A DNA stretch of 64,000 bases from Clostridia bacterium (lineage in GTDB: Bacteria > Bacillota > Clostridia > Oscillospirales > CAG-272): assembly GCA_017625935.1 (NCBI GenBank), contig JAGALA010000053.1:1-64000 (forward strand), written 5' to 3'. Below, piece after piece: positions 1 to 64,000 of this stretch (position 1 is the stretch's first letter; each line of letters opens with the position of its first letter). A program made the translations under genes and the position numbers. The notes beneath the pieces are model-generated. The model saw only the letters and a program-made list of their open reading frames with translations, made no database searches and was not told where the DNA came from.

Positions 1-19
1 AATTTGCAGGGATGAAAAA

Positions 20-580
20 ATGAAAACATTTTACACAAGTGAACGAGAAGCATGGCGCGAGTGGCTTGCCGATCACTTTGAAACGGAAAGTGAGATTTGG
101 TTTGTTTTTCCGATGAAGGAATCGGGTGATAAGGCGCTTTCCTACAACGATGCAGTAGAAGAAGCACTTTGCTTCGGCTGGATCGACAGTACGATTAAGC
201 ATATTGATCCTACTCATCGTGCGCAACGCTTCACCCCGAGAAAGAAAGGCAGTCCTTATTCCCGACCGAATATTGAACGGCTGATCTGGCTTGACGAGCG
301 CGGTATGATCCACCCAAGTGTGAGAGATGCCGTGTTGCCCATCATTCGCGCCCCTTACATCTTCCCAAGCGATATACTTGATGCCATAAAATTAGATATG
401 GTTGCGTGGAAAAACTATGAGAAATTATCCGAGCCATACAAACGCATTCGCGTTGCCTATATAGATGCGGCAAGAAAACGTCCCGACGAGTTCAAAAAAC
501 GCCTCGAAAGTTTTATAAAAAAGACTCGTGAAGGGAAAATAATCGTCGGATACGGTGGTATAGATAAATATTATAAATGA
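20..580 (+). CDS. YdeI/OmpD-associated family protein
   Basis: A 186-residue protein that I assign to the YdeI/OmpD-associated family. The N-terminal half carries the family signature: aromatic residues around W11-L15, then a conserved block reading EEALCFGWIDS near residues 47-57, followed by a basic segment with a SPYSRPN motif. The C-terminal third is Lys/Arg rich and helical. No signal peptide or membrane segment is seen, so it is probably cytoplasmic. The biochemical role of the family is not settled; some members are annotated as bacteriocin-protection proteins. The start follows a weak GCAGGG. The upstream neighbour lies outside the window, so its operon is unknown. Confidence 0.75.
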   Translation: MKTFYTSEREAWREWLADHFETESEIWFVFPMKESGDKALSYNDAVEEALCFGWIDSTIKHIDPTHRAQRFTPRKKGSPYSRPNIERLIWLDERGMIHPSVRDAVLPIIRAPYIFPSDILDAIKLDMVAWKNYEKLSEPYKRIRVAYIDAARKRPDEFKKRLESFIKKTREGKIIVGYGGIDKYYK

Positions 581-604
581 AAAATTCCAATTTGTCGAGT
601 AGAT

Positions 605-649
605 AGCAACAGACAGTTGCTTGTTAATGCCAACAGTCCGTGATATAAT
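605..649 (+). promoter_or_regulatory. Promoter of the XRE/zinc-ribbon regulator, with dyad at the -35
   Basis: TTGTTA at 621-626, a 17-base spacer and TATAAT at 644-649 give a good sigma-A promoter 30 bases before the next start codon. A short inverted repeat, AGCAAC-5-GTTGCT (605-621), touches the -35 box and could be an operator, possibly for the regulator itself; that role is inference. Confidence 0.6.
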
Positions 650-678
650 ATAACCACAAATATTCAGGTGGTGAATTT

Positions 679-1332
679 ATGGAAACGAAAGATATTATCT
701 ACGAATTAAGAACGAAAAAAGGACTCTCACAAGAAGAACTTGCCGAAAAGGTTTTTGTAACAAGACAGGCGGTTTCCCGTTGGGAGAACGGTGAAACGAT
801 ACCGAACACGGAAACTCTGAAGCTGCTTTCACATCTGTTTGACGTGTCGATCAACACGCTTCTCGGCTCACCGCGTCAGCTGACATGTCAATGCTGCGGA
901 ATGCCTCTTGAGGATAGCAATATCAGCAAAGAACCCGACGGCTTTTTCAACGAGGAATATTGCAAATGGTGCTATGCCGACGGTGAATACACTCTCGATA
1001 TTTGGAAGCAATATGCTGAAATCGGTGGAAAAGAAAAGCTCGAAGAATTTAAGAGTCGATTGATTCACGAATTCAATACGCTTTTACATATCGAGGGATT
1101 GCCAAGGGTGGAAAATTTAAACGTACTGTCGGGTGAATTTATCAATATGGAATACACTCTGCCTAACGGAGAAAAAGTAAAATTTCTTGACGATAAGCAG
1201 ACATATCTTGGCAGTCAGCTCGAGGGAGAAAAAAAGTGCTACGGAATTGCCGCCAACATGGATTTCCTTCTTGTCTGCGCCTACGAGGAAAACGGAGAAA
1301 ATCCCGAGCTTGTTATCTATAAAAAAAGATAA
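679..1332 (+). CDS. XRE-family regulator with C-terminal zinc-ribbon domain
   Basis: A 217-residue two-domain protein. Residues 5-60 form an XRE helix-turn-helix (KGLSQEELAEKVFVTRQAVS, then RWENGETIPN). Residues 70-110 hold a putative zinc ribbon with two Cys pairs, CQCCGMPL and EEYCKWCY, as in the family of zinc-ribbon proteins often fused to XRE domains. The remaining 100 residues are a mixed alpha/beta region I do not recognise. The protein is likely a cytoplasmic transcription regulator whose C-terminal part senses something or binds a metal. RBS GGTGG lies 8 bases before the ATG. It stands alone between its own promoter and a terminator, so its targets are unknown. Confidence 0.85.
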   Translation: METKDIIYELRTKKGLSQEELAEKVFVTRQAVSRWENGETIPNTETLKLLSHLFDVSINTLLGSPRQLTCQCCGMPLEDSNISKEPDGFFNEEYCKWCYADGEYTLDIWKQYAEIGGKEKLEEFKSRLIHEFNTLLHIEGLPRVENLNVLSGEFINMEYTLPNGEKVKFLDDKQTYLGSQLEGEKKCYGIAANMDFLLVCAYEENGENPELVIYKKR

Positions 1333-1406
1333 TCAAGCTGTAATTTCACGAGATATAAATGCGGTAATATAAAATATGTGATAGATATTTAGTAAGAGAA
1401 TAAAAG

Positions 1407-1436
1407 AAATCTGGGGTTCGCTTGAGCCTCAGATTT
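1407..1436 (+). terminator. Rho-independent terminator after the XRE gene
   Basis: Stem AAATCTG (1407-1413) pairs with CAGATTT (1430-1436), with extra GG/CC pairs inside. A short T-rich tract follows. The rest of the 1333-1626 gap holds no gene that I can see. Confidence 0.6.
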
Positions 1437-1544
1437 TAAATTTTGGGTCAGGGTTCCGCCTCACCACCGAAAAGCCCGAAAAAATTCTTCAAATAAGCTC
1501 TTTTTCTGCGCTGCAAAAAAAATTAAAAAAATTGGAAAAAATAC

Positions 1545-1600
1545 TTGACAAATCGAGTTGGTTATGCTAAACTAACCGCGTAGTTAGTTCGGACTAACTA
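1545..1600 (+). promoter_or_regulatory. feo promoter with DtxR-like operator
   Basis: TTGACA (1545-1550), a 17-base spacer and TAAACT (1568-1573) form the promoter. Directly downstream is a perfect 8-bp dyad TAGTTAGT-TCGG-ACTAACTA (1581-1600), and a further ACTAAC half site lies at 1571-1576 inside the -10 region. Dyads of TTAG...CTAA type ahead of iron-uptake genes are typical of DtxR/IdeR-family metal repressors. Repression of feo by ferrous iron is therefore inferred; the repressor gene is not in this window. Confidence 0.7.
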
Positions 1601-1626
1601 AGTTTTGAGAGAGAGGCGATTAAGGA

Positions 1627-1893
1627 ATGACCTTAAAAAATGCAAGGGTAGGCGACACGGTCAAGGTCCTGAGAGTTGAGGGCGAGGGACCGATTAGACG
1701 CCGCATTATGGACCTTGGAATTACCAAGGGCGTTGAAATTTACGTAAGAAAGGTGGCACCGCTCGGTGACCCGTTTGAGCTTACGGTGCGCGGCTATGAG
1801 CTTAGCGTAAGAAAGGACGATGCAAAAATGGTGCTTGTAGAAAAGGTATCATTGGGTGCAAATGAAAAGGGGGAAAAGAAAAATGTCGATTAA
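1627..1893 (+). CDS. feoA: FeoA ferrous iron transport accessory protein
   Basis: An 88-residue SH3-like FeoA domain. Visible family features are the N-terminal VGDTVKVLRV strand, the central RRRIMDLGITKG block and the GDPFELTVRGYELSVRKDDA strand pair, then a short charged tail. FeoA is a small cytoplasmic protein that interacts with the G domain of FeoB and is needed for Fe2+ uptake. The gene is first in an operon behind a metal-type operator. Its end overlaps the chosen feoB start by 11 bases, which suggests translational coupling. Confidence 0.95.
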   Translation: MTLKNARVGDTVKVLRVEGEGPIRRRIMDLGITKGVEIYVRKVAPLGDPFELTVRGYELSVRKDDAKMVLVEKVSLGANEKGEKKNVD

Positions 1894-4183
1894 GATTGCT
1901 TTGGTCGGAAACCCCAATTCGGGAAAAACAACGCTTTTTAATGCGCTGACAGGATCTAACCAATACGTTGGAAACTGGCCCGGTGTTACCGTAGAGAAAA
2001 AAGAGGGCAGAATAAAGTGGAACAAGGAGGTTATTTTAACTGACCTTCCGGGTATTTACTCACTTTCTCCATACACACCCGAGGAAATCGTAGCAAGAAA
2101 CTATCTCGTTGAGGAGCACCCAAGCGCTATTATCAACATCGTTGACGGCACGAACCTCGAAAGAAATCTATATTTGACAACACAGCTCTTTGATTTCGGA
2201 ATTCCGATGGTTATAGCCATTAATTTTATGGACATCGTTGAAAAACGAGGCATAAAGCTTGATCTCTCAAAGCTTTCAAAATCGCTCGGATGTCCCGTGA
2301 TAGAAATTTCCGCGCTTAAGAGCAAGGGAATTAAGGAGGTTGCGCTTGAGGCAATTTCGGTATCATCTTTAAGGGATGAGAGAAAAAAGAGGATTTTTTC
2401 GTCCGCGGTTGAAGGTGCACTTGAAAAAATCGGCGAGGTTGTTGCCTCATCTTATATTGAGGAAAACGAGCTTAGATGGTTAAGCGTTAAGCTTTTTGAG
2501 CGCGATGATGAAATCATGGCGCACATCAATTTAAGCGATGACAAAAAGGCAAAAATAGAGGAAATTATTTCATCTCTCGAAAAGTCCTACGATGATGACA
2601 GCGTAGAAATCATCACAAGCGAGAGATATGACTATGTAACGAAAATAGTAGATAAAAGAACACGCGGCAAGGAAAAGATGTCGGTGTCCGATAAAATAGA
2701 CAAAATAGTAACGAACAGGTTTTTGGCAATTCCGCTCTTTGCGCTTATTATGTTTGCGGTTTACTATATTGCTATCGGCTCACTTGGTGCATTCCTGACC
2801 GATTTTATGAATGACACTCTTTTTGGCGAGTGGATTATTCCAAGTGTAACAGCGCTTCTTGAAAAATTGGAGGTTGCGCCTTGGCTTGTGGGCTTAATTG
2901 CTGACGGAGCGATAGGCGGCGTTGGCGCAGTGCTTGGCTTTGTGCCGCAAATGCTCATTCTTTTCTTGCTTCTGTCCATCCTTGAGGATTGCGGCTATAT
3001 GTCGCGTATTGCGTTTATAATGGACAGAGTGTTCAGGCGCTTCGGTCTTTCGGGAAAATCCTTTATCCCTATGCTTATTGCATCGGGATGCGGCGTGCCC
3101 GGCATTATGGCAAGCCGTACCATAGAGCAGCAAAACGACCGTAAAATCACAATTATGACAACGGGCTTTATCCCTTGCTCCGCAAAAATGCCGATAGTTT
3201 CATTCGTTGCGGGCTATATTCTCGGTGGCGGCTGGCGCGGTGCGCTCGTTTCAACGGGTGCGTACTTTATCGGTATCGCGGCGGTTGTTTGCTCGGGCAT
3301 TATTCTTAAAAAGTTCAAAGCATTTGCAGGTCACCCATCTCCCTTTGTTATGGAGCTTCCCGAGTATCATTTACCTGCGGCTAAAAACGTTTTCAAATCG
3401 ACCTTTGACCGCGGATGGGGATTTATAAAGCGTGCAGGAACGGTAATTCTTATTGCAAGCGTTCTTATTTGGATAGGTCAAAATGTATCTCTTGAAAGCA
3501 CCTCTGAGGCGGAGCTTTCGGTGAACGAGGACGGCTCGTTTGTGACGGACGGTGAGGGCAATTACGTCAGCGGCGTTCACGCACATCTAATCTACGGCGA
3601 GGACGGAAGCGTAGTTGGATATGAAAAAACAGAGCATAAAGGACTTCATTTTATAGAGAACGGATGTACATCCAAGTCTGTGCTTCAGGTTGTTGGTGAA
3701 TGCGTTGCGCTTGCGTTTAAGCCGCTTGGCTTCGGCGACAGCTGGGAGGCGAGCGTGGCAACAATTCTCGGCCTTGTAGCAAAAGAGGAGGTTGTCGGTG
3801 CAATAGGCACAATGTCAGACGGTGGACTTGAAACATCATCGGAGGAGTTTTTTGACGGCAGCTTCCTTAAGGGAATATCATTTATGATATTTAATCTTCT
3901 TTGCGCTCCCTGCTTTGCGGCAATAGGTGCGATAAAAAATGAAATGAATAACAGAAAATGGACGTGGGCAACGCTTGGCTATATGACAGGTCTTGCTTAT
4001 GCAGCTTCACTCGTTACATACCAAATCGGAATACTCTTCAGATGGGGCTCGTTCTCATTCTGGACGGTTGTTGCATTTGTGGTGCTTGCGGTATTCCTAT
4101 ACCTGCTCTTCAAGCCTGCAAAATTCTCAATTATCGACACGTGCAAGCGTATTTTCAGAAAAAAAGAAAAAGCTAATAAATAA
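1883..4183 (+). CDS. feoB: FeoB ferrous iron transporter
   Basis: A 766-residue Fe2+ transporter in the cytoplasmic membrane. The N-terminal G domain shows G1 GNPNSGKTT, G3 DLPG, G4 NFMD and a G5-like SALKSKG. The membrane part contains the Gate motifs GCGVPGIMASRTI and PCSAKMP, and ends with paired hydrophobic helices and a basic tail. I start at the ATG at 1883 (MSIKIALVG), 10 bases after an AAGGGGG ribosome site, not at an upstream ATG that adds nine basic residues. A polar insert of roughly 65 residues (about 535-597) sits between two membrane segments, just before the conserved EECVA/GFGDSWEA region; it is longer than in typical FeoB and is predicted to face outside. Confidence 0.96.
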   Translation: MSIKIALVGNPNSGKTTLFNALTGSNQYVGNWPGVTVEKKEGRIKWNKEVILTDLPGIYSLSPYTPEEIVARNYLVEEHPSAIINIVDGTNLERNLYLTTQLFDFGIPMVIAINFMDIVEKRGIKLDLSKLSKSLGCPVIEISALKSKGIKEVALEAISVSSLRDERKKRIFSSAVEGALEKIGEVVASSYIEENELRWLSVKLFERDDEIMAHINLSDDKKAKIEEIISSLEKSYDDDSVEIITSERYDYVTKIVDKRTRGKEKMSVSDKIDKIVTNRFLAIPLFALIMFAVYYIAIGSLGAFLTDFMNDTLFGEWIIPSVTALLEKLEVAPWLVGLIADGAIGGVGAVLGFVPQMLILFLLLSILEDCGYMSRIAFIMDRVFRRFGLSGKSFIPMLIASGCGVPGIMASRTIEQQNDRKITIMTTGFIPCSAKMPIVSFVAGYILGGGWRGALVSTGAYFIGIAAVVCSGIILKKFKAFAGHPSPFVMELPEYHLPAAKNVFKSTFDRGWGFIKRAGTVILIASVLIWIGQNVSLESTSEAELSVNEDGSFVTDGEGNYVSGVHAHLIYGEDGSVVGYEKTEHKGLHFIENGCTSKSVLQVVGECVALAFKPLGFGDSWEASVATILGLVAKEEVVGAIGTMSDGGLETSSEEFFDGSFLKGISFMIFNLLCAPCFAAIGAIKNEMNNRKWTWATLGYMTGLAYAASLVTYQIGILFRWGSFSFWTVVAFVVLAVFLYLLFKPAKFSIIDTCKRIFRKKEKANK

Positions 4184-4203
4184 AAATAAAAGGAGGACAA
4201 GAG

Positions 4204-4437
4204 ATGAATCCACCAACAGTTGTAGCGCTGATTATAGTTGCATTAATAGTTATCGGACTTGTTGTTTTGATGATAGTAAATAAGAAAAAAGGAAAAACCT
4301 CTTGCTCCTGCGGATGTTCAAATTGCGCATTTAAGGACTCCTGCCATACGGACAAAAGCGCACAGAAGGAAGCCGAGGCGTCAGAGGGGAACGACGCAGA
4401 GGTGACTGAAACGCCAAACGAGGCAGATAATAACTGA
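4204..4437 (+). CDS. FeoB-associated Cys-rich membrane protein
   Basis: A 77-residue protein with one N-terminal membrane helix (about residues 5-27), a basic stop (KKKGK), then a cysteine cluster (CSCGCSNCAFKDSC) and an acidic, disordered tail of about 25 residues. This matches the FeoB-associated Cys-rich membrane proteins that follow feoB in many Firmicutes. The cluster could bind iron on the cytoplasmic face as it leaves FeoB; that is inference. It lies 20 bases after feoB behind an AAAGGAGG site and closes the operon. Confidence 0.9.
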   Translation: MNPPTVVALIIVALIVIGLVVLMIVNKKKGKTSCSCGCSNCAFKDSCHTDKSAQKEAEASEGNDAEVTETPNEADNN

Positions 4438-4514
4438 GTTCATAATAAACCCTCGGTTTTCTTCCGCTCCGCAGAGCAAGAGCGGTACGGAAGCAATACC
4501 AAAATAAAATTTTT

Positions 4515-4552
4515 CAAAGAAAAGCACCTGAATTTTCAGGTGCTTTTCTTTG
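4515..4552 (+). terminator. feo operon terminator
   Basis: A perfect 16-bp stem: CAAAGAAAAGCACCTG (4515-4530), a six-base loop, and its complement (4537-4552), with the T-rich 3' arm giving the poly-U. It is nearly symmetric, so it may also work leftward. Confidence 0.8.
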
Positions 4553-4576
4553 TTAGTAAGCTTCAAATGCAAAAAC

Positions 4577-4751
4577 AAGGGGCTGGCTCATTAAGAATTC
4601 AGCAAAATCAATAGGTTTCGTCTAAATGACGACAAAAAAGCAGAATTTCGTCACGAAATTCTGCTTTTTATTTGTTAAGGGGTCCTCAAACCGAAATATG
4701 AGGTTTTGGGTTCTCGTTTAAGGTTGTGCCTTAATGTGTCGCCCTCTTTTA
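4577..4751 (+). repeat. Bimodular hairpin repeat, copy R1 (short form)
   Basis: First of three copies of a dispersed repeat (others at 40058-40382 and 49562-49884). It opens with GGGGCTGGCTCATTAAGAA, contains a strong hairpin (AGCAGAATTTCG.. paired with ..GAAATTCTGCT and a T-run) and ends GTGCCTTAATGTGTCGCCCTC. The middle of the second module is deleted and replaced by a shorter stem compared with the other copies. It lies between convergent genes and stops 7 bases from the stop codon of the leftward surface-protein gene. It probably acts as a two-way terminator. Confidence 0.85.
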
Positions 4752-4757
4752 TGTTTA

Positions 4758-7700
4758 TTAGAACTTAGGTGATGAATCATCCATCATTTCAGCAAGTGAT
4801 TTGCCGCTATCTGACGGTGATTCCTGAGTGTTTGTGTAATCCTGCTTTAGCGCCTCGAAGTACGCCTGCAAGGAAGCATCTCTTTCACTATCGCTTATAT
4901 CGTCGGTTTCGGTAACCTTTAATTCAGCCGTTGCATCGTTGCCTTGGCTTATCGCTTCCATATAAGCTGAGAAGTTAGCAGAGTGGTTGATTTCTTCCTC
5001 GGACTCGTTATTTAGGATGTGCATCTCGGCAAGCTCCTCTTGAATTGACTTGCCCGAGCCTGTGTCGGAGCCGTTTTTGAGAGTATTAAACTTGAACTTG
5101 TATCCCCTTGACTTGTTCTTTTTCTTCTTGAATGTGAAGATAACAGTCATTGCAACGCCGACAAGCAAGAGAAGTCCGAGCACACCGCCAACTATGATGG
5201 CGATGATGATTCCGACAGGGAGCTTTTCCTCGCTCTTGTCAAGCACGGGAGTTTCTTCGTAAAATTCATAGCCGCAAAGTGCACAGAAATATTTTCTTGA
5301 GCCTGTGTGAATGGTTGTTGCCTCTTGAACAAGCACACCCTCGTCCCCATCCTTCTTAACGTGTCCGTTAGGGTCGGGAATATCTGACGTGGTGTTCTTT
5401 TCCTCCTCGCAAACTGCACAACGCGCGTAGCCCTTTGCACCTTCCTTACAGGTTGCAGGGATTGTAATGAAATATTGCCATTGGTGTGCGCCTGCAGGCT
5501 CGATAAATTCCGTCCTTGATTGCTTACAGTCGATGCAGTCAAATCTGCTAAGACCGGGCGTACCGCAGGTGTTTGGCGTGATAATTATTTCCTTTTCGTT
5601 GTGAGTAGCGCCTGCTTCGGGTATGACAATCTCACTTCTGTTCTCCTCGGTATCAGGCTCTACCGCACCGCAGAGACATTGACCGAGTGTATAGTATGGG
5701 TCAACACAGATAGATGTGCCTTCTATAAGAGGGAACTTAACCTCCTTGAAGGTGTAGGAGTGGTTGTTATAATCGTAGTAAAGGTCATTTATTACGTTTA
5801 CGTGCTCACAAATCTCACACTTTTCACCCTCGTAGCCGAATGCTTGACAGGTTGCGGGCTTTGTGTATGGCTTATATACGTGTGGTGCATATGAGGTTGT
5901 GAAATTGCTCTTGTCCTCATAGCCGCAACGGTCGCAGGTGAGCAGGTCGTAGCCGTACTCAATGCAGGTTGCGGGAATTGTTTCTGCTACGTAGTTGTGA
6001 CCCAAGAAAACAATTTTGAGTCCGTCAAATTGCTGTCCCGATGAGCAGGATTTGCCCATTGTGCTGAATACGCTTGAAAGCGTCATTTCCTCATATACCT
6101 GGTTGCCCTCAACGAAGATTTCGGCGATATTAGAAAGCACGCCTGCGTCAAGTCCAAATGCGCCTTGCGAAATTGAGCGAACATTTGGTGTGAATGTAAG
6201 AGTCGTCATTCTTATGTTTCTGAATGCGTTTGTGCCGATGCTGCTTGCGTTGATTGTCATGTTGTCCATAACGAGCTTTGAATCAGCCGTTTGCTGGAAT
6301 GCGTATTCGGAAATTGTGCCCGATATGTTCTCAATGCCGATAAGCGTTTCAAGGTTAGGCATTGACGAAAATGCGTATTTATTAACGTTCTTAAGTGAAA
6401 CAGGGAATGAAATGCTCTTTAAGTGGTCGTTACGAAGGAAAACGCCTGAAGGAGTATTGTTTCTTGAATCACCGTAAATATCTGTTGCACCGAGCGGGAT
6501 TTCAACGTGGAAAACGTTCTTTTGCTCAATGTGCACCTCAGTAACCCATCCGCTTGCGCTTTCAACGTCATAGTAGAGAGCGTCAGCAGAGAAGGAAAGA
6601 ATTTTCGTTCCGTTAAATGAGTACAGGTCGGTTGATGGGAAGCGCATATACTCTTCCTCACCCTTTTCGTTAATAAAGCCAACCGTTACGTAAACTGTTG
6701 CAGGGTCAGGGAAGGTGTACTGAGTGGTTTGATAGCCACATTTTGTACAGGTAAGAGTGTAGCAGCCCGGCTCGGTTTTCTCGGGAGTGTTGATAATTTC
6801 CTGAGTAAGCTTGGGTGAATATGAGTGACCAACGCCATTTACATAACGCTTCTCAAAAACTGTTTCACAGTATTTACAGAAGTGGTTAAGCGTTACGTCC
6901 GATACGCAGTCCGGTGAGTGCTCAATGAGCGCACCCTCATGCTCACAATGTGAGAACTTATAAAGACCTGTCGATGTGTCAAGAGTTGATTTGTAGTTTC
7001 CAAGCGGGAAGAATTCGGTTGTGTTAACCGAGTAGCTTCCGCCGTAAATGAGTGCCTTGAAAATGCTTGTGTCAACGCCGTAGCTTGTTGAGCCGTTTAA
7101 GTAGAACGTGCCTCCGTGAACGAGAAGCGTAGCCGCGGTTTTTGCGGTAGTGCCAACGTCCTCAAAGAAATATTCACAGTCGGTTGTGAGCTTCGCACCG
7201 TCAAACACCTCAAAAACAGCATTGTTCAGTCCGTTGCCGCGGATTATCTTTCCGCAGTTAACGTCGCCGAAGAGGTTCAGGTGAAGTGCACCGTCAAAGC
7301 TTGAAATGTTTGTTTTAACGGAGATGAGGTTCATATTTTCCGAAACCGCAACGTTTTTGCCGATTGTGTATGTAAGGTAGTTGGCAGTTGTGTTCGGAGC
7401 AACAGAAACAAGGGAGTTGAGCGCGAATGATGCCTCGCCGCCTGCGGTGTGGTTAAGTGTAGCCTTCTTGCTTGATGAGTTAGCAAGAACAAGACCGAAG
7501 TCCTCACCGACAAAGCCGTCTGTTTCTGTGTTGAGTGTAAAATTGTTACCGTTTAAATCGATATAAAGCATACCGTTTTTGATATCTAAGGTTTGGTCTA
7601 CGGTAATGTTAGAATTCAACTTGATGTATGAGAAGCCCTTTGATACCGCACGGTTGAAGCTGCCGCTGAGTGAAATCTCCGCACCCTCTGCACAGTAAAG

Positions 7701-7976
7701 AGTTGTGTTCCCAGCAGGAGTGAAGCTTTCGCCGCATTCATAGAAATTTCCGCTTGCGTCAAACCAACCAAAGACCTCGCCTCCAAGCTTAGCCTCGGGC
7801 GTTGGCAAGGTGACAGAGCCGCCGACTGTACAAACGTCGCTATATGATTTGCCGTCGTGCACGTAGGTGACGCGCAGGTATTCCTCCTTGGCAAACATAT
7901 TTATTGAGAAAACCGTAACAAGCAAAAGCGTAAGCACCGTAACGGTTAAAAGAATTTTAGAAGTAAGCTTTTTCAT
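4758..7976 (-). CDS. Large membrane-anchored surface protein with LRR (BspA-like) and Cys-pair modules
   Basis: A 1072-residue exported protein. Start chosen at the ATG at 7976 (MKKLTSK), behind GGGAG; a longer frame of 33 residues lacks a ribosome site. A signal peptide covers residues 1-28. Next come an InlB-like beta-grasp repeat (about 35-105), a beta-helix-like region, Cys-pair modules (about 365-450), a BspA-type leucine-rich stretch (about 500-650), and more Cys-pair modules (about 660-900, for example CDRCGYED, CEICEH). A membrane helix lies at about 919-947. A 120-residue acidic cytoplasmic tail follows, with two short internal repeats (SGKSIQEELAEM/SGKSLAEMMDD and AYMEAISQG/AYFEALKQD). 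There is no LPxTG, so anchoring is by the helix. Likely an adhesin or sensor; the ligand is unknown. Confidence 0.8.
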   Translation of the reverse strand: MKKLTSKILLTVTVLTLLLVTVFSINMFAKEEYLRVTYVHDGKSYSDVCTVGGSVTLPTPEAKLGGEVFGWFDASGNFYECGESFTPAGNTTLYCAEGAEISLSGSFNRAVSKGFSYIKLNSNITVDQTLDIKNGMLYIDLNGNNFTLNTETDGFVGEDFGLVLANSSSKKATLNHTAGGEASFALNSLVSVAPNTTANYLTYTIGKNVAVSENMNLISVKTNISSFDGALHLNLFGDVNCGKIIRGNGLNNAVFEVFDGAKLTTDCEYFFEDVGTTAKTAATLLVHGGTFYLNGSTSYGVDTSIFKALIYGGSYSVNTTEFFPLGNYKSTLDTSTGLYKFSHCEHEGALIEHSPDCVSDVTLNHFCKYCETVFEKRYVNGVGHSYSPKLTQEIINTPEKTEPGCYTLTCTKCGYQTTQYTFPDPATVYVTVGFINEKGEEEYMRFPSTDLYSFNGTKILSFSADALYYDVESASGWVTEVHIEQKNVFHVEIPLGATDIYGDSRNNTPSGVFLRNDHLKSISFPVSLKNVNKYAFSSMPNLETLIGIENISGTISEYAFQQTADSKLVMDNMTINASSIGTNAFRNIRMTTLTFTPNVRSISQGAFGLDAGVLSNIAEIFVEGNQVYEEMTLSSVFSTMGKSCSSGQQFDGLKIVFLGHNYVAETIPATCIEYGYDLLTCDRCGYEDKSNFTTSYAPHVYKPYTKPATCQAFGYEGEKCEICEHVNVINDLYYDYNNHSYTFKEVKFPLIEGTSICVDPYYTLGQCLCGAVEPDTEENRSEIVIPEAGATHNEKEIIITPNTCGTPGLSRFDCIDCKQSRTEFIEPAGAHQWQYFITIPATCKEGAKGYARCAVCEEEKNTTSDIPDPNGHVKKDGDEGVLVQEATTIHTGSRKYFCALCGYEFYEETPVLDKSEEKLPVGIIIAIIVGGVLGLLLLVGVAMTVIFTFKKKKNKSRGYKFKFNTLKNGSDTGSGKSIQEELAEMHILNNESEEEINHSANFSAYMEAISQGNDATAELKVTETDDISDSERDASLQAYFEALKQDYTNTQESPSDSGKSLAEMMDDSSPKF

Positions 7977-8169
7977 AAATTTTCTCCCATCAAAACAAAC
8001 TTGAAAAAGACCGAGCGCAAAAGAAAAATAAACGCTTTGCGCTTTGGCGTTGGCGACTTTGCGCCAAATATACATTCTAATTATACATCAATTACAAAAA
8101 ATTGTCAACATATAATATAAAATTTATATATATTAACAAAAAATATGTGCAAAAAGGGGTTGGCGCAAA

Positions 8170-8204
8170 AAAAGAGCAAATCGGCGGTGACCAAATGCTC
8201 TTTT
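8170..8204 (-). terminator. Terminator of the radical SAM operon
   Basis: Read leftward, AAAAGAGCA pairs with TGCTCTTTT around a loop of about 17 bases, and the descending arm runs into TTTTTTT. It follows the stop codon of the radical SAM gene by about 10 bases. The remainder of 7977-8213 is the AT-rich promoter region of the surface protein. Confidence 0.65.
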
Positions 8205-8213
8205 ATTACTTAA

Positions 8214-9107
8214 TTAATTAAAATCCGGAGTGTAGGCTGATGTGGATGAGGAAAAATCCTGCATATAGCCCGTGTAGCCAAGCTCGGTTACACGTGCAAG
8301 CACGCTGCTATATTCAAACGTGGTTAAACGGCGCGCAAGCTCGGGATAATCACCGTCGCAAAACTCAGGCGTGTATTGACTCATTAAGGAAAGGACAAAT
8401 GACGAAATGTCAAAATCCTTGGCAATGTCCTCGAAAATCGCAATTGAATCACGGCGCAACGACGGCAAAACAAGGTGGCGCAAGATTACGCCGCGTGTCA
8501 TCATTCCGTTTTTGTCGTATTTTGGTTCGCCTGCGATTTTCAGCATTGCTCCGAAGGCTTCCTTAGCGACAGAGTAGTAGTCGCTTGCCCGAGAATATTT
8601 TTGAGATGATTCTGATGAAAAATATTTGATGTCGGTCAAAAATATCGACACGTGGTCGGCAATTTTGAGCAAGGAATCGACACTTTCATAGCCTGATGTG
8701 TTGTAAACCACGGGGATTTCAAGCTCTCCCTTTATAGAGCTTAAAGCATCGGCAATTTTGTCTATGTAGTGCGTGGGAGTGACCAAATTTATATTGTGCG
8801 CACCCCTTGCTTGAAGGTCGAGCATTATATTTGCTAACTCCTCGGTTGATACTGAATTACCTGCGCAAGTGTGGCTGATTTTCTTGTTTTGGCAATAAAC
8901 GCACTTTAAGGGACAGCCCGAGAAGAAGATGGCACCGCTGCCGTTTTTGCCGCTTATACACGGCTCCTCCCACTTGTGAAGCATCACCTTTGAGATGATA
9001 ATTTCGTCGGGCGCACCGCACACACCGCGCGCTGTTTTTCTGTCAATATTGCAGTTTCTCGGACACAGGGTGCAGTTTTTTTGATAATTTTGTGGATTCT
9101 TGTCCAT
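8214..9107 (-). CDS. Radical SAM protein, PflA-like (COG1313 type)
   Basis: A 297-residue radical SAM enzyme. The cluster motif is CPLKCVYC (CxxxCxxC) at about residues 65-72. An extra N-terminal Cys group, CTLCPRNCNIDR..GVCG, is typical of the uncharacterised PflA-like family (PflX, COG1313). The substrate is unknown; these proteins are annotated as putative pyruvate formate-lyase activating enzymes by similarity only. The ATG overlaps the stop of the RNHCP gene by one base (TAATG), so the two are translationally coupled, and the RNHCP protein may be a functional partner. No signal peptide is present. Confidence 0.88.
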   Translation of the reverse strand: MDKNPQNYQKNCTLCPRNCNIDRKTARGVCGAPDEIIISKVMLHKWEEPCISGKNGSGAIFFSGCPLKCVYCQNKKISHTCAGNSVSTEELANIMLDLQARGAHNINLVTPTHYIDKIADALSSIKGELEIPVVYNTSGYESVDSLLKIADHVSIFLTDIKYFSSESSQKYSRASDYYSVAKEAFGAMLKIAGEPKYDKNGMMTRGVILRHLVLPSLRRDSIAIFEDIAKDFDISSFVLSLMSQYTPEFCDGDYPELARRLTTFEYSSVLARVTELGYTGYMQDFSSSTSAYTPDFN

Positions 9108-9436
9108 TAAAAGCCACCCGCGGTCAGCTTGATTAGCTTCTTTATGTCGTCGGGCTGCACCTTCGCCTCGTGCGCCGCGCGGTTTCTCTTGATTTCACCG
9201 CATTTGCGGCATTTATGTATAATAATGTAGCCCTTTTTTGGGTCGGGCTCAACCTTAATCGCGTCCATAACGCCGCCACACGTGTTTTGTCTGTCGCCGG
9301 GCAAGACGTCAACGTGCTTTGAGGCAAGGCATTTTGGGCAATGGTTGCGTGAGGTGTAGCCGAGAGGCAAAACCTCGTGCCCGCAGTTTTCGCAAATAAA
9401 GCCGTTATCGTTTTTTGTAAATCTTTTGTTTTCCAT
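9107..9436 (-). CDS. RNHCP domain protein
   Basis: A 109-residue cytoplasmic protein with the RNHCP signature: SRNHCPKCLASKHVD preceded by FICENCGHEV, and a later CRKCGE. It thus has three Cys pairs plus a conserved Arg-Asn-His that name the family. It is probably a double zinc-ribbon fold; no function is established. The ATG follows AAAGGATTTACT. It overlaps the radical SAM gene by one base and presumably forms a two-gene operon with it. Confidence 0.88.
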   Translation of the reverse strand: MENKRFTKNDNGFICENCGHEVLPLGYTSRNHCPKCLASKHVDVLPGDRQNTCGGVMDAIKVEPDPKKGYIIIHKCRKCGEIKRNRAAHEAKVQPDDIKKLIKLTAGGF

Positions 9437-9484
9437 AGTAAATCCTTTCAGGAGTGAATTGTCCTGCGGACGTGAATTAATCTT

Positions 9485-9603
9485 TGGTTATGAATTGTAT
9501 AGACTTATGAATTGCATGGCGCTATGCGCCAATTCAAGTTGAAGAGCAACAATTCATGGCGTCAGCCAATTTATGTGACTTGTCAGAATTCATTTGCGCA
9601 GCA
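9485..9603. repeat. Small hairpin array with AATTCA spacers
   Basis: A run of short palindromes separated by near-identical AATTC(A/T) spacers: GGCGC-TAT-GCGCC, GTTG-AAGAG-CAAC, GGC-GTCA-GCC and GTGACTTGTCA. It fills the gap between mnmE and the RNHCP gene. It resembles the longer array at 26574-26830 in design but not in spacer sequence. Function unknown; it could be a transcription stop or an RNA-stabilising element. Confidence 0.5.
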
Positions 9604-10971
9604 TTATTTTCCAACGCAGAAGCGGGAGAAGATTGCGGAAACGACCTCCTCGCTGACCTCGCGCCTGTCAATCATATTAAGCTCGCTAAGTGCGGCTTCA
9701 AGCGAAAAGCAAATTATATCGGGCGTTTCACCTAAAAGAAGCGCGCCCTTTGCTTCAAGTGCTTTTTCAAGTGCTGACTCTGTTGCGGCAAACTGTCTTG
9801 CATTTGCAATCACCGCATCGTTTGAAAGGTTGATTTCGCCAAGGCGGTACATTTCGCTAAGAGCGCCTTCAAGCTCCTCGCGCCCAACGCCGTCCTTTGC
9901 GCTTGCATAGATGATTTTGTGGCACCCTGTGTCGATTTTTTTAAGAAATTCGGCGGAAAGTGCGTTTTCCTTGTCTGTTTTATTTATTATCGCAATAGCG
10001 GTTTTTCCGCGCGCAAGCTCTAAAATTAATTCGTCCTCGGTTGTTTCCTTCTCTGAGGAGTCAAATACGCACAAAAGTAATTCCGAGCTTTCAATTTTTC
10101 CTCTCGCTCGTTCAATTCCGATTTTTTCAACCGTGTCAATTGAATCGCGTATTCCTGCGGTGTCAGCTAAGGAAAGGGTAACGCCTCCAACTGAGGCGGT
10201 ATGCTCAATTACGTCACGCGTTGTGCCTGCAATATCAGTCACAATTGCCAAATCCTCGCCAAGGAGCATATTGTAAACGGAGCTTTTTCCCGCGTTTGGC
10301 TTGCCCACTATCGCGGTTTTGATACCCTCGCAAACCGCACGTCCTGTATGGTATGAGCCTTTTAGCTTTTCAAGCTCGTAAATTACCGTGTCAAGGCAGG
10401 AGTTGATTTCATTTATTTCAATATCTGTTATGTCCTCATCGGGGTAGTCGATGGTTGCGTATGCGTGTGATATGCAATTAAGAATTGACTCACGTATGGT
10501 GTCAATCTTGCGAGAGAGCGTGCCCCTTGCCTGTGATGAGGAGAGGCGGAGCTGTGCATCTGTTTTGGCATCAATCACCTGACCTATCGCCTCCGCGCGT
10601 GAAAGCGTGAGCTTGCCGTTTATATAAGCGCGCTTTGTAAATTCGCCCGCGCCTGCCAAAGTGGCACCCGCCGAAAGCACCGCTTCAAGCACCGCACCCG
10701 TTACGTAAATGCCACCGTGACAGCAAATTTCACACGTGTCCTCACCCGTGAAGGAATGAGGTGCTTTGTAATAGGTCAAAATTCCGTCGTCAATTACGTC
10801 GCCGCTACGCAAAATTTCGCCGTAGTAGGATTTGCGCGGCTCTATATTTTCGGTGCGTAGCTTCATCACCTTTTTTGCAATTTCAAGCGCATCATCACCG
10901 CTGATTCTGATTATCGCAACGCCGCCCTTACCGTGTGCGGTTGAGATTGCGGCAACTGTTTTGTTTATCAT
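9604..10971 (-). CDS. mnmE: tRNA modification GTPase MnmE
   Basis: A 455-residue MnmE. With MnmG it installs the aminomethyl or carboxymethylaminomethyl group on C5 of wobble uridine 34. The N-terminal TrmE domain begins DTVAA-like (TVAAISTAHGKGGVAIIRISG spans more than one block). The inserted G domain has G1 GKPNAGKSS, G3 DTAG and G4 NKTD. The C-terminus is FCVGK, the conserved C-x-G-K end that contacts the modified base. I start at the ATG at 10971 (MINKTV), 6 bases after GGGAG. It follows mnmM by 59 bases on the same strand; mnmG is not in the window. Confidence 0.96.
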   Translation of the reverse strand: MINKTVAAISTAHGKGGVAIIRISGDDALEIAKKVMKLRTENIEPRKSYYGEILRSGDVIDDGILTYYKAPHSFTGEDTCEICCHGGIYVTGAVLEAVLSAGATLAGAGEFTKRAYINGKLTLSRAEAIGQVIDAKTDAQLRLSSSQARGTLSRKIDTIRESILNCISHAYATIDYPDEDITDIEINEINSCLDTVIYELEKLKGSYHTGRAVCEGIKTAIVGKPNAGKSSVYNMLLGEDLAIVTDIAGTTRDVIEHTASVGGVTLSLADTAGIRDSIDTVEKIGIERARGKIESSELLLCVFDSSEKETTEDELILELARGKTAIAIINKTDKENALSAEFLKKIDTGCHKIIYASAKDGVGREELEGALSEMYRLGEINLSNDAVIANARQFAATESALEKALEAKGALLLGETPDIICFSLEAALSELNMIDRREVSEEVVSAIFSRFCVGK

Positions 10972-11030
10972 AAATATCTCCCTTTGACTTGGCAAAAATC
11001 AAAAAAGTGCCAAGGAGTGTCTGAATTTTA

Positions 11031-11585
11031 CTATTTTTTCTCTACAATGAAGAAATACGGAGAGGTTGGTGAGTTTACAATTTGAAACCTTGATATGCTC
11101 ATTTCAAAGCGGCTCACCGTTTTGAAGTATTCCTCAAGCATCAGCCCCTCGAGGTGTCCCTCCTCGTGCCCGGGGTAAACCGCCACAAGCAGTATTCCGT
11201 CAGAATCAAGCAGCTCAATTGCACCCTTGACCGCGGGCAGGGTTGTTTCCCTTTTGGTTGTCAAAGCTTTGTTTCCGCTGCCGGGGAGGTAGCCAAGGTT
11301 GAACATTCCCGCCTTGATTTTTCTGTCAATATACTTGCTCGCGTTGTGGTGCGAGTCGTTAATGAGCGTGTAGTTTTCGGGACAGCCCTCGCTATCAAGC
11401 GTCTTTTTTGTGCTTTGGAGCGCACTCGCTTGAATATCAAACGCCCAAACGTGACCGTTTTTGCCAACGGTCTTTGATAAAAACGCGGTGTCGTGCCCGT
11501 TGCCCATTGTAAAATCGGCACAAGCGTCACCCTCCTTCAGGTGCGCTAAAATAAAGCTTTTTTGAAGCGTTAATAGGTCTGTCAT
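11031..11585 (-). CDS. mnmM: tRNA 5-aminomethyl-2-thiouridine methyltransferase MnmM (YtqB family)
   Basis: A 184-residue SAM-dependent methyltransferase of the YtqB/rRNA-methylase family, whose Bacillus member is MnmM, the enzyme that methylates nm5(s2)U34 to mnm5(s2)U34. Visible marks are motif I DFTMGNGHDTAFL, the acidic end of strand two (AFDIQ), FNLGYLPG and the YPGHEEG block near residue 140. It sits directly upstream of mnmE, which provides the preceding steps on the same base, so the context supports the assignment. The ATG follows AAAGGAGAC with good spacing. Confidence 0.85.
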   Translation of the reverse strand: MTDLLTLQKSFILAHLKEGDACADFTMGNGHDTAFLSKTVGKNGHVWAFDIQASALQSTKKTLDSEGCPENYTLINDSHHNASKYIDRKIKAGMFNLGYLPGSGNKALTTKRETTLPAVKGAIELLDSDGILLVAVYPGHEEGHLEGLMLEEYFKTVSRFEMSISRFQIVNSPTSPYFFIVEKK

Positions 11586-11616
11586 TTCTTGTCTCCTTTT
11601 TTAGGTAGATGCTAAC

Positions 11617-11633
11617 GGAGGGAAAACCCCTCC
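11617..11633. repeat. Short GGAGGG/CCCTCC palindrome
   Basis: GGAGGG (11617-11622) pairs with CCCTCC (11628-11633) just upstream of mnmM, in a flank reading TAGGTAGATGCTAA..CTACAAAAATT. It resembles a degenerate REP-like element of the kind seen elsewhere in this window, but it is too short to assign firmly. Confidence 0.35.
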
Positions 11634-11685
11634 CCTACAAAAATTATACTCATAAGTGTTATCTTTGTCAAGTTATAAATAATTC

Positions 11686-11714
11686 TTGACAAAATTATAT
11701 ATTAATGCTAAAAT
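11686..11714 (+). promoter_or_regulatory. alaS promoter
   Basis: TTGACA (11686-11691), a 17-base spacer and TAAAAT (11709-11714). The leader to the start codon is only about 45 bases, so there is no room for a T-box. Confidence 0.75.
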
Positions 11715-11760
11715 GTATGTGTTTTTAATATTATAACGTGAAATTGTGAGGATTTTTGAT

Positions 11761-14379
11761 ATGAAATGGACATCACTTAACGATTTAAGAGAAAAATATC
11801 TTTCCTATTTTGAAAGCAAGGGACACCTTCGCCTCGGCAGCTTTTCGCTTGTTCCGAATAACGATAAATCCCTTCTTCTTATAAACTCGGGTATGGCACC
11901 TATGAAGAAGTTCTTTACAGGTGAGGTTGTGCCTCCCTCAAAGAGAGTTACCACCTGCCAAAAGTGTATAAGAACACCCGACCTTGAAAGGGTTGGTCAC
12001 ACCGCACGCCACGGTACATTCTTTGAAATGCTCGGCAACTTCAGCTTCGGTGACTACTTCAAGGAGGAGGCAATTCAGTTTGCTTGGGAGTTTTTAACCG
12101 TAACGCTTGAAATTCCGGGTGAGCTTCTTTGGCCGTCAATCTACGAAAACGATGAGGAAGCATACGATATTTGGGTGAACAAAATCGGTGTTAACCCCGC
12201 ACACGTTGTACGTCTTGGAAAGGCGGACAACTTCTGGGAGCATGGCTCAGGTCCTTGCGGTCCTTGCTCCGAGATTTACTTTGACCGCGGAATCAAGTAC
12301 GGTTGCGGCTCACCTGACTGTAAGCCCGGCTGTGACTGCGACAGATATATGGAAATTTGGAACAACGTGTTCTCACAGTTCAACAACGACGGCAACGGCA
12401 ACTATACCGAGCTTGCTCAAAAGAACATCGACACAGGTATGGGTCTTGAGCGTCTTGCTTGCGTTATGCAGGGTGTTGACAATATGTTCGAGGTTGACTC
12501 TGTAAGAAAAATCCTCGACACTGTGTGCGCAATTTCGGGTAAAACCTACGGTGCGGACGCATCAAACGATATTTCAATTCGCGTTATTACCGACCATACA
12601 AGAAGCGCAATGTTTATGATTTCCGACGGCGTTATTCCTTCAAACGAGGGACGCGGATACGTTCTTCGCCGTATTATTCGCCGCGCTTGCCGCCACGGTA
12701 AGCTCCTTGGAATTGAGCGCCCGTTCCTCGTTGAAATGTGCGAGGTTGCAATTGGCGAAAGCAAGGACGGCTACCGCGAGCTTGAGGAAAAATCAGACTA
12801 CATTAAAAAGGTGCTCGCCCTTGAGGAGGAGCGCTTTGACGCTACTATAGATGCAGGACTTTCAATTCTTGAAAATCTTATTAAGGAAGCAAAGGAAAGC
12901 GGCAAGAGCGCACTTGACGGCGCAGATGCCTTCAAGCTTTACGATACCTTTGGCTTCCCGATTGACTTAACACGTGAAATTGCCGAGGAAAACGGACTTG
13001 ACACAGATATGGACAAGTTTTCCGAGCTTATGCAGGAGCAAAAGCAAAGAGCGAGAAGCGCACGTGCAAACATCAGCGGCTGGCAGGACAAGGAAAAATC
13101 CTTGGAGCTTCCAAAAACCGTATTTGAGGGCTACACCACTCTTAACGCAAGCGGTAAGGTTATCGCAATTATTGACGAAAACGGCGAAAGCGTAACGGAA
13201 GCCAGCGAGGGTGAATGCTCGATTGTTCTTGATGCAACCTCATTCTACGGTGAGGGCGGCGGTCAGGTTGGCGACACAGGCGCGCTTATAAGCGAGGGCG
13301 TTGAAATTGACGTTGTTGACACCAAAAAATCAGACGGCGTATATATTCATATGTGTAAAATTGCAAGCGGTGCGGTTAAGGTTGGCGACGTGCTTAACTG
13401 TCAGGTTGACGCAAAAAGACGTCAAGCTATTGCAAGAAACCACTCGTCTGTTCACCTCCTCCAAGCGGCACTACGCAAGGTGCTTGGCACACACGTAGAG
13501 CAAGCGGGCTCATACGTTGATGAGAAAATCGGTCGATTTGACTTTACACACTTCCAAGCGCTCACAAAGGACGAAATTAAAGAGGTTGAAGCACTTGTAA
13601 ACGAAGCAATCCTTTCCGGCACAGTAGTTGAAACACTTGAAACAGATATTGAAACCGCACGTAAAAACGGCGCAATGGCTCTCTTTGGCGAGAAGTACGG
13701 CAAGGTTGTACGTATGGTTAAAATGGGTGACTATTCAACAGAGCTTTGCGGCGGTACTCACCTTGACAATACCGCAAAGGCAGGTATGTTTAAGATTATT
13801 TCCGAGATTGGCGTTGCGGCAGGCGTGCGCAGAATTGAGGCAACAACGGGCTACGGCGTGCTTTCACTTCTTGAGGGCAAGGAAACACTTCTTGAAAAGG
13901 CATCGAGCGAGCTTAAGTGCCAAAACGTAAACGATATTGCAAAGCGCGCAGGCGCGGTAAATGAGGAAATCAAAGCCCTCAAGCGCGAAATCGAATCACT
14001 TAACTCTAAAATGGCTTCATCCCGTGTTAATGATCTTATCGCAGGCGCAAAAGCGGTTGGTGCGTTCAATGTTATCACCGCGGATCTTGGCGATATGGGC
14101 GCAGATGCGGTTCGTTCACTCGGTGACGTAATCAAGGACAAGGACGAAAACGCAGTTGCAGTATTTGCAATTCACTCAGGCGAAAAGCTCAACTTTATCG
14201 CGGTATCTGGAAAAGCGGCAGTTAAAAACGGCGCACACGCGGGAAATATTCTTCGTGAGGTTAGCGCAGTAACAGGCGGCAAGGGCGGCGGACGTCCCGA
14301 CAGCGCAATGAGCGGCGGTAAGGATATCTCCAAAATCGGCGAGGCGCTTGCTTTGGTTGAATCACTTCTTAATAAATAA
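11761..14379 (+). CDS. alaS: Alanyl-tRNA synthetase
   Basis: An 872-residue class II synthetase that charges tRNA-Ala in the cytoplasm. The catalytic domain begins KWTSLNDLREKYLSYF, with the motif 2 region RTPDLERVGHTARHGTFFEM. A Cys-rich insert (CGSPDCKPGCDCD) follows at about residue 180. The editing domain has HSSVH and CGGTHLDNT, supplying the zinc ligands for Ser/Gly editing. The C-Ala domain ends with the GGGRPDSAMSGG block. The ATG at 11761 has GTGAGGA upstream; an in-frame GTG five codons earlier is less likely. Confidence 0.97.
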   Translation: MKWTSLNDLREKYLSYFESKGHLRLGSFSLVPNNDKSLLLINSGMAPMKKFFTGEVVPPSKRVTTCQKCIRTPDLERVGHTARHGTFFEMLGNFSFGDYFKEEAIQFAWEFLTVTLEIPGELLWPSIYENDEEAYDIWVNKIGVNPAHVVRLGKADNFWEHGSGPCGPCSEIYFDRGIKYGCGSPDCKPGCDCDRYMEIWNNVFSQFNNDGNGNYTELAQKNIDTGMGLERLACVMQGVDNMFEVDSVRKILDTVCAISGKTYGADASNDISIRVITDHTRSAMFMISDGVIPSNEGRGYVLRRIIRRACRHGKLLGIERPFLVEMCEVAIGESKDGYRELEEKSDYIKKVLALEEERFDATIDAGLSILENLIKEAKESGKSALDGADAFKLYDTFGFPIDLTREIAEENGLDTDMDKFSELMQEQKQRARSARANISGWQDKEKSLELPKTVFEGYTTLNASGKVIAIIDENGESVTEASEGECSIVLDATSFYGEGGGQVGDTGALISEGVEIDVVDTKKSDGVYIHMCKIASGAVKVGDVLNCQVDAKRRQAIARNHSSVHLLQAALRKVLGTHVEQAGSYVDEKIGRFDFTHFQALTKDEIKEVEALVNEAILSGTVVETLETDIETARKNGAMALFGEKYGKVVRMVKMGDYSTELCGGTHLDNTAKAGMFKIISEIGVAAGVRRIEATTGYGVLSLLEGKETLLEKASSELKCQNVNDIAKRAGAVNEEIKALKREIESLNSKMASSRVNDLIAGAKAVGAFNVITADLGDMGADAVRSLGDVIKDKDENAVAVFAIHSGEKLNFIAVSGKAAVKNGAHAGNILREVSAVTGGKGGGRPDSAMSGGKDISKIGEALALVESLLNK

Positions 14380-14398
14380 GAAAGAATTTTATAAAAAC

Positions 14399-14462
14399 GG
14401 TACGCCGAGGGCGTCGTACCCTACAAATAAAACAAAATGCACGGTGAATAGCCGTGCATTTT
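14399..14462. terminator. Palindromic repeat and two-way terminator after alaS
   Basis: A small palindrome GGTACG..CGTACC (14399-14422) is followed by an 11-bp stem AAAATGCACGG (14434-14444) and CCGTGCATTTT (14452-14462) with A- and T-tracts on both sides. It separates alaS from the convergent RHH gene and can serve both. Confidence 0.7.
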
Positions 14463-14648
14463 TTAATTTTCTTTTGGCGGCGGAATTATTTCGCCCTCGC
14501 TCTTTTCAAAATCCTTGATCGCTTGTCTTATAAGAAACAAAATTTCTCCGTTTGCGCTTCGACCGTAGTATTTTGAAATATAATGCAGCTTGTAATGAAG
14601 CTCAGGGTCTATCTCTATGCCCAAGTGCTTGTTGTTTTTATTTCTCAT
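14463..14648 (-). CDS. Arc-type ribbon-helix-helix protein
   Basis: A 61-residue basic protein with the pattern of an Arc/MetJ ribbon-helix-helix: a strand GIEIDPELH, then two helices through KLHYISKYYG and GEILFLIRQAIKDFEKSEG. It is probably a dimeric DNA-binding protein, perhaps an antitoxin-like or autoregulatory repressor. No toxin gene is beside it. The two AT-rich dyads just upstream (14661-14688 and 14710-14732) are plausible operators. The ATG is preceded by AGAGGTATGT. Confidence 0.65.
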   Translation of the reverse strand: MRNKNNKHLGIEIDPELHYKLHYISKYYGRSANGEILFLIRQAIKDFEKSEGEIIPPPKEN

Positions 14649-14660
14649 ACATACCTCTAA

Positions 14661-14732
14661 AATCTTAATTTAAGTATATTTTAAGATTAATTTGTGCTAT
14701 AATGTTGTCAGTATACTTAAAATAAGTATACT
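14661..14732. promoter_or_regulatory. Two AT-rich dyads upstream of the RHH gene
   Basis: AATCTTAA-12-TTAAGATT (14661-14688) and a perfect 10-bp dyad AGTATACTTA-AAA-TAAGTATACT (14710-14732). The inner part of the first, TTTAAGTATATT, shares the AAGTATA core with the second. Together they suggest cooperative binding sites for the small RHH protein. Confidence 0.5.
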
Positions 14733-14848
14733 AAATTCTGATGTTGCGGTAGTGTATTTGGTCGATACCGCAACGAATACTGCCAAATGGATTGAAAGGG
14801 CGCGTAAAAAAGGCTTAGAAATAATAAATTTGGCAAAGGACTCTTAAA
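14702..14848 (+). pseudogene. Possible remnant of a SLOG-like protein C-terminus
   Basis: A 48-codon frame from the ATG at 14702. Its last 30 residues (SDVAVVYLVDTATNTAKWIE, then RARKKGLEIINLAKDS) resemble the end of a SLOG/DUF1273-type nucleotide-binding fold: a strand, a helix with Arg/Lys, and a final strand. It lacks the N-terminal half, overlaps the dyad repeat and has no ribosome site, so it is best read as a decayed gene end. The assignment is weak. Confidence 0.3.
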
Positions 14849-14887
14849 AAATCGGCAAAAAAATTTCATTATTATATAATAATTATC

Positions 14888-14916
14888 TTTACTTTTTACA
14901 AATCTTGTGATACAAT
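14888..14916 (+). promoter_or_regulatory. Promoter of the oxaloacetate decarboxylase operon
   Basis: TTTACT (14888-14893), a 17-base spacer and TACAAT (14911-14916). The transcript would have a leader of about 140 bases before the first ribosome site. Confidence 0.6.
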
Positions 14917-15063
14917 AATGTAAAATGGGTTAGAATGGGGTTTTTGAAAAAAAGCACCCTGAATGCATCACGAAAATTGCGCAAAAGCGTGAAAAAATTG
15001 CGTTGCACGGTAGGGTCTTTTTACAAGGATTTTCTTCCCAAAAGAGCAAAAAGGAGTGAAAAA

Positions 15064-15393
15064 ATGGGCAATTCAATGTTTATGTTTGCGGCAGAGGGTG
15101 ACATCCATTGGGCTATCGTTTGTCTTATTGGCGTAGTGGTTGTTTTTATCGGTCTTGCATGCATCATCGGTCTTGTTGAGCTGATGACCTTTATTTGCAA
15201 CAAGCTGCTTGACGGCGGCTCGAAGAAAAAGGCAAAAGGCGTATCGGCACCAAGCGCACCTGCACCTGTGGCAGCACCTGTGGCGGTTGAAAACCGTGGC
15301 GAGATTGTGGCTGCTGTATGTGCGGCAATCGCTGAAGAAGAGGGTACGGACATTTCCGCTATCCGAGTAATCTCATTTAAGAAAGTTAGTTAA
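15064..15393 (+). CDS. oadG: Oxaloacetate decarboxylase gamma subunit (OadG family)
   Basis: A 109-residue small subunit of a Na+-translocating decarboxylase. One membrane helix (about residues 17-42) is followed by a Lys-rich turn, a Pro/Ala linker ([14 protein letters not shown]) and a C-terminal acidic helix ending in a short strand. The gamma subunit holds the carboxyltransferase against the membrane beta subunit. I start at the ATG at 15064, 7 bases after AAGGAG; a longer frame from 14935 adds 43 basic residues without a ribosome site. First gene of a four-gene operon with the biotin carrier, beta and alpha. Confidence 0.85.
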   Translation: MGNSMFMFAAEGDIHWAIVCLIGVVVVFIGLACIIGLVELMTFICNKLLDGGSKKKAKGVSAPSAPAPVAAPVAVENRGEIVAAVCAAIAEEEGTDISAIRVISFKKVS

Positions 15394-15414
15394 TTTTGAA
15401 AGGATATATTAAAA

Positions 15415-15768
15415 ATGAAAGCATATAAGGTTAATGTAAACGGAAATGTATACGAAATCACAATTGAAGTAATCGACAAGGCAGATATCAAGGCTCCGTC
15501 AGCTCCCACAGCAGCTCCCGCAGCAGCTCCTGCACCTGTAGCAGCACCTGCAGGCGCACAAACAGTATCAGCTCCAATGCCGGGTACTATTTTGAAGGTT
15601 AACATTTCAAACGGTCAAGCAGTAAAGAAGGGTGACGTTTTGATGGTTCTTGAGGCTATGAAGATGGAAAATGAAATCTTGGCTGCAAACGACGGCACGG
15701 TTTCATCCGTTAACGTAACAGCAGGTCAAAGCGTTGAGTCCGGCACGGTTCTTTGCACACTTAACTAA
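15415..15768 (+). CDS. Biotin carrier subunit of the decarboxylase
   Basis: A 117-residue biotin/lipoyl-attachment protein. The N-terminal 30 residues form a short beta region ([19 protein letters not shown]). A Pro/Ala linker follows at about residues 26-48. The biotinyl domain carries [10 protein letters not shown] with the Lys that receives biotin at about residue 83. It shuttles the carboxyl group from the alpha carboxyltransferase to the membrane beta subunit. Because it is a separate gene, the alpha subunit lacks its own biotin domain. AAAGGATATATTAAAA provides the ribosome site. Confidence 0.93.
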
Positions 15769-15787
15769 TTCGGAGGCATAGACTCTA

Positions 15788-17020
15788 ATGGGAAACGTAC
15801 TTAACGCGTGTCTCGACTTCTTAAAAAGCACAGGCGTCGGTCAGTCAATCGTCGGCGGCGAGTGGAAGTGGATAATAATGGTTATTATCGCTTGCGTGCT
15901 TTGCTACCTTGCTATTGTTAAAAAGTTCGAGCCACTATTACTTTTGCCTATCGCCATAGGTATGCTCTTAACGAACCTACCGGGCGCGGGCGTGTTCCAC
16001 GAGGCTCTTTTTGAGGGTGGACACATTCATTGGGAAATGTTCACGGACGGCTCATTTACCCCGGGCCTTATCGACATTCTTTACCTCGGTGTTAAGCTTG
16101 GTATTTATCCGTGTCTTATCTTTATTGGTGTCGGCGCAATGACAGACTTCGGTCCGCTCCTTGCAAATCCGAAGAGCTTGCTCCTCGGTGCGGCTGCACA
16201 GGTTGGTATTTTCGCTACCTTTGCAGGCGTTATGGGCATTGGTGCACTCGGCTACAAGCTTGATTGGGAGCCGATTAAGTTCATTATGGAGGAAGCGGCG
16301 TCAATTGGTATTATCGGTGGCGCGGACGGCCCAACGGCTATTTTCGTAACCTCGAAGCTTGCCCCTCAGCTCCTTGGCCCGATTGCGGTAGCGGCGTACT
16401 CGTATATGGCGCTCGTTCCTGTAATTCAGCCACCTATTATGAAGCTTCTTACAACAAAGAAGGAACGCCAAATCAGAATGGACTCACTCCGTCCTGTTTC
16501 TAAAAAGGCGAAAATTATATTCCCTATCGTAATTATTGTATTCGTTGCGCTCTTAGTTCCCGATGCGGTTGCTCTTATCGGCTCACTTATGCTCGGTAAC
16601 CTCCTTCGTGAGTGTGGTGTGACAGAGCGTCTTTCAAAGACCGTTCAAAACGAGCTTATGAATATCGTTACAATCTTCCTTGGAATTTCAGTTGGTGCAA
16701 CGGCAACCGCTGAAACCTTCCTCCAATGGAAGACAATTATCATTATCGCAATGGGTATCGTTGCGTTCGGCGTTGCAACCGCAAGCGGCGTGCTTATTGC
16801 AAAGCTTATGAACCTCTTCTTACCGAAGGGCAAGAAGATAAATCCGCTTATCGGCTCAGCAGGCGTTTCTGCCGTTCCTATGGCGGCGCGTGTATCACAA
16901 AAGGTTGGTCAAGAGGCTGACCCGGGCAACTTCCTTCTTATGCACGCGATGGGTCCAAACGTTGCAGGCGTTATCGGCTCTGCAATTGCGGCGGGTGTTC
17001 TTATTTCACTCGTAGGTTAA
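15788..17020 (+). CDS. oadB: Na+-pumping decarboxylase beta subunit
   Basis: A 410-residue integral membrane protein of the OadB/MmdB/GcdB family with about nine to eleven membrane helices. It decarboxylates carboxybiotin and exports Na+. The conserved [10 protein letters not shown] motif lies near residue 179, and the second inverted repeat contains [16 protein letters not shown] and [17 protein letters not shown] lies 9 bases before the ATG. It makes the operon an energy-conserving pump; the substrate is set by the alpha subunit. Confidence 0.95.
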
Positions 17021-17030
17021 CAATCACACA

Positions 17031-17080
17031 GGGTGGCATATTAAGGCATAACCATAAACCTTAATCTGCCAACCCTTAGA
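17031..17080. repeat. Hairpin between oadB and oadA, fragment of the bimodular repeat
   Basis: AGGGTGGCATATTAAGG pairs with CCTTAATCTGCCAACCCT around a CATAACCATAAA loop. Read on the minus strand, it matches the two outer arms of the second module of the 325-bp repeat (GGGTTGACAGATTAAG..GGTTTATGGTTGTG..CCTTAATGTGTCACCC) with the centre deleted. It lies inside the operon and could tune expression of oadA relative to oadB. Confidence 0.7.
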
Positions 17081-17098
17081 TAGACGAAAGGTATTAAA

Positions 17099-18502
17099 AT
17101 GGCTAAAAAGGTTTTAATTACAGATACTATACTTCGTGATGCGCATCAATCTCAGGCAGCTACAAGAATGAGAATTGAGGATATGCTCCCTGCATGTAAG
17201 GCGCTTGACGAGGCTGGCTATTGGTCACTTGAGTGCTGGGGCGGAGCAACCTTCGACTCCTGCATGCGTTTCTTGGGTGAAGACCCGTGGGAGCGCTTGC
17301 GCGCACTTCGCCGTGCAATGCCAAACACAAGACTTCAAATGCTCCTTCGCGGACAGAATTTGCTTGGCTACAAGCACTACGCTGACGATGTTGTTGAGGA
17401 GTTTGTAAAGAAGTCAATTGAAAACGGTATCAATGTTGTTCGTATCTTCGACGCGCTCAATGACGTAAGAAACATTGAAGCGGCAATGAAGGCAACAAAG
17501 AAATACGGCGGACACGTTGAAGCGGCTATTTCCTACACGGAAAGCCCCGTTCACAATCTTGAATATTTCGTTAAGCTCGCAAAGGAGCTTGAAAACCGCG
17601 GCGCTGACACAATCTGCGTTAAGGATATGGCAAACCTTCTTCTCCCATACGATGCGTACGAGCTTATCTCTGCGCTCAAAAAGGAAATCAAGGTGCCGAT
17701 TCACCTTCATACCCACAATACAACAGGTACAGGCGATATGACCTACCTTATGGCAATTCAAGCAGGCGTTGATATTATCGATACAGCGCTTTCGCCACTT
17801 GCAAACGGTACATCACAGCCGTCAACTGAGGCTATGGTTGCTACTCTTAAGGGTACAGAATACGACACGGGCATTGACCTCGGTAAGCTTTCAGAGGTTG
17901 CCGCGCACTTCCGCGGAGTTGCCGCAAAGCTCAAGGAGCAGGGCTCGCTTGACCCCAAGGTGTTAAACGTTGACCCGAATACACTTCTTTATCAGGTTCC
18001 GGGTGGAATGCTCTCTAACCTTATTTCGCAGCTTAAGCAAGCAAAGGCAGAGGACAAATACTACGAGGTTCTTGAAGAGGTGCCAAGAGTTAGAAAGGAC
18101 TTCGGTTACCCACCGCTTGTTACTCCTACAAGCCAGATTGTTGGCTCGCAGGCAGTGCTTAACGTGCTATCGGGCGAGAGATACAAGATGATAACGAAGG
18201 AGTCCAAGGGACTTTTGAAGGGCGAGTACGGACGTGTTCCGGGTGAGGTTAACGAGGAGGTTAGAAGGAAGGCAATAGGTGATGACGAAATTATCGAGTG
18301 CCGTCCCGCAGACCTTATCGCACCTGAGCTTGACAAGTACAGAGAGGAAGCAAAGGATCTCGCTAAATGCGATGAGGACGTCCTCTCCTATGCACTCTTC
18401 CCACAGGTTGCAACAAAGTTCCTCTCGGAAAGAAACAATCCAAAGCCAAAAGAGGATCCAAACGCAGTAAGAGAATTATTCGTTGAGGATCTCGGAAACT
18501 AA
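17099..18502 (+). CDS. oadA: Oxaloacetate decarboxylase alpha (carboxyltransferase) subunit
   Basis: A 467-residue carboxyltransferase of the OadA/PycB/transcarboxylase-5S family. Key blocks are DTILRDAHQS, the metal-binding Lys in CVKDMAN, and HLHTHNTTG with the two metal His. The C-terminal alpha region (about 310-450) is the PycB-type conserved carboxylase domain. No biotin domain is fused, in line with the separate carrier gene. The family transfers a carboxyl group between oxaloacetate or pyruvate and biotin. Next to oadG, carrier and oadB it most likely makes a Na+-pumping oxaloacetate decarboxylase. Confidence 0.93.
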   Translation: MAKKVLITDTILRDAHQSQAATRMRIEDMLPACKALDEAGYWSLECWGGATFDSCMRFLGEDPWERLRALRRAMPNTRLQMLLRGQNLLGYKHYADDVVEEFVKKSIENGINVVRIFDALNDVRNIEAAMKATKKYGGHVEAAISYTESPVHNLEYFVKLAKELENRGADTICVKDMANLLLPYDAYELISALKKEIKVPIHLHTHNTTGTGDMTYLMAIQAGVDIIDTALSPLANGTSQPSTEAMVATLKGTEYDTGIDLGKLSEVAAHFRGVAAKLKEQGSLDPKVLNVDPNTLLYQVPGGMLSNLISQLKQAKAEDKYYEVLEEVPRVRKDFGYPPLVTPTSQIVGSQAVLNVLSGERYKMITKESKGLLKGEYGRVPGEVNEEVRRKAIGDDEIIECRPADLIAPELDKYREEAKDLAKCDEDVLSYALFPQVATKFLSERNNPKPKEDPNAVRELFVEDLGN

Positions 18503-18509
18503 TAAAAAT

Positions 18510-18562
18510 AAGACACCCGACCTTAAGCGAGAACGGCAGCTCTCGCAAGCGGGTGTCTTTTT
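18510..18562 (+). terminator. Terminator of the oad operon
   Basis: Outer stem AAGACACCCG (18510-18519) with CGGGTGTCTT (18550-18559) encloses a second hairpin GCGAGA..TCTCGC, then TTTTT. Confidence 0.85.
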
Positions 18563-18589
18563 AGTTTTCAAGGGCTTAATACGGATCGT

Positions 18590-19300
18590 TTAATTAGGGT
18601 CTTTGGCTTGATTTTCGAGCAACCAAGCGTTAAGCTGCTTTTCTATAGCCGGCGTAATTTCCTTGGTTAAAGTCTCGTATCCTTCGCTTGTCAAATGGCC
18701 GCCGTCGGTTGTGTACTCGGAAAAAATCTCGCCTGTTTCAAGATTTAAAAGGGCGGAATATAAATCTACGTATTCATAGGAATACTTTTCGGCAAGCATC
18801 TTAATTTTAACATTGCTATAAGCTGCCAGCTGGTTCTTTTTGCCCCACTCTCCGCTCATTGAGGTTAAGGAAAGGAGGACTATTTTCGTATTCGGCACGT
18901 TTTCCCGAAAGCCTCTCAGAATACTTTCATAGTTGTCAAACATAGTGTCCATGTTGTTTGCACCGATCAGCATAACGGCAACCTTTGGCTTAAGGTCGTA
19001 AAGAGAAAGCTCAAGCCGATTTTCGAGTCCGACCGTTGTGTCGCCGCTGATTCCTCTGTTTGAAGTAACGTAATCGGGATAATATTTCGCTACGTCATAT
19101 CCGTCAGTTAAGCTGTCGCCCAAAAAAACGACGTCAACCTCGTAATCGCCGTATTTATCGTTTTCCGCCTTATAAATCGCATACTTTGATTCGCGATATT
19201 CAAGCACCTTTTGTTCCCAATCACCGTTTTCGTTGCCGCAGGCACACAGAATGGGGGAAAGAAGCAAGAAGGTAATAAAAATACAAATAGTTTTCTTCAT
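18590..19300 (-). CDS. SGNH/GDSL hydrolase lipoprotein
   Basis: A 236-residue exported esterase-type protein. The N-terminus MKKTICIFITFLLLSPILCAC is a lipoprotein signal with the lipid-bearing Cys at the end of LCAC. Block I is FLGDSLTDGY (catalytic Ser), block III is GANNMD, and the C-terminal block is DGGHLTSEGYE (Asp/His). The substrate is unknown; such enzymes remove acyl groups from lipids or polysaccharides. The ATG at 19300 lies one base after the stop of the displaced nadE tail, so this gene was once directly coupled to nadE and is now separated from it by the DUF559 element. Confidence 0.85.
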   Translation of the reverse strand: MKKTICIFITFLLLSPILCACGNENGDWEQKVLEYRESKYAIYKAENDKYGDYEVDVVFLGDSLTDGYDVAKYYPDYVTSNRGISGDTTVGLENRLELSLYDLKPKVAVMLIGANNMDTMFDNYESILRGFRENVPNTKIVLLSLTSMSGEWGKKNQLAAYSNVKIKMLAEKYSYEYVDLYSALLNLETGEIFSEYTTDGGHLTSEGYETLTKEITPAIEKQLNAWLLENQAKDPN

Positions 19301-19301
19301 T

Positions 19302-19427
19302 TCAGTTTTCCTTTTTGAGGCAGGAGTCAAGCTCTTCTAAAAATGATTTGTATGAAAAATCGCTTGCCATTATAAAGTCATTTTTTGAGAGGGAAACAGA
19401 GCCGATGCGCGCGCCGTCTGGGGAGCA
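19302..19427 (-). pseudogene. Displaced original 3' end of nadE
   Basis: This stretch encodes the last 37 or so residues of a nadE reading frame, from CSPDGARIG to LEELDSCLKKEN and a TGA. It is a second copy of the sequence at 19870-19980, which is now the tail of the intact nadE frame. It has no start of its own. Over the shared 110 bases I count seven synonymous codon differences and one Thr/Ser change. It appears to be the ancestral end of nadE, cut off by the element at 19433-19873. Confidence 0.85.
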
Positions 19428-19432
19428 GGGCA

Positions 19433-19873
19433 GGCTCCTTTGTGCAAAGGGAGCTGTCAGCTTAGCTGACTGAGGGATTGGTGAACGATATAATCGATAT
19501 GACGACAAACAGAATTGAAGCTGTCCCATATTTTGTAGTTCGGTATTCGTATAACCCTTATATCATATTTCGAGAGTTCTGTGTCGCGCAAAGAGTCTTT
19601 TTGCGCATGTTCCTCTTCGCTGTGTTGCGAACCGTCAAGCTCAATAACCAATTTGGCTTTCGCGCAATAAAAATCAACAATATACCCATCAATTATTTTT
19701 TGACGAATAAATCTAACAGGGTAATCTTTTAAAAAATCATACCAAAGATGCTTTTCTTCCTTGGTCATGTTTTTCCTGAGTTCCTTCGCGAGAGGAACGA
19801 TGAGCTTGTTGTGTCGCCTGTTCAAGCCAATCCCTCCACCGCGAGCGGTCCCCCTCCCTTTGCACAAGGGAGG
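19433..19873. mobile_element. Candidate mobile unit: DUF559 gene between inverted REP-like elements
   Basis: Left element (19433-19481): hairpin GCTCCTTTG/CAAAGGGAGC, hairpin GTCAGC-TTA-GCTGAC, tail TGAGGGATTGG. Right element (19827-19873, opposite strand): hairpin CCTCCCTT/AAGGGAGG, hairpin ACCGC-TC-GCGGT, tail GGAGGGATTGG. The two tails point inward at a DUF559 nuclease gene that fills the space between them. The whole 441-bp unit is flanked by about 110-bp direct copies of the nadE 3' end. No transposase is present. That the nuclease mobilises the unit is inference. Confidence 0.6.
19457..19825 (-). CDS. DUF559 (Vsr-like PD-(D/E)xK) endonuclease
   Basis: A 122-residue protein of the DUF559 endonuclease family. 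Helical start LAKELRKNMTKEEKHLWYDFL, then the nuclease core GYIVDFYCAKAKLVIELDG with the Asp, Glu and Asp positions of a Vsr-like active site, SQH after it, and RVIRIPNYKIW towards the end. I choose the TTG at 19825 (LNRRHNKL): GGAGGG from the element tail lies 6 bases upstream, and the TTG overlaps the nadE stop (TTGA), so translation is probably coupled to nadE. A longer frame from 19867 would translate the element itself. The gene ends inside the left element, so its last residues (QSLSQLS) are element-derived. Confidence 0.75.
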   Translation of the reverse strand: MNRRHNKLIVPLAKELRKNMTKEEKHLWYDFLKDYPVRFIRQKIIDGYIVDFYCAKAKLVIELDGSQHSEEEHAQKDSLRDTELSKYDIRVIRIPNYKIWDSFNSVCRHIDYIVHQSLSQLS

Positions 19874-21729
19874 CAGGAGTCAAGCTCCTCTAAAAACGTC
19901 TTGTATGAAAAATCGCTTGCCATTATAAAGTCATTTTTTGAGAGGGAAACAGAGCCAATGCGTGCGCCGTCGGGAGAACATGAGCGCTTGAACTGCTGAG
20001 TGAAGAAGCGTTTAATGAACACTGTGAGCCACTTATAAACCGTCTCGCCGCTATATTTGAAGCCAAATGCATAAAGCGCCAAACGGTAAATCTTTGACGG
20101 TGCAAATTTTTTGCCCACAAAGTTGTAAATGAAAAAATCGTGTAGCTCGTACGGACCGACAATGTCCTCGGTTTTTTGCTCAATTTCACCGTTTTCCTTC
20201 GCAGGGAGCAGCTCGGGGGAAACGGGCGTGTCTAAAATATCGTTAAGAATATTTTTCACGTTTTCGTCCGCGTTTTCGGCAAAATGTGCTACCACGTGTC
20301 TGATTAACGTCTTTGGAAGCGCGGAATTTACGTTGTACATCGACATATGGTCGCCGTTGTAGGTTGACCAGCCGAGTGCCACCTCGGAAAGGTCGCCCGT
20401 GCCGATGACAAGTGCGCCAATGGAGTTAGATACGTCCATTAAAATCTGTGTGCGCTCTCTTGCTTGCGCGTTTTCGTAAACAACGCTGTGGTCATTTTCG
20501 TCATGACCTATATCTTTAAAATGAACGCGTGTTGCTTCAAAAATATCAATTTCGCGCAAGGTAACGCCAAGTGATAAGCAAAGCTCCGTCGCATTTGATT
20601 TTGTACGCGCGGTAGTGCCGAAGCACGGCATTGTAATAGCGGTGATTTTATTCCTTTTCCATCCGAGATAGTCCGCGCATTTTACGCAAACGATGAGTGC
20701 AAGGGTGGAGTCAAGTCCGCCCGAGATGCCAAGCACTATTCCCTTGGAATAGGATGCAGTCAGCCTCTTGGCAAGGGAGCGTGACTGCATTGTGAGAATT
20801 TTTTCACAGCGTTTTTTCAGTTCTTCCTTGCCTTCGGGAAAAAAAGGCGTATTTGAAATCTTTCTTGTAAGAGTTGTCTTTTCAAGCTTGAATGAGAAAT
20901 AAATATCCTTTACCGACTCCATATGCGTGCCGAGCGAAATGCGCTTGTTTGTAAGGTAAGAAACGTCAATTTCAGACACGCAGTCGCCCGTTTTCTTTTC
21001 AAACGGCTTTGATTCCGCTAAAATATCGCCGTTTTCCACAATCAAATTGTGTGCGCCGTAAACGCCTGACGTTGTTGACTCATCCTCGCTTGGATTGGCT
21101 ACAATATATGCGCTCTTGGTTGCGTAGCTTCTTGAAATAATTGAAGCGCGTCTTATTTCCTCGCTGGAAACAAGCTCGGACGCACCCGAGAGATTGACAA
21201 TAACCGTTGCACCGTTTTCGCAAAGGAAAAATCCCTTGGGTGACGGATTTTCAACAGTATCACCTATAATAACACCGACAGTTAAGTCGCAAATTTCCTT
21301 GCAGCTAAAGAGCAGGTCTGTGCCAAACGGGTACTTTTCGTCCCCGATGTTTATAAAATCCTTGAAAAACGGCATTTTGCCAAGGTTTGGCACAACGCCC
21401 AAAATCTCACCCGATTTTATTGCAACCGCGCAGGAATAATTATTGTCCTTATAGCGTAACGGAGCACCGACGAAAACCAAAATATCGCTACCCTGTGTCG
21501 CAAATTTGATGTTTAAGAGTGCTTTTTCACACGCGTTTAGGATAACGCTGCTGTAAGCCATCTCGCCCGCGCTGACACCTGTCAAGGTCAGCTCCGGGAA
21601 AACGAGGATTTTTATCCCCTCCGCGATTGATGCTTTGATTTCCTTTACAATCTCCTCCTTGTTGAAGCTGACACCGCCAACCTCAAGGCGTGGGGACACC
21701 GCTTTGACCTTTATATATCCGTCCTTCAT
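19822..21729 (-). CDS. nadE: Glutamine-dependent NAD+ synthetase with element-derived C-terminus
   Basis: A 635-residue NAD+ synthase. The N-terminal nitrilase-type glutaminase domain (about 1-280) supplies ammonia. The C-terminal synthetase domain has the P-loop SGGLDSTLAL, and GTGDLSEVALGWSTYNGDHM for substrate binding. It converts deamido-NAD+ to NAD+ in the cytoplasm. I start at the ATG at 21729 (MKDGYIKV) behind GGAGGA. The last 15 or so residues after LEELDSCL (PCAKGGGPLAVEGLA) are read from the REP-like element, replacing the original KKEN end still visible at 19302-19316. The extension is downstream of the conserved fold, so activity is probably kept. Confidence 0.93.
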   Translation of the reverse strand: MKDGYIKVKAVSPRLEVGGVSFNKEEIVKEIKASIAEGIKILVFPELTLTGVSAGEMAYSSVILNACEKALLNIKFATQGSDILVFVGAPLRYKDNNYSCAVAIKSGEILGVVPNLGKMPFFKDFINIGDEKYPFGTDLLFSCKEICDLTVGVIIGDTVENPSPKGFFLCENGATVIVNLSGASELVSSEEIRRASIISRSYATKSAYIVANPSEDESTTSGVYGAHNLIVENGDILAESKPFEKKTGDCVSEIDVSYLTNKRISLGTHMESVKDIYFSFKLEKTTLTRKISNTPFFPEGKEELKKRCEKILTMQSRSLAKRLTASYSKGIVLGISGGLDSTLALIVCVKCADYLGWKRNKITAITMPCFGTTARTKSNATELCLSLGVTLREIDIFEATRVHFKDIGHDENDHSVVYENAQARERTQILMDVSNSIGALVIGTGDLSEVALGWSTYNGDHMSMYNVNSALPKTLIRHVVAHFAENADENVKNILNDILDTPVSPELLPAKENGEIEQKTEDIVGPYELHDFFIYNFVGKKFAPSKIYRLALYAFGFKYSGETVYKWLTVFIKRFFTQQFKRSCSPDGARIGSVSLSKNDFIMASDFSYKTFLEELDSCLPCAKGGGPLAVEGLA

Positions 21730-21906
21730 ACTTCCTCCTAAGATAAGCATAAATTCATTTTTACAAAAGTACTTGCAATTTTGCTCTATTTACTATATTA
21801 TATAATTATATCTTTAAAATTTCAATAAAAATCTTAAAAAAGTCTTCTATCCGTCACCAATCAATATGGTTTGGTTGCGGCTAAAGAAGCATAGAAAGAA
21901 AATATT

Positions 21907-22704
21907 TTGAAAAATTCATTTAAAATTTTAGCCCTTGGCGACGTTGTCGGCCCTCGCGCGGTCGAATACTTAAGAAAAAATCTTTGGCACTTGCGTTCAA
22001 GGCTGAGGCCCGATTTGGTAATCGCAAACGGTGAAAACTCAGCTGAGCCGAACGGAATTGACAAGCAAAGCGCGAAAACACTTTTCGACAGCGGCGTTGA
22101 CGTTATCACAACGGGTAATCACGTTTTCAGAAAAAGCAGCGTTTTTTCCTATCTTGACGATGAAAAATATATTCTTCGTCCGCTTAATCTTCCGAGTGAG
22201 TGTCCCGGTCACGGTGATACTGTGATCAAAATCGATGGAATAAGAATTCTTGTCTTGAATGTCCTCGGTCAAGCGTTTATGGAGCCGAGCGAGTCTCCCT
22301 TTTCGGCTATCGAGCGTGCCTTGAATAAAAACGCGGGTGAGTACGATTTTTGTGTGCTTGATATTCACGCGGAGGCAACAGGCGAGAAAAAAGCAATTGC
22401 TTACAATTTTTCCGACAGGATTTCTTGCGTATTCGGCACACACACGCACGTGCAAACAAACGATGCACAGATTTTGGACGGCACCTGCGCTTACGTTACC
22501 GATATCGGTATGTGTGGGGCGTGCGACAGCATCCTTGGTGTGAAAAAGGAAGCGGTAATTTTTAAGTTAAAAACAAAAATGCTCTCAAAATTCGATTTCA
22601 GCGAGGGCGAAATAGAACTAAACGGCGCGGTTTTCGAGGTTGACAGAGATACCTATAAGCCGCTTGGCGTTGAAATTTTGAAAATCAAAGGAGATATTAA
22701 GTAA
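21907..22704 (+). CDS. ymdB: YmdB-family metallophosphoesterase
   Basis: A 265-residue calcineurin-like phosphodiesterase of the TIGR00282/YmdB family. Metal ligands are visible in LGDVVG, ANGENS, TTGNHVF, DIHAEATGEK and FGTHTHVQTND. Family members hydrolyse 2',3'-cyclic nucleotides and affect biofilm and sporulation decisions in Bacillus. The start is a TTG at 21907, since no ATG precedes the first conserved strand; the ribosome site is weak (AGAAAGAAAA). It overlaps galK by one base (TAATG), so the two are coupled. Confidence 0.92.
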   Translation: MKNSFKILALGDVVGPRAVEYLRKNLWHLRSRLRPDLVIANGENSAEPNGIDKQSAKTLFDSGVDVITTGNHVFRKSSVFSYLDDEKYILRPLNLPSECPGHGDTVIKIDGIRILVLNVLGQAFMEPSESPFSAIERALNKNAGEYDFCVLDIHAEATGEKKAIAYNFSDRISCVFGTHTHVQTNDAQILDGTCAYVTDIGMCGACDSILGVKKEAVIFKLKTKMLSKFDFSEGEIELNGAVFEVDRDTYKPLGVEILKIKGDIK

Positions 22705-23984
22705 TGAAAGCAAGCAACCTTATTAAATTTATCGAAAACGGCGAATTAAATGCTACTCTTGCAAAAATCTACGGCGAGGAAAACGTACAGGCACAAAAGG
22801 AAAGATATTTAAGTGCCGCAGGTGAATTCCTTTCATATTACGGTGATATTGAAACCTCAATTTTCTCCGTTCCCGGCAGAAGTGAGCTTTCAGGCAACCA
22901 CACAGACCACAACCACGGTAAGGTTATGGCAGGCTCAATTGACCTTGATATTATCGCGTTTGCATCTAAGACGGATGACGGTGTTATCAGAATTAAGAGC
23001 CAGGGCTTTGACGAGGACGCGGTTAATATTAATGAATACAAAGAGCCAAAAGAGGCGGACTTTTTCAAGTCAAGCGCTTTGATTGCAGGTATGTCTCGCG
23101 CGTTTGAAAATTACGGTGCGACAAGCGGCGGCTACTGCGCTTATACCACCTCAAACGTATTTAAGGGCTCGGGCCTTTCATCCTCTGCCGCATTTGAGGT
23201 TATGGTTGGTAACATACTTAATTATTTCTACAACGACGGTAAGGTTGACAACGTGGAAATTGCAAAAATGGCGCAATATTCCGAAAACGTTTTCTTTGGC
23301 AAGCCCTGCGGACTTATGGACCAAATGGCTTGCGCGGTTGGCGGCTTTGTATATATCGATTTTGACGATACAAAGAACCCCGTTATCGAAAAAATTCCGT
23401 TTGATTTAAGCGGCGCAGGCTACGCCCTTTGCATTGTAAACACAGGCGGCAACCACGCTGACTTAAACGAGGACTACGCATCCGTTCCTTATGAAATGAA
23501 GAGCGTGGCAAAATATTTCGGCAAGGAATATTTAAGACAGCTTGACAAAGCAAGTGTGCTTGAAAACGTGCAGGTGTTAAGAGAAAAGTGCGGCGACCGT
23601 GCGATTTTGCGCGCAATCCACTTCTTTAACGAAAATGACAGAGTTGCAAAGCAGGCAAACGCGCTTAAAAGCGGCGACGTTGACAGCTTCCTCAAATTTG
23701 TAATCAAGTCCGGCAACTCAAGCTTTATGTATCTTCAAAACGTGTTTACCACAAAAAACGTGCAGGAGCAGGGACTTTCCTTGGCACTTGCAATTACCGA
23801 CTCCGTGCTTGCGGGTAAAAAATGCGCGTACAGAGTACACGGCGGCGGCTTTGCAGGTACAATTCAAGCGTTTGTAAAGACCGAGCTTGTTGAAGAATAC
23901 CGTCAAGCAATTGACTCTGCGTTTGGCAAGGGTGCGTGCCACGTATTACGTATACGCCCCGATGGCGCAATAAAGGTTTTTTAA
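22704..23984 (+). CDS. galK: Galactokinase
   Basis: A 426-residue GHMP kinase that phosphorylates galactose at C1 in the Leloir pathway. The substrate signature is VPGRSELSGNHTDHNHG, the phosphate loop is KGSGLSSSAAFE, and motif 3 is YRVHGGGFAGTIQAF. It is slightly longer than the usual 380-400 residues because of an N-terminal extension of about 45 residues. No galT or galE is next to it. GGAGAT lies 9 bases before the ATG. It is cotranscribed with ymdB, an unusual pairing. Confidence 0.93.
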   Translation: MKASNLIKFIENGELNATLAKIYGEENVQAQKERYLSAAGEFLSYYGDIETSIFSVPGRSELSGNHTDHNHGKVMAGSIDLDIIAFASKTDDGVIRIKSQGFDEDAVNINEYKEPKEADFFKSSALIAGMSRAFENYGATSGGYCAYTTSNVFKGSGLSSSAAFEVMVGNILNYFYNDGKVDNVEIAKMAQYSENVFFGKPCGLMDQMACAVGGFVYIDFDDTKNPVIEKIPFDLSGAGYALCIVNTGGNHADLNEDYASVPYEMKSVAKYFGKEYLRQLDKASVLENVQVLREKCGDRAILRAIHFFNENDRVAKQANALKSGDVDSFLKFVIKSGNSSFMYLQNVFTTKNVQEQGLSLALAITDSVLAGKKCAYRVHGGGFAGTIQAFVKTELVEEYRQAIDSAFGKGACHVLRIRPDGAIKVF

Positions 23985-24283
23985 GGCTGTAACCCCAAAG
24001 AGCAAAGCCGATAATTAAAACAATGAAAAATTCGTTATTTCAAGAAGCATAAGGAAAAATTTGCAGAGCAAATTTCATAGAGAATCGGCTTTTAACCGCG
24101 ACCGCTCGCACTGACGTACGAAGTACGCCGACGGCTTCGCGTTCACGCTTTCTTTGGCGTTTCGCTTCCTTAAAATGGCTGCAACCCCAAAAAACAAAGC
24201 CGAAATAAAGGTTCGTTGTTTCAAAATTAAAAAGGGCTGCAACCCCACGATATTTACAAAAACTCTGACGAAAGGAGAGGGAA
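23985..24283. repeat. Intergenic repeat cluster before rsmG
   Basis: Three direct copies of GGCTG(T/C)AACCCCA at 23985, 24177 and 24235; the first two continue AA(G/A)A(G/A)CAAAGCCGA. Between copies one and two lie GC-rich palindromic pieces such as GACGTACGAAGTACGCCGAC and an imperfect AAATTTGCAGAGCAAATTT stem. No gene is seen. The cluster looks like decayed dispersed repeats; function unknown. Confidence 0.6.
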
Positions 24284-25012
24284 ATGAGCGATTTTACGAG
24301 CAAGCTGATCAAGGCTTTCGAAGAGAATGAAGCAACCAAGGGTATAATAACCGAGGAAAAAGCAAGTGTACTTGAGGCACTTTCCTCTCATATGTTAGAG
24401 GTGAATGAGCATTTAAACCTAACCGCGATAAAGGATGAGGACGGCGTTATATTAAAGCACCTTGTTGATTCAAGCGCGTGCGTACCCTATATTGCAAAAA
24501 ATGCAAGACTGTGCGACATTGGCTGCGGCGGTGGTTTTCCCTCGCTCGTTATTGCCATTTTGCGCGGGGACGTGTCTGTTTTAGGCGTCGACAGCGTTGC
24601 CAAAAAGGTGAAATACGTAGAAAACACAGCCGCGCTTTTGGGTCTTGACAACGTGTCGGTTTCGTCAAGACGCGCTGAGGAGCTTGGCAGAGATAAGGAA
24701 TTTCGTCAGAGCTTTGACGTAGTAACCGCACGTGCGGTAGCACGCTTGAACGTGCTTTGTGAGCTTTGCTTACCGCTTGTTAAGGTGGGGGGCATCTTTC
24801 TTTCAATGAAATCGCAAACTGCACCTGAGGAAATTGACGAGGCAAGGGGAGCAATAGAAAAGCTCGGCGGTGCACTTGACACGGTGAGCACCTATACCTT
24901 AACCGACGGCGGCGAGGTGCTTGAGCGAACTATAATTATAATAAAAAAGGTAAAAAACACTCACGAGCTTTACCCAAGAAACAACTCGCAAATCTCAAAA
25001 AAGCCCCTTTAA
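24284..25012 (+). CDS. rsmG: 16S rRNA (guanine527-N7)-methyltransferase RsmG
   Basis: A 242-residue SAM methyltransferase (GidB). The N-terminal helix contains LEVNEHLNLTAIKDEDGVILKHLVDS-type family sequence (shown in parts). Motif I is CDIGCGGGFPSL, followed by VLGVDS, and VTARAVARLNVL lies in the central part. It methylates G527 in the 530 loop of 16S rRNA. AGGAGAGG precedes the ATG. The C-terminus is extended by about 20 polar residues compared with short family members. It stands alone here, unlike the usual mnmG-rsmG pairing near the origin. Confidence 0.94.
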   Translation: MSDFTSKLIKAFEENEATKGIITEEKASVLEALSSHMLEVNEHLNLTAIKDEDGVILKHLVDSSACVPYIAKNARLCDIGCGGGFPSLVIAILRGDVSVLGVDSVAKKVKYVENTAALLGLDNVSVSSRRAEELGRDKEFRQSFDVVTARAVARLNVLCELCLPLVKVGGIFLSMKSQTAPEEIDEARGAIEKLGGALDTVSTYTLTDGGEVLERTIIIIKKVKNTHELYPRNNSQISKKPL

Positions 25013-25025
25013 TATCGGGCTTTTT
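24998..25025 (+). terminator. Terminator overlapping the rsmG end
   Basis: AAAAAGCCC and GGGCTTTTT pair across a 10-base loop; the 5' arm lies within the last rsmG codons. Confidence 0.75.
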
Positions 25026-25117
25026 GGTAATTTTATAAAAAATCGAAATATTTATAAAATATTTTCAAAAATTCACAACTTATTCATAATTATGTGATAG
25101 AATAGACTATATTTTTT

Positions 25118-25140
25118 ATTTTAACGCGTTAAAGCGCTAA
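25118..25140 (+). promoter_or_regulatory. Palindromic operator upstream of citrate synthase
   Basis: A perfect 12-bp palindrome TTAACGCGTTAA (25121-25132) overlaps a second near-palindrome TTAAAGCGCTAA (25129-25140). It lies about 20 bases after a TAGAAT -10-like box. A LacI/CcpA-type regulator is possible from the central CG, but the binding protein cannot be named from sequence. Confidence 0.45.
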
Positions 25141-25199
25141 AGTGAATCGCGCAGAAATTAATGATGCGCAATTTTATCCATGCAAAGGAGGGCTTTAAT

Positions 25200-26573
25200 A
25201 TGCCAACCGCAAAAAAAGAACTAACCAAGGTAACACCTCAGCACCTTTCATATGTTGAGATGTGCATTTCAAATACAACAATAGAGCCTGAGCAGTACAT
25301 TAAATTTGATGTTAAAAGAGGCTTGCGTGACGTAAACGGAAAGGGTGTTGTAGCAGGTCTTACCGCTATTTCCGAAATCAACTCGTTTGACGTTTTGGAG
25401 GACGGTACAAGAATTCCAAAGGATGGCGAGCTTTTTTACCGCGGCATTAATATAAATGACCTTGTAAACGGCTTCCTTCGCGACGATCGCTTTGGCTTTG
25501 AGGAAACGATTTACCTTCTTTTGTTCGGTCAGCTTCCTTCAAGGAGCGAGCTTGACGAGTTTATCAAGCTTTTAACCAAGTACCGTTCACTCCCGAAAAA
25601 CTTCGTGCGTGACTCACTTATGAAGGCGACGGGAAAGGATATGATGAATATTTTGGCGCGCTCCGTTCTTACCCTTTACGCGTATGACGATAAGGCGGAC
25701 GACACCTCAATTCCAAACGTGCTTCGCCAATGCCTGCAGCTTATTTCCGAGTTCCCGCTTCTCGCGGTTTACGCGTACAGAAGCTACGAATATAACGAAA
25801 AGAAAAAGAGTCTTATCATAAGACGTCCGAAAGCATCGCTTTCTATTGCGGAAAACCTGCTTTATATGCTCCGCAAGGATGCAAGCTTCACTCCGCTTGA
25901 GGCGAAAATCCTTGACCTTGCGCTTGTTTTACACGCAGAGCATGGCGGCGGAAACAACTCAAGCTTTACAACGCACGTTGTTACCTCCTCGGGCACGGAT
26001 ACCTATTCGGCAATCGCGGCTTCTCTCGGCTCGCTTAAGGGACCACGTCACGGCGGTGCAAACATCAAGGTTGTTGAGATGATAGAAAACATCAAAAAGA
26101 ACCTTAAGGACTATACCGATGAGGAAGAAATCAAGGAATACTTAACCAAGATTTTGCGTAAAGAGGTGTTCGACGGTAAGGGACTTATCTACGGTATGGG
26201 ACACGCCGTTTACGCACTTTCCGACCCACGTGCCAAGGTTTTCAAGGGCTGGGTTGAAAAGCTTTCTAAGGAAAAGGGACTTGAAAAGGAATACAAGCTT
26301 TGCGCGCTTATTGAAAAGCTCGCACCCGAGGTTATTGCCAAGGAGCGTAAGATCTACAAGGGCGTTAGTGCCAATGTCGACTTCTATAGCGGCTTTGTTT
26401 ACAGTATGCTCAATCTGCCAATTGAGCTTTACACACCGCTTTTCGCAATTGCAAGAATTGCGGGCTGGAGCGCACACCGCATAGAGGAGCTGCTCTTAAA
26501 CGGCAAAATAATTCGTCCTGGCTACGAAAATGTATGCGAGCGTAAAACCTACGTTCCAATGGACAAAAGATAA
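25200..26573 (+). CDS. Citrate synthase
   Basis: A 457-residue Si-type citrate/methylcitrate synthase. Active-site residues are visible: His in LHAEHGGGNNSS, His in GMGHAVY and Asp in NVDFYSG. RHGGAN is the conserved CoA-side block. It condenses oxaloacetate and acetyl-CoA, probably feeding glutamate synthesis. An N-terminal extension of about 45 residues precedes the core, as in several clostridial forms. I start at the ATG at 25200 behind AAAGGAGGG, not at 25161. No aconitase or isocitrate dehydrogenase is adjacent. The operator-like palindrome upstream suggests regulation. Confidence 0.93.
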   Translation: MPTAKKELTKVTPQHLSYVEMCISNTTIEPEQYIKFDVKRGLRDVNGKGVVAGLTAISEINSFDVLEDGTRIPKDGELFYRGININDLVNGFLRDDRFGFEETIYLLLFGQLPSRSELDEFIKLLTKYRSLPKNFVRDSLMKATGKDMMNILARSVLTLYAYDDKADDTSIPNVLRQCLQLISEFPLLAVYAYRSYEYNEKKKSLIIRRPKASLSIAENLLYMLRKDASFTPLEAKILDLALVLHAEHGGGNNSSFTTHVVTSSGTDTYSAIAASLGSLKGPRHGGANIKVVEMIENIKKNLKDYTDEEEIKEYLTKILRKEVFDGKGLIYGMGHAVYALSDPRAKVFKGWVEKLSKEKGLEKEYKLCALIEKLAPEVIAKERKIYKGVSANVDFYSGFVYSMLNLPIELYTPLFAIARIAGWSAHRIEELLLNGKIIRPGYENVCERKTYVPMDKR

Positions 26574-26830
26574 GAGATGCTTCGCATCGTTATAATTGAT
26601 TCTGGCAAGTTATGATTACTGCGTAAGCTATAAGCCGACTCGTCGGCGTGATATGAGGCGATGCCTCGTTGAATTTGATAAAGGCGTGCCTGCAATAGCG
26701 GGCGCGTTTTTTTATTCTCTTTTCTCAAAAGAGAATAAAAATTACACGGAGCGTGTATGAAATCAGCGAAAGTCGTTGTATCGAATCAATGCAAAGCTAT
26801 ATCATCACACAAGGTGTGCATAATCTAAAT
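26574..26830. repeat. Array of short hairpins in mirror-image halves
   Basis: The left half strings together GATGCTTCGCATC, TACTGCGTA, GCCGACTCGTCGGC and GAGGCGATGCCTC with spacers of the type TGATAT/TGAT. A centre with GGCGTGCC and a TTCTC..GAGAA stem follows. The right half has TACACGGAGCGTGTA and CACAAGGTGTG with spacers of the reverse type (ATATCATCA, GAATCA). So the spacers invert around the middle. No coding potential is seen. The array is transcribed after citrate synthase if no stop precedes it. Confidence 0.6.
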
Positions 26831-26839
26831 TCCAACAGA

Positions 26840-26865
26840 AAAAGCACCGAAAAATCGGTGCTTTA
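26840..26865. terminator. Two-way terminator
   Basis: AAAGCACCGA-AAAA-TCGGTGCTTT with A and T tracts on both sides, between citrate synthase (with its hairpin array) and the convergent membrane-protein gene. Confidence 0.8.
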
Positions 26866-26867
26866 TT

Positions 26868-27344
26868 TTATACAGAGGTTTTATCAAGCAGCTCCTTGAT
26901 TTGAGGAGATTTTTCCAAGGCGAAAAGCTTTAGCGCGTGATAGCTTTTTGCATTTGCGGCAAAGCGAATGTCGTGTCCGTTTTTGTCGAAAATACATACG
27001 TAGGAGTCAAGAATTTTTTTGTTGGAAAAAAGCAAGCTTCGCCTCGTTCTTATCGAGACCTCCTTTAGCTTAACAAACTCAACGTCCTCCCATTTTATCT
27101 TTCTTTTTCCAACACTTACACCGCTTTCGTCCATTTTAACAGTGAAAAAAGCGCGGTGGTAAATGGCAAAATATATTAAAAAGAAATGTACGGTAGATAC
27201 CTGTCCTACAATTAAAAACAAGATTGGTGCATCCGATAAGAAAACAGGAATGAGAAAGAACAAACAAAACACCGAGCAGCTAATCACACTGAAAAGAAAC
27301 AATTGCTTGTGACCTATCATTTTGATGGATTTGTTTTCACTCAT
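26868..27344 (-). CDS. Two-helix membrane protein with PH-like cytoplasmic domain
   Basis: A 158-residue protein I do not recognise by name. Two hydrophobic helices (about residues 13-36 and 42-66) are followed by about 85 residues with beta-rich PH-like character: SGVSVGKRKIKWEDVEFVKL, then VCIFDKNGHDIRFAAN. Bacterial membrane proteins with this layout are common and mostly uncharacterised. I start at the ATG at 27344 (MSENKSIK), preceded by GGGAG; a longer frame of 31 basic residues would begin inside the promoter. The promoter is TTGACA-17-TATAAT at 27367-27395. Confidence 0.6.
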   Translation of the reverse strand: MSENKSIKMIGHKQLFLFSVISCSVFCLFFLIPVFLSDAPILFLIVGQVSTVHFFLIYFAIYHRAFFTVKMDESGVSVGKRKIKWEDVEFVKLKEVSIRTRRSLLFSNKKILDSYVCIFDKNGHDIRFAANAKSYHALKLFALEKSPQIKELLDKTSV

Positions 27345-27366
27345 TTCATCATCTCCCTTCAATTTT

Positions 27367-27395
27367 ATTATATCAAACACTTGTTTTTTTGTCAA
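27367..27395 (-). promoter_or_regulatory. Promoter of the two-helix membrane protein
   Basis: On the minus strand, TTGACA (27395-27390), a 17-base spacer and TATAAT (27372-27367). It begins right after the kdgK terminator. Confidence 0.75.
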
Positions 27396-27401
27396 GAAAA
27401 A

Positions 27402-27425
27402 AGACACAGGGCGCACCCTGTGTCT
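27402..27425 (-). terminator. kdgK terminator
   Basis: AGACACAGGG and CCCTGTGTCT form a 10-bp stem with a CGCA loop. Read leftward, it is followed by TTTTTT. Confidence 0.8.
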
Positions 27426-27435
27426 GATTTTACGC

Positions 27436-27470
27436 AATTATCTTTGAACTCTGCCGCTTCCGCCGCCCAA
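27436..27470 (-). pseudogene. Second copy of the kdgK 3' end
   Basis: Encodes GGGSGRVQR and a TAA, exactly as the end of kdgK, but with four synonymous codon changes in ten codons and no amino-acid change. It is separated from the kdgK stop by the element at 27471-27583. Confidence 0.75.
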
Positions 27471-27583
27471 CAGCCTCCCTCCTTGAGGGAGGGGGACCAC
27501 AACGAATCAATAAAAAACACGACCGTGCTTTGTAGGTGGTGGAAGGAGCAAAAACCCCTCAGCAAAAGCCAAGGGGGTATGTT
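27471..27583. repeat. REP-like palindromic element at the kdgK end
   Basis: Hairpin CCTCCCTC-CTT-GAGGGAGG, then GGGACCAC..GTGGTGGAAGGAG with a loop of about 35 bases, then a third small stem CCCCT..AGGGG. This is the same order (G-rich hairpin, ACCRC/GYGGT stem, GGA-tail) as in the nadE, rluD and dapA elements. Confidence 0.75.
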
Positions 27584-27585
27584 AA

Positions 27586-28611
27586 TTATCTTTGAACACG
27601 TCCTGAGCCGCCGCCCTTGATAAGTCCTTCAACCTCTTTTACGCTGACTAAGTTGTAGTCACCGATGATTGTGTGCTTGAGGCAGGATGCCGCAACCGCA
27701 AATTCGATAACGTCTTGGCTTGACTTGTTCATAAGCGATGCGTAGATAAGACCGCCACCGAAGGAGTCACCGCCGCCAACACGGTCAACGATGTGGATGT
27801 TGTATGAGCGTGAGAAATAGTATTCGTTTTCCGCCTTATCGTAGAGCATAGCCGCCCAGATGTTGTCGTTTGCGGAAATGCTTGTTCTGAGTGTGATAGC
27901 AACGCGCTTGAAGCCGAAGCGCTCGGAAAGCTGTGAAGCAACGCTCTTGTAGCCCTCGTGGTTAACAACGCCCGCATCAACATCTGTGTTTTCTGCCTTG
28001 ATGCCAAATACCTTTTCAGCATCCTCCTCGTTTGCAATGCAAACGTCAACAAGCTTCATAAGCTCGCCCATAACGCGTCCTGCCTCCTCTGTTGACCAAA
28101 GGTTCTTACGGTAGTTAAGGTCGCAGCTTGTGGTGATGCCCTTTTGACGGCAGACCTTAAGTGCATCCATACAAATTTCGGGAAGCTCGCCGCCGAGCGC
28201 TGGTGTAATTCCTGTAAAGTGGAACCAGTTAGCACCGTCGAGAATTTTTTCCCAATCAAAATCGCTTCTCTTTGCAAGAGCAATTGCAGAATATGCACGG
28301 TCGTAAATAACCTTTGACGGACGTTGTGATGCGCCTGTTTCAAGGTAGTAAATACCAACACGCTCGCCGCCTCTTACAATGTCGCTTGTGTCAACACCGT
28401 ATCTGCGGAGCGAATTAACTGCGCTTTGACCGATTTCGTGAGAGGGAAGCTTTGTAACGTACGAAGCGTCAATGCCGTAGTTAGCAAGAGAAACCGCAAC
28501 GTTTGCCTCGCCGCCACCGTAGGTCGCGCCGAATGTATCTGTTTGAATGAATCTTGTGTATCCCGCAGGATTTAAGCGAAGCATAATTTCGCCAAAGCAT
28601 ACTGTTTTCAT
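27586..28611 (-). CDS. kdgK: 2-dehydro-3-deoxygluconate kinase (PfkB family)
   Basis: A 341-residue ribokinase-fold sugar kinase. The N-terminus MKTVCFGEIMLRLNP and the GGGEANVAVSLA block are typical of KDG kinases. The C-terminal PfkB signature contains GGGDSFGGGLIYA with the catalytic Asp, and SCDLNYRKNLW lies in the middle. It phosphorylates KDG, the product of mannonate dehydratase, so it fits with uxuA (52999) and the UxuB-type SDR (44991) although it stands alone here. Its 3' end is followed by a REP-like element and a second copy of its last codons. Specificity for KDG rather than fructose is inferred from sequence and context. Confidence 0.85.
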   Translation of the reverse strand: MKTVCFGEIMLRLNPAGYTRFIQTDTFGATYGGGEANVAVSLANYGIDASYVTKLPSHEIGQSAVNSLRRYGVDTSDIVRGGERVGIYYLETGASQRPSKVIYDRAYSAIALAKRSDFDWEKILDGANWFHFTGITPALGGELPEICMDALKVCRQKGITTSCDLNYRKNLWSTEEAGRVMGELMKLVDVCIANEEDAEKVFGIKAENTDVDAGVVNHEGYKSVASQLSERFGFKRVAITLRTSISANDNIWAAMLYDKAENEYYFSRSYNIHIVDRVGGGDSFGGGLIYASLMNKSSQDVIEFAVAASCLKHTIIGDYNLVSVKEVEGLIKGGGSGRVQR

Positions 28612-28668
28612 ATCGTACCTCTTTTATAAATATTTTCAATAAAATTATATATCAAAGCGTAAGTTAAG

Positions 28669-29550
28669 TCAAGTGTTTTGATTATATCTTTCATAATAAA
28701 ATAGATATTGCTGGAAGATACCGGCACTCTTACCAAGCGCCAAGACGTCTATATCGCCGCCGAAGTGAGTATCGAGCGCGCGTCTAATCCAAACGTCGAT
28801 AGGAAATGCCTCTGTTTTGCCAAAGCCAAAGAGAAGCGCGCACGAGGCAACCTTAGGTCCAACCCCCTTTATTTTTGAGAGCAGCTCGCTTGCTTCTTCA
28901 AATGTGCTTTTGTCTATTTCGTCAAGCGAAATCTCTCCCTTGTAAACCTTAGATGCGGCATCGTGTATGTATTTTGCGCGAAAGCCTGTTTTCAGGGCGA
29001 AAATTTCCGCCTCGCCTGCTAAGAAAAGCGACTCCGCTGTGGGAAATGCGTTGTACTCTTGACCGTCAAATTCAACCACGTCCCCGTACTTTTTTGAAAT
29101 TTCGGCTATAATTTTCTTGATTCTGGGTATATTGTTATTTTGAGAGATAATGAACGAGCAAATCGCCTCCCACGGCTCCTGCCTTAAAATTCTGATTCCT
29201 CTTGAATACTCCGTGGCAAGCTTGGCGTGCTCCCCGCCAACGACCGATATTATCGTTTCGTCAATTTTTTCGTAGTCGGTATCAAGCGAAAGATAAGGCG
29301 CCCAAATGCTTTCAAAATCCGCGCGCGTTGAGCCGTAAATTATGACCTCTGTGTCGCTGTTTTGACCGAAAACGACATATTTGCCAAACGCAACACCGCC
29401 AAATTCACATTTATTTCCAAACCTCGAAACGGGCTCAAAGCGGAAGCATTGACCGCAGTCAAAGGTCTTAAAAATACTCAGCCGAGGAATGTTATCGACA
29501 TGTACGTAGGGAATACCGTCACTAGTTATATCTTCTTTAATTGAGTACAT
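28669..29550 (-). CDS. 8-oxoguanine DNA glycosylase (OGG1 type)
   Basis: A 293-residue HhH-GPD DNA repair enzyme. FKTFDCGQCFRF at the N-terminus and ICSFIISQNNNIPRI are marks of the OGG family. The helix-hairpin-helix reads IKGVGPKVASCALLFGFG with the catalytic Lys, followed by AFPIDVWI with the catalytic Asp. It removes 8-oxoguanine from DNA and nicks the strand. I start at the ATG at 29550 (MYSIKED), 6 bases after GGGAG, giving five residues less than the longest frame. It is monocistronic, divergent from the DUF6062 gene. Confidence 0.9.
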   Translation of the reverse strand: MYSIKEDITSDGIPYVHVDNIPRLSIFKTFDCGQCFRFEPVSRFGNKCEFGGVAFGKYVVFGQNSDTEVIIYGSTRADFESIWAPYLSLDTDYEKIDETIISVVGGEHAKLATEYSRGIRILRQEPWEAICSFIISQNNNIPRIKKIIAEISKKYGDVVEFDGQEYNAFPTAESLFLAGEAEIFALKTGFRAKYIHDAASKVYKGEISLDEIDKSTFEEASELLSKIKGVGPKVASCALLFGFGKTEAFPIDVWIRRALDTHFGGDIDVLALGKSAGIFQQYLFYYERYNQNT

Positions 29551-29634
29551 AAAATCTCCCTTCAAAAAACTCTTGAACTTTTATAATTATACCATTATAA
29601 TATAATTAAGTCAACACACATGAGGTGAAAAAAT

Positions 29635-30345
29635 ATGGAACAGATTTACACAATTCCCGTTAATGAAGCGTTTGAAAATTGCCAAATGAACGGCTGCGAT
29701 TGCCCGCTTTGCAAGCTTTATGACACGCTTGAGAAAAAAGAGGTTGATATGTCGCTTGGCTCGTCGATGATGGAGCCAAACGTAAGAATAGAAATGAATG
29801 AAAAGGGCTTCTGCCGTGACCATTTTTCAAAGATGCTTGAAAAGAATAACCGTCTTTCCTTGGCGCTTATTTTGGAGAGCCATTTGCCCGAGGTCAAGGG
29901 CAAATTAAACGGTGGATTTTTCGATGCTATATTCGGCGGCCGCGCAAAGAAAAGCTACAAAAACGCGGATAAAATAGTAAACAGCTGCTTTATCTGCGAG
30001 CGAATTGACAATCATTTTGAAAAAATGATTGAAACCGTGGTGCTTCTTTACGACAAGGAAAGCGGATTTAGAGAAAAGCTGCGTGCGCAAAAATATTTCT
30101 GCTTGCCTCACTATGCCCTTTTGCTTGATACTGCCGGCAAGGAGCTTGACAAGCGTAAATACGAGGAATTTTACAAGGATTTAAGCTCGGTTGAAAACAA
30201 GTTTTTGGAGAAAACGGTGGGGGACGTCAGCTGGTTTTGCAAAAAATTCGATTACCGCTATGATAGTGAGCCGTGGTATGATGCCAAGGATGCGCCCGAG
30301 CGCGCTATAAGATTTCTTAGCGGAGGCGTTGGCAAGTCAAAATGA
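29635..30345 (+). CDS. DUF6062 family protein
   Basis: A 236-residue cytoplasmic protein that I assign to DUF6062. It has paired cysteines that look like metal sites: CDCPLC near residue 22-27, CRDH at about 61, CFICERID at about 121, and CLPHY at about 161. The pattern (Cys-x2-Cys with later Cys-x2-His) repeats twice, suggesting an internally duplicated helical fold. Function is unknown. GAGGTG precedes the ATG. It overlaps the SDR gene by four bases (ATGA), so the two form a coupled pair. Confidence 0.75.
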   Translation: MEQIYTIPVNEAFENCQMNGCDCPLCKLYDTLEKKEVDMSLGSSMMEPNVRIEMNEKGFCRDHFSKMLEKNNRLSLALILESHLPEVKGKLNGGFFDAIFGGRAKKSYKNADKIVNSCFICERIDNHFEKMIETVVLLYDKESGFREKLRAQKYFCLPHYALLLDTAGKELDKRKYEEFYKDLSSVENKFLEKTVGDVSWFCKKFDYRYDSEPWYDAKDAPERAIRFLSGGVGKSK

Positions 30346-31145
30346 AAAAATTAGATTTTCGCGGCAAAACCATGGTAATTAGCGGTGCGTCAAGCGGCAT
30401 TGGCAAAGCAATTGCCGCGTGCCTGATAAGAAAGTACGGCGCACGTGTGATAGGACTTGCGCGCGGTTGGGAAAAGCTGCAAAAAACAAAGGAGGAGCTC
30501 GGTGCGAGCTTTATTCCTTATTCCTTGGACGTTACCTCACGCGATGGCTGGGTGGAGCTTTCTTCATACATTATAAATAATAGAATGAAGATAACCGCGC
30601 TTATTAACTGTGCAGGCGCTTTGCCCGAGTTTAAGTCCTTTGACAAGACGGAAATTGACGAGCTTGAAAGGATAGTAAAGCTCAATTTTCTCTCTTGCGC
30701 GTATGCTTACCGAGCTATCGAACCGATTCTTGAAAACGGGGGAGCCGTTGTTAACGTCTCAAGCGCATCAGCGCTTTGTCCGTTTGGCGGCGTGAGTACA
30801 TATACCGCGACAAAGAGCGCATTACACGCATTTACAACCGCGCTCAGCTGTGAAAGACGCGACGTGCGCTTTTCATCGGTGCTTCCCGGCTTTGTGCGCA
30901 CAGATATAATGAAAAATCAACAAATTTCAAACAAGGAAGCACGCTTGGTGCGCTCCTTTAGCGCGGATGCTGACAAGGTTGCACGCAAAATTGTAAGCCG
31001 TGTGAGAAGGCGAAAGAGAAGAATTGTCGTTGGCAATGACGCAAGACTGCTTAGCTTTCTTTATCGTACCTTCCCAAAAGCTGCCCCACGCATTGTCACC
31101 TGGTTTTTGAAAAAATCCAAGCTTGAATTGTTCTCGAAAATATAA
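30342..31145 (+). CDS. Short-chain dehydrogenase/reductase
   Basis: A 267-residue classical SDR. The cofactor motif is SGASSGIGKA, with NCAG after strand four, catalytic Ser in VNVSSASAL and Tyr/Lys in YTATKSA. After the core, a basic C-terminal part (KIVSRVRRRKRRIVVGND) and a hydrophobic stretch suggest membrane association, as in SDRs acting on lipids. The substrate is unknown. It overlaps the DUF6062 gene by four bases. Confidence 0.88.
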   Translation: MKKLDFRGKTMVISGASSGIGKAIAACLIRKYGARVIGLARGWEKLQKTKEELGASFIPYSLDVTSRDGWVELSSYIINNRMKITALINCAGALPEFKSFDKTEIDELERIVKLNFLSCAYAYRAIEPILENGGAVVNVSSASALCPFGGVSTYTATKSALHAFTTALSCERRDVRFSSVLPGFVRTDIMKNQQISNKEARLVRSFSADADKVARKIVSRVRRRKRRIVVGNDARLLSFLYRTFPKAAPRIVTWFLKKSKLELFSKI

Positions 31146-31174
31146 AATTTCCGACCCTGTGTAGATAAAACAAC

Positions 31175-31203
31175 AAAAACGCGACTCCTTGAGCCGCGTT
31201 TTT
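31175..31203 (+). terminator. Terminator after the SDR gene
   Basis: AAAAACGCG and CGCGTTTTT, with an inner CTC/GAG pairing after one mismatch, and a T-run of seven. Confidence 0.85.
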
Positions 31204-31250
31204 TTATTACAATGTTGCATAGGATGCTCCTTGCGCTTTATAAAATGATG

Positions 31251-31314
31251 TAACCTAACTTAATTTTTCAAGTCGATTAAGCAGCTCTTTGAAGCTGTCG
31301 GGCAATTCGCATTC
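31251..31314 (-). pseudogene. Second copy of the rluD 3' end
   Basis: A 64-bp near-copy of 31372-31435. It encodes ECELPDSFKELLNRLEKLS and the same TAG. It differs from the rluD end by two synonymous changes and one Asn/Ser change within the coding part. The REP-like element at 31315-31371 lies between the two. Confidence 0.8.
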
Positions 31315-31371
31315 GCCCACCTCCTTTGAAAAGGGAGGGGGACCGCTGGCGGTGGAGGGATTGGCACTTTG
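31315..31371. repeat. REP-like palindromic element at the rluD end
   Basis: Hairpin CTCCTTT-GAA-AAGGGAG (31321-31337), hairpin ACCGC-TG-GCGGT (31342-31353) and tail GGAGGGATTGG (31354-31364). It matches the right-hand element at nadE almost base for base. Confidence 0.85.
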
Positions 31372-31375
31372 TAAT

Positions 31376-32293
31376 CTAACTTAATTTTTCAAGTCGATTA
31401 AGCAGTTCCTTGAAGTTGTCGGGCAATTCGCATTCAAAGTGCATCATCTCGCCTGTTTTCGGGTGAGGAAAGGAAAGCTCCTTTGCGTGCAAAATCTGTC
31501 CGTCAAGCAGGGAAGCATTTGATTTTTCAAATGGAGTTTTGCCGCCGCCATAGACCGTGTCGCCGATTATTGGGTGACCTGTGTGGCTCATATGGACTCT
31601 TATCTGGTGGGTTCTTCCCGTTTCAAGCTCCATTTTTGCGTAGGTAAAGGATGGATATTCCTTAATCACCGTGTAATGCGTAACCGCTTCCTTGCCGCCC
31701 TTTACAACCGCCATTTTCTTTCTGTCAACGGGGTGGCGTGCAATAGGCGCGTTTACCGTGCCGCGTGCTTCCTTCAGGTGCCCCGATAAAATTGCGTGAT
31801 AAACTCTTTTTATGCCGTGGTCCTTTAAAAGCGAGGAGAGGAAAATGTGTGCCTCGTCCGTTTTCGCCACAACCAAAAGACCGCTTGTGTCCTTGTCTAT
31901 TCGGTGGACAATTCCCGGGCGGATAACGCCGTTTATGCCCGAAAGTGAGTCCTTGCAATGAAAGAGAAGTGCGTTTACAAGCGTGCCGCTTTCGTTGCCG
32001 TTTGCAGGATGCACAACCATACCTGAGGGCTTGTTGATTACAATAATTGAGTCATCCTCATAAACAATATTCAAGGGGATATCCTCGGGCACAACCTCAA
32101 GCTCCTTTGGCTCGGGTATATTTATCTCAATTACGTCACCGAGACGTATGCGATAATTCTTTGCTTCGACCTTGCCGTTTACCAAAACAGATCCGCTATC
32201 AATCAAAACCTGCGCGCCTGAGCGCGTTGTCTCGGCGTACTCGGAAACAAAAAGGTCAAGCCGTTTTTTTACGTCATTTTCTTGGGTGATCAT
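31376..32293 (-). CDS. rluD: RluD-type 23S rRNA pseudouridine synthase
   Basis: A 305-residue pseudouridine synthase. An S4 RNA-binding domain (about 8-70: KRLDLFVSEYAE) is followed by the catalytic domain with HRIDKDTSGLLVVAK, whose Asp is the nucleophile, and GRTHQIRVHMSHTGHPI. The RluA family converts uridines in 23S rRNA helix 69 or tRNA. It overlaps lspA by four bases and is last in the leftward operon from queA. Its 3' end is duplicated beyond a REP-like element. Confidence 0.92.
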   Translation of the reverse strand: MITQENDVKKRLDLFVSEYAETTRSGAQVLIDSGSVLVNGKVEAKNYRIRLGDVIEINIPEPKELEVVPEDIPLNIVYEDDSIIVINKPSGMVVHPANGNESGTLVNALLFHCKDSLSGINGVIRPGIVHRIDKDTSGLLVVAKTDEAHIFLSSLLKDHGIKRVYHAILSGHLKEARGTVNAPIARHPVDRKKMAVVKGGKEAVTHYTVIKEYPSFTYAKMELETGRTHQIRVHMSHTGHPIIGDTVYGGGKTPFEKSNASLLDGQILHAKELSFPHPKTGEMMHFECELPDNFKELLNRLEKLS

Positions 32294-32949
32294 TTTGTCT
32301 TTTCCTCGTTATCTTGAGAAAAAGCCTCGCCACGTGTCTGTTTTTCGTTATTTTTTGCGTTGCTTTCGTCTGAAATTTCAGGCTTTGCAAGCTCGCGCTC
32401 AACACCACCTGCCATTTTTGCGTTTAGCACCTTCGCCTTATCCTGCGCCTTTTTCTTATCGTTCTTTTTGTCAAGAATGATATCAATTATCAAGGAGAGA
32501 ATAACGAGCGCGGCACCAATACAAACAAACGCGTCAGCCACGTTGAAAATTGCGTGCCAAATTCCGTAGAAATCAAACATATCGATAACCTCACCGTGGA
32601 AAATCCTATCTCCGTAGAAGGTGCGGTCAATCATATTGGAAAATCCGCCGCCAAATATAAAAGCAAGTCCTATTTTCATTGGCAGCTTGTCCTTGGAAAA
32701 CACGAAAAGATATACGGCAACGGCAATTAGCGCAATAGGCGCGATAATCATAAAAATCGGTCGCTTCTCGGGCGTGTCGAAAAGCCCGAAGGACATGCCG
32801 TAGTTTGTGATGAAGCGCAGGCGGAAAAGCCCGGGCAAAATTTCAATGCCTTGACCCACGTCCATAAAGCAAACAACGAGCAGCTTTGAAATTTGGTCAA
32901 GCGTAATTACGCCCGCGATAATAAAAATTAAAATAAATGTAGTAAGCAT
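32290..32949 (-). CDS. lspA: Lipoprotein signal peptidase II with charged C-terminal extension
   Basis: A 219-residue membrane aspartyl peptidase that cleaves lipoprotein signal peptides. Four membrane helices are visible. Catalytic Asp residues lie in SNMIDRTF and FNVADAFVCIG. After the last helix (ending about residue 160), a highly charged tail of about 55 residues (KKNDKKKAQDKAKVLNAKMA and onward) is an unusual addition that probably faces the cytoplasm. It sits between yggT and rluD in the classic Gram-positive division cluster. Substrates here include the lipoproteins at 18590 and 40386. Confidence 0.93.
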   Translation of the reverse strand: MLTTFILIFIIAGVITLDQISKLLVVCFMDVGQGIEILPGLFRLRFITNYGMSFGLFDTPEKRPIFMIIAPIALIAVAVYLFVFSKDKLPMKIGLAFIFGGGFSNMIDRTFYGDRIFHGEVIDMFDFYGIWHAIFNVADAFVCIGAALVILSLIIDIILDKKNDKKKAQDKAKVLNAKMAGGVERELAKPEISDESNAKNNEKQTRGEAFSQDNEEKTK

Positions 32950-32956
32950 TTTTCTC

Positions 32957-33244
32957 CTATAATATGGTGCTGAGCATCATTATTGCAAAATCAATTATTA
33001 TAAATAGAATAAGTGATGAAAAATCAATCGGAATTTGCCTTAGCCAGCTGATTTTGAAAAGTATCTGACGTATCGGGCGCAAAAACGGCTCGGTGATTTT
33101 GTCAAGAAACCAAAAGAAACGCGAGCGGCGCACGGGTGGAATCCACGAAAGAATTGCGCGCACGATAAGCACGGTTTGGAAAATGGAAAGTGCCCATAAA
33201 ACAATTCGTGCAAAATAATACCATAAAATTTGTAAAACTTCCAT
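32957..33244 (-). CDS. YggT family membrane protein
   Basis: A 95-residue protein with two membrane segments (about 8-30 and 68-92) joined by a basic loop containing ILSWIPPVRRSRFFWFLDKI and TEPFLRPIRQIL, the YggT signature. YggT/YlmG proteins lie next to sepF in Firmicutes and are linked to division and osmotic tolerance without a fixed biochemical role. I start at the ATG at 33244 (MEVLQIL), 5 bases after AAGGAG; the frame extends 7 residues upstream. Confidence 0.88.
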   Translation of the reverse strand: MEVLQILWYYFARIVLWALSIFQTVLIVRAILSWIPPVRRSRFFWFLDKITEPFLRPIRQILFKISWLRQIPIDFSSLILFIIIDFAIMMLSTIL

Positions 33245-33317
33245 TTTTCTCCTTTTTATCGACACAGGGTGCGGATTTTACCCTGCTGCTTGGGCTGTAA
33301 GGTAAGCCCCTGTGAAA

Positions 33318-33713
33318 CTAAATTGTGAAAAACTCCTCGTCACCGTCGGGCGTGTCAAAAATTTCGCCGCTGACGTCAACCTCGCGAGGTGCGATAAAGT
33401 AAGAATCGTTTGTTGCCTTCTTTATTGTCAAGCCAAGCGCGTATGAAGCGCCGCTGATAAAGTCGATAATTCTGCGGTATAGAGAACGGTCAACGTCCTC
33501 AAGGTTTAAGAGCACTGTCCTGCCGGAAACAAGATAGTCAACTGTGCCAAGCGCCTGCTCAAAGGTTTTTGGCTTGCAAATCTTTAATTCTACCTGCCCC
33601 TCAATTGAAACCTCGGGCGCTTGCTCCTTGCCGCCTGCCTCACCTTGAAGCTCCTCTTCCTCGTCGTCAAAGCTTTCTACCTTCTTTTTCTTAAAAATAT
33701 CAAAAAATCCCAT
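33318..33713 (-). CDS. sepF: Cell division protein SepF
   Basis: A 131-residue SepF. The N-terminus MGFFDIFKKKK is the amphipathic membrane-binding helix. An acidic linker (FDDEEEELQGEAG) leads to the conserved domain with VELKICKPKTFEQAL, VLLNLEDVD and RRIIDFISGASYAL. SepF polymerises and tethers FtsZ to the membrane. The ATG directly follows the stop of the miaA-yggS fusion (TAAATG), so they are coupled, as yggS and sepF are in the usual ylm cluster. Confidence 0.95.
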   Translation of the reverse strand: MGFFDIFKKKKVESFDDEEEELQGEAGGKEQAPEVSIEGQVELKICKPKTFEQALGTVDYLVSGRTVLLNLEDVDRSLYRRIIDFISGASYALGLTIKKATNDSYFIAPREVDVSGEIFDTPDGDEEFFTI

Positions 33714-35306
33714 TTAATATCTCCTTCCGAATATTTTCGAGCCAACCCTGACAAGAGTCGCTCCGCACATTATTGCTTCCTCGTAGCTTTCGCTCATTCC
33801 CATTGACAAGATAGCATCCGCGTCGTTGCTAAAGTATTTGTCAAAAAGCTCCTTGGTGAGCGAAAAATACTTAAAATAGTCCTCTTTTTTCTCGCATCTT
33901 GGCGCCATAGTCATAAGACCGCGCACGCGCACACCCGCAAGGGTTTTTAGCGAGTCAAGAAAGTCGCCTAAATCCTCGGGCATAATTCCGCCCTTGTTTT
34001 CCTCACGGCCGCTGTTTACCTCAACCAAAACGTCCATCACCCTGCCGATTTTTAAAGCGCGCTTGCTTATCTCCTCTGCAAGCGAAAGAGAATCGAGCGA
34101 GTGAATTAAGGAAACCTTATCAATTATATATTTTACCTTATTCTTTTGAAGCGTGCCGATAAAATGAAGCTCGGCGCTTTTGTCGTAAGAGTCGTACTTT
34201 TCAAGCAGCTCATTTACCCTGTTTTCGCCAATGATTTTGACGCCTTTTGAAATAAGGTAGTTTATGTCCTCGGCACTCTGCATCTTCGTTGCGGCAAGGA
34301 GCGAAACCTTGCCCGTCTTGTCAAGACGGCGGATGTTTCCCGCTACCTCGTCGTAGCCCGCGTCAATTTGCGCCAATTTTGGAGCTTTCTCGCCGTCGAT
34401 TATTGCGCAAGCGGTGTCGAATGCGTTTTCGGTATCTATGCAAATTTTGTGATAGCTCTCATTTCGTGAAAACCAGGTGAGCTGTCGCTTGGCGTAGTGC
34501 CGTGTGCTGAGCTTTAAGTCAGAGATACACTCATCAAGCGTTTTTTCTCCTTCAAAATATGGAATTAGCTCCTTGTAGCCGATTGCCGCATAGGAATTAT
34601 ACTCGGGCTTTAAAAGTCCCTTTTCCCAAAGCGCTCTTGCCTCGTCGAGAAGTCCCTCGCTAAGCATAATGTCAACGCGCTTTTCAATGCGAGCATAGAG
34701 CAGGTCGCGGTCGCTTGCCGTTAAGAAGAAAACCTTGGCATCATACGGCGGCGTTTGCTCTTTTGAGAGGCGGTCAAGCTCGCTCTTTTTCTTTCCCGTA
34801 GTGTGGAAAATTTCAAGCGCGCGGATAACTCTTTTTTGGTTGTTTTTGTGTATTGCGTCGGCACTCTCGGGATCTATTTCACGTAGCATATCGTGGAGTG
34901 CATCAGCGCCGTTTTCGCTTGCAAATTTTTCAAGCTTATCTCGGTAATTTTCGTCAACCTGTGTCTCAGAAAAGGACGAAATTTTCAAAACGCTGTCAAG
35001 ATAAAGCCCCGTGCCGCCACAAAAAATCGGCAATTTTCCTCGGCTTTTTATGTCTTCAATTGCCTCGCGCGCCAAGGTGGCATATTCCGCACAGGAAAAA
35101 TCCTCGTTTGGCTCCTTTATATCAATTAGGTGGTGAGGACAGATAGCCTGTTCTTCTTTTGTCGGCTTGGCTGTGCCAATGTCCATTTGCTTGTAAATTT
35201 GCATAGAGTCGCAAGAGATAATCTCGCCGTTATATTTTTTTGCCAAAGCAAGGGAGAGCGCGGTTTTGCCAACCGCCGTCGGTCCAACAATTGCGATTAA
35301 ATCCAT
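33714..35306 (-). CDS. miaA: MiaA-YggS fusion: tRNA dimethylallyltransferase plus PLP-binding protein
   Basis: A single 530-residue frame joining two proteins. Residues 1-300 are MiaA, which adds a dimethylallyl group to A37 of tRNA: P-loop GPTAVGKT, DSMQIY, FCGGTGLYLDS, IGYKEL and STRHYAKRQLTWF. Residues from about 311 are a YggS/PLPBP alanine-racemase-like barrel: LLAATKMQ with the PLP Lys, GENRVNELL, LHFIGTLQKNK, RGLMTM and LSMGMSESYEEAI. There is no ATG at the join; a TTG at 34376 (LAQIDAGY) could start YggS separately but has only a weak ribosome site. The start at 35306 follows AAAGGA. Its place upstream of sepF is where yggS normally lies. Confidence 0.9.
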   Translation of the reverse strand: MDLIAIVGPTAVGKTALSLALAKKYNGEIISCDSMQIYKQMDIGTAKPTKEEQAICPHHLIDIKEPNEDFSCAEYATLAREAIEDIKSRGKLPIFCGGTGLYLDSVLKISSFSETQVDENYRDKLEKFASENGADALHDMLREIDPESADAIHKNNQKRVIRALEIFHTTGKKKSELDRLSKEQTPPYDAKVFFLTASDRDLLYARIEKRVDIMLSEGLLDEARALWEKGLLKPEYNSYAAIGYKELIPYFEGEKTLDECISDLKLSTRHYAKRQLTWFSRNESYHKICIDTENAFDTACAIIDGEKAPKLAQIDAGYDEVAGNIRRLDKTGKVSLLAATKMQSAEDINYLISKGVKIIGENRVNELLEKYDSYDKSAELHFIGTLQKNKVKYIIDKVSLIHSLDSLSLAEEISKRALKIGRVMDVLVEVNSGREENKGGIMPEDLGDFLDSLKTLAGVRVRGLMTMAPRCEKKEDYFKYFSLTKELFDKYFSNDADAILSMGMSESYEEAIMCGATLVRVGSKIFGRRY

Positions 35307-35327
35307 TTGGCACATCCTTTCTATAAT

Positions 35328-36407
35328 TTATTCTAAAAACATCGCATCGCCAAATGAGAAAAATCTGTATTTTTCCTCAACCGCGTGCTTGTAAGCATCC
35401 ATAATTTTCTCTCTGCCGCGGAATGCGGAAATAAGCATAATGAGCGTGCTTTCTGGGAGGTGGAAGTTCGTTATCAGGGCGTCAACCGCCTTGAATTTGT
35501 AGCCGGGGTAAATAAAAATTTCGGTTGAATCCGCAACGGGCAAAACCTCGCCGCTATCTGTCGATGCGCTTTCAAGCGTACGGCAAGAGGTTGTGCCGAC
35601 GGCAACTGTTCTGCCGCCCTTTTGTCTGCGCTCGTTAATTATGCGCGCACTCTCGGGGCTAACCGTGATAAACTCCGCGTGCATAATGTGGTCGGTGATG
35701 TGCTCCTCCTTAACGGGACGGAACGTGCCAAGCCCAACGTGGAGCATAACAGGCACGACACAAACACCCTTTGCTTTGATTTTTTCAAGCAGCTCGGGGG
35801 TGAAGTGCAGTCCCGCCGTGGGTGCTGCCGCGCTACCGTTTTCACGCGCGTACACCGTTTGGTATCTGTCCTTGTCCTCGAGCTTTTCGGTGATGTATGG
35901 GGGAAGCGGCATAGAGCCGACAAGCTCCAAAACCTCAAAAATGGTTGTGTATTTCGTTCTGTCGTAGTCGAATTTTACAATTCTGTTGCCGTCCTCGACA
36001 ATGTCGATAACCGTGCCCTCAAGTGAGCAATCGTACTTGATTTTACCGCCAATCTTGATTTTCTTGGCAGGACGCAAAAGCACCTCCCACTCGTCGTTTC
36101 CGCGGTGCTTTAGTAGCAGGGTTTCAATTTTCGAGGGCGCAGAGTCAAATTCACCCACGCGCACCTTTTCGCCGAAAATTCTTGCAGGGATAACGCGTGA
36201 ATCGTTGATAACAAGCGTGTCCCCCTCGTTTAGGTAATCGATTATATCGTAAAAGTGCTTATCCTCGATAGCGCCGTCCTCACGAAGCACCAAAAGGCGC
36301 GAGGAATCCCTCGGGGTGGCAGGAGTCTGCGCGATAAGCTCGCTCGGTAAATCATAGTAGAAATCACTCGTCTTGAGCGTTGTTTCCGGCAGGGTGTTTT
36401 TTATCAT
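35328..36407 (-). CDS. queA: S-adenosylmethionine:tRNA ribosyltransferase-isomerase QueA
   Basis: A 359-residue enzyme that transfers the ribosyl part of SAM to 7-aminomethyl-7-deazaguanine in tRNA to give epoxyqueuosine. Family marks are FYYDLPSELIAQTP, DSSRLLVL, ENGSAAAPTAGLHFT, LHVGLGTFRPV and NFHLPESTLIMLISAF. I start at the ATG at 36407 (MIKNTLPE), behind AAGGAG; the longer frame of 29 residues lacks a ribosome site. It heads the leftward operon queA, miaA-yggS, sepF, yggT, lspA, rluD, linking two tRNA modification genes to division. No tgt is present nearby. Confidence 0.94.
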   Translation of the reverse strand: MIKNTLPETTLKTSDFYYDLPSELIAQTPATPRDSSRLLVLREDGAIEDKHFYDIIDYLNEGDTLVINDSRVIPARIFGEKVRVGEFDSAPSKIETLLLKHRGNDEWEVLLRPAKKIKIGGKIKYDCSLEGTVIDIVEDGNRIVKFDYDRTKYTTIFEVLELVGSMPLPPYITEKLEDKDRYQTVYARENGSAAAPTAGLHFTPELLEKIKAKGVCVVPVMLHVGLGTFRPVKEEHITDHIMHAEFITVSPESARIINERRQKGGRTVAVGTTSCRTLESASTDSGEVLPVADSTEIFIYPGYKFKAVDALITNFHLPESTLIMLISAFRGREKIMDAYKHAVEEKYRFFSFGDAMFLE

Positions 36408-36539
36408 ATTATACGCTCCTTCCGCGTGAAAAAATTCGCGCACGCTTTGTAAATATAAGAAATATGCGCGCATATCATATATAGTATAAAGCATTTAGGA
36501 AATATTTTCAACACTTTTTCACATTTTGGAGGAATTTGT

Positions 36540-37415
36540 ATGCAAAAGAGCATTTTGCCCTACGGCGTTTTAACCGCATTGCCAACTCCCTTTAAGGACG
36601 GCAGGGTTGACTACGCTTCTTTTGGGCGTATTATAGAATATCAAATTGAAAACGGAGTGGACGGTCTTGTTGTGCTTGGAACAACAGGCGAAGCGCCGAC
36701 GGTGAGTGAGGGTGAGCGCGAGGAGATTGTAAAATACGCAAGCACCGTAATAAAACAGAGAGTTCCGCTCATTGTCGGGGTTGGTACAAACTGCACCGAA
36801 AGCACGCAAAGATATGTAAAACTCGCACACTCCTCGGGGGCAAATGCACTTTTGTGCGTTTCTCCCTACTACAATAAGCCCACGCCAAACGGACTTAAAA
36901 AGCACTTTGAAGCGGTGGCGAAAAGCACGAATTTACCGCTGATTTTATACAACGTGCCGTCAAGAACGGGCGCGCAAATACCGCTTTCGGTCTATGGGGA
37001 GCTATCAGATGTAGAAAACATCGTCGGAATTAAGGAGGCGGGCGGCAGCATTGGCTATTTGCAGGAGCTGCACAAAATGTACGGCGACAGGTACGCAATT
37101 TACACGGGAAATGACGATATGACCTACCTGAATTTAACGCTCGGAGGTTGGGGAGTTATCTCCGTTGTATCTAACCTTTTGCCGAGCAAAATGAGAGAGC
37201 TTTGCCACGGTTTTAGCGAGGGACGTGTCGATAATTCGCTAAAAATTCAATATGAGCTATTGCCGATTATTAAAGCACTTTTCAGGGAAACAAACCCTGT
37301 GCCGCTAAAGCATCTTTTGTGGCGGCTTGGATTTTTGGAAAACGAATTAAGATTGCCACTGTGTAAAGCAGAAACAGGCGCAGAGCTTGACAAATTGCTC
37401 GAAGTAGAGCTTTGA
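36540..37415 (+). CDS. dapA: 4-hydroxy-tetrahydrodipicolinate synthase
   Basis: A 291-residue aldolase of lysine and diaminopimelate synthesis. It condenses pyruvate with aspartate semialdehyde. Key sites are GTTGEAPT, the Tyr of LYNVPSRTG and the Schiff-base Lys of GIKEAGG. GGAGG precedes the ATG. It is divergent from queA. The last 24 codons are present three times in tandem with a period of 160 bases, so its 3' end has been duplicated twice together with a palindromic element; the frame itself is intact. Confidence 0.95.
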   Translation: MQKSILPYGVLTALPTPFKDGRVDYASFGRIIEYQIENGVDGLVVLGTTGEAPTVSEGEREEIVKYASTVIKQRVPLIVGVGTNCTESTQRYVKLAHSSGANALLCVSPYYNKPTPNGLKKHFEAVAKSTNLPLILYNVPSRTGAQIPLSVYGELSDVENIVGIKEAGGSIGYLQELHKMYGDRYAIYTGNDDMTYLNLTLGGWGVISVVSNLLPSKMRELCHGFSEGRVDNSLKIQYELLPIIKALFRETNPVPLKHLLWRLGFLENELRLPLCKAETGAELDKLLEVEL

Positions 37416-37760
37416 TGCACACCTCATCCACCGCAGGCGTTTTTACGCATCAACAATCATCGTTACCCGACTGCGGTCCCCCTTCCCCTCAAGGGGAAGG
37501 CAAGAACTACGCTTGCCACTATGTAAAGCCGAAATAGGCGCAGAGCTTGACAAATTGCTCGAAGTAGAGCTTTGACACACACCTCATCCACCGCAGGCGT
37601 TTTTACGCATCAACAATCATCGTTACCCGACTGCGGTCCCCCTTCCCCTCAAGGGGAAGGCAAGAACTACGCTTGCCACTATGTAAAGCAGAAACAGGCA
37701 CAGAGCTCGACAAATTGCTTGAAGTAGAGCTTTGATACACATCTCATCCACCGCAGACAC
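37344..37760 (+). repeat. 160-bp tandem repeat: dapA 3' end plus REP-like element
   Basis: Unit starts at 37344, 37504 and 37664, exactly 160 bases apart, about 2.6 units in total. Each begins with the 72-bp dapA tail (37344-37415, 37504-37575, 37664-37735). Elements at 37420-37501 and 37580-37661 read, on the minus strand, CCTTCCCCT/AGGGGAAGG hairpin, GGGGACCGC, a loop of about 35 bases, GCGGTGGATGAGGTG tail. This explains the 429-base gap after dapA up to the next gene. Confidence 0.92.
37504..37735 (+). pseudogene. Two extra copies of the dapA C-terminal coding tail
   Basis: Copies two (37504-37575) and three (37664-37735) encode ELRLPLCKAE(I/T)G(A/T)ELDK, then LLEVEL and a TGA in the dapA frame. 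Relative to the real dapA end, copy two has four synonymous changes and one replacement, and copy three has five synonymous changes and one replacement. Neither has a start codon. Confidence 0.85.
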
Positions 37761-37784
37761 TTTGCTTAAAATCCCTCCTGCTTG

Positions 37785-37813
37785 TTGACAAACACGTTAG
37801 CTTATGCTAAAAT
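37785..37813 (+). promoter_or_regulatory. Promoter of the first zinc-ribbon membrane gene
   Basis: TTGACA (37785-37790), a 17-base spacer and TAAAAT (37808-37813). The dyad TTAGC-TTAT-GCTAA spans the spacer and -10. Confidence 0.75.
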
Positions 37814-37844
37814 GTAGATAAGAACAACAAACGGGAGGGATTTT

Positions 37845-38243
37845 ATGTATTGTATTCATTGCGGCACAGAATTAATTGATGGCTCATGCCCAAAATGCGC
37901 GCAAGAGAAAGCAAACGAGCAACCCAAGGAAGTTGCTTGCATAAAAGAAAAACCAAAGCAAGAGCCGATTTCGGCGATGGTTTTCAGCATTGTGTCATTG
38001 GTCACATCCATTTTAGGCTTGATTGGCTATGGCTATCCGCTTGCGTGTATAGCTGCCATTGTGTTTTCCGTTCTTTACGAGAGCAAAATGGGAAAAGGCA
38101 ATAAGCTCACCAAGGCGGGAAAAATACTCGGCATTGTAGGACTTATTGTAAAATCAATTGCTTTGCTTGTTTATTTTGCAATTTGCTATGTGATTGTATT
38201 TGTATGGATGACCTTCATACTTTTTGGATTGTTCGCTATTTGA
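37845..38243 (+). CDS. Zinc-ribbon membrane protein 1
   Basis: A 132-residue protein. Residues 1-20 form a mini zinc ribbon, CIHCGTELIDGSCPKC. A polar linker (20-42) leads to three hydrophobic segments (about 44-66, 70-80 and 93-130) of the DUF4190-like type. First of four consecutive genes with the same plan (37845-40047), which suggests local duplication. The function of the family is unknown; the ribbon should be cytoplasmic. GGGAGGGATTTT precedes the ATG and is the reverse complement of a run at 37768-37778, upstream of the promoter. Confidence 0.7.
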   Translation: MYCIHCGTELIDGSCPKCAQEKANEQPKEVACIKEKPKQEPISAMVFSIVSLVTSILGLIGYGYPLACIAAIVFSVLYESKMGKGNKLTKAGKILGIVGLIVKSIALLVYFAICYVIVFVWMTFILFGLFAI

Positions 38244-38268
38244 AATTAATTTGTAAAGGAGAAAAAAT

Positions 38269-38622
38269 ATGTTTTGTAAGGACTGTGGCACGGAGCTTGT
38301 AAACGGCGCATGCCCAAAATGCACACCCGACTGTGTAGAGGAAAAGCCAAAGAAGAAAAGCCTTGTGCTTGCTATTATTTGTATGGCAACGGGTATTGCC
38401 TCGATTGTTTTAAGCTGGGGCTTGGCAGGCAGTATTGCCGCTTTTATAACGGGTGCTATTTATAAAAAGAAAAACGGTCAGTCACATACAATGGTTAAGG
38501 TTGGTACTGCCTTTGGCATTCTTGGCATAATTTGGCAGATTGTTGTGTTTATAGCTGCTTTAATAATTTACTTTGCTTACTATGCGGTAATATTTGGATT
38601 TTTATTTGGCAGTATGCAGTAA
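38269..38622 (+). CDS. Zinc-ribbon membrane protein 2
   Basis: A 117-residue paralogue of the preceding gene: ribbon CKDCGTELVNGACPKC at residues 3-18, a short linker with KKK, then three hydrophobic segments with a GxxG-rich central loop (TGAIYKKKNGQSHTMVKVG). It lies 25 bases after gene 1 behind AAAGGAG and is probably cotranscribed with it. Function unknown. Confidence 0.7.
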   Translation: MFCKDCGTELVNGACPKCTPDCVEEKPKKKSLVLAIICMATGIASIVLSWGLAGSIAAFITGAIYKKKNGQSHTMVKVGTAFGILGIIWQIVVFIAALIIYFAYYAVIFGFLFGSMQ

Positions 38623-38644
38623 AAGAGCGCGGATGCGCTCTTTT
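38621..38644 (+). terminator. Terminator after zinc-ribbon gene 2
   Basis: AAAAGAGCGC-GGAT-GCGCTCTTTT followed by TCTTTT, starting at the stop codon. Confidence 0.8.
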
Positions 38645-38691
38645 TCTTTTTAGGTGCTTTTTACAAGATATCATTTCGACAAAAGCTCCCC

Positions 38692-38720
38692 TTGACATTT
38701 ATACTTTAGTGTGATAAAAT
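38692..38720 (+). promoter_or_regulatory. Promoter of zinc-ribbon genes 3 and 4
   Basis: TTGACA (38692-38697), a 17-base spacer and TAAAAT (38715-38720). Confidence 0.75.
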
Positions 38721-38768
38721 AAATTTATAGTACGCCAAATTTTGGCGCTTGATAAGGAGAGACTTAAT

Positions 38769-39149
38769 ATGATTTGTCAAAAATGCAAAAAAGAGCTTGA
38801 TGACGAGGCTGTTGTTTGCACGGGCTGCGGTTGCCAGACAGAAAATAAGATTAAGAACGTTGAAATTCCCGAGCACGTTAGCGGGGCTATCGCGTTTTTA
38901 ACTGTTCTTTTGTCGCTTTTTGTGCCACAGGGTGTGATCTTTGGCTTTGTTTTGTGGGCATCAAAAATTGATATTCAACCGCGTTCAGCAAGGACGTATG
39001 GCCTTTGCGCTATTTTGCCGTGGTTCTTAAAATGGTTCATTCCAAAACTCATAGCCGCGATTGTATGTGCTATAGTTGTGCTTATTTTGGCGGTTTTGGT
39101 TGTTCTTTATTATGCGGGCGTGATCGACCTCTCCGCAATTATGGCGTAA
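38769..39149 (+). CDS. Zinc-ribbon membrane protein 3
   Basis: A 126-residue protein with a ribbon CQKCKKELDDEAVVCTGCG (residues 3-21), a linker, and hydrophobic segments at about 38-60 and 80-120. The ribbon differs from genes 1 and 2 by longer spacing between Cys pairs, as in the general zinc-ribbon domain. I start at the ATG at 38769 behind AAGGAGAG. It is followed after 13 bases by gene 4. Confidence 0.7.
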   Translation: MICQKCKKELDDEAVVCTGCGCQTENKIKNVEIPEHVSGAIAFLTVLLSLFVPQGVIFGFVLWASKIDIQPRSARTYGLCAILPWFLKWFIPKLIAAIVCAIVVLILAVLVVLYYAGVIDLSAIMA

Positions 39150-39162
39150 GGAGGAGCAGGCT

Positions 39163-40047
39163 ATGATTTGTAATAAATGTAACAAGGAATTTGAAGATGG
39201 CGCAAAATTCTGCACTCACTGCGGCGCACCTGCGGAAATCGTTGAGGAAAAAGCACCGACTGTTGTTAGCGTAACTCCGAAAAAAAGGACGACAAAAAAT
39301 GCTGCAACGGAGAAAAAGGAAGAAAATATTGCTCCAAGCGTTGTAGAGGAGAAGAAGGAAGAGGCAGCACCTACACCACAAGCAGCTGAGACAGAGGCAG
39401 CACCAAAGCCATCAAGAGCAAAAAAGACAGCAAAGAAAACGGTGGAGGAAAAGCCTGCACAGACTATAGCTGATGTGAAGCAAGAAGCAAAAGCAGAAGC
39501 ACCTAAGGAGGAAAAGCCCGCCGAGAAGGAAGCTGAAAAGCCAGCCGAGGCAGTCGAGCAAAAAACCGACAAAAAGGCTGAGAAGGCTGACAAAAAATCA
39601 GAAAAGGAAGCGGCAAAGAAGGCTGAAAAGGAACAAAAGGCTATCGTTGTTGCCGAGAATAAAGAGAAAAAGCAAGCAGAAGAGGTTAACGAAGAAAGCG
39701 ATGAGCCTGTAAAGGCAGAGAAAAAGCAAAAGCCTAAAAAATCTAAGGATAGAGTGAACTTTTTCTTACTTCTATTAACGCTTATGTGCCCACCGTATTT
39801 CGGCGTGTTAATTACCATTTGCAATTCTGCCAAAGCACCAAAGGCAACACAGGTTTACGGCGTTTTCACAATTCTTTCATTTATATTTGCAAAGATAAAG
39901 AATTACATATTAACCGTGATTGCCACCTTCTGTATAGTAATGGCAGCGATTGCTGTGCTCGTATCGGGCGCATACCTTGTAATGACAGAGCTTGGCTATG
40001 ACATCACGTTTATAACTGATTTTGTTTCATCATATTTGAATTTCTAA
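39163..40047 (+). CDS. Zinc-ribbon membrane protein 4 with long Lys/Glu/Ala-rich linker
   Basis: A 294-residue protein. Ribbon CNKCNKEFEDGAKFCTHCG (3-21) is followed by about 180 residues of low-complexity sequence made of Ala, Lys, Glu and Pro (PAEKEAEKPAEAVEQ-type). This is probably an extended or coiled, highly charged linker. Two or three membrane segments end the protein (about 205-285). The linker could hold the ribbon far from the membrane. The opposite strand also lacks stop codons over this stretch because of the codon bias; that frame is not a gene. Confidence 0.7.
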   Translation: MICNKCNKEFEDGAKFCTHCGAPAEIVEEKAPTVVSVTPKKRTTKNAATEKKEENIAPSVVEEKKEEAAPTPQAAETEAAPKPSRAKKTAKKTVEEKPAQTIADVKQEAKAEAPKEEKPAEKEAEKPAEAVEQKTDKKAEKADKKSEKEAAKKAEKEQKAIVVAENKEKKQAEEVNEESDEPVKAEKKQKPKKSKDRVNFFLLLLTLMCPPYFGVLITICNSAKAPKATQVYGVFTILSFIFAKIKNYILTVIATFCIVMAAIAVLVSGAYLVMTELGYDITFITDFVSSYLNF

Positions 40048-40057
40048 TTGAACAAAA

Positions 40058-40382
40058 AAGGGGCTGGCTCATTAAGAATCCAGTAAAATCAATAGGTTTC
40101 GTCTAAATAATGACAAAAAGCAGAATTTCGTCAAGAAATTCTGCTTTTTATTCTTAATGAGATGCCCAAAAAGGACTCGGGGGTTGACAGATTAAGAGCA
40201 GAAATCGTCGATTTTTAAGCGTCGGCGTACTTGCGTACGGTAGAGCAAAAATCGGCGATAATAAACCACATTAACGAAGAAAAGCGGAGCTTTTCAACCT
40301 TATTTTTCAAACGATACCGTATATAGGTAGTTTTTGTTCTTTTGTGGTTTATGGTTGTGCCTTAATGTGTCACCCTCTTTTG
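40058..40382 (+). repeat. Bimodular hairpin repeat, copy R2 (full length)
   Basis: Module 1: arms GGGGCTGGCTCATTAAGAA and TTCTTAATGAGATGCCC enclose the AAAAGCAGAATTTC..GAAATTCTGCTTTT hairpin. Module 2: arms GGGTTGACAGATTAAG (40181-40196) and CTTAATGTGTCACCC (about 40361-40375) enclose nested stems ATCGTCGATTTTT/AAAAATCGGCGAT, CGTAC/GTACG and ATAAACCACA/TGTGGTTTAT. It fills the gap between the convergent zinc-ribbon gene 4 and the lipoprotein, ending 4 bases from the lipoprotein stop codon. Confidence 0.9.
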
Positions 40383-40385
40383 TTT

Positions 40386-42044
40386 TTATAGCTTTTCTGT
40401 CTTGAAAACAGTAATATAGAATGGCTTTCCCTCTATATTTTCGGGTTTAAGGATTGTATATCCGTCGTATTCGCGGTAGCTTTGCATTGCCGAGTTTTCG
40501 TTGATTGCATACTCGCCAATTATATCGCCGTTTGTCTTGCAAATTATAATCTTTTTTCCGCCGTCCTTTTCCTCGGTAAGCACGAAGAAGTTGTCAGTAA
40601 CTAAAATATCGGAATATTCGCTTATTGATTTTGGCTCGTTTCCGTCGGTAATGAGGTAAGTGGTTGAAACCTTTGCTTCCTTATCGTATGCGATAACCAA
40701 AACGGAGTCAGCGGTTAAGTCAAGGTATGCGGCGTTATTGTCGGTGAGTGAATAAACAATTTCAAGATTGTGGTTTAATATAGCTGTGCCTGTTACGATA
40801 AATTTCTCGTTGAAATCTACATACGAGCCGATAGCGCCGATGAGCTTTGCATTCTCATTGTAAAGCTTTACGCCAAAATCGCTTTGGGTAATGAATCTGT
40901 TCTCGCCGATAACCGTAATTTCAGCCGAGCCATCTACATTTGGAAAGCCCTTTGTAGTGCCGTTGTTGTAAAGAAGGAACGAGGTATATGCGGAGCCGCC
41001 TGTTTTAACAAGCTTCTTTCCGTCAATTTTTTGTCCGATGCCGATGTTTTGCGCACCGTAGGGAAGGGAAGCGCCGCCCTCATCCGAGGTGGTTCTTAAA
41101 ATATAAGGAAGCTCAATCATTTTGTAGCTGCCTGATCTTATATCTAAAAGATACGTGTCAAGCTTGTAGCATTTTCCGCCCGAAATATAATCGTACGTAT
41201 ACGGCTCAAGTGCGGCGGAATAATCACCGACCGAGTATGTTGTTTGGAAGATAATATTGCCGTTTGCGAGCGTGAAATATCTGTCCGTTTCCTCACTAAA
41301 TGTGTTACCCTGTGTCTCTTTTAGCGCTTTTTCGTAAAGAAAACCGTAGTTTTCGTCAAATACGTAAGCGGTCAGCGCGGCAGTATCAAAATATACGTAT
41401 CTGTCGCCGAAGAAGCTAAGGCTCTTTACCATTTGGTAAAACTCAAGGGAAGCATCGCTTAAGTCCTTTTTCATTTCAAGCTTTCCGTTACTCAAAACGT
41501 ACAGCTTTTTATTAAGGATAATTCTGTCCTCGTCAACTACCGATAGCTCTTTGTCGGTGGTAGAGAGCAGCTCGTTTCCGTTTTCATCATAGAAATAAGC
41601 AGTTTCAGTCCAATCGGAATTTGAGGTTTTGGTAACCATAACCATTTTGTCAAGCAGAACAACACTTATAGCCTTGCTCTCCGAGGTATAGGAAAGGGTT
41701 TTAATATCAAAGTCGGTAAAATCCTCAAAAATAATTGCGCCGCTTGCAATATTGTAAACGCGATATATTGTTTTGTCAACTAAAATACCCGCACTCTCAT
41801 TTGAGTAAACAAGCTCGGTTGTGTAAACAAATTTGCTGTTTTCCTTTGCAACCGTACCGCTTGGCACAAAGCTGCTTTGTGAGTCGTAGCCCACTTTTTT
41901 GTCCCAATAGCAGGAAATATCGTCAAAAAACGTCTTTTCCTTCTCCGGCTTTGGCTGCCATAAATTCGGCACAGTGCAGGAGGCAAGCACAAATGGCAAG
42001 CAAAGAGTAAGACAAAGTAAAACCGATAAAATTTTCTTTTTCAT
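40386..42044 (-). CDS. Large lipoprotein of unknown function
   Basis: A 552-residue exported protein. The signal MKKKILSVLLCLTLCLPFVLASC ends in a lipobox (LASC). The mature part has no family I recognise. It is rich in short beta strands with recurring aromatic/Asp patterns (YVFDENYGFLYEKAL, GNIIFQTTYSVGDY, VSTTYLITDGN), which would suit a beta-propeller-like fold. It is probably held on the outer face of the membrane. AAAGGATTTACAT precedes the ATG. Monocistronic by position. Confidence 0.7.
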   Translation of the reverse strand: MKKKILSVLLCLTLCLPFVLASCTVPNLWQPKPEKEKTFFDDISCYWDKKVGYDSQSSFVPSGTVAKENSKFVYTTELVYSNESAGILVDKTIYRVYNIASGAIIFEDFTDFDIKTLSYTSESKAISVVLLDKMVMVTKTSNSDWTETAYFYDENGNELLSTTDKELSVVDEDRIILNKKLYVLSNGKLEMKKDLSDASLEFYQMVKSLSFFGDRYVYFDTAALTAYVFDENYGFLYEKALKETQGNTFSEETDRYFTLANGNIIFQTTYSVGDYSAALEPYTYDYISGGKCYKLDTYLLDIRSGSYKMIELPYILRTTSDEGGASLPYGAQNIGIGQKIDGKKLVKTGGSAYTSFLLYNNGTTKGFPNVDGSAEITVIGENRFITQSDFGVKLYNENAKLIGAIGSYVDFNEKFIVTGTAILNHNLEIVYSLTDNNAAYLDLTADSVLVIAYDKEAKVSTTYLITDGNEPKSISEYSDILVTDNFFVLTEEKDGGKKIIICKTNGDIIGEYAINENSAMQSYREYDGYTILKPENIEGKPFYITVFKTEKL

Positions 42045-42175
42045 ATGTAAATCCTTTCGCTAAGCTGAATTAAATACGCGCAAAATTGCGTTGTTTATAA
42101 TATTATATCAAACTATGCGGTTTTTGTCAATGAATAGTATGTGAACATTTGCTGCCATTTTCAAGAAGAAAAGCA

Positions 42176-42202
42176 AAGGAACGTGCCCAACACACGTTCC
42201 TT
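42176..42202 (-). terminator. Terminator of the uronate operon
   Basis: AAGGAACGTG and CACGTTCCTT pair across a 7-base loop, directly after the Gfo/Idh/MocA stop codon on the leftward strand. Confidence 0.75.
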
Positions 42203-42210
42203 AATTGTTG

Positions 42211-43395
42211 TTATTTCATATGATAATGGTCTTTTACGAATGAAGCGTTCATATCAACTGTGCCGACTTCCTTGATGGTGGTTTTGCGGCGTGAGGTTGC
42301 AATGCGCTTTTTTAATTCCTCGTAGAAAAGCTCGCTATCAAAGGTGGTTAGGTCAATTTCCTTGTTAAGCCAAGAGGAGAGGTGCATTGCGTTTGAGATG
42401 GTAAGGCCGTTTATGCCCTCCTCGCCGCGCGCAACAAGCTCGCCGCCGTGCAAGATTGCATCAGCAAATTGGTTAAGCACGCCCGAGTGCTGCGGATTTT
42501 CGCCGTCGGTTTCAACCTCGCTGTATTCAAAGCCCGGTCTTGCAAACGGATTATCGTTTGTGCGTGAAAATTCCTTCTCGGTCATTTCGTTCACCCACAT
42601 TTTAAGAACGCCGTCCTCGGCAACTAATTTGCCCTTTTCAAGTGTGATTTCAAAACGGTTTGTGCCGGGGGTGTCGCCCGTTGTGGTAACGAAAGTACCC
42701 GTTGCGCCGTTTGCGTATTCGCAGTACGCGCTTACGTCATCCTCAATTTCAACGTCGTGCCACTTGCCGTAGTGGAGCTTTGCGTGAATCTTTGTCGGCA
42801 TACCGCAAATCCATTGCCAAAGGTCAAGGTTGTGCGGGCATTGGTTAAGAAGCACGCCGCCGCCCTCGCCCGACCAGGTTGCGCGCCAGTCGCCTGAATC
42901 GTAGTAAACCTGGGGTCTGTACCAGTCGGTAATTATCAAGCTTGTGCGCTTGATTTCGCCCAACTCGCCGTTTTTTACAATCTCGCGCATTTTGCGATAG
43001 ATGCAGTTTGTGCGCTGATTCATCATTATTCCGAATACCGCGTTTGACTCCTTTGCCACCTCGTTCATTTCCATAACCTGCTTTGTATAAACGCCCGCAG
43101 GCTTTTCAATCAACGTGTGAAGTCCCTTTTTAAGTGCCATAATTGCATATTTCGGATGGTCGTAGTGAGGCACGGCAACCAAAACGCTGTCGATAAGGCC
43201 TGAGTCCATCATTTCCTCCGCATCGTAAAATACGGATACGTTAGGCGCCTTTTCCAAAATTTCATCAAGGCGCTCCTTTTTTAAATCGCAAACGGCGGCA
43301 AGCTCAACCTCGGGGCATTTTCCGCTGACAATGTTGTCCGTGTGTACCTTGCCGATGTTACCGCATCCAATAATTCCAAGTCTGATTTTTTCCAT
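42211..43395 (-). CDS. Gfo/Idh/MocA family oxidoreductase
   Basis: A 394-residue NAD(P)-dependent sugar dehydrogenase. The Rossmann start is RLGIIGCGNIGKVHTDN, the EKPAG loop with the conserved Lys follows at about residue 98, and the C-terminal beta-sheet domain includes HNLDLWQWICG. The substrate is unknown. It is the last gene of the five-gene leftward operon, so it probably oxidises or reduces a sugar acid or uronide handled by the two TIM-barrel isomerases beside it. Start ATG lies one base after the stop of the preceding gene. Confidence 0.88.
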   Translation of the reverse strand: MEKIRLGIIGCGNIGKVHTDNIVSGKCPEVELAAVCDLKKERLDEILEKAPNVSVFYDAEEMMDSGLIDSVLVAVPHYDHPKYAIMALKKGLHTLIEKPAGVYTKQVMEMNEVAKESNAVFGIMMNQRTNCIYRKMREIVKNGELGEIKRTSLIITDWYRPQVYYDSGDWRATWSGEGGGVLLNQCPHNLDLWQWICGMPTKIHAKLHYGKWHDVEIEDDVSAYCEYANGATGTFVTTTGDTPGTNRFEITLEKGKLVAEDGVLKMWVNEMTEKEFSRTNDNPFARPGFEYSEVETDGENPQHSGVLNQFADAILHGGELVARGEEGINGLTISNAMHLSSWLNKEIDLTTFDSELFYEELKKRIATSRRKTTIKEVGTVDMNASFVKDHYHMK

Positions 43396-43396
43396 A

Positions 43397-44158
43397 TTAT
43401 AATCCCATCGCTTTCAAATTTTTATAGCTTCTCTTCAAGCATTCAAACGGACATTCGCCCTGAGTGTCGTCCTGCTCGATAAGTAAATGCTTTGTGCCTG
43501 ATGCTTCAAAGAGTGGAAGCAGCTTTTCAAAATTAATGTTTCCGTCGCCGATTGCAGCCATACGGGGTGCGTTTTCAACCGCGTTTACCGCAAGGTCCTT
43601 TAAATGCACGCATTCAAGTCGACCCTTTAAGCTCGGAATGAGGTCGCAAAGGTCAACGCCTGCAAGCGCCGCCCAGTATGTGTCGAGCGTGATGCTTAAT
43701 TCCTCGGGGGAGAATACCTTCAAAATTTTGTCAAAGTAACGCTCACCGTCGGGCGTACGTGCAAATTCAAACGCGTGATTGTGATAAAAGAGCTTTGCGC
43801 CGTTTTCCTTTATGATTTTTGCAGGCTCCTTGAAATCACGTGCGAATGCAACGTAGTTTTCCCAGCTCACCCAACCGGGCATACAGCCGATACCGATGTT
43901 CTTGCATCCGAAAACCTCGTGCTTTTTAATAACCTCAAGGGTGTTGTCGCGCACGTCCTCGGGTCCCCAGTGTGTAAGGACACAGGTAAGACCGTTTTTC
44001 TTTAATTGCTCGTTTAGCCACTCTGGCTCGTATGCGCAAACGCCCGAAATTTGCACCTCGGTGAAGCCAATGTCGGCAACGCGCGCAAGTGACTCTGCAA
44101 AGGACGCGGTGTCCTTGCATTTATCTCTTAATGTGTAAAACTGTGCTCCAACCTTCAT
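43397..44158 (-). CDS. Sugar phosphate isomerase/epimerase (TIM barrel) 1
   Basis: A 253-residue AP-endonuclease-2-type TIM barrel. The start KVGAQFYTLRDKCKD is typical. Metal ligands are suggested by the Glu in FTEVQISG, His in FYHNHAFEF, Asp in TLDTYWA and Glu/His in CVHLKDLAV and LIEQDD. The fold is used by xylose isomerase-like sugar epimerases; the exact sugar is unknown. It lies nine bases from the second isomerase and one base from the dehydrogenase. Confidence 0.85.
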   Translation of the reverse strand: MKVGAQFYTLRDKCKDTASFAESLARVADIGFTEVQISGVCAYEPEWLNEQLKKNGLTCVLTHWGPEDVRDNTLEVIKKHEVFGCKNIGIGCMPGWVSWENYVAFARDFKEPAKIIKENGAKLFYHNHAFEFARTPDGERYFDKILKVFSPEELSITLDTYWAALAGVDLCDLIPSLKGRLECVHLKDLAVNAVENAPRMAAIGDGNINFEKLLPLFEASGTKHLLIEQDDTQGECPFECLKRSYKNLKAMGL

Positions 44159-44167
44159 AATTTACCT

Positions 44168-44989
44168 CTAATATTTCAAATTTAATTCATCAAGAATTGC
44201 TTTTAGTGCGTCAGCTCCCGCGTCAAACGCCACGTTTGTATCGGTAAAGACGGGCTTTTTTGCCATGCTTTCACCGTTTTCAAGCTCACTAAGTCCGCAA
44301 AACTCCATTAAGTGCGGCTCAAGCGTCAAAACCTCGCCGCCCATCTTTGCGTATTTTTCTACAAGATATTTTACGTTGCCAATTCCACTGCCTGCAGGCA
44401 CAACCTCGCCGCTTGCAAGTGCGTCCTTTATGTGCATATAGTTTACGTACGGGCTGAGTGCATCCCAAGCCGCCTTGGTATCAACACCGCATTGGACAAA
44501 GTTTGCAGGGTCAAAAACCGCCTTGATTTCGGGGAACTCCTTGTGGATCTTAAGGCAGGACTCGTAGTCGTCGCCGAAAATTCCTTTTTCGTTTTCGTGG
44601 CAAAGCACAATGCCAGACGGTGTGATTTTCAGTAGCCTTTCAAGTGAAGAAAGCGCAGTTTTTTCGTCCTTGGTGAAAAAGCTGAACATTCTGATTCGCT
44701 CAGCTCCAAGTATTTCTGATGCCTCGCATACGTGCTTGAATTTTTCAATATGACTGTCAAAATCGACACAGGGGTCGGTTTTTCCGATGGGAGAGCCTAT
44801 TGACCAAACGCTAATGCCCGCTTCGTCAAGCTCTCTTTTTATTGCTTTTAGCTTTTCTGTTTTTATAACGGAAATGTTTTCCCCGTCCACTCCTCGAATT
44901 TCAAGGAGCTTCATTCCGTTGCGCCGAAGCGCTTTTATTTGTCCGCTAAGGAAGCTATCTGCTTCATCCGCAAAACCGCAAAGTCTCAT
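44168..44989 (-). CDS. Sugar phosphate isomerase/epimerase (TIM barrel) 2
   Basis: A 273-residue TIM barrel of the same superfamily as its neighbour but only distantly similar. Likely ligand positions are in LCHENEKGIF, AVFDPANFVQCG, YMHIKDALASG and LTLEPHL. I start at the ATG at 44989 (MRLCGFAD), preceded by GGGGGT; the upstream SDR stop overlaps this region (TGATATG), so the genes are coupled. It is part of the uronate operon; the substrate is unknown. Confidence 0.83.
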   Translation of the reverse strand: MRLCGFADEADSFLSGQIKALRRNGMKLLEIRGVDGENISVIKTEKLKAIKRELDEAGISVWSIGSPIGKTDPCVDFDSHIEKFKHVCEASEILGAERIRMFSFFTKDEKTALSSLERLLKITPSGIVLCHENEKGIFGDDYESCLKIHKEFPEIKAVFDPANFVQCGVDTKAAWDALSPYVNYMHIKDALASGEVVPAGSGIGNVKYLVEKYAKMGGEVLTLEPHLMEFCGLSELENGESMAKKPVFTDTNVAFDAGADALKAILDELNLKY

Positions 44990-44990
44990 A

Positions 44991-45818
44991 TCATACCCCC
45001 GAATAAGCACTAAAGCCGCCGTCAACGGGAATGATAATACCCGTTACGAAGCTTGATTTTTCGTTGTCAGCAAGGAAAAGGAGTGCGCCGAAAAGCTCAC
45101 TTGGTTCGCCAAAGCGACCCATAGGTGTTGCGCGCAAAATTTTCTCCGTTCTCGGTGTTGGCTCGCCGTCCTTGAAAAGGAGCGCTTCGTTTTGCTTAGT
45201 TACAAAGAAGCCGGGTGCTATCGCATTTACGCGGATGCCCGCGCCCGCAAAATAAACGGAAAGCCATTCTGTAAAGTTAGAAACCGCGCTCTTTGCCGCC
45301 GAGTATGCGGGGATTTTTGTAAGAGGACGGAACGCGTTCATTGAAGAAACGTTTATAATATTGCCGCCGTTTTCAAGCATATCCTGTGCAAAAACCTGTG
45401 TTGGAAGCAGCGTGCCCATTAAGTTAAGGTCGAAAACAAAGCCGAAATCCTTTGGCGCTAAATTGAAAAAGGTTTTTTCCTCGTTTAATTTTTCGTCACC
45501 CTTTTGGTAGTATTCCTTTGCAAGCGTTGCGCGTGGGTTGTTTCCGCCCGCACCGTTTAGAAGAATATCGCATTTTCCGTATTTATTTAGTATATCGTTA
45601 TGAACGAATTCAAGTGAGTCGCGCTCAAGCACGTTACACTCATACGCCTCGGCAATACCGCCGTCGTTTATTATCTCGTCGCGTACTGTCTTTGCCGCCT
45701 CGTAGTTAAGGTCGAGCAGCATAACGCGCACACCCTCGCGTGAAAGACATTTTGCAAATGCGGAGCAAAGCACGCCTCCCGCACCTGTAATTACTGCAAG
45801 CTTATTTTTAAGTCCCAT
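44991..45818 (-). CDS. uxuB: D-mannonate oxidoreductase, SDR type
   Basis: A 275-residue SDR. Cofactor loop TGAGGVLCSAFA, then LNGAGGNNPRATL, a signature seen in the Bacillus UxuB/YjmF group of SDR fructuronate reductases. The active site is in NVSSMNAF and YSAAKSAVSNF, and the end is DGGFSAYSGV. It would reduce D-fructuronate to D-mannonate, the substrate of UxuA (52999). The assignment rests on the motif and on the glucuronoyl esterase next door; other sugar-acid reductases of this subfamily remain possible. Confidence 0.75.
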   Translation of the reverse strand: MGLKNKLAVITGAGGVLCSAFAKCLSREGVRVMLLDLNYEAAKTVRDEIINDGGIAEAYECNVLERDSLEFVHNDILNKYGKCDILLNGAGGNNPRATLAKEYYQKGDEKLNEEKTFFNLAPKDFGFVFDLNLMGTLLPTQVFAQDMLENGGNIINVSSMNAFRPLTKIPAYSAAKSAVSNFTEWLSVYFAGAGIRVNAIAPGFFVTKQNEALLFKDGEPTPRTEKILRATPMGRFGEPSELFGALLFLADNEKSSFVTGIIIPVDGGFSAYSGV

Positions 45819-45819
45819 A

Positions 45820-46875
45820 TCAAAGCTCCTTTATTTTTTCTATATATTTGTGCCAATCGTGTCGGGAGAGAAAGTGCGAGCCCGAGCGAATGTAGTAGCA
45901 AAGCTCACCGCCAAGCAGGGTAGGATGTGGGCTTTCCTTTGTTAGCTCCGCATAAGTTACGGGGCAAGGCAAAATTCCTTGCTTTCCGTATACTCCCCAA
46001 GCTCCGTTTGCAAGCAGGCAGGAGGCGTACGCGCCGTCGTTGTCCGCCCAGTAGTCAAGCTCCGCACAGCCGATAACCGCGCATCTCGGCGCAACGAGCG
46101 CAAGGAGCATATGCTGGTCAAACGGCAAGGCTTCCTCATTGTCCACGTATGAATGATATTTTTTCTTGAACCAAAACGGGAACGTACCCACAATGTCCTT
46201 TATCGTTTCCTCGCCCTTGCTCTTAAAGCGGGAAAGAGAAGCACCCGAGCAGCCGCTGTCGTTCACGCAGGCAATGTCAAAGCGCTCATCAAGCGCCGCG
46301 GTAAGCAAGGCGGTTTTTCCAAGGCGTGAGTGACCTACAACGCCAAGCGTGCCTGTGTGACATATCGAACGGATATAGTCCGCCATTACCCTTAGAAAAT
46401 ATGACCAAACGGCAATTTTGCCGTACTCCTCGCCGCCGCCCGAAAGGAGCGCGCAAAGACCGTTTTCAAAATCCCCATTATCGGTTGTAATATCCTCGTA
46501 GTAAACCTTGAAAATTCCGCATCCGCTGTCAAGAATTTCCTCGACGGGTAGATATTTTGACGGCGTTTCCTTTGAAAAATCAATATAAATAAATAACGGC
46601 TTGTCAAGCGGCTCATCTTTAAGTAAAATTAACTCTGTTTCAACCGTGTGCGTTTTTTCGCCGAGCGAAAAGGTAAAGCTCACGCGGTCCCAATCTGCCT
46701 TGCTCGCGAAGTTAATATCCTGCCTCTTGACCAAAATTTCGGGCGCGGGCAAGGGGTCAAACGAGCCGTATTCCTCGTTTAATATAAGTGACTTTATCTC
46801 CTCTCTTTTTTTCTCCCACGATTCGGGGGAGGCAAGAGATGAGGTGAAAAAGTCCTTCATTTTATAAAAATCCAT
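45820..46875 (-). CDS. Glucuronoyl esterase-like hydrolase (CE15 type), no signal peptide
   Basis: A 351-residue alpha/beta hydrolase. The nucleophile elbow GVVGHSRLGKTALL fits the G-x-S-R-x-G-K pattern of CE15 4-O-methyl-glucuronoyl methylesterases. NDSGCSGAS and FDQHML with a likely catalytic His follow. CE15 enzymes split ester bonds of glucuronic acid in xylan. The N-terminus MDFYKMKDFFTSS is not a signal peptide, so this enzyme should act in the cytoplasm on imported uronides. First gene of the leftward operon, behind GGAGGAAACAAA. Confidence 0.75.
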   Translation of the reverse strand: MDFYKMKDFFTSSLASPESWEKKREEIKSLILNEEYGSFDPLPAPEILVKRQDINFASKADWDRVSFTFSLGEKTHTVETELILLKDEPLDKPLFIYIDFSKETPSKYLPVEEILDSGCGIFKVYYEDITTDNGDFENGLCALLSGGGEEYGKIAVWSYFLRVMADYIRSICHTGTLGVVGHSRLGKTALLTAALDERFDIACVNDSGCSGASLSRFKSKGEETIKDIVGTFPFWFKKKYHSYVDNEEALPFDQHMLLALVAPRCAVIGCAELDYWADNDGAYASCLLANGAWGVYGKQGILPCPVTYAELTKESPHPTLLGGELCYYIRSGSHFLSRHDWHKYIEKIKEL

Positions 46876-46937
46876 TTTGTTTCCTCCAAAGGGCGCAAAA
46901 GTAACGTAGCTTGGTTAGACGCACCCCTTCACCACCT

Positions 46938-47017
46938 ATTATATAATAAGAAAATTTACAATACAATTGTATTTTATATCAAATTATATTGTATTTCTTG
47001 TCATATTGTGATAAAGT
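46938..47017. promoter_or_regulatory. Divergent promoters between the uronate operon and its AraC regulator
   Basis: Leftward: TTGTAT (46966-46961), a 17-base spacer, TATAAT (46943-46938). Rightward: TTGTAT (46989-46994), a 17-base spacer, TAAAGT (47012-47017). Between the two -35 boxes is an AT-rich stretch with repeated ATTGTATTT/TATATCAAATTATA, a plausible AraC-type binding region for both. Confidence 0.7.
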
Positions 47018-47046
47018 AAAGTAAAAGGAAGCGAGGGGACTAAAAA

Positions 47047-47850
47047 ATGGCAATATTACATCAAATTGAGCTTTACGGAATTGAATTTTCTCATTCGATA
47101 GACAAAGCGCCGCGTGACGAGGACTTTTTGCCTCACATTCACGATACGTACGAGCTTTTTTGCTTGGTTAAGGGCGACGTTGACTATATGGTTGAGGGAA
47201 ATTTATACAAGCTGCGCGCAGGTGCGGTTATGCTTATGCGCTCAAGTGAAACGCACAAGCTCGTTGTAAACAAAAGCACCGAGTACGAAAGATACGTGCT
47301 TAATTTTGCGCCGTCCGTCATTTCACGCGCCTGCTTTTCCGCTGAACTGCTTTCTCCGTACAGGAAGCGCGCGCTTGGAGAGAAAAATATGTATACGCCA
47401 AGTGAGCTGTCAACTATGCCCGTTACTTATTTTGAAAGAATGATTGAGGAAAGCGCATATATAAACGAAAAGGTCGGCGTTTTGCCAAGCCTTTTGTCGC
47501 TCCTTTGTGATATTTCGAGCGCGTTTTCCAAAAAGGAGGAAAACGGCGGCGAGGTGCAACGCGACAGAGAAATAATAAATTATGTAAACGATAATTTAAC
47601 AAGCGATATAACAATTGAAAAAATTGCAGCCTGGGCGCACCTTAGCCCCTCGCAGGTGTCGCGCATTTTCAAAAACGCAACTGGCACCTCAGTGCATAGC
47701 TACATAATAGCCAAGCGACTGATTCTCTTTAACAAAAAGGTGAGCCGCGGCAAGGGCGTTATCGAAGCGTGCCACGAGTGCGGCTTTTATGACTACTCGT
47801 CCTTCTACCGCCTATACAAAAAACGCTTCGGCAAAGCCCCAACGGAATAA
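47047..47850 (+). CDS. AraC-family transcriptional regulator
   Basis: A 267-residue one-component regulator. The N-terminal cupin (about 1-130) has the HIHDTYELFCLVKGDVDY block; the C-terminal double helix-turn-helix (about 175-265) has TIEKIAAWAHLSPSQVSRIF and ACHECGFYDYSSFYRLYKK. It is divergent from the uronate operon with face-to-face promoters, so it is likely the regulator of that operon and senses a uronate or derivative. AAGCGAGGGG precedes the ATG. Confidence 0.9.
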   Translation: MAILHQIELYGIEFSHSIDKAPRDEDFLPHIHDTYELFCLVKGDVDYMVEGNLYKLRAGAVMLMRSSETHKLVVNKSTEYERYVLNFAPSVISRACFSAELLSPYRKRALGEKNMYTPSELSTMPVTYFERMIEESAYINEKVGVLPSLLSLLCDISSAFSKKEENGGEVQRDREIINYVNDNLTSDITIEKIAAWAHLSPSQVSRIFKNATGTSVHSYIIAKRLILFNKKVSRGKGVIEACHECGFYDYSSFYRLYKKRFGKAPTE

Positions 47851-47874
47851 AACGACACCGTTTGGTGTCGTTTT
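47849..47874 (+). terminator. Terminator after the AraC gene
   Basis: AAAACGACACC-GTTT-GGTGTCGTTTT, a perfect 11-bp stem starting in the stop codon, then T. Confidence 0.85.
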
Positions 47875-48043
47875 TCAATATGAAAAGCAAAAACGGCGAG
47901 ACGTGTCTCAATTTTATTTATTTTTGCTTAAAATTAATGCAAAAGAGCTGCGAAATGGAAATATCAACTGAAATTCAACACGGATTTTATTGAGTTTCAT
48001 CTACCCGTGTGATATAATTTGATTGGAAAAGGAGGCGCCGACA

Positions 48044-49504
48044 ATGAACGATTATAATTTTGGGAATTTTATTTGTATGCTACGCGAGAGCAAAGGAATG
48101 ACACAGCTTGAAATTGCCAACATGCTCGGTGTTACACCTGCGGCAGTTTCCAAATGGGAAAACGGCAGCTCCAAGCCACGCGTTGAGGTTCTTTTTCAGC
48201 TTGCAAAAATCTTAGGCGTACGCTCAGAGGAGCTTATGGCTGGGCAGTTTTTGGATGAAGGAAGAATAAATGATGAAGCTGTAAAGCGCATAAACGAAAG
48301 ATATGAATATTTACAAAAAATAGAGCCGTATGCCTCCACGGGCGTAAAGCTAAGATATTTAGGCGCGTGGATTATTGACCTCTCAATTGCTATGTCGCTT
48401 GCCTATATAATTGCGACGATTGTTTATAAACTTTTAACCGCGGCTAACAAGGAGGGTGCAACAAGCATACTTTTTATCTTGGGCACGCTATTTACATATA
48501 TAAGCTTCCACGATATTATAGGATTTGGCAGGAGTCTTGGAAAAAGAATTATGGGACTTATAATTGTAGACAAAAGGACTGCCAAGCCAACTAAAATGTG
48601 GAAAAAGCTGCTGAGAAATCTTGCATTTACAGGCATTTGGTTTATAATTCCCGCCTTTGTTTATGTGAATATGTTTGTTATTCTTATTCGCGGACAATCT
48701 ATTGATGACAGTATAGTGGGGACTGTAGTTCTAAAAAAAGAACGCCGTAAAAGAAAAAATCCCCCGAAAGCAAACGGTGACCCTGATAATGTAAAGGAGA
48801 AAAAAGATGCATCGGATTTTGGAAAATACCAAGCGCCAAGCATAGATTACGAAAAAATAAACTCCTATAAAGCAAAGCCGACGGTGACGAAAAAATTTAT
48901 AATCGGTCTTGTCGGCGCGATAATTGGAATTACTGTAGCCGTATTTATTTTGGTTGTGGTTTATTTTGTAAGATTCGACCATTACGAAAAGGCTGATAAC
49001 GACATTTCAGAATACGCAGAGGACGTTATGCAATACGGAAATGCCTCAAGGTTTATGCCAAGCTTGGATTCCTTGTCCGACTATAACTCAATTCACTATT
49101 CCCACAAAACGTATGTGTATTCGGTATTTATGAACTTTTTCAGCAACGGCTTGGCTCTGTTTGTGGAGTATGATGAATCTGTTTATGAAAGCAAAAAGCA
49201 AGAGCTTTTGAGCTCTTCCGATTTTATTGACGAGCCAATAATTGTAAACGGAGATTATCAAATACCTGTTACAGAGCTTTACTATAAAGGGTATTATTTG
49301 AGAATAATTGCCGACGAAGCATACGCAAGCTGGGGTGCAGCTCATTCCTTTGCGCTGATAGGGTTTGATGATGAAAGCAATAGCATAGTATATTGTTACC
49401 AGTATGACTTTGACCGAGATTATATAGCATCTGAAGGCGAGGACTTGGAAGGCGAAATGATAAAATTTATGGATGAGACGTTTGAATGGAAAAAAGCGGA
49501 GTAA
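48044..49504 (+). CDS. XRE-RDD membrane protein with extracellular domain
   Basis: A 486-residue protein combining an N-terminal XRE helix-turn-helix (about 5-60, GMTQLEIANMLGVTPAAVS), an RDD-type membrane region (about 95-235, with LRYLGAWIIDLSIAMSL and GFGRSLGKRIMGL), a basic and Pro-rich linker, a further membrane helix (about 285-310) and about 170 residues predicted outside. The layout suggests a membrane-tethered regulator that reports an outside signal. I start at the ATG at 48044 (MNDYNFGN), behind AAAGGAGG. A promoter-like GATATAATTTG lies at about 48010. Targets unknown. Confidence 0.75.
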   Translation: MNDYNFGNFICMLRESKGMTQLEIANMLGVTPAAVSKWENGSSKPRVEVLFQLAKILGVRSEELMAGQFLDEGRINDEAVKRINERYEYLQKIEPYASTGVKLRYLGAWIIDLSIAMSLAYIIATIVYKLLTAANKEGATSILFILGTLFTYISFHDIIGFGRSLGKRIMGLIIVDKRTAKPTKMWKKLLRNLAFTGIWFIIPAFVYVNMFVILIRGQSIDDSIVGTVVLKKERRKRKNPPKANGDPDNVKEKKDASDFGKYQAPSIDYEKINSYKAKPTVTKKFIIGLVGAIIGITVAVFILVVVYFVRFDHYEKADNDISEYAEDVMQYGNASRFMPSLDSLSDYNSIHYSHKTYVYSVFMNFFSNGLALFVEYDESVYESKKQELLSSSDFIDEPIIVNGDYQIPVTELYYKGYYLRIIADEAYASWGAAHSFALIGFDDESNSIVYCYQYDFDRDYIASEGEDLEGEMIKFMDETFEWKKAE

Positions 49505-49561
49505 AGACCGCCGCAGTCAAAAAAAATGATGTAAAAATCGAGAAAATTAAACAGTTAAATA

Positions 49562-49884
49562 AAGGGGCTGGCTCATTAAGAATCCAGTAAAATCAATAGG
49601 TTTCGTCTAAACAATGACAAAAAGCAGAATTTCACCGTGAAATTCTGCTTTTTATTGTTAATGAGCTGCCCCAAAAGGACTCGGGGGTTGACAGATTAAG
49701 AGCAGAAATCGTCGATTTTTAAGCGTAGGCGTACTTGTGTACGGTAGAGCAAAAATCGGCGATAATAAACCACACAAATGAAGAAAAGCGGAGCTTTTCA
49801 ACCTTATTTTTCAAACGATACCGCATATAGGTAGTTTTTCTCTTTTTGTGGTTTATGGTTGTGCCTTAATGTGTCACCCCCTTT
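49562..49884 (+). repeat. Bimodular hairpin repeat, copy R3 (full length)
   Basis: Nearly identical to R2 over its whole length. The compensating change in the hairpin (TTTCACCGTGAAA in place of TTTCGTCAAGAAA) keeps the stem. It fills the gap between the XRE-RDD gene and the convergent GDPD gene, and its 3' end touches the GDPD stop codon. Confidence 0.9.
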
Positions 49885-50602
49885 ATTCTAATATGTTTGT
49901 TGTAATAAAGTCAATGCCCCAGTCAACGAGCTTTTCCGCTTCTTTGGCGGTGTCAACCGTCCAGCAGTTTACAGTTAAGCCCGCCTTGTGGCAAGCTTCA
50001 ATTTGCTCGCGCGTTAGCTCCTTTACCCAAACGTCAACGTCGATTTTATCACGGGATAGGCGCGCAATTTCCTCGTCGGTTATTTTCCAAAACAGATACT
50101 GTGCGCTTTGGTTTGGCAAAAGCTTTTTGATTTTTGTGAGATTGCCGTAGATAAACGAAATAAACGTGGTATTTTCAAGATAGCCGTAGCTTTTTACAAT
50201 CTCTATGATTTTTGCAATTTCCTCATCTGTAAAGTCGGACTTTAATTCCAAAACCGCGTGCTTTTCGTACTTTTTTACAATCTTTAAATAGCTCTCCAAG
50301 CGGGCAGGGCGCAAATCCGCGCGGATTTTATCCCCGTCCTTGTCAAAAAAGACTATCTTTTCAAGCTCGGCAAGGCTCGTCTTTTCAAGATAAATTTCCT
50401 CGCCCGAGATGCGAGTGTAGTTATCGTCGTGACCGATGACGAAATGTCCGTCGCTTGTCCTGTATATATCGGTTTCCACCCCGTAGTACGAGCGGTTGCC
50501 TGCCGCAACAAAGGCGGCATTCGTGTTTTCAACCTCAATTCCGCTAAGACCCCTGTGGGCGATAAGCTTTACTTGCTTTTTCTCAATCTTAATAGTGTTC
50601 AC
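49883..50602 (-). CDS. Glycerophosphodiester phosphodiesterase
   Basis: A 239-residue GDPD-family TIM barrel. Catalytic motifs are LIAHRGLSG, VETDIY and IGHDDNYTR; the C-terminal NCWTVDTAKEAEKLVDWGID is also typical. It cleaves glycerophosphodiesters into glycerol-3-phosphate and an alcohol. No signal peptide, so cytoplasmic. The start is a GTG at 50602 directly after the cyclase stop, with GGAGGACTAA as ribosome site. Last gene of the leftward operon rhaM-mgtC-membrane protein-cyclase-GDPD. Confidence 0.88.
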   Translation of the reverse strand: MNTIKIEKKQVKLIAHRGLSGIEVENTNAAFVAAGNRSYYGVETDIYRTSDGHFVIGHDDNYTRISGEEIYLEKTSLAELEKIVFFDKDGDKIRADLRPARLESYLKIVKKYEKHAVLELKSDFTDEEIAKIIEIVKSYGYLENTTFISFIYGNLTKIKKLLPNQSAQYLFWKITDEEIARLSRDKIDVDVWVKELTREQIEACHKAGLTVNCWTVDTAKEAEKLVDWGIDFITTNILE

Positions 50603-51244
50603 TTAGTCCTCCATAATGGCAATGGCGCGTGCGCTTGCACCGTCGGAATTTTCAATTTTCAGCGGCAGACACACAAAGGTAAATGTCTTGCCGATGCACA
50701 AATCGAGATTTTTTAGGTTTTCGATGTTTATGATATCGCTTTTTGAAAAGAGCAGACGATGGCGCTCAAGCGTGTCAATCGGGTCAAGACCTATTGTGTC
50801 AAGGCCTATGCCCTTGTATCCCTTTTCAATGATATATTCAAGCGCATCGAGCGACAAAACGGGGTAGCCCTCGCAGTATTCATCGGTTCCCCATTTTTTA
50901 TCAAACCCTGTGCAAAACAGCAAAAAATCGACACTCCCTGCCACTTTTTCGTATTTTTTGATAAGAGAAAGCGGAATTTGACCGTCTATTGTTGCCTCGT
51001 GGCAGTCGATAACGAGCGCACGCCCAACAAATGCGTCCGCCTCGTATGAATCAAGCGTTTTGCCGTTTTCAAAAATGTGAAACGGCGGATCAATATGCGT
51101 GCCCGAGTGTGAGTACATTGAAATTAATGTTTCCTTAAAGCCGTCGCGCCTGTGCGTGTTTGCCTCCGTCAAGCGCGGCGCCTCAGTTCCCGGGAAAACG
51201 CTTATATTTTCATTTATAGTATGTGTTAAATCAATTACTTTCAT
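50603..51244 (-). CDS. Cyclase family protein (kynurenine formamidase-like)
   Basis: A 213-residue metal-dependent hydrolase of the cyclase/formamidase family. The signature HSGTHIDPPFH holds the metal ligands, DLTHTINENISVFPG begins the fold and the end has FVCLPLKIENSDGASARAIA. Family members hydrolyse formylkynurenine or act in polyketide cyclisation; the substrate here is unknown. It lies between the membrane protein and GDPD genes with spacings under 5 bases. Confidence 0.87.
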   Translation of the reverse strand: MKVIDLTHTINENISVFPGTEAPRLTEANTHRRDGFKETLISMYSHSGTHIDPPFHIFENGKTLDSYEADAFVGRALVIDCHEATIDGQIPLSLIKKYEKVAGSVDFLLFCTGFDKKWGTDEYCEGYPVLSLDALEYIIEKGYKGIGLDTIGLDPIDTLERHRLLFSKSDIINIENLKNLDLCIGKTFTFVCLPLKIENSDGASARAIAIMED

Positions 51245-51248
51245 ATTT

Positions 51249-51776
51249 CTATTTATTAATCAGCATTTTTCTTTCTTCCTCGCGCTTGTTTTCCATCAGG
51301 CGACTCGCTAAAACTGCCATAAGCAAGGAAAGCGCCTCAAAAAGAACGAAGACGATAATATAAATCATCATCGGCACGTCGCGCAGTGATTTTATTTCGT
51401 TGTTTGTAAAGTGGGTGGCAACGGCTGTGCCAAGCTGTAAAACGCTCGGCCCTGCGCTAAACGCGGCAAAGCTCGTCAAAATAGAGAAGATAAGACGCGC
51501 TCCAACTGATGTTCCGTAGCCTTGTGCGAAGTAGCCAAATGTTAGTTTTTTCTGATTTTTGAAAAGCGCAAGGAAAATGAAAAACCTGATAGCAAGCTCG
51601 ATGATAATAAGCAGGGCACATTCCAAAAGGTCGCGCGCCATGCCAACGTCAAAAATCATGCGAATCGGATATATCGCAAGGGATAGGAAAAACGCGCAGG
51701 CAAGCACCTCTGTTTGCGTCAAAAGCAGGTAGATAAGTCCGCCGCGCCAATTTACCCTTGGTTGCTTCTTTTCCAT
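51249..51776 (-). CDS. Membrane protein of unknown function
   Basis: A 175-residue protein with four or five hydrophobic segments (about 12-32, 42-68, 80-110 and 135-160), an N-terminal MEKKQPRVNWRGG and a charged C-terminus (MENKREEERKMLINK). I do not recognise the family. It is translated in the same operon as MgtC (12 bases downstream of it) and the cyclase. Confidence 0.65.
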   Translation of the reverse strand: MEKKQPRVNWRGGLIYLLLTQTEVLACAFFLSLAIYPIRMIFDVGMARDLLECALLIIIELAIRFFIFLALFKNQKKLTFGYFAQGYGTSVGARLIFSILTSFAAFSAGPSVLQLGTAVATHFTNNEIKSLRDVPMMIYIIVFVLFEALSLLMAVLASRLMENKREEERKMLINK

Positions 51777-51788
51777 TGCTTCCTCCCT

Positions 51789-52487
51789 TTATTCTAAAAT
51801 TGCGAAGAAAATACCGTCTATTTTTTCAATATGCTCGCGGCAGTTCGGTGCGGCGTTTTGTGTGCTTACCGTGATGTAAAGCCCTACGTTGCCGCTTGTG
51901 CCGCTGCGCGGTCTTGAAACCTCGATAAGCGCCTCCTTGCCGAGCAGTGCGCGGATTTCCTCCGTGATAGCGCCCGATTTTTCAGCCTCGGAGATTTCTG
52001 CGTAAACGTGTATAGATTTTTTCGTGCGGCGCTCAAGACGGGTTAAAAATGCCGCGGTGAAGATGCACGCCGCAGTCGCAATAAGCGCGCCGAGATAAAA
52101 GCCGTAGCCAAGTGCGATGCCAATCGTTGCGGTTGCCCACATTCCCGCCGCAGTGGTAAGACCTGTGATTACGTTATTCTTTTTAACGATAATCATTCCC
52201 GCGCCGAGGAAGCCTATGCCTGAGATAACCTGTGCAGGGATTCTTGCAATATCGCCAAAGTCACCGTTCTTTGCGATAAACACGCTGATAAGCGCTGTCA
52301 TTGCCGAGCCGACGCACACAAGAATATGAGTTCTTAGTCCTGCGGGGCTGCCGCTTCTGCCTCGCTCGCTTCCGATAATACCGCCAACCAAAACGGCTAA
52401 AATTATTCTCAAAATTACAGAAACCCAGCTAAAATCTATTATGTACTGATTAAAAATGCTTACGAAATTGTTCCAAATATCGGTCAT
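51789..52487 (-). CDS. MgtC/SapB family membrane protein
   Basis: A 232-residue protein with five N-terminal membrane helices carrying the MgtC signature: VGGIIGSERGRSGSPAGLRT, HILVCVGSAM, RIPAQVISGIGFLGAG and GLTTAAGMWATA. A soluble ACT-like C-terminal domain (about 150-232) follows. MgtC proteins are tied to Mg2+ limitation and ATP or membrane-potential control; the exact transport role is debated. It lies 51 bases after rhaM. Confidence 0.92.
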   Translation of the reverse strand: MTDIWNNFVSIFNQYIIDFSWVSVILRIILAVLVGGIIGSERGRSGSPAGLRTHILVCVGSAMTALISVFIAKNGDFGDIARIPAQVISGIGFLGAGMIIVKKNNVITGLTTAAGMWATATIGIALGYGFYLGALIATAACIFTAAFLTRLERRTKKSIHVYAEISEAEKSGAITEEIRALLGKEALIEVSRPRSGTSGNVGLYITVSTQNAAPNCREHIEKIDGIFFAILE

Positions 52488-52538
52488 AATTGCCCCTCCT
52501 TTAGTTTATTAGTATATGCATACTTGAAAAGCGTGCGC

Positions 52539-52856
52539 TCAGTTGAACGAAAAAACGCAATTAAGCCTTGGCTGTGCGCCTGTTTCGGGGTCCATTTCCA
52601 TTATCAAAATGTCCTTCATATATTCGTTCCAGCGCTCAACCACGGGGCTTTCTGATTGCACCTTGGCGGCATATTCCACGCCCTTTTTACATTCGTAGTA
52701 GCCAAAAAGCTCGTTGCCCACGTTCCAAATTGTGTAGTTGATAATGCCCGCTTCGTTAAGCACCGATTTCATTTCGTCCCAAATTGCATCGTGTCGCCTT
52801 ACGTATTCCTCAAGTGCACCGTCAACGATTTTTGCCTTCCATGCATATTTTTCCAT
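52539..52856 (-). CDS. rhaM: L-rhamnose mutarotase
   Basis: A 105-residue RhaM-family protein. The conserved YVRRHDAIWDEM, YTIWNVGNELFGYYEC and WNEYMKDIL contain the His, Tyr and Trp residues of the active site. It interconverts alpha and beta anomers of L-rhamnose or a related sugar. No other rhamnose genes are present; it is divergent from uxuA, so it may serve the uronate path. Promoter TTGAAA-17-TATAAT at 52878-52906 on the minus strand. Confidence 0.87.
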   Translation of the reverse strand: MEKYAWKAKIVDGALEEYVRRHDAIWDEMKSVLNEAGIINYTIWNVGNELFGYYECKKGVEYAAKVQSESPVVERWNEYMKDILIMEMDPETGAQPRLNCVFSFN

Positions 52857-52877
52857 AAAAACACCACCTTTTTCTAA

Positions 52878-52967
52878 ATTATACCATATAAATATATTCT
52901 TTTCAATATTAAACTTGTCTTTATAGGCACACCCAAGGTTGAATTTTGACTAAAGATGTGATATAAT
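52878..52967. promoter_or_regulatory. Divergent promoters rhaM/uxuA
   Basis: Leftward: TTGAAA (52906-52901), 17 bases, TATAAT (52883-52878). Rightward: TTGAAT (52939-52944), 17 bases, TATAAT (52962-52967). Confidence 0.7.
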
Positions 52968-52998
52968 ATGTGCGAAAAAGAAAAACGGAGGAGCTTTT

Positions 52999-54081
52999 AT
53001 GAAAATGACCTTTAGATGGTACGGCGAGGGAAACGACCGTATCACGTTATCTGATATAAAGCAAATCCCGGGCGTTGACGGCATTGTTTGGGCGCTTCAC
53101 CACAAAATGCCGGGCGAGGTTTGGGAGGAAGACGAAATTGCCGAGGTGAAAAAGCAGCTCGACGAATACGGCTTCAATATGGACGTTGTCGAATCGGTAA
53201 ACGTGCACGACGATATCAAAATCGGCTTGCCGACGCGCGATTTATATATTGAAAACTACAAAAAGACGATAAAAAACCTTTCAAAATTCGGCGTTAAGGT
53301 AATTTGCTATAACTTTATGCCAATTTTCGACTGGACAAGGAGCAACCTTTTCCACCCCGTGGGAGACGGCTCAACCGCGCTTTTCTACGAAAAGAATATG
53401 ATTCAAGACGATTATAACGCTATGGCGAAGTATATTCTTGATTTCACCGAGAAATATAATATGTCGTTCCCGGGCTGGGAGCCTGAGCGTATGGCAAGGC
53501 TTGACGAGCTTTTCCGCGCGTACGAGGGCGTTGACCACGAAAAGCTGTGGGCTAACTTAAAATACTTCCTTGAGGCAATTATGCCAACATGCCGCGAGTG
53601 CGATATAAAAATGGCAATCCATATGGACGACCCACCGTGGGATATTTTTGGTTTGCCGCGCTTGCTCGTAGATGAAAAGAGCATTGACCGCTTCCTAAAA
53701 ATGGTTGATGATGAATACAACTGCTTAACGCTTTGCTCGGGCAGCTTAAACGCAGACCCGAATAACAACGTTGCTGATATTATTTATAAGCACTGTGACC
53801 GCATTGCCTTTGCGCACGTAAGAAACGTAAAGCATTTTGAAAACGGAGATTTCTCCGAGGCAAGCCACCGTGACTGTGACGGTGACACGGGAATTTTAGA
53901 TATTATGAAGGCGTACCACGATTGCGGCTACAAGGGCTACATCCGCCCCGACCACGGCAGACACCTTTGGGGAGAGGGACCTGGAAGCGTGCGCCCGGGC
54001 TACGGTCTTTACGACCGCGCCCTTGGTATAATGTATATGCTCGGCATTTGGGACAGCCTTGAAAAATTCGATAAAAAATAG
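52999..54081 (+). CDS. uxuA: Mannonate dehydratase
   Basis: A 360-residue UxuA. The start MKMTFRWYGEGNDRITLSDI and the blocks GVDGIVWALHH, VVESVNVHD, YNFMPIFDWTRSNL, HMDDPPW and RPDHGRHLWGE are typical of the family. It dehydrates D-mannonate to 2-keto-3-deoxygluconate, which KdgK (27586) then phosphorylates. ACGGAGGAGC precedes the ATG. It is followed after 13 bases by a DUF6440 gene. Confidence 0.95.
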   Translation: MKMTFRWYGEGNDRITLSDIKQIPGVDGIVWALHHKMPGEVWEEDEIAEVKKQLDEYGFNMDVVESVNVHDDIKIGLPTRDLYIENYKKTIKNLSKFGVKVICYNFMPIFDWTRSNLFHPVGDGSTALFYEKNMIQDDYNAMAKYILDFTEKYNMSFPGWEPERMARLDELFRAYEGVDHEKLWANLKYFLEAIMPTCRECDIKMAIHMDDPPWDIFGLPRLLVDEKSIDRFLKMVDDEYNCLTLCSGSLNADPNNNVADIIYKHCDRIAFAHVRNVKHFENGDFSEASHRDCDGDTGILDIMKAYHDCGYKGYIRPDHGRHLWGEGPGSVRPGYGLYDRALGIMYMLGIWDSLEKFDKK

Positions 54082-54094
54082 GCAGGATGGAATA

Positions 54095-54271
54095 ATGGCA
54101 AAGGACAAAAGATTTGAAAAAATTTACACCCAAGGCGCGGGAGCTATAGAAATTTGGGTTGATAAGGAAACGGGAGTAAACTACCTGTATCACTCAAGCG
54201 GCTACGCAGGCGGACTCACCGTGCTGCTCGATAAGGACGGCAAGCCCGTTGTAAAACCCACCGAACAATAA
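54095..54271 (+). CDS. DUF6440 family small protein
   Basis: A 58-residue protein. RFEKIYTQGAGAIEIWVDKE, then TGVNYLYHSSGYAGGLTVLLDKDGKPV is the DUF6440 pattern, a small beta-rich domain of unknown function. I start at the ATG at 54095 behind AGGATGG; the frame extends 12 residues further upstream into uxuA. Probably cotranscribed with uxuA. Confidence 0.8.
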   Translation: MAKDKRFEKIYTQGAGAIEIWVDKETGVNYLYHSSGYAGGLTVLLDKDGKPVVKPTEQ

Positions 54272-54289
54272 AACACCAAAGCATAACAA

Positions 54290-54324
54290 AAAGAGAGGAC
54301 TCGGCAAAGCCGAAGCCTCTCTTT
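54290..54324. terminator. Two-way terminator between DUF6440 and upp
   Basis: AAAGAGAGG pairs with CCTCTCTTT, and an inner TCGGC-AAA-GCCGA stem stacks on it. Confidence 0.85.
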
Positions 54325-54331
54325 CTGCATA

Positions 54332-54973
54332 TTATTTCGTACCGAAAAGGCGGTCTCCTGCGTCGCCGAGGCCCGGGAGGATGTAGCCGTTTTCGTTCAG
54401 GCATCTATCGAGGGTGGAGACGTAGATGTCAACGTCGGGGTGCGCTTCGGCAACTCGCGCAACGCCCTCGGGCGCGCCGATGATAGACATAAATTTGATA
54501 TGCTTGCAGCCCTTGTCCTTGAGTAGCTTAATAGCGTCGCAGGCGCTGCCACCCGTTGCGAGCATAGGGTCAACAACCAAGACGAGCTTTTCTTCAATTC
54601 CGTCGGGCAGCTTGCAGTAGTACGTGTCGGGCTGTAGTGTTTCTTCGTTTCTGCACATACCTATATGTCCAACCCTTGCAGACGGGAAAAGCACGTGCAC
54701 GCCGTTTACCATACCGAGTCCTGCACGTAAAATAGGCACAATGGCTATAGCATTGTCCTTGACAACGGTTTGGCGGCAGGATTCAAGCGGAGTTTTAACC
54801 TCAATTTCGGTTGTCGGCACGCCGTCCTTTAAGCTTTCATATGTCATAAGAGTTGTGATTTCCTCAACAAGCTCACGAAATTCCTTCATGCTCGTTTTTT
54901 CATCACGCAAAATCGCAATTTTGTGGCGGATGAGCGGATGGTCGAAAATAACTACGTTTTTGTAATCCTTCAT
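54332..54973 (-). CDS. upp: Uracil phosphoribosyltransferase
   Basis: A 213-residue UPRTase that turns uracil and PRPP into UMP. VIFDHPLIRHKIAILRDE begins the protein, VPILRAGLGM is the conserved core, VVDPMLATGGSA is the PRPP loop, and YILPGLGDAGDRLFGTK closes it. The promoter is TTGACA-17-TATAAT at 55012-55040 on the minus strand. Monocistronic. Confidence 0.96.
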   Translation of the reverse strand: MKDYKNVVIFDHPLIRHKIAILRDEKTSMKEFRELVEEITTLMTYESLKDGVPTTEIEVKTPLESCRQTVVKDNAIAIVPILRAGLGMVNGVHVLFPSARVGHIGMCRNEETLQPDTYYCKLPDGIEEKLVLVVDPMLATGGSACDAIKLLKDKGCKHIKFMSIIGAPEGVARVAEAHPDVDIYVSTLDRCLNENGYILPGLGDAGDRLFGTK

Positions 54974-55011
54974 TTTTCTTTCTCCCTTTGTTTTTTGCGT
55001 TGCTTAAAAAT

Positions 55012-55040
55012 ATTATACAACTATTATTTTGGAATGTCAA
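55012..55040 (-). promoter_or_regulatory. upp promoter
   Basis: On the minus strand, TTGACA (55040-55035), 17 bases, TATAAT (55017-55012). Its -35 abuts the stop codon of the upstream SGNH gene. Confidence 0.75.
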
Positions 55041-55646
55041 TTATAAGGAAAGTATTTTTTCAGCAACCGCGTGGGCAAGAATTTTCGAGCCCTCCTCATT
55101 AAAATGCACCCAGTCCGCGTGATAGCTTTCGTCAAGCCCGCGGCTAACAGAGTATAAATCGTTAATTATAACGCCCTTTTGGCAAAGAACCTCAACCGCC
55201 GCCGCGTTGTATTTTTCAATGTCGGAGTTGTAGCGGCAAAAATCCTCCCTTGCCCAATTTTCAACCACGGATGTTGAGAGCGCGAAAACTATCTTTGCAT
55301 TGGGGAATAGCTTTTTTATTGAGTCGCAAACGCGTGAAAGCATTGTTTTATATACGTCTAAGGGCGTTAGCGGCTCGTCTCCGTTGATTCTTAACACGTC
55401 CCAAAGCCCGTTGTTCCAATGCACAACGTCAATTTTCTCCGCCTCGACCGTCTTTGCCCAATCGTAAAGATACCTAAGGGTATACTGTGCAAAGCGGCAG
55501 TTGTCATCGGGTGCGAAAATATTCGCCACTCCCTTCAGCATATCTGCAACGAAAACGCCGTAGCCCGTGCTGCCCTCGGTTTGGTAGTCGGGGTTGGCGC
55601 TCGCACCGTACCTTATAGAATCACCAATTAAAAATACGTTTTTCAT
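55041..55646 (-). CDS. SGNH/GDSL hydrolase (cytoplasmic)
   Basis: A 201-residue SGNH hydrolase without signal peptide. Block I is FLIGDSIRYG with the nucleophile Ser, HWNNGLWDVLR resembles block III, and the end has SYHADWVHFNEEGSKIL with Asp and His. Likely a deacylase acting on a small or sugar ester; the substrate is unknown. AAGGAAGAC precedes the ATG. Confidence 0.85.
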   Translation of the reverse strand: MKNVFLIGDSIRYGASANPDYQTEGSTGYGVFVADMLKGVANIFAPDDNCRFAQYTLRYLYDWAKTVEAEKIDVVHWNNGLWDVLRINGDEPLTPLDVYKTMLSRVCDSIKKLFPNAKIVFALSTSVVENWAREDFCRYNSDIEKYNAAAVEVLCQKGVIINDLYSVSRGLDESYHADWVHFNEEGSKILAHAVAEKILSL

Positions 55647-55786
55647 TTTGTCTTCCTTATAAGTTGTGTTTTTAGATATTATACCGCCTTTCTTTCAAAA
55701 AGTCAATTCCTGCGTTGAGAGCATACGCTTGGGAGGCTCGATTTTATATAAACGATGGTAACATTTCGCTAAATCACCGTCACGCC

Positions 55787-55815
55787 TTGCTTTTTTGTCT
55801 CGTTTGTGATATAAT
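55787..55815 (+). promoter_or_regulatory. Promoter of the 7TM-LuxR regulator
   Basis: TTGCTT (55787-55792), 17 bases, TATAAT (55810-55815). Confidence 0.7.
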
Positions 55816-55845
55816 TACATAAAAAGAACTAAAGGAGGGGAAGAC

Positions 55846-56799
55846 GTGACAGTAGCTTATAGCGTGATTTTTGCATTATCGCTGCTTTTGCCTATCGGAT
55901 ATTTTGTATTTGTCAGAAAAAAGCAGAGTGAGCCGTGGCTCCTTGCTCTTTATTTTGTTGTTAGCGTTGTAAATTTTGGGTATCTTCTTTTGTCACTTTC
56001 AAAAACGGTGGAGTTTGCGCTTATAGCAAATAAAATCGTATATTTCGGGCAAGTCTTTGTTCCCCTTTGTATGTTTATGATTATCTCGCGCGTTTCGGGA
56101 TTTTCCTACAAAAAATGGGTAAAATACGTGCTTGCCGGCGTTGCGTTTTTGATGTTTTCATTGGTGCTTACCACAGGACACCTTGATTGGTACTACAAGA
56201 GTGTTGAGCTTATACAGGTTGACGGCGCGGCGAAGCTCGTTAAGGAATACGGCTTTTTGCACCCGACAAATTTAATATACGTGCTTTCGTATTTTGTATC
56301 AATGATAGTGATAATCAGTATCTCATTGCGCAAAAAGATTGGAAAATCGCAAAAGCTTGTTGGGCTGATGCTTGCCGTCGTTATCGGTAATATCGGAATG
56401 TGGATTGTTGAAAAGCTGATAACGTGGAATTTTGAATTTCTTTCCGTGTCGTATCTTATGAGTGAGTTTGTGTTCTTCTTTGTCTATTGGATGCTCCAGG
56501 ATTACGTCCACAAAAAGGATGTGGCACATACCGAAGCAGAGAAGTCGCCTATTATCGTGGTTGACACAATGACAAGGGCGGAGAAAATCCGCGTGATTCT
56601 TTCTTCACTGCCCGAGGACACAACCCTTTCACCAAGACAGATGGAAATCCTTGAAAAAATTCTTGACGGAAAGAGCAGAAAGGAAATAGCCGCCGAGCTG
56701 CACCTTTCCGAAAATACTGTAAAAACGCATACAGGTATGCTATATCGCGCCCTTGGGGTTTCAAGCAGGGACGAGATATATGCCAAATTTCAAAAATAA
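55846..56799 (+). CDS. 7TM-LuxR one-component membrane regulator
   Basis: A 317-residue protein. About seven hydrophobic helices fill residues 1-225, like the 7TM region found at the N-terminus of some histidine kinases. A LuxR-type helix-turn-helix follows at about 255-315: LSPRQMEILEKILDGKSRKE, then IAAELHLSENTVKTHTGMLY. No kinase or receiver is present, so sensing and DNA binding are in one chain. GTG start behind AAAGGAGGGG. It faces two surface-protein genes across a dyad at 57027-57044 and is their likely regulator. Confidence 0.82.
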   Translation: MTVAYSVIFALSLLLPIGYFVFVRKKQSEPWLLALYFVVSVVNFGYLLLSLSKTVEFALIANKIVYFGQVFVPLCMFMIISRVSGFSYKKWVKYVLAGVAFLMFSLVLTTGHLDWYYKSVELIQVDGAAKLVKEYGFLHPTNLIYVLSYFVSMIVIISISLRKKIGKSQKLVGLMLAVVIGNIGMWIVEKLITWNFEFLSVSYLMSEFVFFFVYWMLQDYVHKKDVAHTEAEKSPIIVVDTMTRAEKIRVILSSLPEDTTLSPRQMEILEKILDGKSRKEIAAELHLSENTVKTHTGMLYRALGVSSRDEIYAKFQK

Positions 56800-56835
56800 C
56801 CGTCAGACGTGTCTGAGTTACACTTAAAAATTAAA

Positions 56836-56875
56836 TAAAAAAGCCGAAAATTCGTATGCGAGTTTTCGGCTTTTT
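56836..56875. terminator. Terminator after the 7TM-LuxR gene
   Basis: AAAAAAGCCGAAAA and TTTTCGGCTTTTTT form a 14-bp stem with T-run. Confidence 0.85.
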
Positions 56876-56996
56876 TGCGCGCCTTGATGCAGATATTTAA
56901 CGGTGGGGCAGAGCTGTGCGTTGATGTGCTGATTTTTCAAAATACGCGACCCTGTGTCTGTTTTTTGATATTCTCCCCCGCGCAAAATGTAATAAA

Positions 56997-57056
56997 TCAC
57001 CCAAAATCGCCCCGATTCACCCATATTTCACCCGCGCGGGTGAATGATTTTATAAT
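56997..57056 (+). promoter_or_regulatory. Phased TCACCC sites, perfect dyad and -10 of the surface-protein genes
   Basis: TCACCC occurs at 56997, 57017 and 57028, and inverted (GGGTGA) at 57038. The last two form the 18-bp palindrome TTCACCCGCGCGGGTGAA (57027-57044). TATAAT lies at 57051-57056. The place of the -35 is inside the palindrome and does not resemble TTGACA, which suggests a promoter that needs an activator. Spacings of 20 and 11 bases keep the sites on one face of the helix. Confidence 0.65.
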
Positions 57057-57109
57057 ATATAAGTGATAAAATTAAGATGTAAAATCCATTTTACAAAGGA
57101 GAGAGAAAA

Positions 57110-60100
57110 ATGAAAAAGCAATTCAAGTCAAAAATTTTGTCACTTTTACTTGTGCTTCTTATGGTGCTTGCCATAGTACCGTTATATGCAACTCTTGCAT
57201 TTGCACAGGAAAACGGTGAGGGGATTAACGAGGAGGTAACCGAGGTTTCAACCTTCGAGGAGCTTCTCAATGCGGTAAACGCAGACAAGACACACATCAA
57301 ATTGAAAAATGATATAAAGGACACAGTTCCCGATGATGAGCTACCGACAAAGCATCGTCTTGTCTTCGACGGCGGAAAGGATTACGTCCTTGACCTGAAC
57401 GGAAACAGACTCTTGGTCGGTAACTATGATAACGAGTTCTATACGGACAAGTTTTCAATGATCGCCGTATCGGGCAGCTCAAATCTTGAGATCAAAAACG
57501 GTAGAATAACCTTTGAAAACTGGTATGCGGACAGTCGCACCTCAAGGGGTGTTGTTTCCGTAACGGATGACTCTTCGCTTATAGCAACGGACGTGGTTAT
57601 GCATAACGCCTACACCGGTACGGTTGTTTACGCTGCCGATAGCGCGAAGGTAACGCTTGACGGCGGTGATTACACAGTAACAAACGGCTTTGCATTATAT
57701 TTTGAAGGACAATCGTCCCTTACTCTTGACGGCGGCGTTCAAATAGGCACAAGGGTTGGTGACAGTACTGCTACCGTATTTGTGGACGGCTACGGCGCGC
57801 TTTATTCCGAGAGCTCGGGCGAGCTGACCGTAAATAATGCTTATTTCAATACGGGCATACAGGTGCACGAGTCACAGGTTGGCGCGTTCTCCTCCTCCAC
57901 TCACGAGCTTATAATCAACGGAATAAAGCAGGAAGAGGATATATATTTTTCCGATGCGGGCAACCAATTCTCTGCTATCGAAGCAGGCAAGAGCTATTAT
58001 TGGTATAAAAACGGATATTCGCGCGCTCTTTACAGAGTTGAAAATCCTCTGTTTTCAAACACAGTAAGTGTTATTTCATATGAAAAGAAATATCCCATAG
58101 ATATCCAAAACGGAACTGCCACAATAGGCGGCAACACCGTTACTGAGATTTGCTACGGGCAGACCGTTACCATAACCGCAGAGCCTGCTGAAAGCGGTAT
58201 GGAATTCGTTCGCTGGGACACAAACGGAGTGGCACTTGAAGATTGGTATAGTGCACAGACTACGTTCACTATGCCAGCCGCCCCCGTATATATCGCGGCT
58301 TACTACGGTAAGGAAAGCGTAAAATCCGTGAGCGTTACCGTTGGCGATATCGTTGTGGGTGAAAAGGCATACAACACCGAGATTACCTTGGACGGCGGCG
58401 TAAAGCTTGAAACGGTTGAATGGTACGAAAACCTTATCAAAATGGAAGAAAACGATATTTTCAAGCCGGGCAAAACCTATGAATTAAAAATACTCGTTTA
58501 TCCTCCCGATGAGCATAAATTCGCAGATACCGTGGCGGCAACTGTCAACACAAAGCAAGCCAATGTCACTTCAAACTACGGATATGCAATTATAGACTAT
58601 AAGTTTGACGCTCTTTCAGAAAATCCGTTCCCTGCGGTTTATAACGCACAAACCGCGCAGCTCGGCATAGGCGGTTTAATTGAGCTTGACACATCACTTA
58701 TGTGCGCACAGAGCGCAGAGTTCAAGGCAGCGTTTGAATCAGGCACCGTTGCTTATCAATGGTACAAGGACGGCGAGGCAATTGAGGGTGCTAACAAGCC
58801 TGTTTACAATTTCACGGCAGAGGATAAGGGAAGTTCCTTCTACGTAACCGTAACGGTAGGCGGCAAAACCGCATACGGAGATATACACAAGTGCTATAAC
58901 CATTTATATCAAATATATCTTAACGCAAGCGAGCTTTATGTAGGCGGAAAGGCGCCTTCTGTATCCTCCGCGACACCGGGTGTATCAATTGACCCCGAAA
59001 GCCTGTTTCTTTGCGAGGGCAACGCTCAGACCAAGCTTGACGTTCAAAAAACAATTTTAATCCCAGGAAAGACCTATATTCTTATCGGTACTCTTTTGCA
59101 GACAGGTGAGGCTAACATTCCTTACAACGCAAAAGTCTATGTAAATGACGTTTTAATGGACGATAATGTTGACGCAACAAGTCGCTTCTTCTATAAATTC
59201 ACCGTTCCCGCGGCGGATTTCCCCGTTTATTACAAGACAAACGGAGCAATAGGCATCGGCGTTACTCTGACGGTTGATATTGAAAAGATGTGTGCGGAAA
59301 GCGGCACCTTCAAAAACGCTTACGACAAAGCAAACCCAACCTATCAAACCGTGTTCTATCAATGGTATAAAAACGGTGAGGAAATAAAGGGCGCAACTAA
59401 GATGTCATATACCGTAACCACCGCTGACAGGGACAGCTATGTTAACTGTAAGGTTACCTTGGTTGACGGTAAATGCGGCATCGGCGAGCAGCACGTTATT
59501 TCCAACGTAGTTACTGTATTTAACGTGAAAATGCCACTTCCAAAGGATGGCGAAGAGAGAATAATGCAGTATATTACGAATGAGCAGGGCAACATAATTA
59601 AAGAAGTTATACGCGTTGACGGCGTTGAAAAAATAAGCATTATGTGGTGGCCGAAGGAAACAGGCACGGAAATGCAAGGCAATGATACATACGTTGAGGG
59701 AACGGTTTACGAGTATTACATTTTGTTCACCCCAAAGAGCGGCTTTGTATTTGATGACGCAGAGAACCGTACCGTTTACGTCTACGGCAAGGAGGCTACA
59801 CATTCAGCCGGATATGCATATACGGGCGAGGTGACCGCTATCCACAAGCATCAGTACAGCGATACTGTATGGGATAGCGATGAATACAGCCATTGGCAGC
59901 CGTGCATTGTGTCGGGCTGTCCCGATCCGAATGAAGAGTGGCAGATGAACGTTGAGCACTGGGGCGGTGATGCGACCTGCCAAACCAAGGGTAAATGTAC
60001 ACAGTGCGGTGCGGAATATTATGCGGACCACAAATTTGAGGTTTACGAATATCAGGACGAATTTATCTGCGCATTAGCTTGCAGCTATGAAGGCTGCACA

Positions 60101-60559
60101 GAGATTGCTGACTGGAGCTACCACGAGGGTGGTGTTTCAACCTGCCAAGAAAAATCAATTTGCGATATTTGCCACGAGCCGTACGGCAAGCTTGCAGCTT
60201 GTGCAGGCGGAAATGCAACCTGTACTGAAAAGGCAAAATGTGCAACCTGTGGCGAAGCATACGGCGAGCTTGGTGAGCACGCGGACGGAAACAAAGACGG
60301 CAAGTGCGATACCTGTGAATATCAAATGAGCCCTATAAATCCCGACACACCGACAGACCCAACCGACCCCCAAGACCCGGACATAGATAAGAAAAAGGGA
60401 CTTGGCACAGGCGCGATTATCGCAATTGTCCTCGGCTGCATAGCAGGCGGTACAGTTACGGTAGCTGCTTTGGGTGTTGGCATATTTGCACTCGTTTGGT
60501 TTGTAATTAAGAAAAAAACCTTTCAGGACTTAAAAGCAATTTTTGCTAAAAAGAAATAA
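57110..60559 (+). CDS. Large surface protein with Ig-like, InlB-like and Cys-pair modules and C-terminal anchor helix
   Basis: A 1149-residue exported protein. Signal peptide 1-31 (MKKQFKSKILSLLLVLLMVL then AIVPLYATLAFA). Residues 40-290 have a beta-helix-like pattern (LDLNGNRL, LEIKNGRITFENW). An InlB-like repeat lies at about 325-400 (EFVRWDTNGV). Two Ig-like modules share YQWYK(D/N)G at about 545 and 750. A Cys-pair region (about 905-1080: CTQCGAEYY, CDICHEPYG, CATCGEAYG) ends in a Pro/Asp/Thr linker, then a membrane helix (about 1098-1130) and a short Lys-rich tail. Same anchor plan as the protein at 4758. AAAGGAGAG precedes the ATG. Confidence 0.82.
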   Translation: MKKQFKSKILSLLLVLLMVLAIVPLYATLAFAQENGEGINEEVTEVSTFEELLNAVNADKTHIKLKNDIKDTVPDDELPTKHRLVFDGGKDYVLDLNGNRLLVGNYDNEFYTDKFSMIAVSGSSNLEIKNGRITFENWYADSRTSRGVVSVTDDSSLIATDVVMHNAYTGTVVYAADSAKVTLDGGDYTVTNGFALYFEGQSSLTLDGGVQIGTRVGDSTATVFVDGYGALYSESSGELTVNNAYFNTGIQVHESQVGAFSSSTHELIINGIKQEEDIYFSDAGNQFSAIEAGKSYYWYKNGYSRALYRVENPLFSNTVSVISYEKKYPIDIQNGTATIGGNTVTEICYGQTVTITAEPAESGMEFVRWDTNGVALEDWYSAQTTFTMPAAPVYIAAYYGKESVKSVSVTVGDIVVGEKAYNTEITLDGGVKLETVEWYENLIKMEENDIFKPGKTYELKILVYPPDEHKFADTVAATVNTKQANVTSNYGYAIIDYKFDALSENPFPAVYNAQTAQLGIGGLIELDTSLMCAQSAEFKAAFESGTVAYQWYKDGEAIEGANKPVYNFTAEDKGSSFYVTVTVGGKTAYGDIHKCYNHLYQIYLNASELYVGGKAPSVSSATPGVSIDPESLFLCEGNAQTKLDVQKTILIPGKTYILIGTLLQTGEANIPYNAKVYVNDVLMDDNVDATSRFFYKFTVPAADFPVYYKTNGAIGIGVTLTVDIEKMCAESGTFKNAYDKANPTYQTVFYQWYKNGEEIKGATKMSYTVTTADRDSYVNCKVTLVDGKCGIGEQHVISNVVTVFNVKMPLPKDGEERIMQYITNEQGNIIKEVIRVDGVEKISIMWWPKETGTEMQGNDTYVEGTVYEYYILFTPKSGFVFDDAENRTVYVYGKEATHSAGYAYTGEVTAIHKHQYSDTVWDSDEYSHWQPCIVSGCPDPNEEWQMNVEHWGGDATCQTKGKCTQCGAEYYADHKFEVYEYQDEFICALACSYEGCTEIADWSYHEGGVSTCQEKSICDICHEPYGKLAACAGGNATCTEKAKCATCGEAYGELGEHADGNKDGKCDTCEYQMSPINPDTPTDPTDPQDPDIDKKKGLGTGAIIAIVLGCIAGGTVTVAALGVGIFALVWFVIKKKTFQDLKAIFAKKK

Positions 60560-60584
60560 AATATAACAAATAACACAAGCACAA

Positions 60585-60617
60585 CCTCATTTCCCCTTCC
60601 CATATGGGGAGGGGAAA
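60585..60617. repeat. REP-like palindrome between the surface-protein genes
   Basis: CCTCAT followed by TTTCCCCTTCCC-ATAT-GGGGAGGGGAAA, pairing with two G-T wobbles. It resembles the hairpin and CCTCAT tail of the dapA elements. Only 25 bases after the upstream stop codon; no second gene tail is seen here. Confidence 0.55.
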
Positions 60618-60639
60618 AATAAAAAAAGGAGAGAATGAG

Positions 60640-63600
60640 ATGAAAGCTAAATCAAACAACAGAGTATTTAGTATGTTAGCTGTGATTTTTGCAATTTTCT
60701 GCGCATTTGGCATTATGATTGCATCACGTATCACGGCAAGCGCGCAAGAGGTGCCGATTTTCGATATCGGCGTCGGCGATTTTGAAGAGCCGAAAATCGG
60801 TGAGCTGCCCGACACGGAATTGAGCCGTGAAAAGATGGCTTATAGCATAACCGAGGTAAACTGGTCATATAAAACAGGCACGTATTTCAGTAAATGGGAT
60901 GCGAGCAAGAAATTTGAGCAGGGACAAACCTATCGCGTTACAATAATTCTTGAAACGCTTGACGGTTATTATTTTGATATTCGCAACGATAGCGTGGAGC
61001 TAAACTCAGCGCCCGTTTCATATCACGTGCTTAGTAAAACAAAGATAGCAATTACTAAGGACTTTACAACGGATTCCTATTTAACCTCAATCTACGTTAG
61101 TGATTTGGAGACACCCGCCTTTGGTAAGCTACCCGACACCGAGGCCGTTGTTTCGAGTGCAAGCTATACTGCGACAGTTGCGTGGAAGAACAGAACAACA
61201 AATACACCGCACGATGCAACCAAGCCCTTTGAGGCAAACACATCATATACCGCGGTGGTGACGATAAACGCAAAGGACGGCTACGTATTCAAGCCGACGA
61301 TAAGTGAACTGAATATTTACATAAACGGTGTAAAAAATAATGCAATTCACTATGAAAACGAAAAGGAGATAGAGGCGTACGTTTATTTTGAGGTTGGCTA
61401 TGCCCCCGTTGAGTACGTTTATATCGATATTGATACTCCCCTCCCCGGCAAAGCTCCCGATTTCACAGCTGAAGCAAGAGGCGACGGATGCGTTTTGGAT
61501 TACAACGAAAACGGATATATAGGAGGAGTAAGATGGCTTGACTATGTAACCCGTGAAATACTTGACGCGGACGACACCTTGGTAGCGGGCAGAGTATATC
61601 TTGTCAGCGTTATGGTGGGCGCAAACGAGGATTACAGATTCACCGCTGACAAAAAATACGTTTATATAAACGAGCTTATAGGCACCGAGGAGCAAACCTC
61701 AAACGTAAAGCAAAGAGTTTTCTCAAGATACGTTAGTATCCCACGCGAAATTCCCGAAATAAACATATCTAATATGCTCGCTCCCGTTGAGGGCAACACA
61801 CCGGACTATTGGCTTGACGTTGACACAGACGGCGTTACAATAGAATCGGTTGAGTGGACTGTTCTTACCGTGGGGGATGACGGTGTTGAAAGAAGCATTT
61901 TAATGGAAGAGGGCGAAGCGTTTGTTGACGGCAAATCTTATTGCGTTACCGTTAAGGTAAAGAATGACGGCTCTTTCGTTTTCGCAACCAAGCTACGCGA
62001 GGACGGCACAAGATATATCGCAACAAGTGCTCATATAAACGGCAAAGAGGTTGACGTATATAGCTGGCGCGGATATGACGAAAACGGCGTATATGAGCAA
62101 AAGGATGAGTACTACTATGCAGAGCTTGTATGCTGGTACAAATGCGAAAGTGAAATTATTTCAAGCGCAGTCGGCAGAGTAGACACACCTATGGCGGGCA
62201 ACACTCCCGATTATTCGGTAGAAATGGCAGGCGACATTATCGTCAAGGCGGTAAAATGGGGCGTTAGCACAACTGACGCAGACGGCAACGGTATAATTGC
62301 CACATTAGATCCTAATGCAAAATTTGAAAAGGACAGAACATACGTTTTAACTATTACAATAGGTACAACGGGTAACACAAAGCTCGATTACAGTGAAAGC
62401 AGGGGTGCATATCAGTTCTATGCATCAATTAACGGAAAGCGTTCTGATTTGGATCCTGTAAAGGAGAATTACGTAGTAGTTGACCCGTATCATCAGGCAA
62501 ATATCAGATGCTGGTTCCGTTGCAACGGAGAAATCATAAACGAGGTTGACGTTTCCGACATTGTTGCACCTGTGGCAGGACAAACACCGTCCTATGATAT
62601 CACAATTCTCGGAGAGGGCTACACCTCAAACGGCGAAGCAACAGGCTGGGACGGAAAGAATGATATTTACAGAACCAAAAACGGCATCACCTGGTATGAC
62701 GTGACAAACGGTGGTCTTGATTACGTTTACGAAAATGAAAAATTCATTGGCGGACACACCTATGAGGCGTGGATTATACTTGAGGTAGTAGGCGCTTCTC
62801 GCTTCGCCGTTGACGGTGATAGAGTAACCACGGTTAAGGGCACACTAAACGGCTATGATGCGATAATTGAAGCAGGCGCTATTTCAGACCAAAGCATATA
62901 TTTACGCATGCGCTATCAGTTCACCTGCGAAAAGGTTGTGCTTGACGAAATCAATATTGAAATTGACGAGCCTGTAATCGGCGAGAGCCCGAAATGGGAC
63001 AAAATCGACACCGAATATTTTTACAGCGATTCAAGCCTTGACGGCGTCGACACAGCTATGCTAAACGGCATTGCTTGGGGCATTTACGGTCAAGAGCATA
63101 TGTTCGCCCCACAAGAGGAGGTAGTGTTTGGCGAAAACACCGAATATCTGGTTGTTTTATACATTTCCTTAAAAGAGGGCTATATAATTGAGGACGGCGA
63201 GCGCTTCGAGGTTTATTTAAACGGCTTAAGAATGTTTGAAACTATGGTGTTCACAACCGAGCCTGCAAGAATCCTTGTTATCTGTACGTTCCCGAAAACA
63301 GATTGCAACTGCGTTATCGTACCTGTTGACGAGGTTCCCGCTACCTGTACTGAAAACGGCACGAAAGCGCACTATGCTTGTGAAAAGTGCGATTTGAAAT
63401 ATAAGGATGCAAACGGCGACGAGCTTCTTGACGAGGGCGAGGAGTGGAGCATTATCTACGCTGAGGGACATAAGTTTGAGTCCATCACAGTATGCACCGA
63501 GGACCCATCCTGCCATATAGCAGAATGTGCTTGCGGCGAAATTGAGCATCAGGACTGCGTTTACACAGGAAAATTCATTGAAGGTCCTTCAGACTACAGT

Positions 63601-64000
63601 AAATATGACGGTACACTCTTCGTTTGCGAGCTTTGCGGAAACGAAGCATCATTCTCGGTTGACGAAACAAAGTGTGAGCATATCGGCGGCGAGTGGATAT
63701 TCAGCGAAAGCACAGGCGGCACACACTATCGCGTTTGCGAGTGCGGTAAATTCTACGAGGAAGAGGACTGCAATTACGCAGTTACAATCGTGCGCTTCCC
63801 GTCGGAATATTCCGATATGCGTGACGTGCTTCTTTATGCTTGCAAGGACTGCGGAAATGAGCACATCGAGCCAATAGAGGGCGAAATCAACACCGAGGAT
63901 TCGATAACAAGCGATGAAACAAACGTAACAGTCAGCGTACCCGAGGGCGGAAGCACCGTATTGCCCCAGGGCACAACGGTAAATGCTTCACCCATTACCC
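60640..64000 (+). CDS. Large repetitive surface protein (partial, runs off the window)
   Basis: An open frame from the ATG at 60640, behind AAAGGAGAG, to the window edge: at least 1120 residues without a stop. Signal peptide about 1-35 (ending ITASAQE). Then seven modules of about 110-135 residues, each starting with a P-x-x-G-x-x-P-D motif (EEPKIGELPD, ETPAFGKLPD, DTPLPGKAPD, APVEGNTPDY, DTPMAGNTPD, APVAGQTPSY, DEPVIGESPK, at about 51, 157, 265, 381, 516, 642 and 776) and containing VxW, F-x-x-G-x-x-Y and INGK/NG strands. From about residue 888 a Cys-pair region as in the neighbour (CEKCDLKY, CELCGNEA, CKDCGNEH). Likely an adhesin in one operon with 57110. Confidence 0.85.
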   Translation, partial: MKAKSNNRVFSMLAVIFAIFCAFGIMIASRITASAQEVPIFDIGVGDFEEPKIGELPDTELSREKMAYSITEVNWSYKTGTYFSKWDASKKFEQGQTYRVTIILETLDGYYFDIRNDSVELNSAPVSYHVLSKTKIAITKDFTTDSYLTSIYVSDLETPAFGKLPDTEAVVSSASYTATVAWKNRTTNTPHDATKPFEANTSYTAVVTINAKDGYVFKPTISELNIYINGVKNNAIHYENEKEIEAYVYFEVGYAPVEYVYIDIDTPLPGKAPDFTAEARGDGCVLDYNENGYIGGVRWLDYVTREILDADDTLVAGRVYLVSVMVGANEDYRFTADKKYVYINELIGTEEQTSNVKQRVFSRYVSIPREIPEINISNMLAPVEGNTPDYWLDVDTDGVTIESVEWTVLTVGDDGVERSILMEEGEAFVDGKSYCVTVKVKNDGSFVFATKLREDGTRYIATSAHINGKEVDVYSWRGYDENGVYEQKDEYYYAELVCWYKCESEIISSAVGRVDTPMAGNTPDYSVEMAGDIIVKAVKWGVSTTDADGNGIIATLDPNAKFEKDRTYVLTITIGTTGNTKLDYSESRGAYQFYASINGKRSDLDPVKENYVVVDPYHQANIRCWFRCNGEIINEVDVSDIVAPVAGQTPSYDITILGEGYTSNGEATGWDGKNDIYRTKNGITWYDVTNGGLDYVYENEKFIGGHTYEAWIILEVVGASRFAVDGDRVTTVKGTLNGYDAIIEAGAISDQSIYLRMRYQFTCEKVVLDEINIEIDEPVIGESPKWDKIDTEYFYSDSSLDGVDTAMLNGIAWGIYGQEHMFAPQEEVVFGENTEYLVVLYISLKEGYIIEDGERFEVYLNGLRMFETMVFTTEPARILVICTFPKTDCNCVIVPVDEVPATCTENGTKAHYACEKCDLKYKDANGDELLDEGEEWSIIYAEGHKFESITVCTEDPSCHIAECACGEIEHQDCVYTGKFIEGPSDYSKYDGTLFVCELCGNEASFSVDETKCEHIGGEWIFSESTGGTHYRVCECGKFYEEEDCNYAVTIVRFPSEYSDMRDVLLYACKDCGNEHIEPIEGEINTEDSITSDETNVTVSVPEGGSTVLPQGTTVNASPIT

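Follow-up and report, generated by a model that had tools for sequence, protein, structure and literature searches.

A DUF559 nuclease gene and its inverted hairpin ends as a candidate minimal mobile element in bacteria

A small gene for a nuclease of the DUF559 family lies between two inverted hairpin elements in a stretch of 64,000 nucleotides from a Clostridia bacterium (GenBank assembly GCA_017625935.1, contig JAGALA010000053.1; hereafter the window), and elements of a similar kind occur without a gene elsewhere in the same stretch. This raises the question as to whether the gene and the elements form one mobile unit and, if so, whether the nuclease moves that unit or is a passenger in it. 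DUF559 is a very common family of "unknown function". To our knowledge, hairpin repeats are likewise common in bacterial genomes, and most of them have no known mobiliser except for the REPs that are linked to RAYT transposases. The reading we favour, with a probability of about 0.72, is that the unit is a REP/RAYT-like minimal autonomous mobile element that uses an unrelated PD-(D/E)xK nuclease of the Vsr/EDxHD type.

A gene and its two ends inserted as one unit

The first-pass annotation of the window described the nuclease frame as lying between two elements with inward-pointing tails, one of which supplies the Shine-Dalgarno sequence and the other the last codons and the stop, so that gene and elements form one compact unit of 441 bp. 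The coordinates in Table 1 bear this description out. The tails, GAGGGATTGG, occupy 19472-19481 (+) in the right-end element (RE) and 19827-19836 (-) in the left-end element (LE). The Shine-Dalgarno sequence GGAGGG inside LE is just 5' of the TTG start, and RE encodes the C-terminus HQSLSQLS plus stop. As single-stranded DNA, each of the two elements folds into a pair of hairpins, with energies of -10.4 and -11.0 kcal/mol (z -2.0 and -2.3), and ends in an unpaired tail directed towards the gene. The 10-mer tail by itself is not significant in the window (4 matches at ≤1 mismatch vs. 2.3 expected), and the significance of the elements derives from the recurrence of paired elements over many loci. 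A domain search of the unit returned DUF559 only, with no HUH, DDE or recombinase domain, and no Rfam family matched it.

Table 1 Positions of the DUF559 unit, the nadE target duplication and the solo elements in the window
Feature	Position	Strand	Basis and remarks
Whole unit, LE + DUF559 gene + RE	19433..19874	- (gene direction)	sequence; empty sites in congeners G147, G156
DUF559 (PF04480) nuclease gene, TTG start, 122 aa	19457..19825	-	PF04480 E=2.2e-26
Right-end element RE	19433..19481	+	stem1 GGCTCC..GGGAGC, stem2 GTCAGC..GCTGAC, tail GAGGGATTGG; holds the gene's last codons and stop
Left-end element LE	19827..19874	-	stem1 CCTCCCTT..AAGGGAGG, stem2 ACCGC..GCGGT, tail GAGGGATTGG; holds the Shine-Dalgarno sequence
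Distal copy of duplicated nadE 3' end (target duplication)	19317..19427	-	direct repeat of 111 bp at 92% identity; empty sites have one copy
Proximal copy of duplicated nadE 3' end, still continuous with nadE	19870..19980	-	last 5 bp overlap LE
NAD(+) synthase gene, C-terminus now running into LE	19822..21750	-	NF002730, 660 bits
Decayed solo element near kdgK-like gene	27473..27547 (about)	+	variant with GGAAGGAG tail
Solo LE-type element, same family as the unit	31313..31364 (about)	+	just 3' of rluD-like gene
Solo sister-family element, tail GGATGAGGTG	37421..37500	-	directly after dapA
Second, tandem copy of the dapA sister-family element, tail GGATGAGGTG	37581..37660	-	sequence

What the first-pass annotation missed is that the 3' end of the NAD synthase gene is present twice, as 111-bp copies (~92% identity) on either side of the unit. 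This nadE site is occupied in the window and in congeners G150 and G158; in G147 and G156 the unit is absent and the nadE end is present once. The duplicated part amounts to about 105-110 bp, with a few extra bases at the junctions. At a second site, a unit of the F3 type lies at a gene end between 40-41 bp copies in G047 and G003, and here G065 and G028 have a single copy and no unit. Gene and elements were thus inserted as one unit at two sites with empty-site controls, in agreement with the compact unit first described. Long repeats that are not part of an element flank other units as well (L014, 56 bp, 98% identical; L001, 69 bp, 88%; L058, 45 bp; L107, 30 bp), as do a repeat of about 120 bp, hairpin included, at a Neisseria gonorrhoeae DUF559 gene (L280) and a diverged repeat of about 138 bp, corresponding to the end of a neighbouring gene, at a Sphingobium one (L283). 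Overall, roughly a dozen of the 128 loci show a long target duplication, and most loci have no clear one.

The nadE insertion is an old one. Comparison of its flanking copies gives identities of 0.91-1.00 within a species and of 0.72-0.82 between species, and the copies hence evolve in concert, so that the nadE copy is no evidence for recent mobility. The concerted evolution is suggestive of recombination between the flanking repeats, an event that could also cut out the unit and return the gene end to its former state. The DUF559 gene at nadE has a dN/dS of 0.06-0.16 against orthologues where this is computable (one pair is saturated), and is under strong purifying selection. Such selection at a fixed site, together with the Vsr-like fold discussed below, is what might be expected of a host-domesticated repair or element-restraining nuclease that sits beside repeats it processes without moving them. 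We consider this highly improbable, given that the whole unit is polymorphic (occupied or empty) between congeners and that genomes can hold several copies, of different families.

Nuclease clades and their cognate element families

The genome of the window has four PF04480 copies. Inverted hairpin elements bracket three of them (L001, L003 and L004), and in two of these three cases the elements are of another family, with tail GGATGAGGTG. The fourth copy, L002, lies without an inverted bracket, as does its relative L048. Across 51 loci of the order, the median score of the best inverted match of a gene's own flanks is 19; the median is 8 both when flanks of different loci are paired (cross pairs) and when flanks 1 kb away are used. 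Of 77 independent loci taken from named GTDB genomes, 42 had a score of at least 16, compared with 0/249 far-flank controls and 8% of cross pairs. Paired flanking elements had been proposed as something to look for at DUF559 genes in general, and close homologues do mostly carry cognate inverted elements. About a third of the close homologues have no clear bracket by these measures, with contig edges or decay accounting for some of them. At L049, L023 and L047, the bracketing elements have outward-pointing tails.

A tail motif is present within 90 bp upstream in 75 of 128 loci and downstream in 87 of 128, vs. 27 of 476 background windows. When both sides have a tail, the two are of the same family in 54/61 loci, the shuffled mean being 16 and the maximum 28 (5000 shuffles). 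On a tree of the 128 nucleases, in which few forks are resolved, the six tail families need 12 changes vs. 47 with shuffled labels (0/200 as low), and F3 and F4 are each nearly confined to one nuclease branch (support 98 and 100, respectively). In genome G038, nucleases of the F1, F3 and F5 types occur together, each flanked by ends of its own type, and host ancestry therefore does not explain the match of enzyme and element. We conclude that nuclease clade and element family are cognate pairs. The two ends of a unit are also distinct from each other: typed by the stem2 flank, elements at DUF559 units with the LE-type motif GACGG outnumber those of the RE type upstream (26 vs. 12), with the reverse downstream (14 vs. 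33; Fisher P = 5e-4). Pairing of the tail with the 5' arm of stem1, considered as an IS608-like guide or cleavage interaction, was rejected as cognate combinations did no better than non-cognate ones (permutation P = 0.30).

Within the phylum but outside the close clade, a bracket was found in 0/17 DUF559 frames (about 140-400 aa, with scoreable flanks). The F4-type locus L252 is bracketed, and F4-type elements lie downstream at L251. Nineteen DUF559 records from a plasmid collection had originally been picked as negative controls; these "controls" are often bracketed, and so became evidence for a wider scope. Clear inverted hairpin flanks are present in Sphingobium, Novosphingobium, Sphingomonas (three), Sinorhizobium meliloti, Azospirillum lipoferum, Deinococcus (three) and Pseudanabaena, and none were found among the 19 in E. 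coli, Photobacterium and two other Azospirillum records. The same architecture thus flanks DUF559 in Alphaproteobacteria, Deinococcus and a cyanobacterium, a spread beyond one phylum that the first-pass annotation did not have. The Sphingobium element occurs in many copies, at 113 places across 24 plasmid records from sphingomonads.

Several plasmid loci have individual settings. The bracketed genes of Sphingomonas parapaucimobilis lie within operons (L291, 1465-1875, and L293, 1477-1872; between sufB and sufC, and between transhydrogenase subunit genes), and those of Deinococcus plasmids L281, L286 and L289, whose hairpin brackets resemble one another, lie at three different positions in the region of the hpa operon. 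The S. meliloti gene (L295) sits between inverted ~114-bp double-palindrome repeats, around 1340-1460 and 1920-2040, which presumably resemble rhizobial intergenic mosaic elements. On Synechocystis plasmid L287 (1393-1839), the DUF559 gene is just upstream of the BREX gene pglX.

Dispersed copies without a gene

Solo elements at rluD, kdgK and dapA had been assigned to the family of the unit. This assignment stands for rluD; the kdgK element is a decayed variant and the dapA pair belongs to a sister family, each with its own tail (Table 1). The region after dapA (37421-37660) consists of two tandem long F3-family elements, in which an insert of ~40 bp, identical in both, separates the arms of stem2. 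Of 147 genomes, 34 contain exact F1 stems (CTCCCTTGTGYAAAGGGAG) and 19 contain F3 stems; reversed control patterns gave zero. In a co-occurrence set made up mostly of metagenome bins, and with gene-adjacent copies removed, the mean number of F1 elements is 4.3 in genomes that match DUF559 strongly and 0.5 in the others (P = 3e-6, phylogeny ignored), counts that are lower bounds because exact stems were used. The number of elements, whether single or in gene-less LE-RE pairs of ~100-130 bp, therefore depends on the presence of the gene, as the proposed role of the nuclease in their spread had implied. The types match too, again with phylogeny ignored: genomes with an F1-bracketed gene are rich in F1, and those with an F3-bracketed gene are rich in F3. 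Genomes G097, G102, G072 and G065 have many elements despite no detected DUF559 gene.

Convergent exact-stem pairs are bimodal in length, with 20 of 93-134 bp that are gene-less and 9 of 393-545 bp, all of which coincide with mapped DUF559 genes. The gene-less pairs that were read each consist of one LE-type and one RE-type element. No consistent target duplication was found at about 20 gene-less pairs, L213 being one possible exception and two congener comparisons being too rearranged to read. L233 and L234 (both at about 600-619) contain hybrid single hairpins, with the 5' half of LE and the 3' half of RE or the reverse, which look like deletion scars of LE-RE pairs. In genome G131 (L228, L231, L232, L233, L235 and L236), a larger multicopy repeat, GTCATGACCACCAGCC...GGTGGTTTTCGTGAAC, has an LE-RE pair inside and has spread as a composite.

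Could the hairpins be spread in trans by some other enzyme, such as a RAYT/IS200 or DDE transposase, with DUF559 a passenger captured between them? The elements in genomes with no detected DUF559 gene and the lack of a long duplication at gene-less pairs would fit such an explanation. However, all nine of the long convergent pairs coincide with DUF559 genes and none contains another gene, nuclease clade and element family co-diversify in a layout that recurs across phyla, and the start and stop signals of the DUF559 gene are inside the ends. Taken together, these points make a passenger role unlikely.

The nuclease and its relation to known systems

The AlphaFold model of the nuclease is confident (pLDDT 87). 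By structure comparison it comes closest to I-Bth0305I (E = 1.4e-5) and to the Neisseria protein 3hrl, with Vsr at a probability of 0.99 but a weak E-value; sequence profiles match 3hrl (E = 5e-20) and I-Bth0305I (3r3p; E = 8e-4). The residues E31, D58, E69, D71, H75 and D84 are invariant in the nuclease alignment, acidic residues and a histidine as the fold expects. As modelled, the nuclease thus resembles the homing endonuclease I-Bth0305I and Vsr, and not the HUH transposases of RAYT systems. This agrees with the original proposal of a Vsr-like PD-(D/E)xK nuclease in place of a transposase, DUF559 being the only domain in the unit. With a homing endonuclease as the closest solved structure, and with an old, conserved nadE insertion that shows purifying selection and concerted flanks, the gene might also be seen as a free-standing homing endonuclease gene, copied into allelic empty sites by double-strand-break repair next to hairpins that only regulate or terminate transcription. 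Homing between alleles does not leave a target duplication, however, whereas the gene occurs at many unrelated sites with long target duplications, and the gene-less hairpin pairs are dispersed and gene-dependent. Homing is for these reasons quite improbable.

If, as we favour, the unit is a mobile element driven by its own nuclease, its ends would be the two asymmetric double hairpins, inverted with LE upstream and RE downstream, and the nuclease would be its only protein. The nuclease most likely recognises its cognate ends, with the hairpins probably serving as single-stranded substrates, and most likely nicks both strands of the target at positions tens of bp from each other. After repair and ligation, the unit would be bordered by target copies of about 40-110 bp, together with a few filler bases. 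Acting in trans on gene-less LE-RE pairs, this nuclease may also give rise to the dispersed population. A broader proposal, which we put forward tentatively and at somewhat below even odds, is that DUF559 nucleases represent a new class of transposable elements in several phyla, based on paired, widely staggered nicks by a Vsr-like nuclease on hairpin ends, and that they mobilise at least part of the palindromic repeats without a transposase (e.g. some CGTC REPs). If true, transposition here would follow a route that belongs to none of the DDE, HUH, serine/tyrosine recombinase and target-primed classes, and DUF559 would have a testable role. Of the open-access papers searched, 14 mention DUF559, and in none of them does it appear together with inverted repeats.

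The closest known parallel is the REPtron, in which a RAYT gene is flanked by two inverted palindromic repeats that are also dispersed as singles and inverted dimers, with co-diversifying clades (PMC2817692, PMC3733652). The REP/RAYT analogy originally drawn for this locus holds for the layout: the DUF559 gene likewise has two inverted palindromic repeats as flanks, the repeats are scattered genome-wide as singles and inverted dimers, and DUF559 clade and repeat family co-diversify. Unlike in REPtrons, the enzyme is a PD-(D/E)xK/EDxHD nuclease and not HUH-Y1 (Transposase_17), there is no GTAG at the foot of the repeat (tails here are GAGGGATT, GATGAGG, GGGGTGG, GAGAGGG etc.), and the ends are a double hairpin plus a separate tail. 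IS200/IS605 relatives generate no larger target duplications (PMC2817692); the DUF559 units at the two sites with empty-site controls, unlike these and RAYT, have target duplications of ~105-110 bp and 40-41 bp.

REPs of the CGTC form have a CGTC tag, a stem of 8-9 bp starting with AT, a loop of 4-5 nt and a CCA tail, and these REPs, including the dRS3 and RPE repeats, are reported without a dedicated transposase (PMC3733652). The clostridial LE stem2, read in reverse as CGTC-stem-loop-stem-GCCA, fits this form in part, and the Novosphingobium DUF559 bracket, CGTC-ATTTGC-TGGC-GCAAAT-GCCA, is the sole close fit; RE, on the other hand, has AGTC, and the Sphingobium bracket does not fit. No dRS3 was found at the Neisseria DUF559 gene. 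A possible link between DUF559 and CGTC REPs, suggested by the sequence of one bracket, is a lead only.

With EDxHD/Vsr-like homing endonucleases such as I-Bth0305I, the units share the catalytic fold and the format of a single small mobile nuclease gene. They differ in having no intron or intein, in their hairpin ends, dispersed non-autonomous copies and target duplications, and in occupying many unrelated sites rather than the cognate allele only. The short gene-less elements with inverted ends and an autonomous partner are reminiscent of MITEs of DDE insertion sequences, but their partner is not a DDE transposase, their ends are double hairpins with LE distinct from RE, and the duplications are variable and tens of bp long, not fixed and short. 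The layout, then, is convergent with that of REPtrons, and the unit would be a REPtron variant if any hairpin-bracketed enzyme gene counts as one. It is set apart as new because it lacks the defining traits of REPtrons, homing endonucleases and DDE MITEs, and, given the role ascribed to the nuclease, its enzyme class and insertion signature look like those of a new kind of element.
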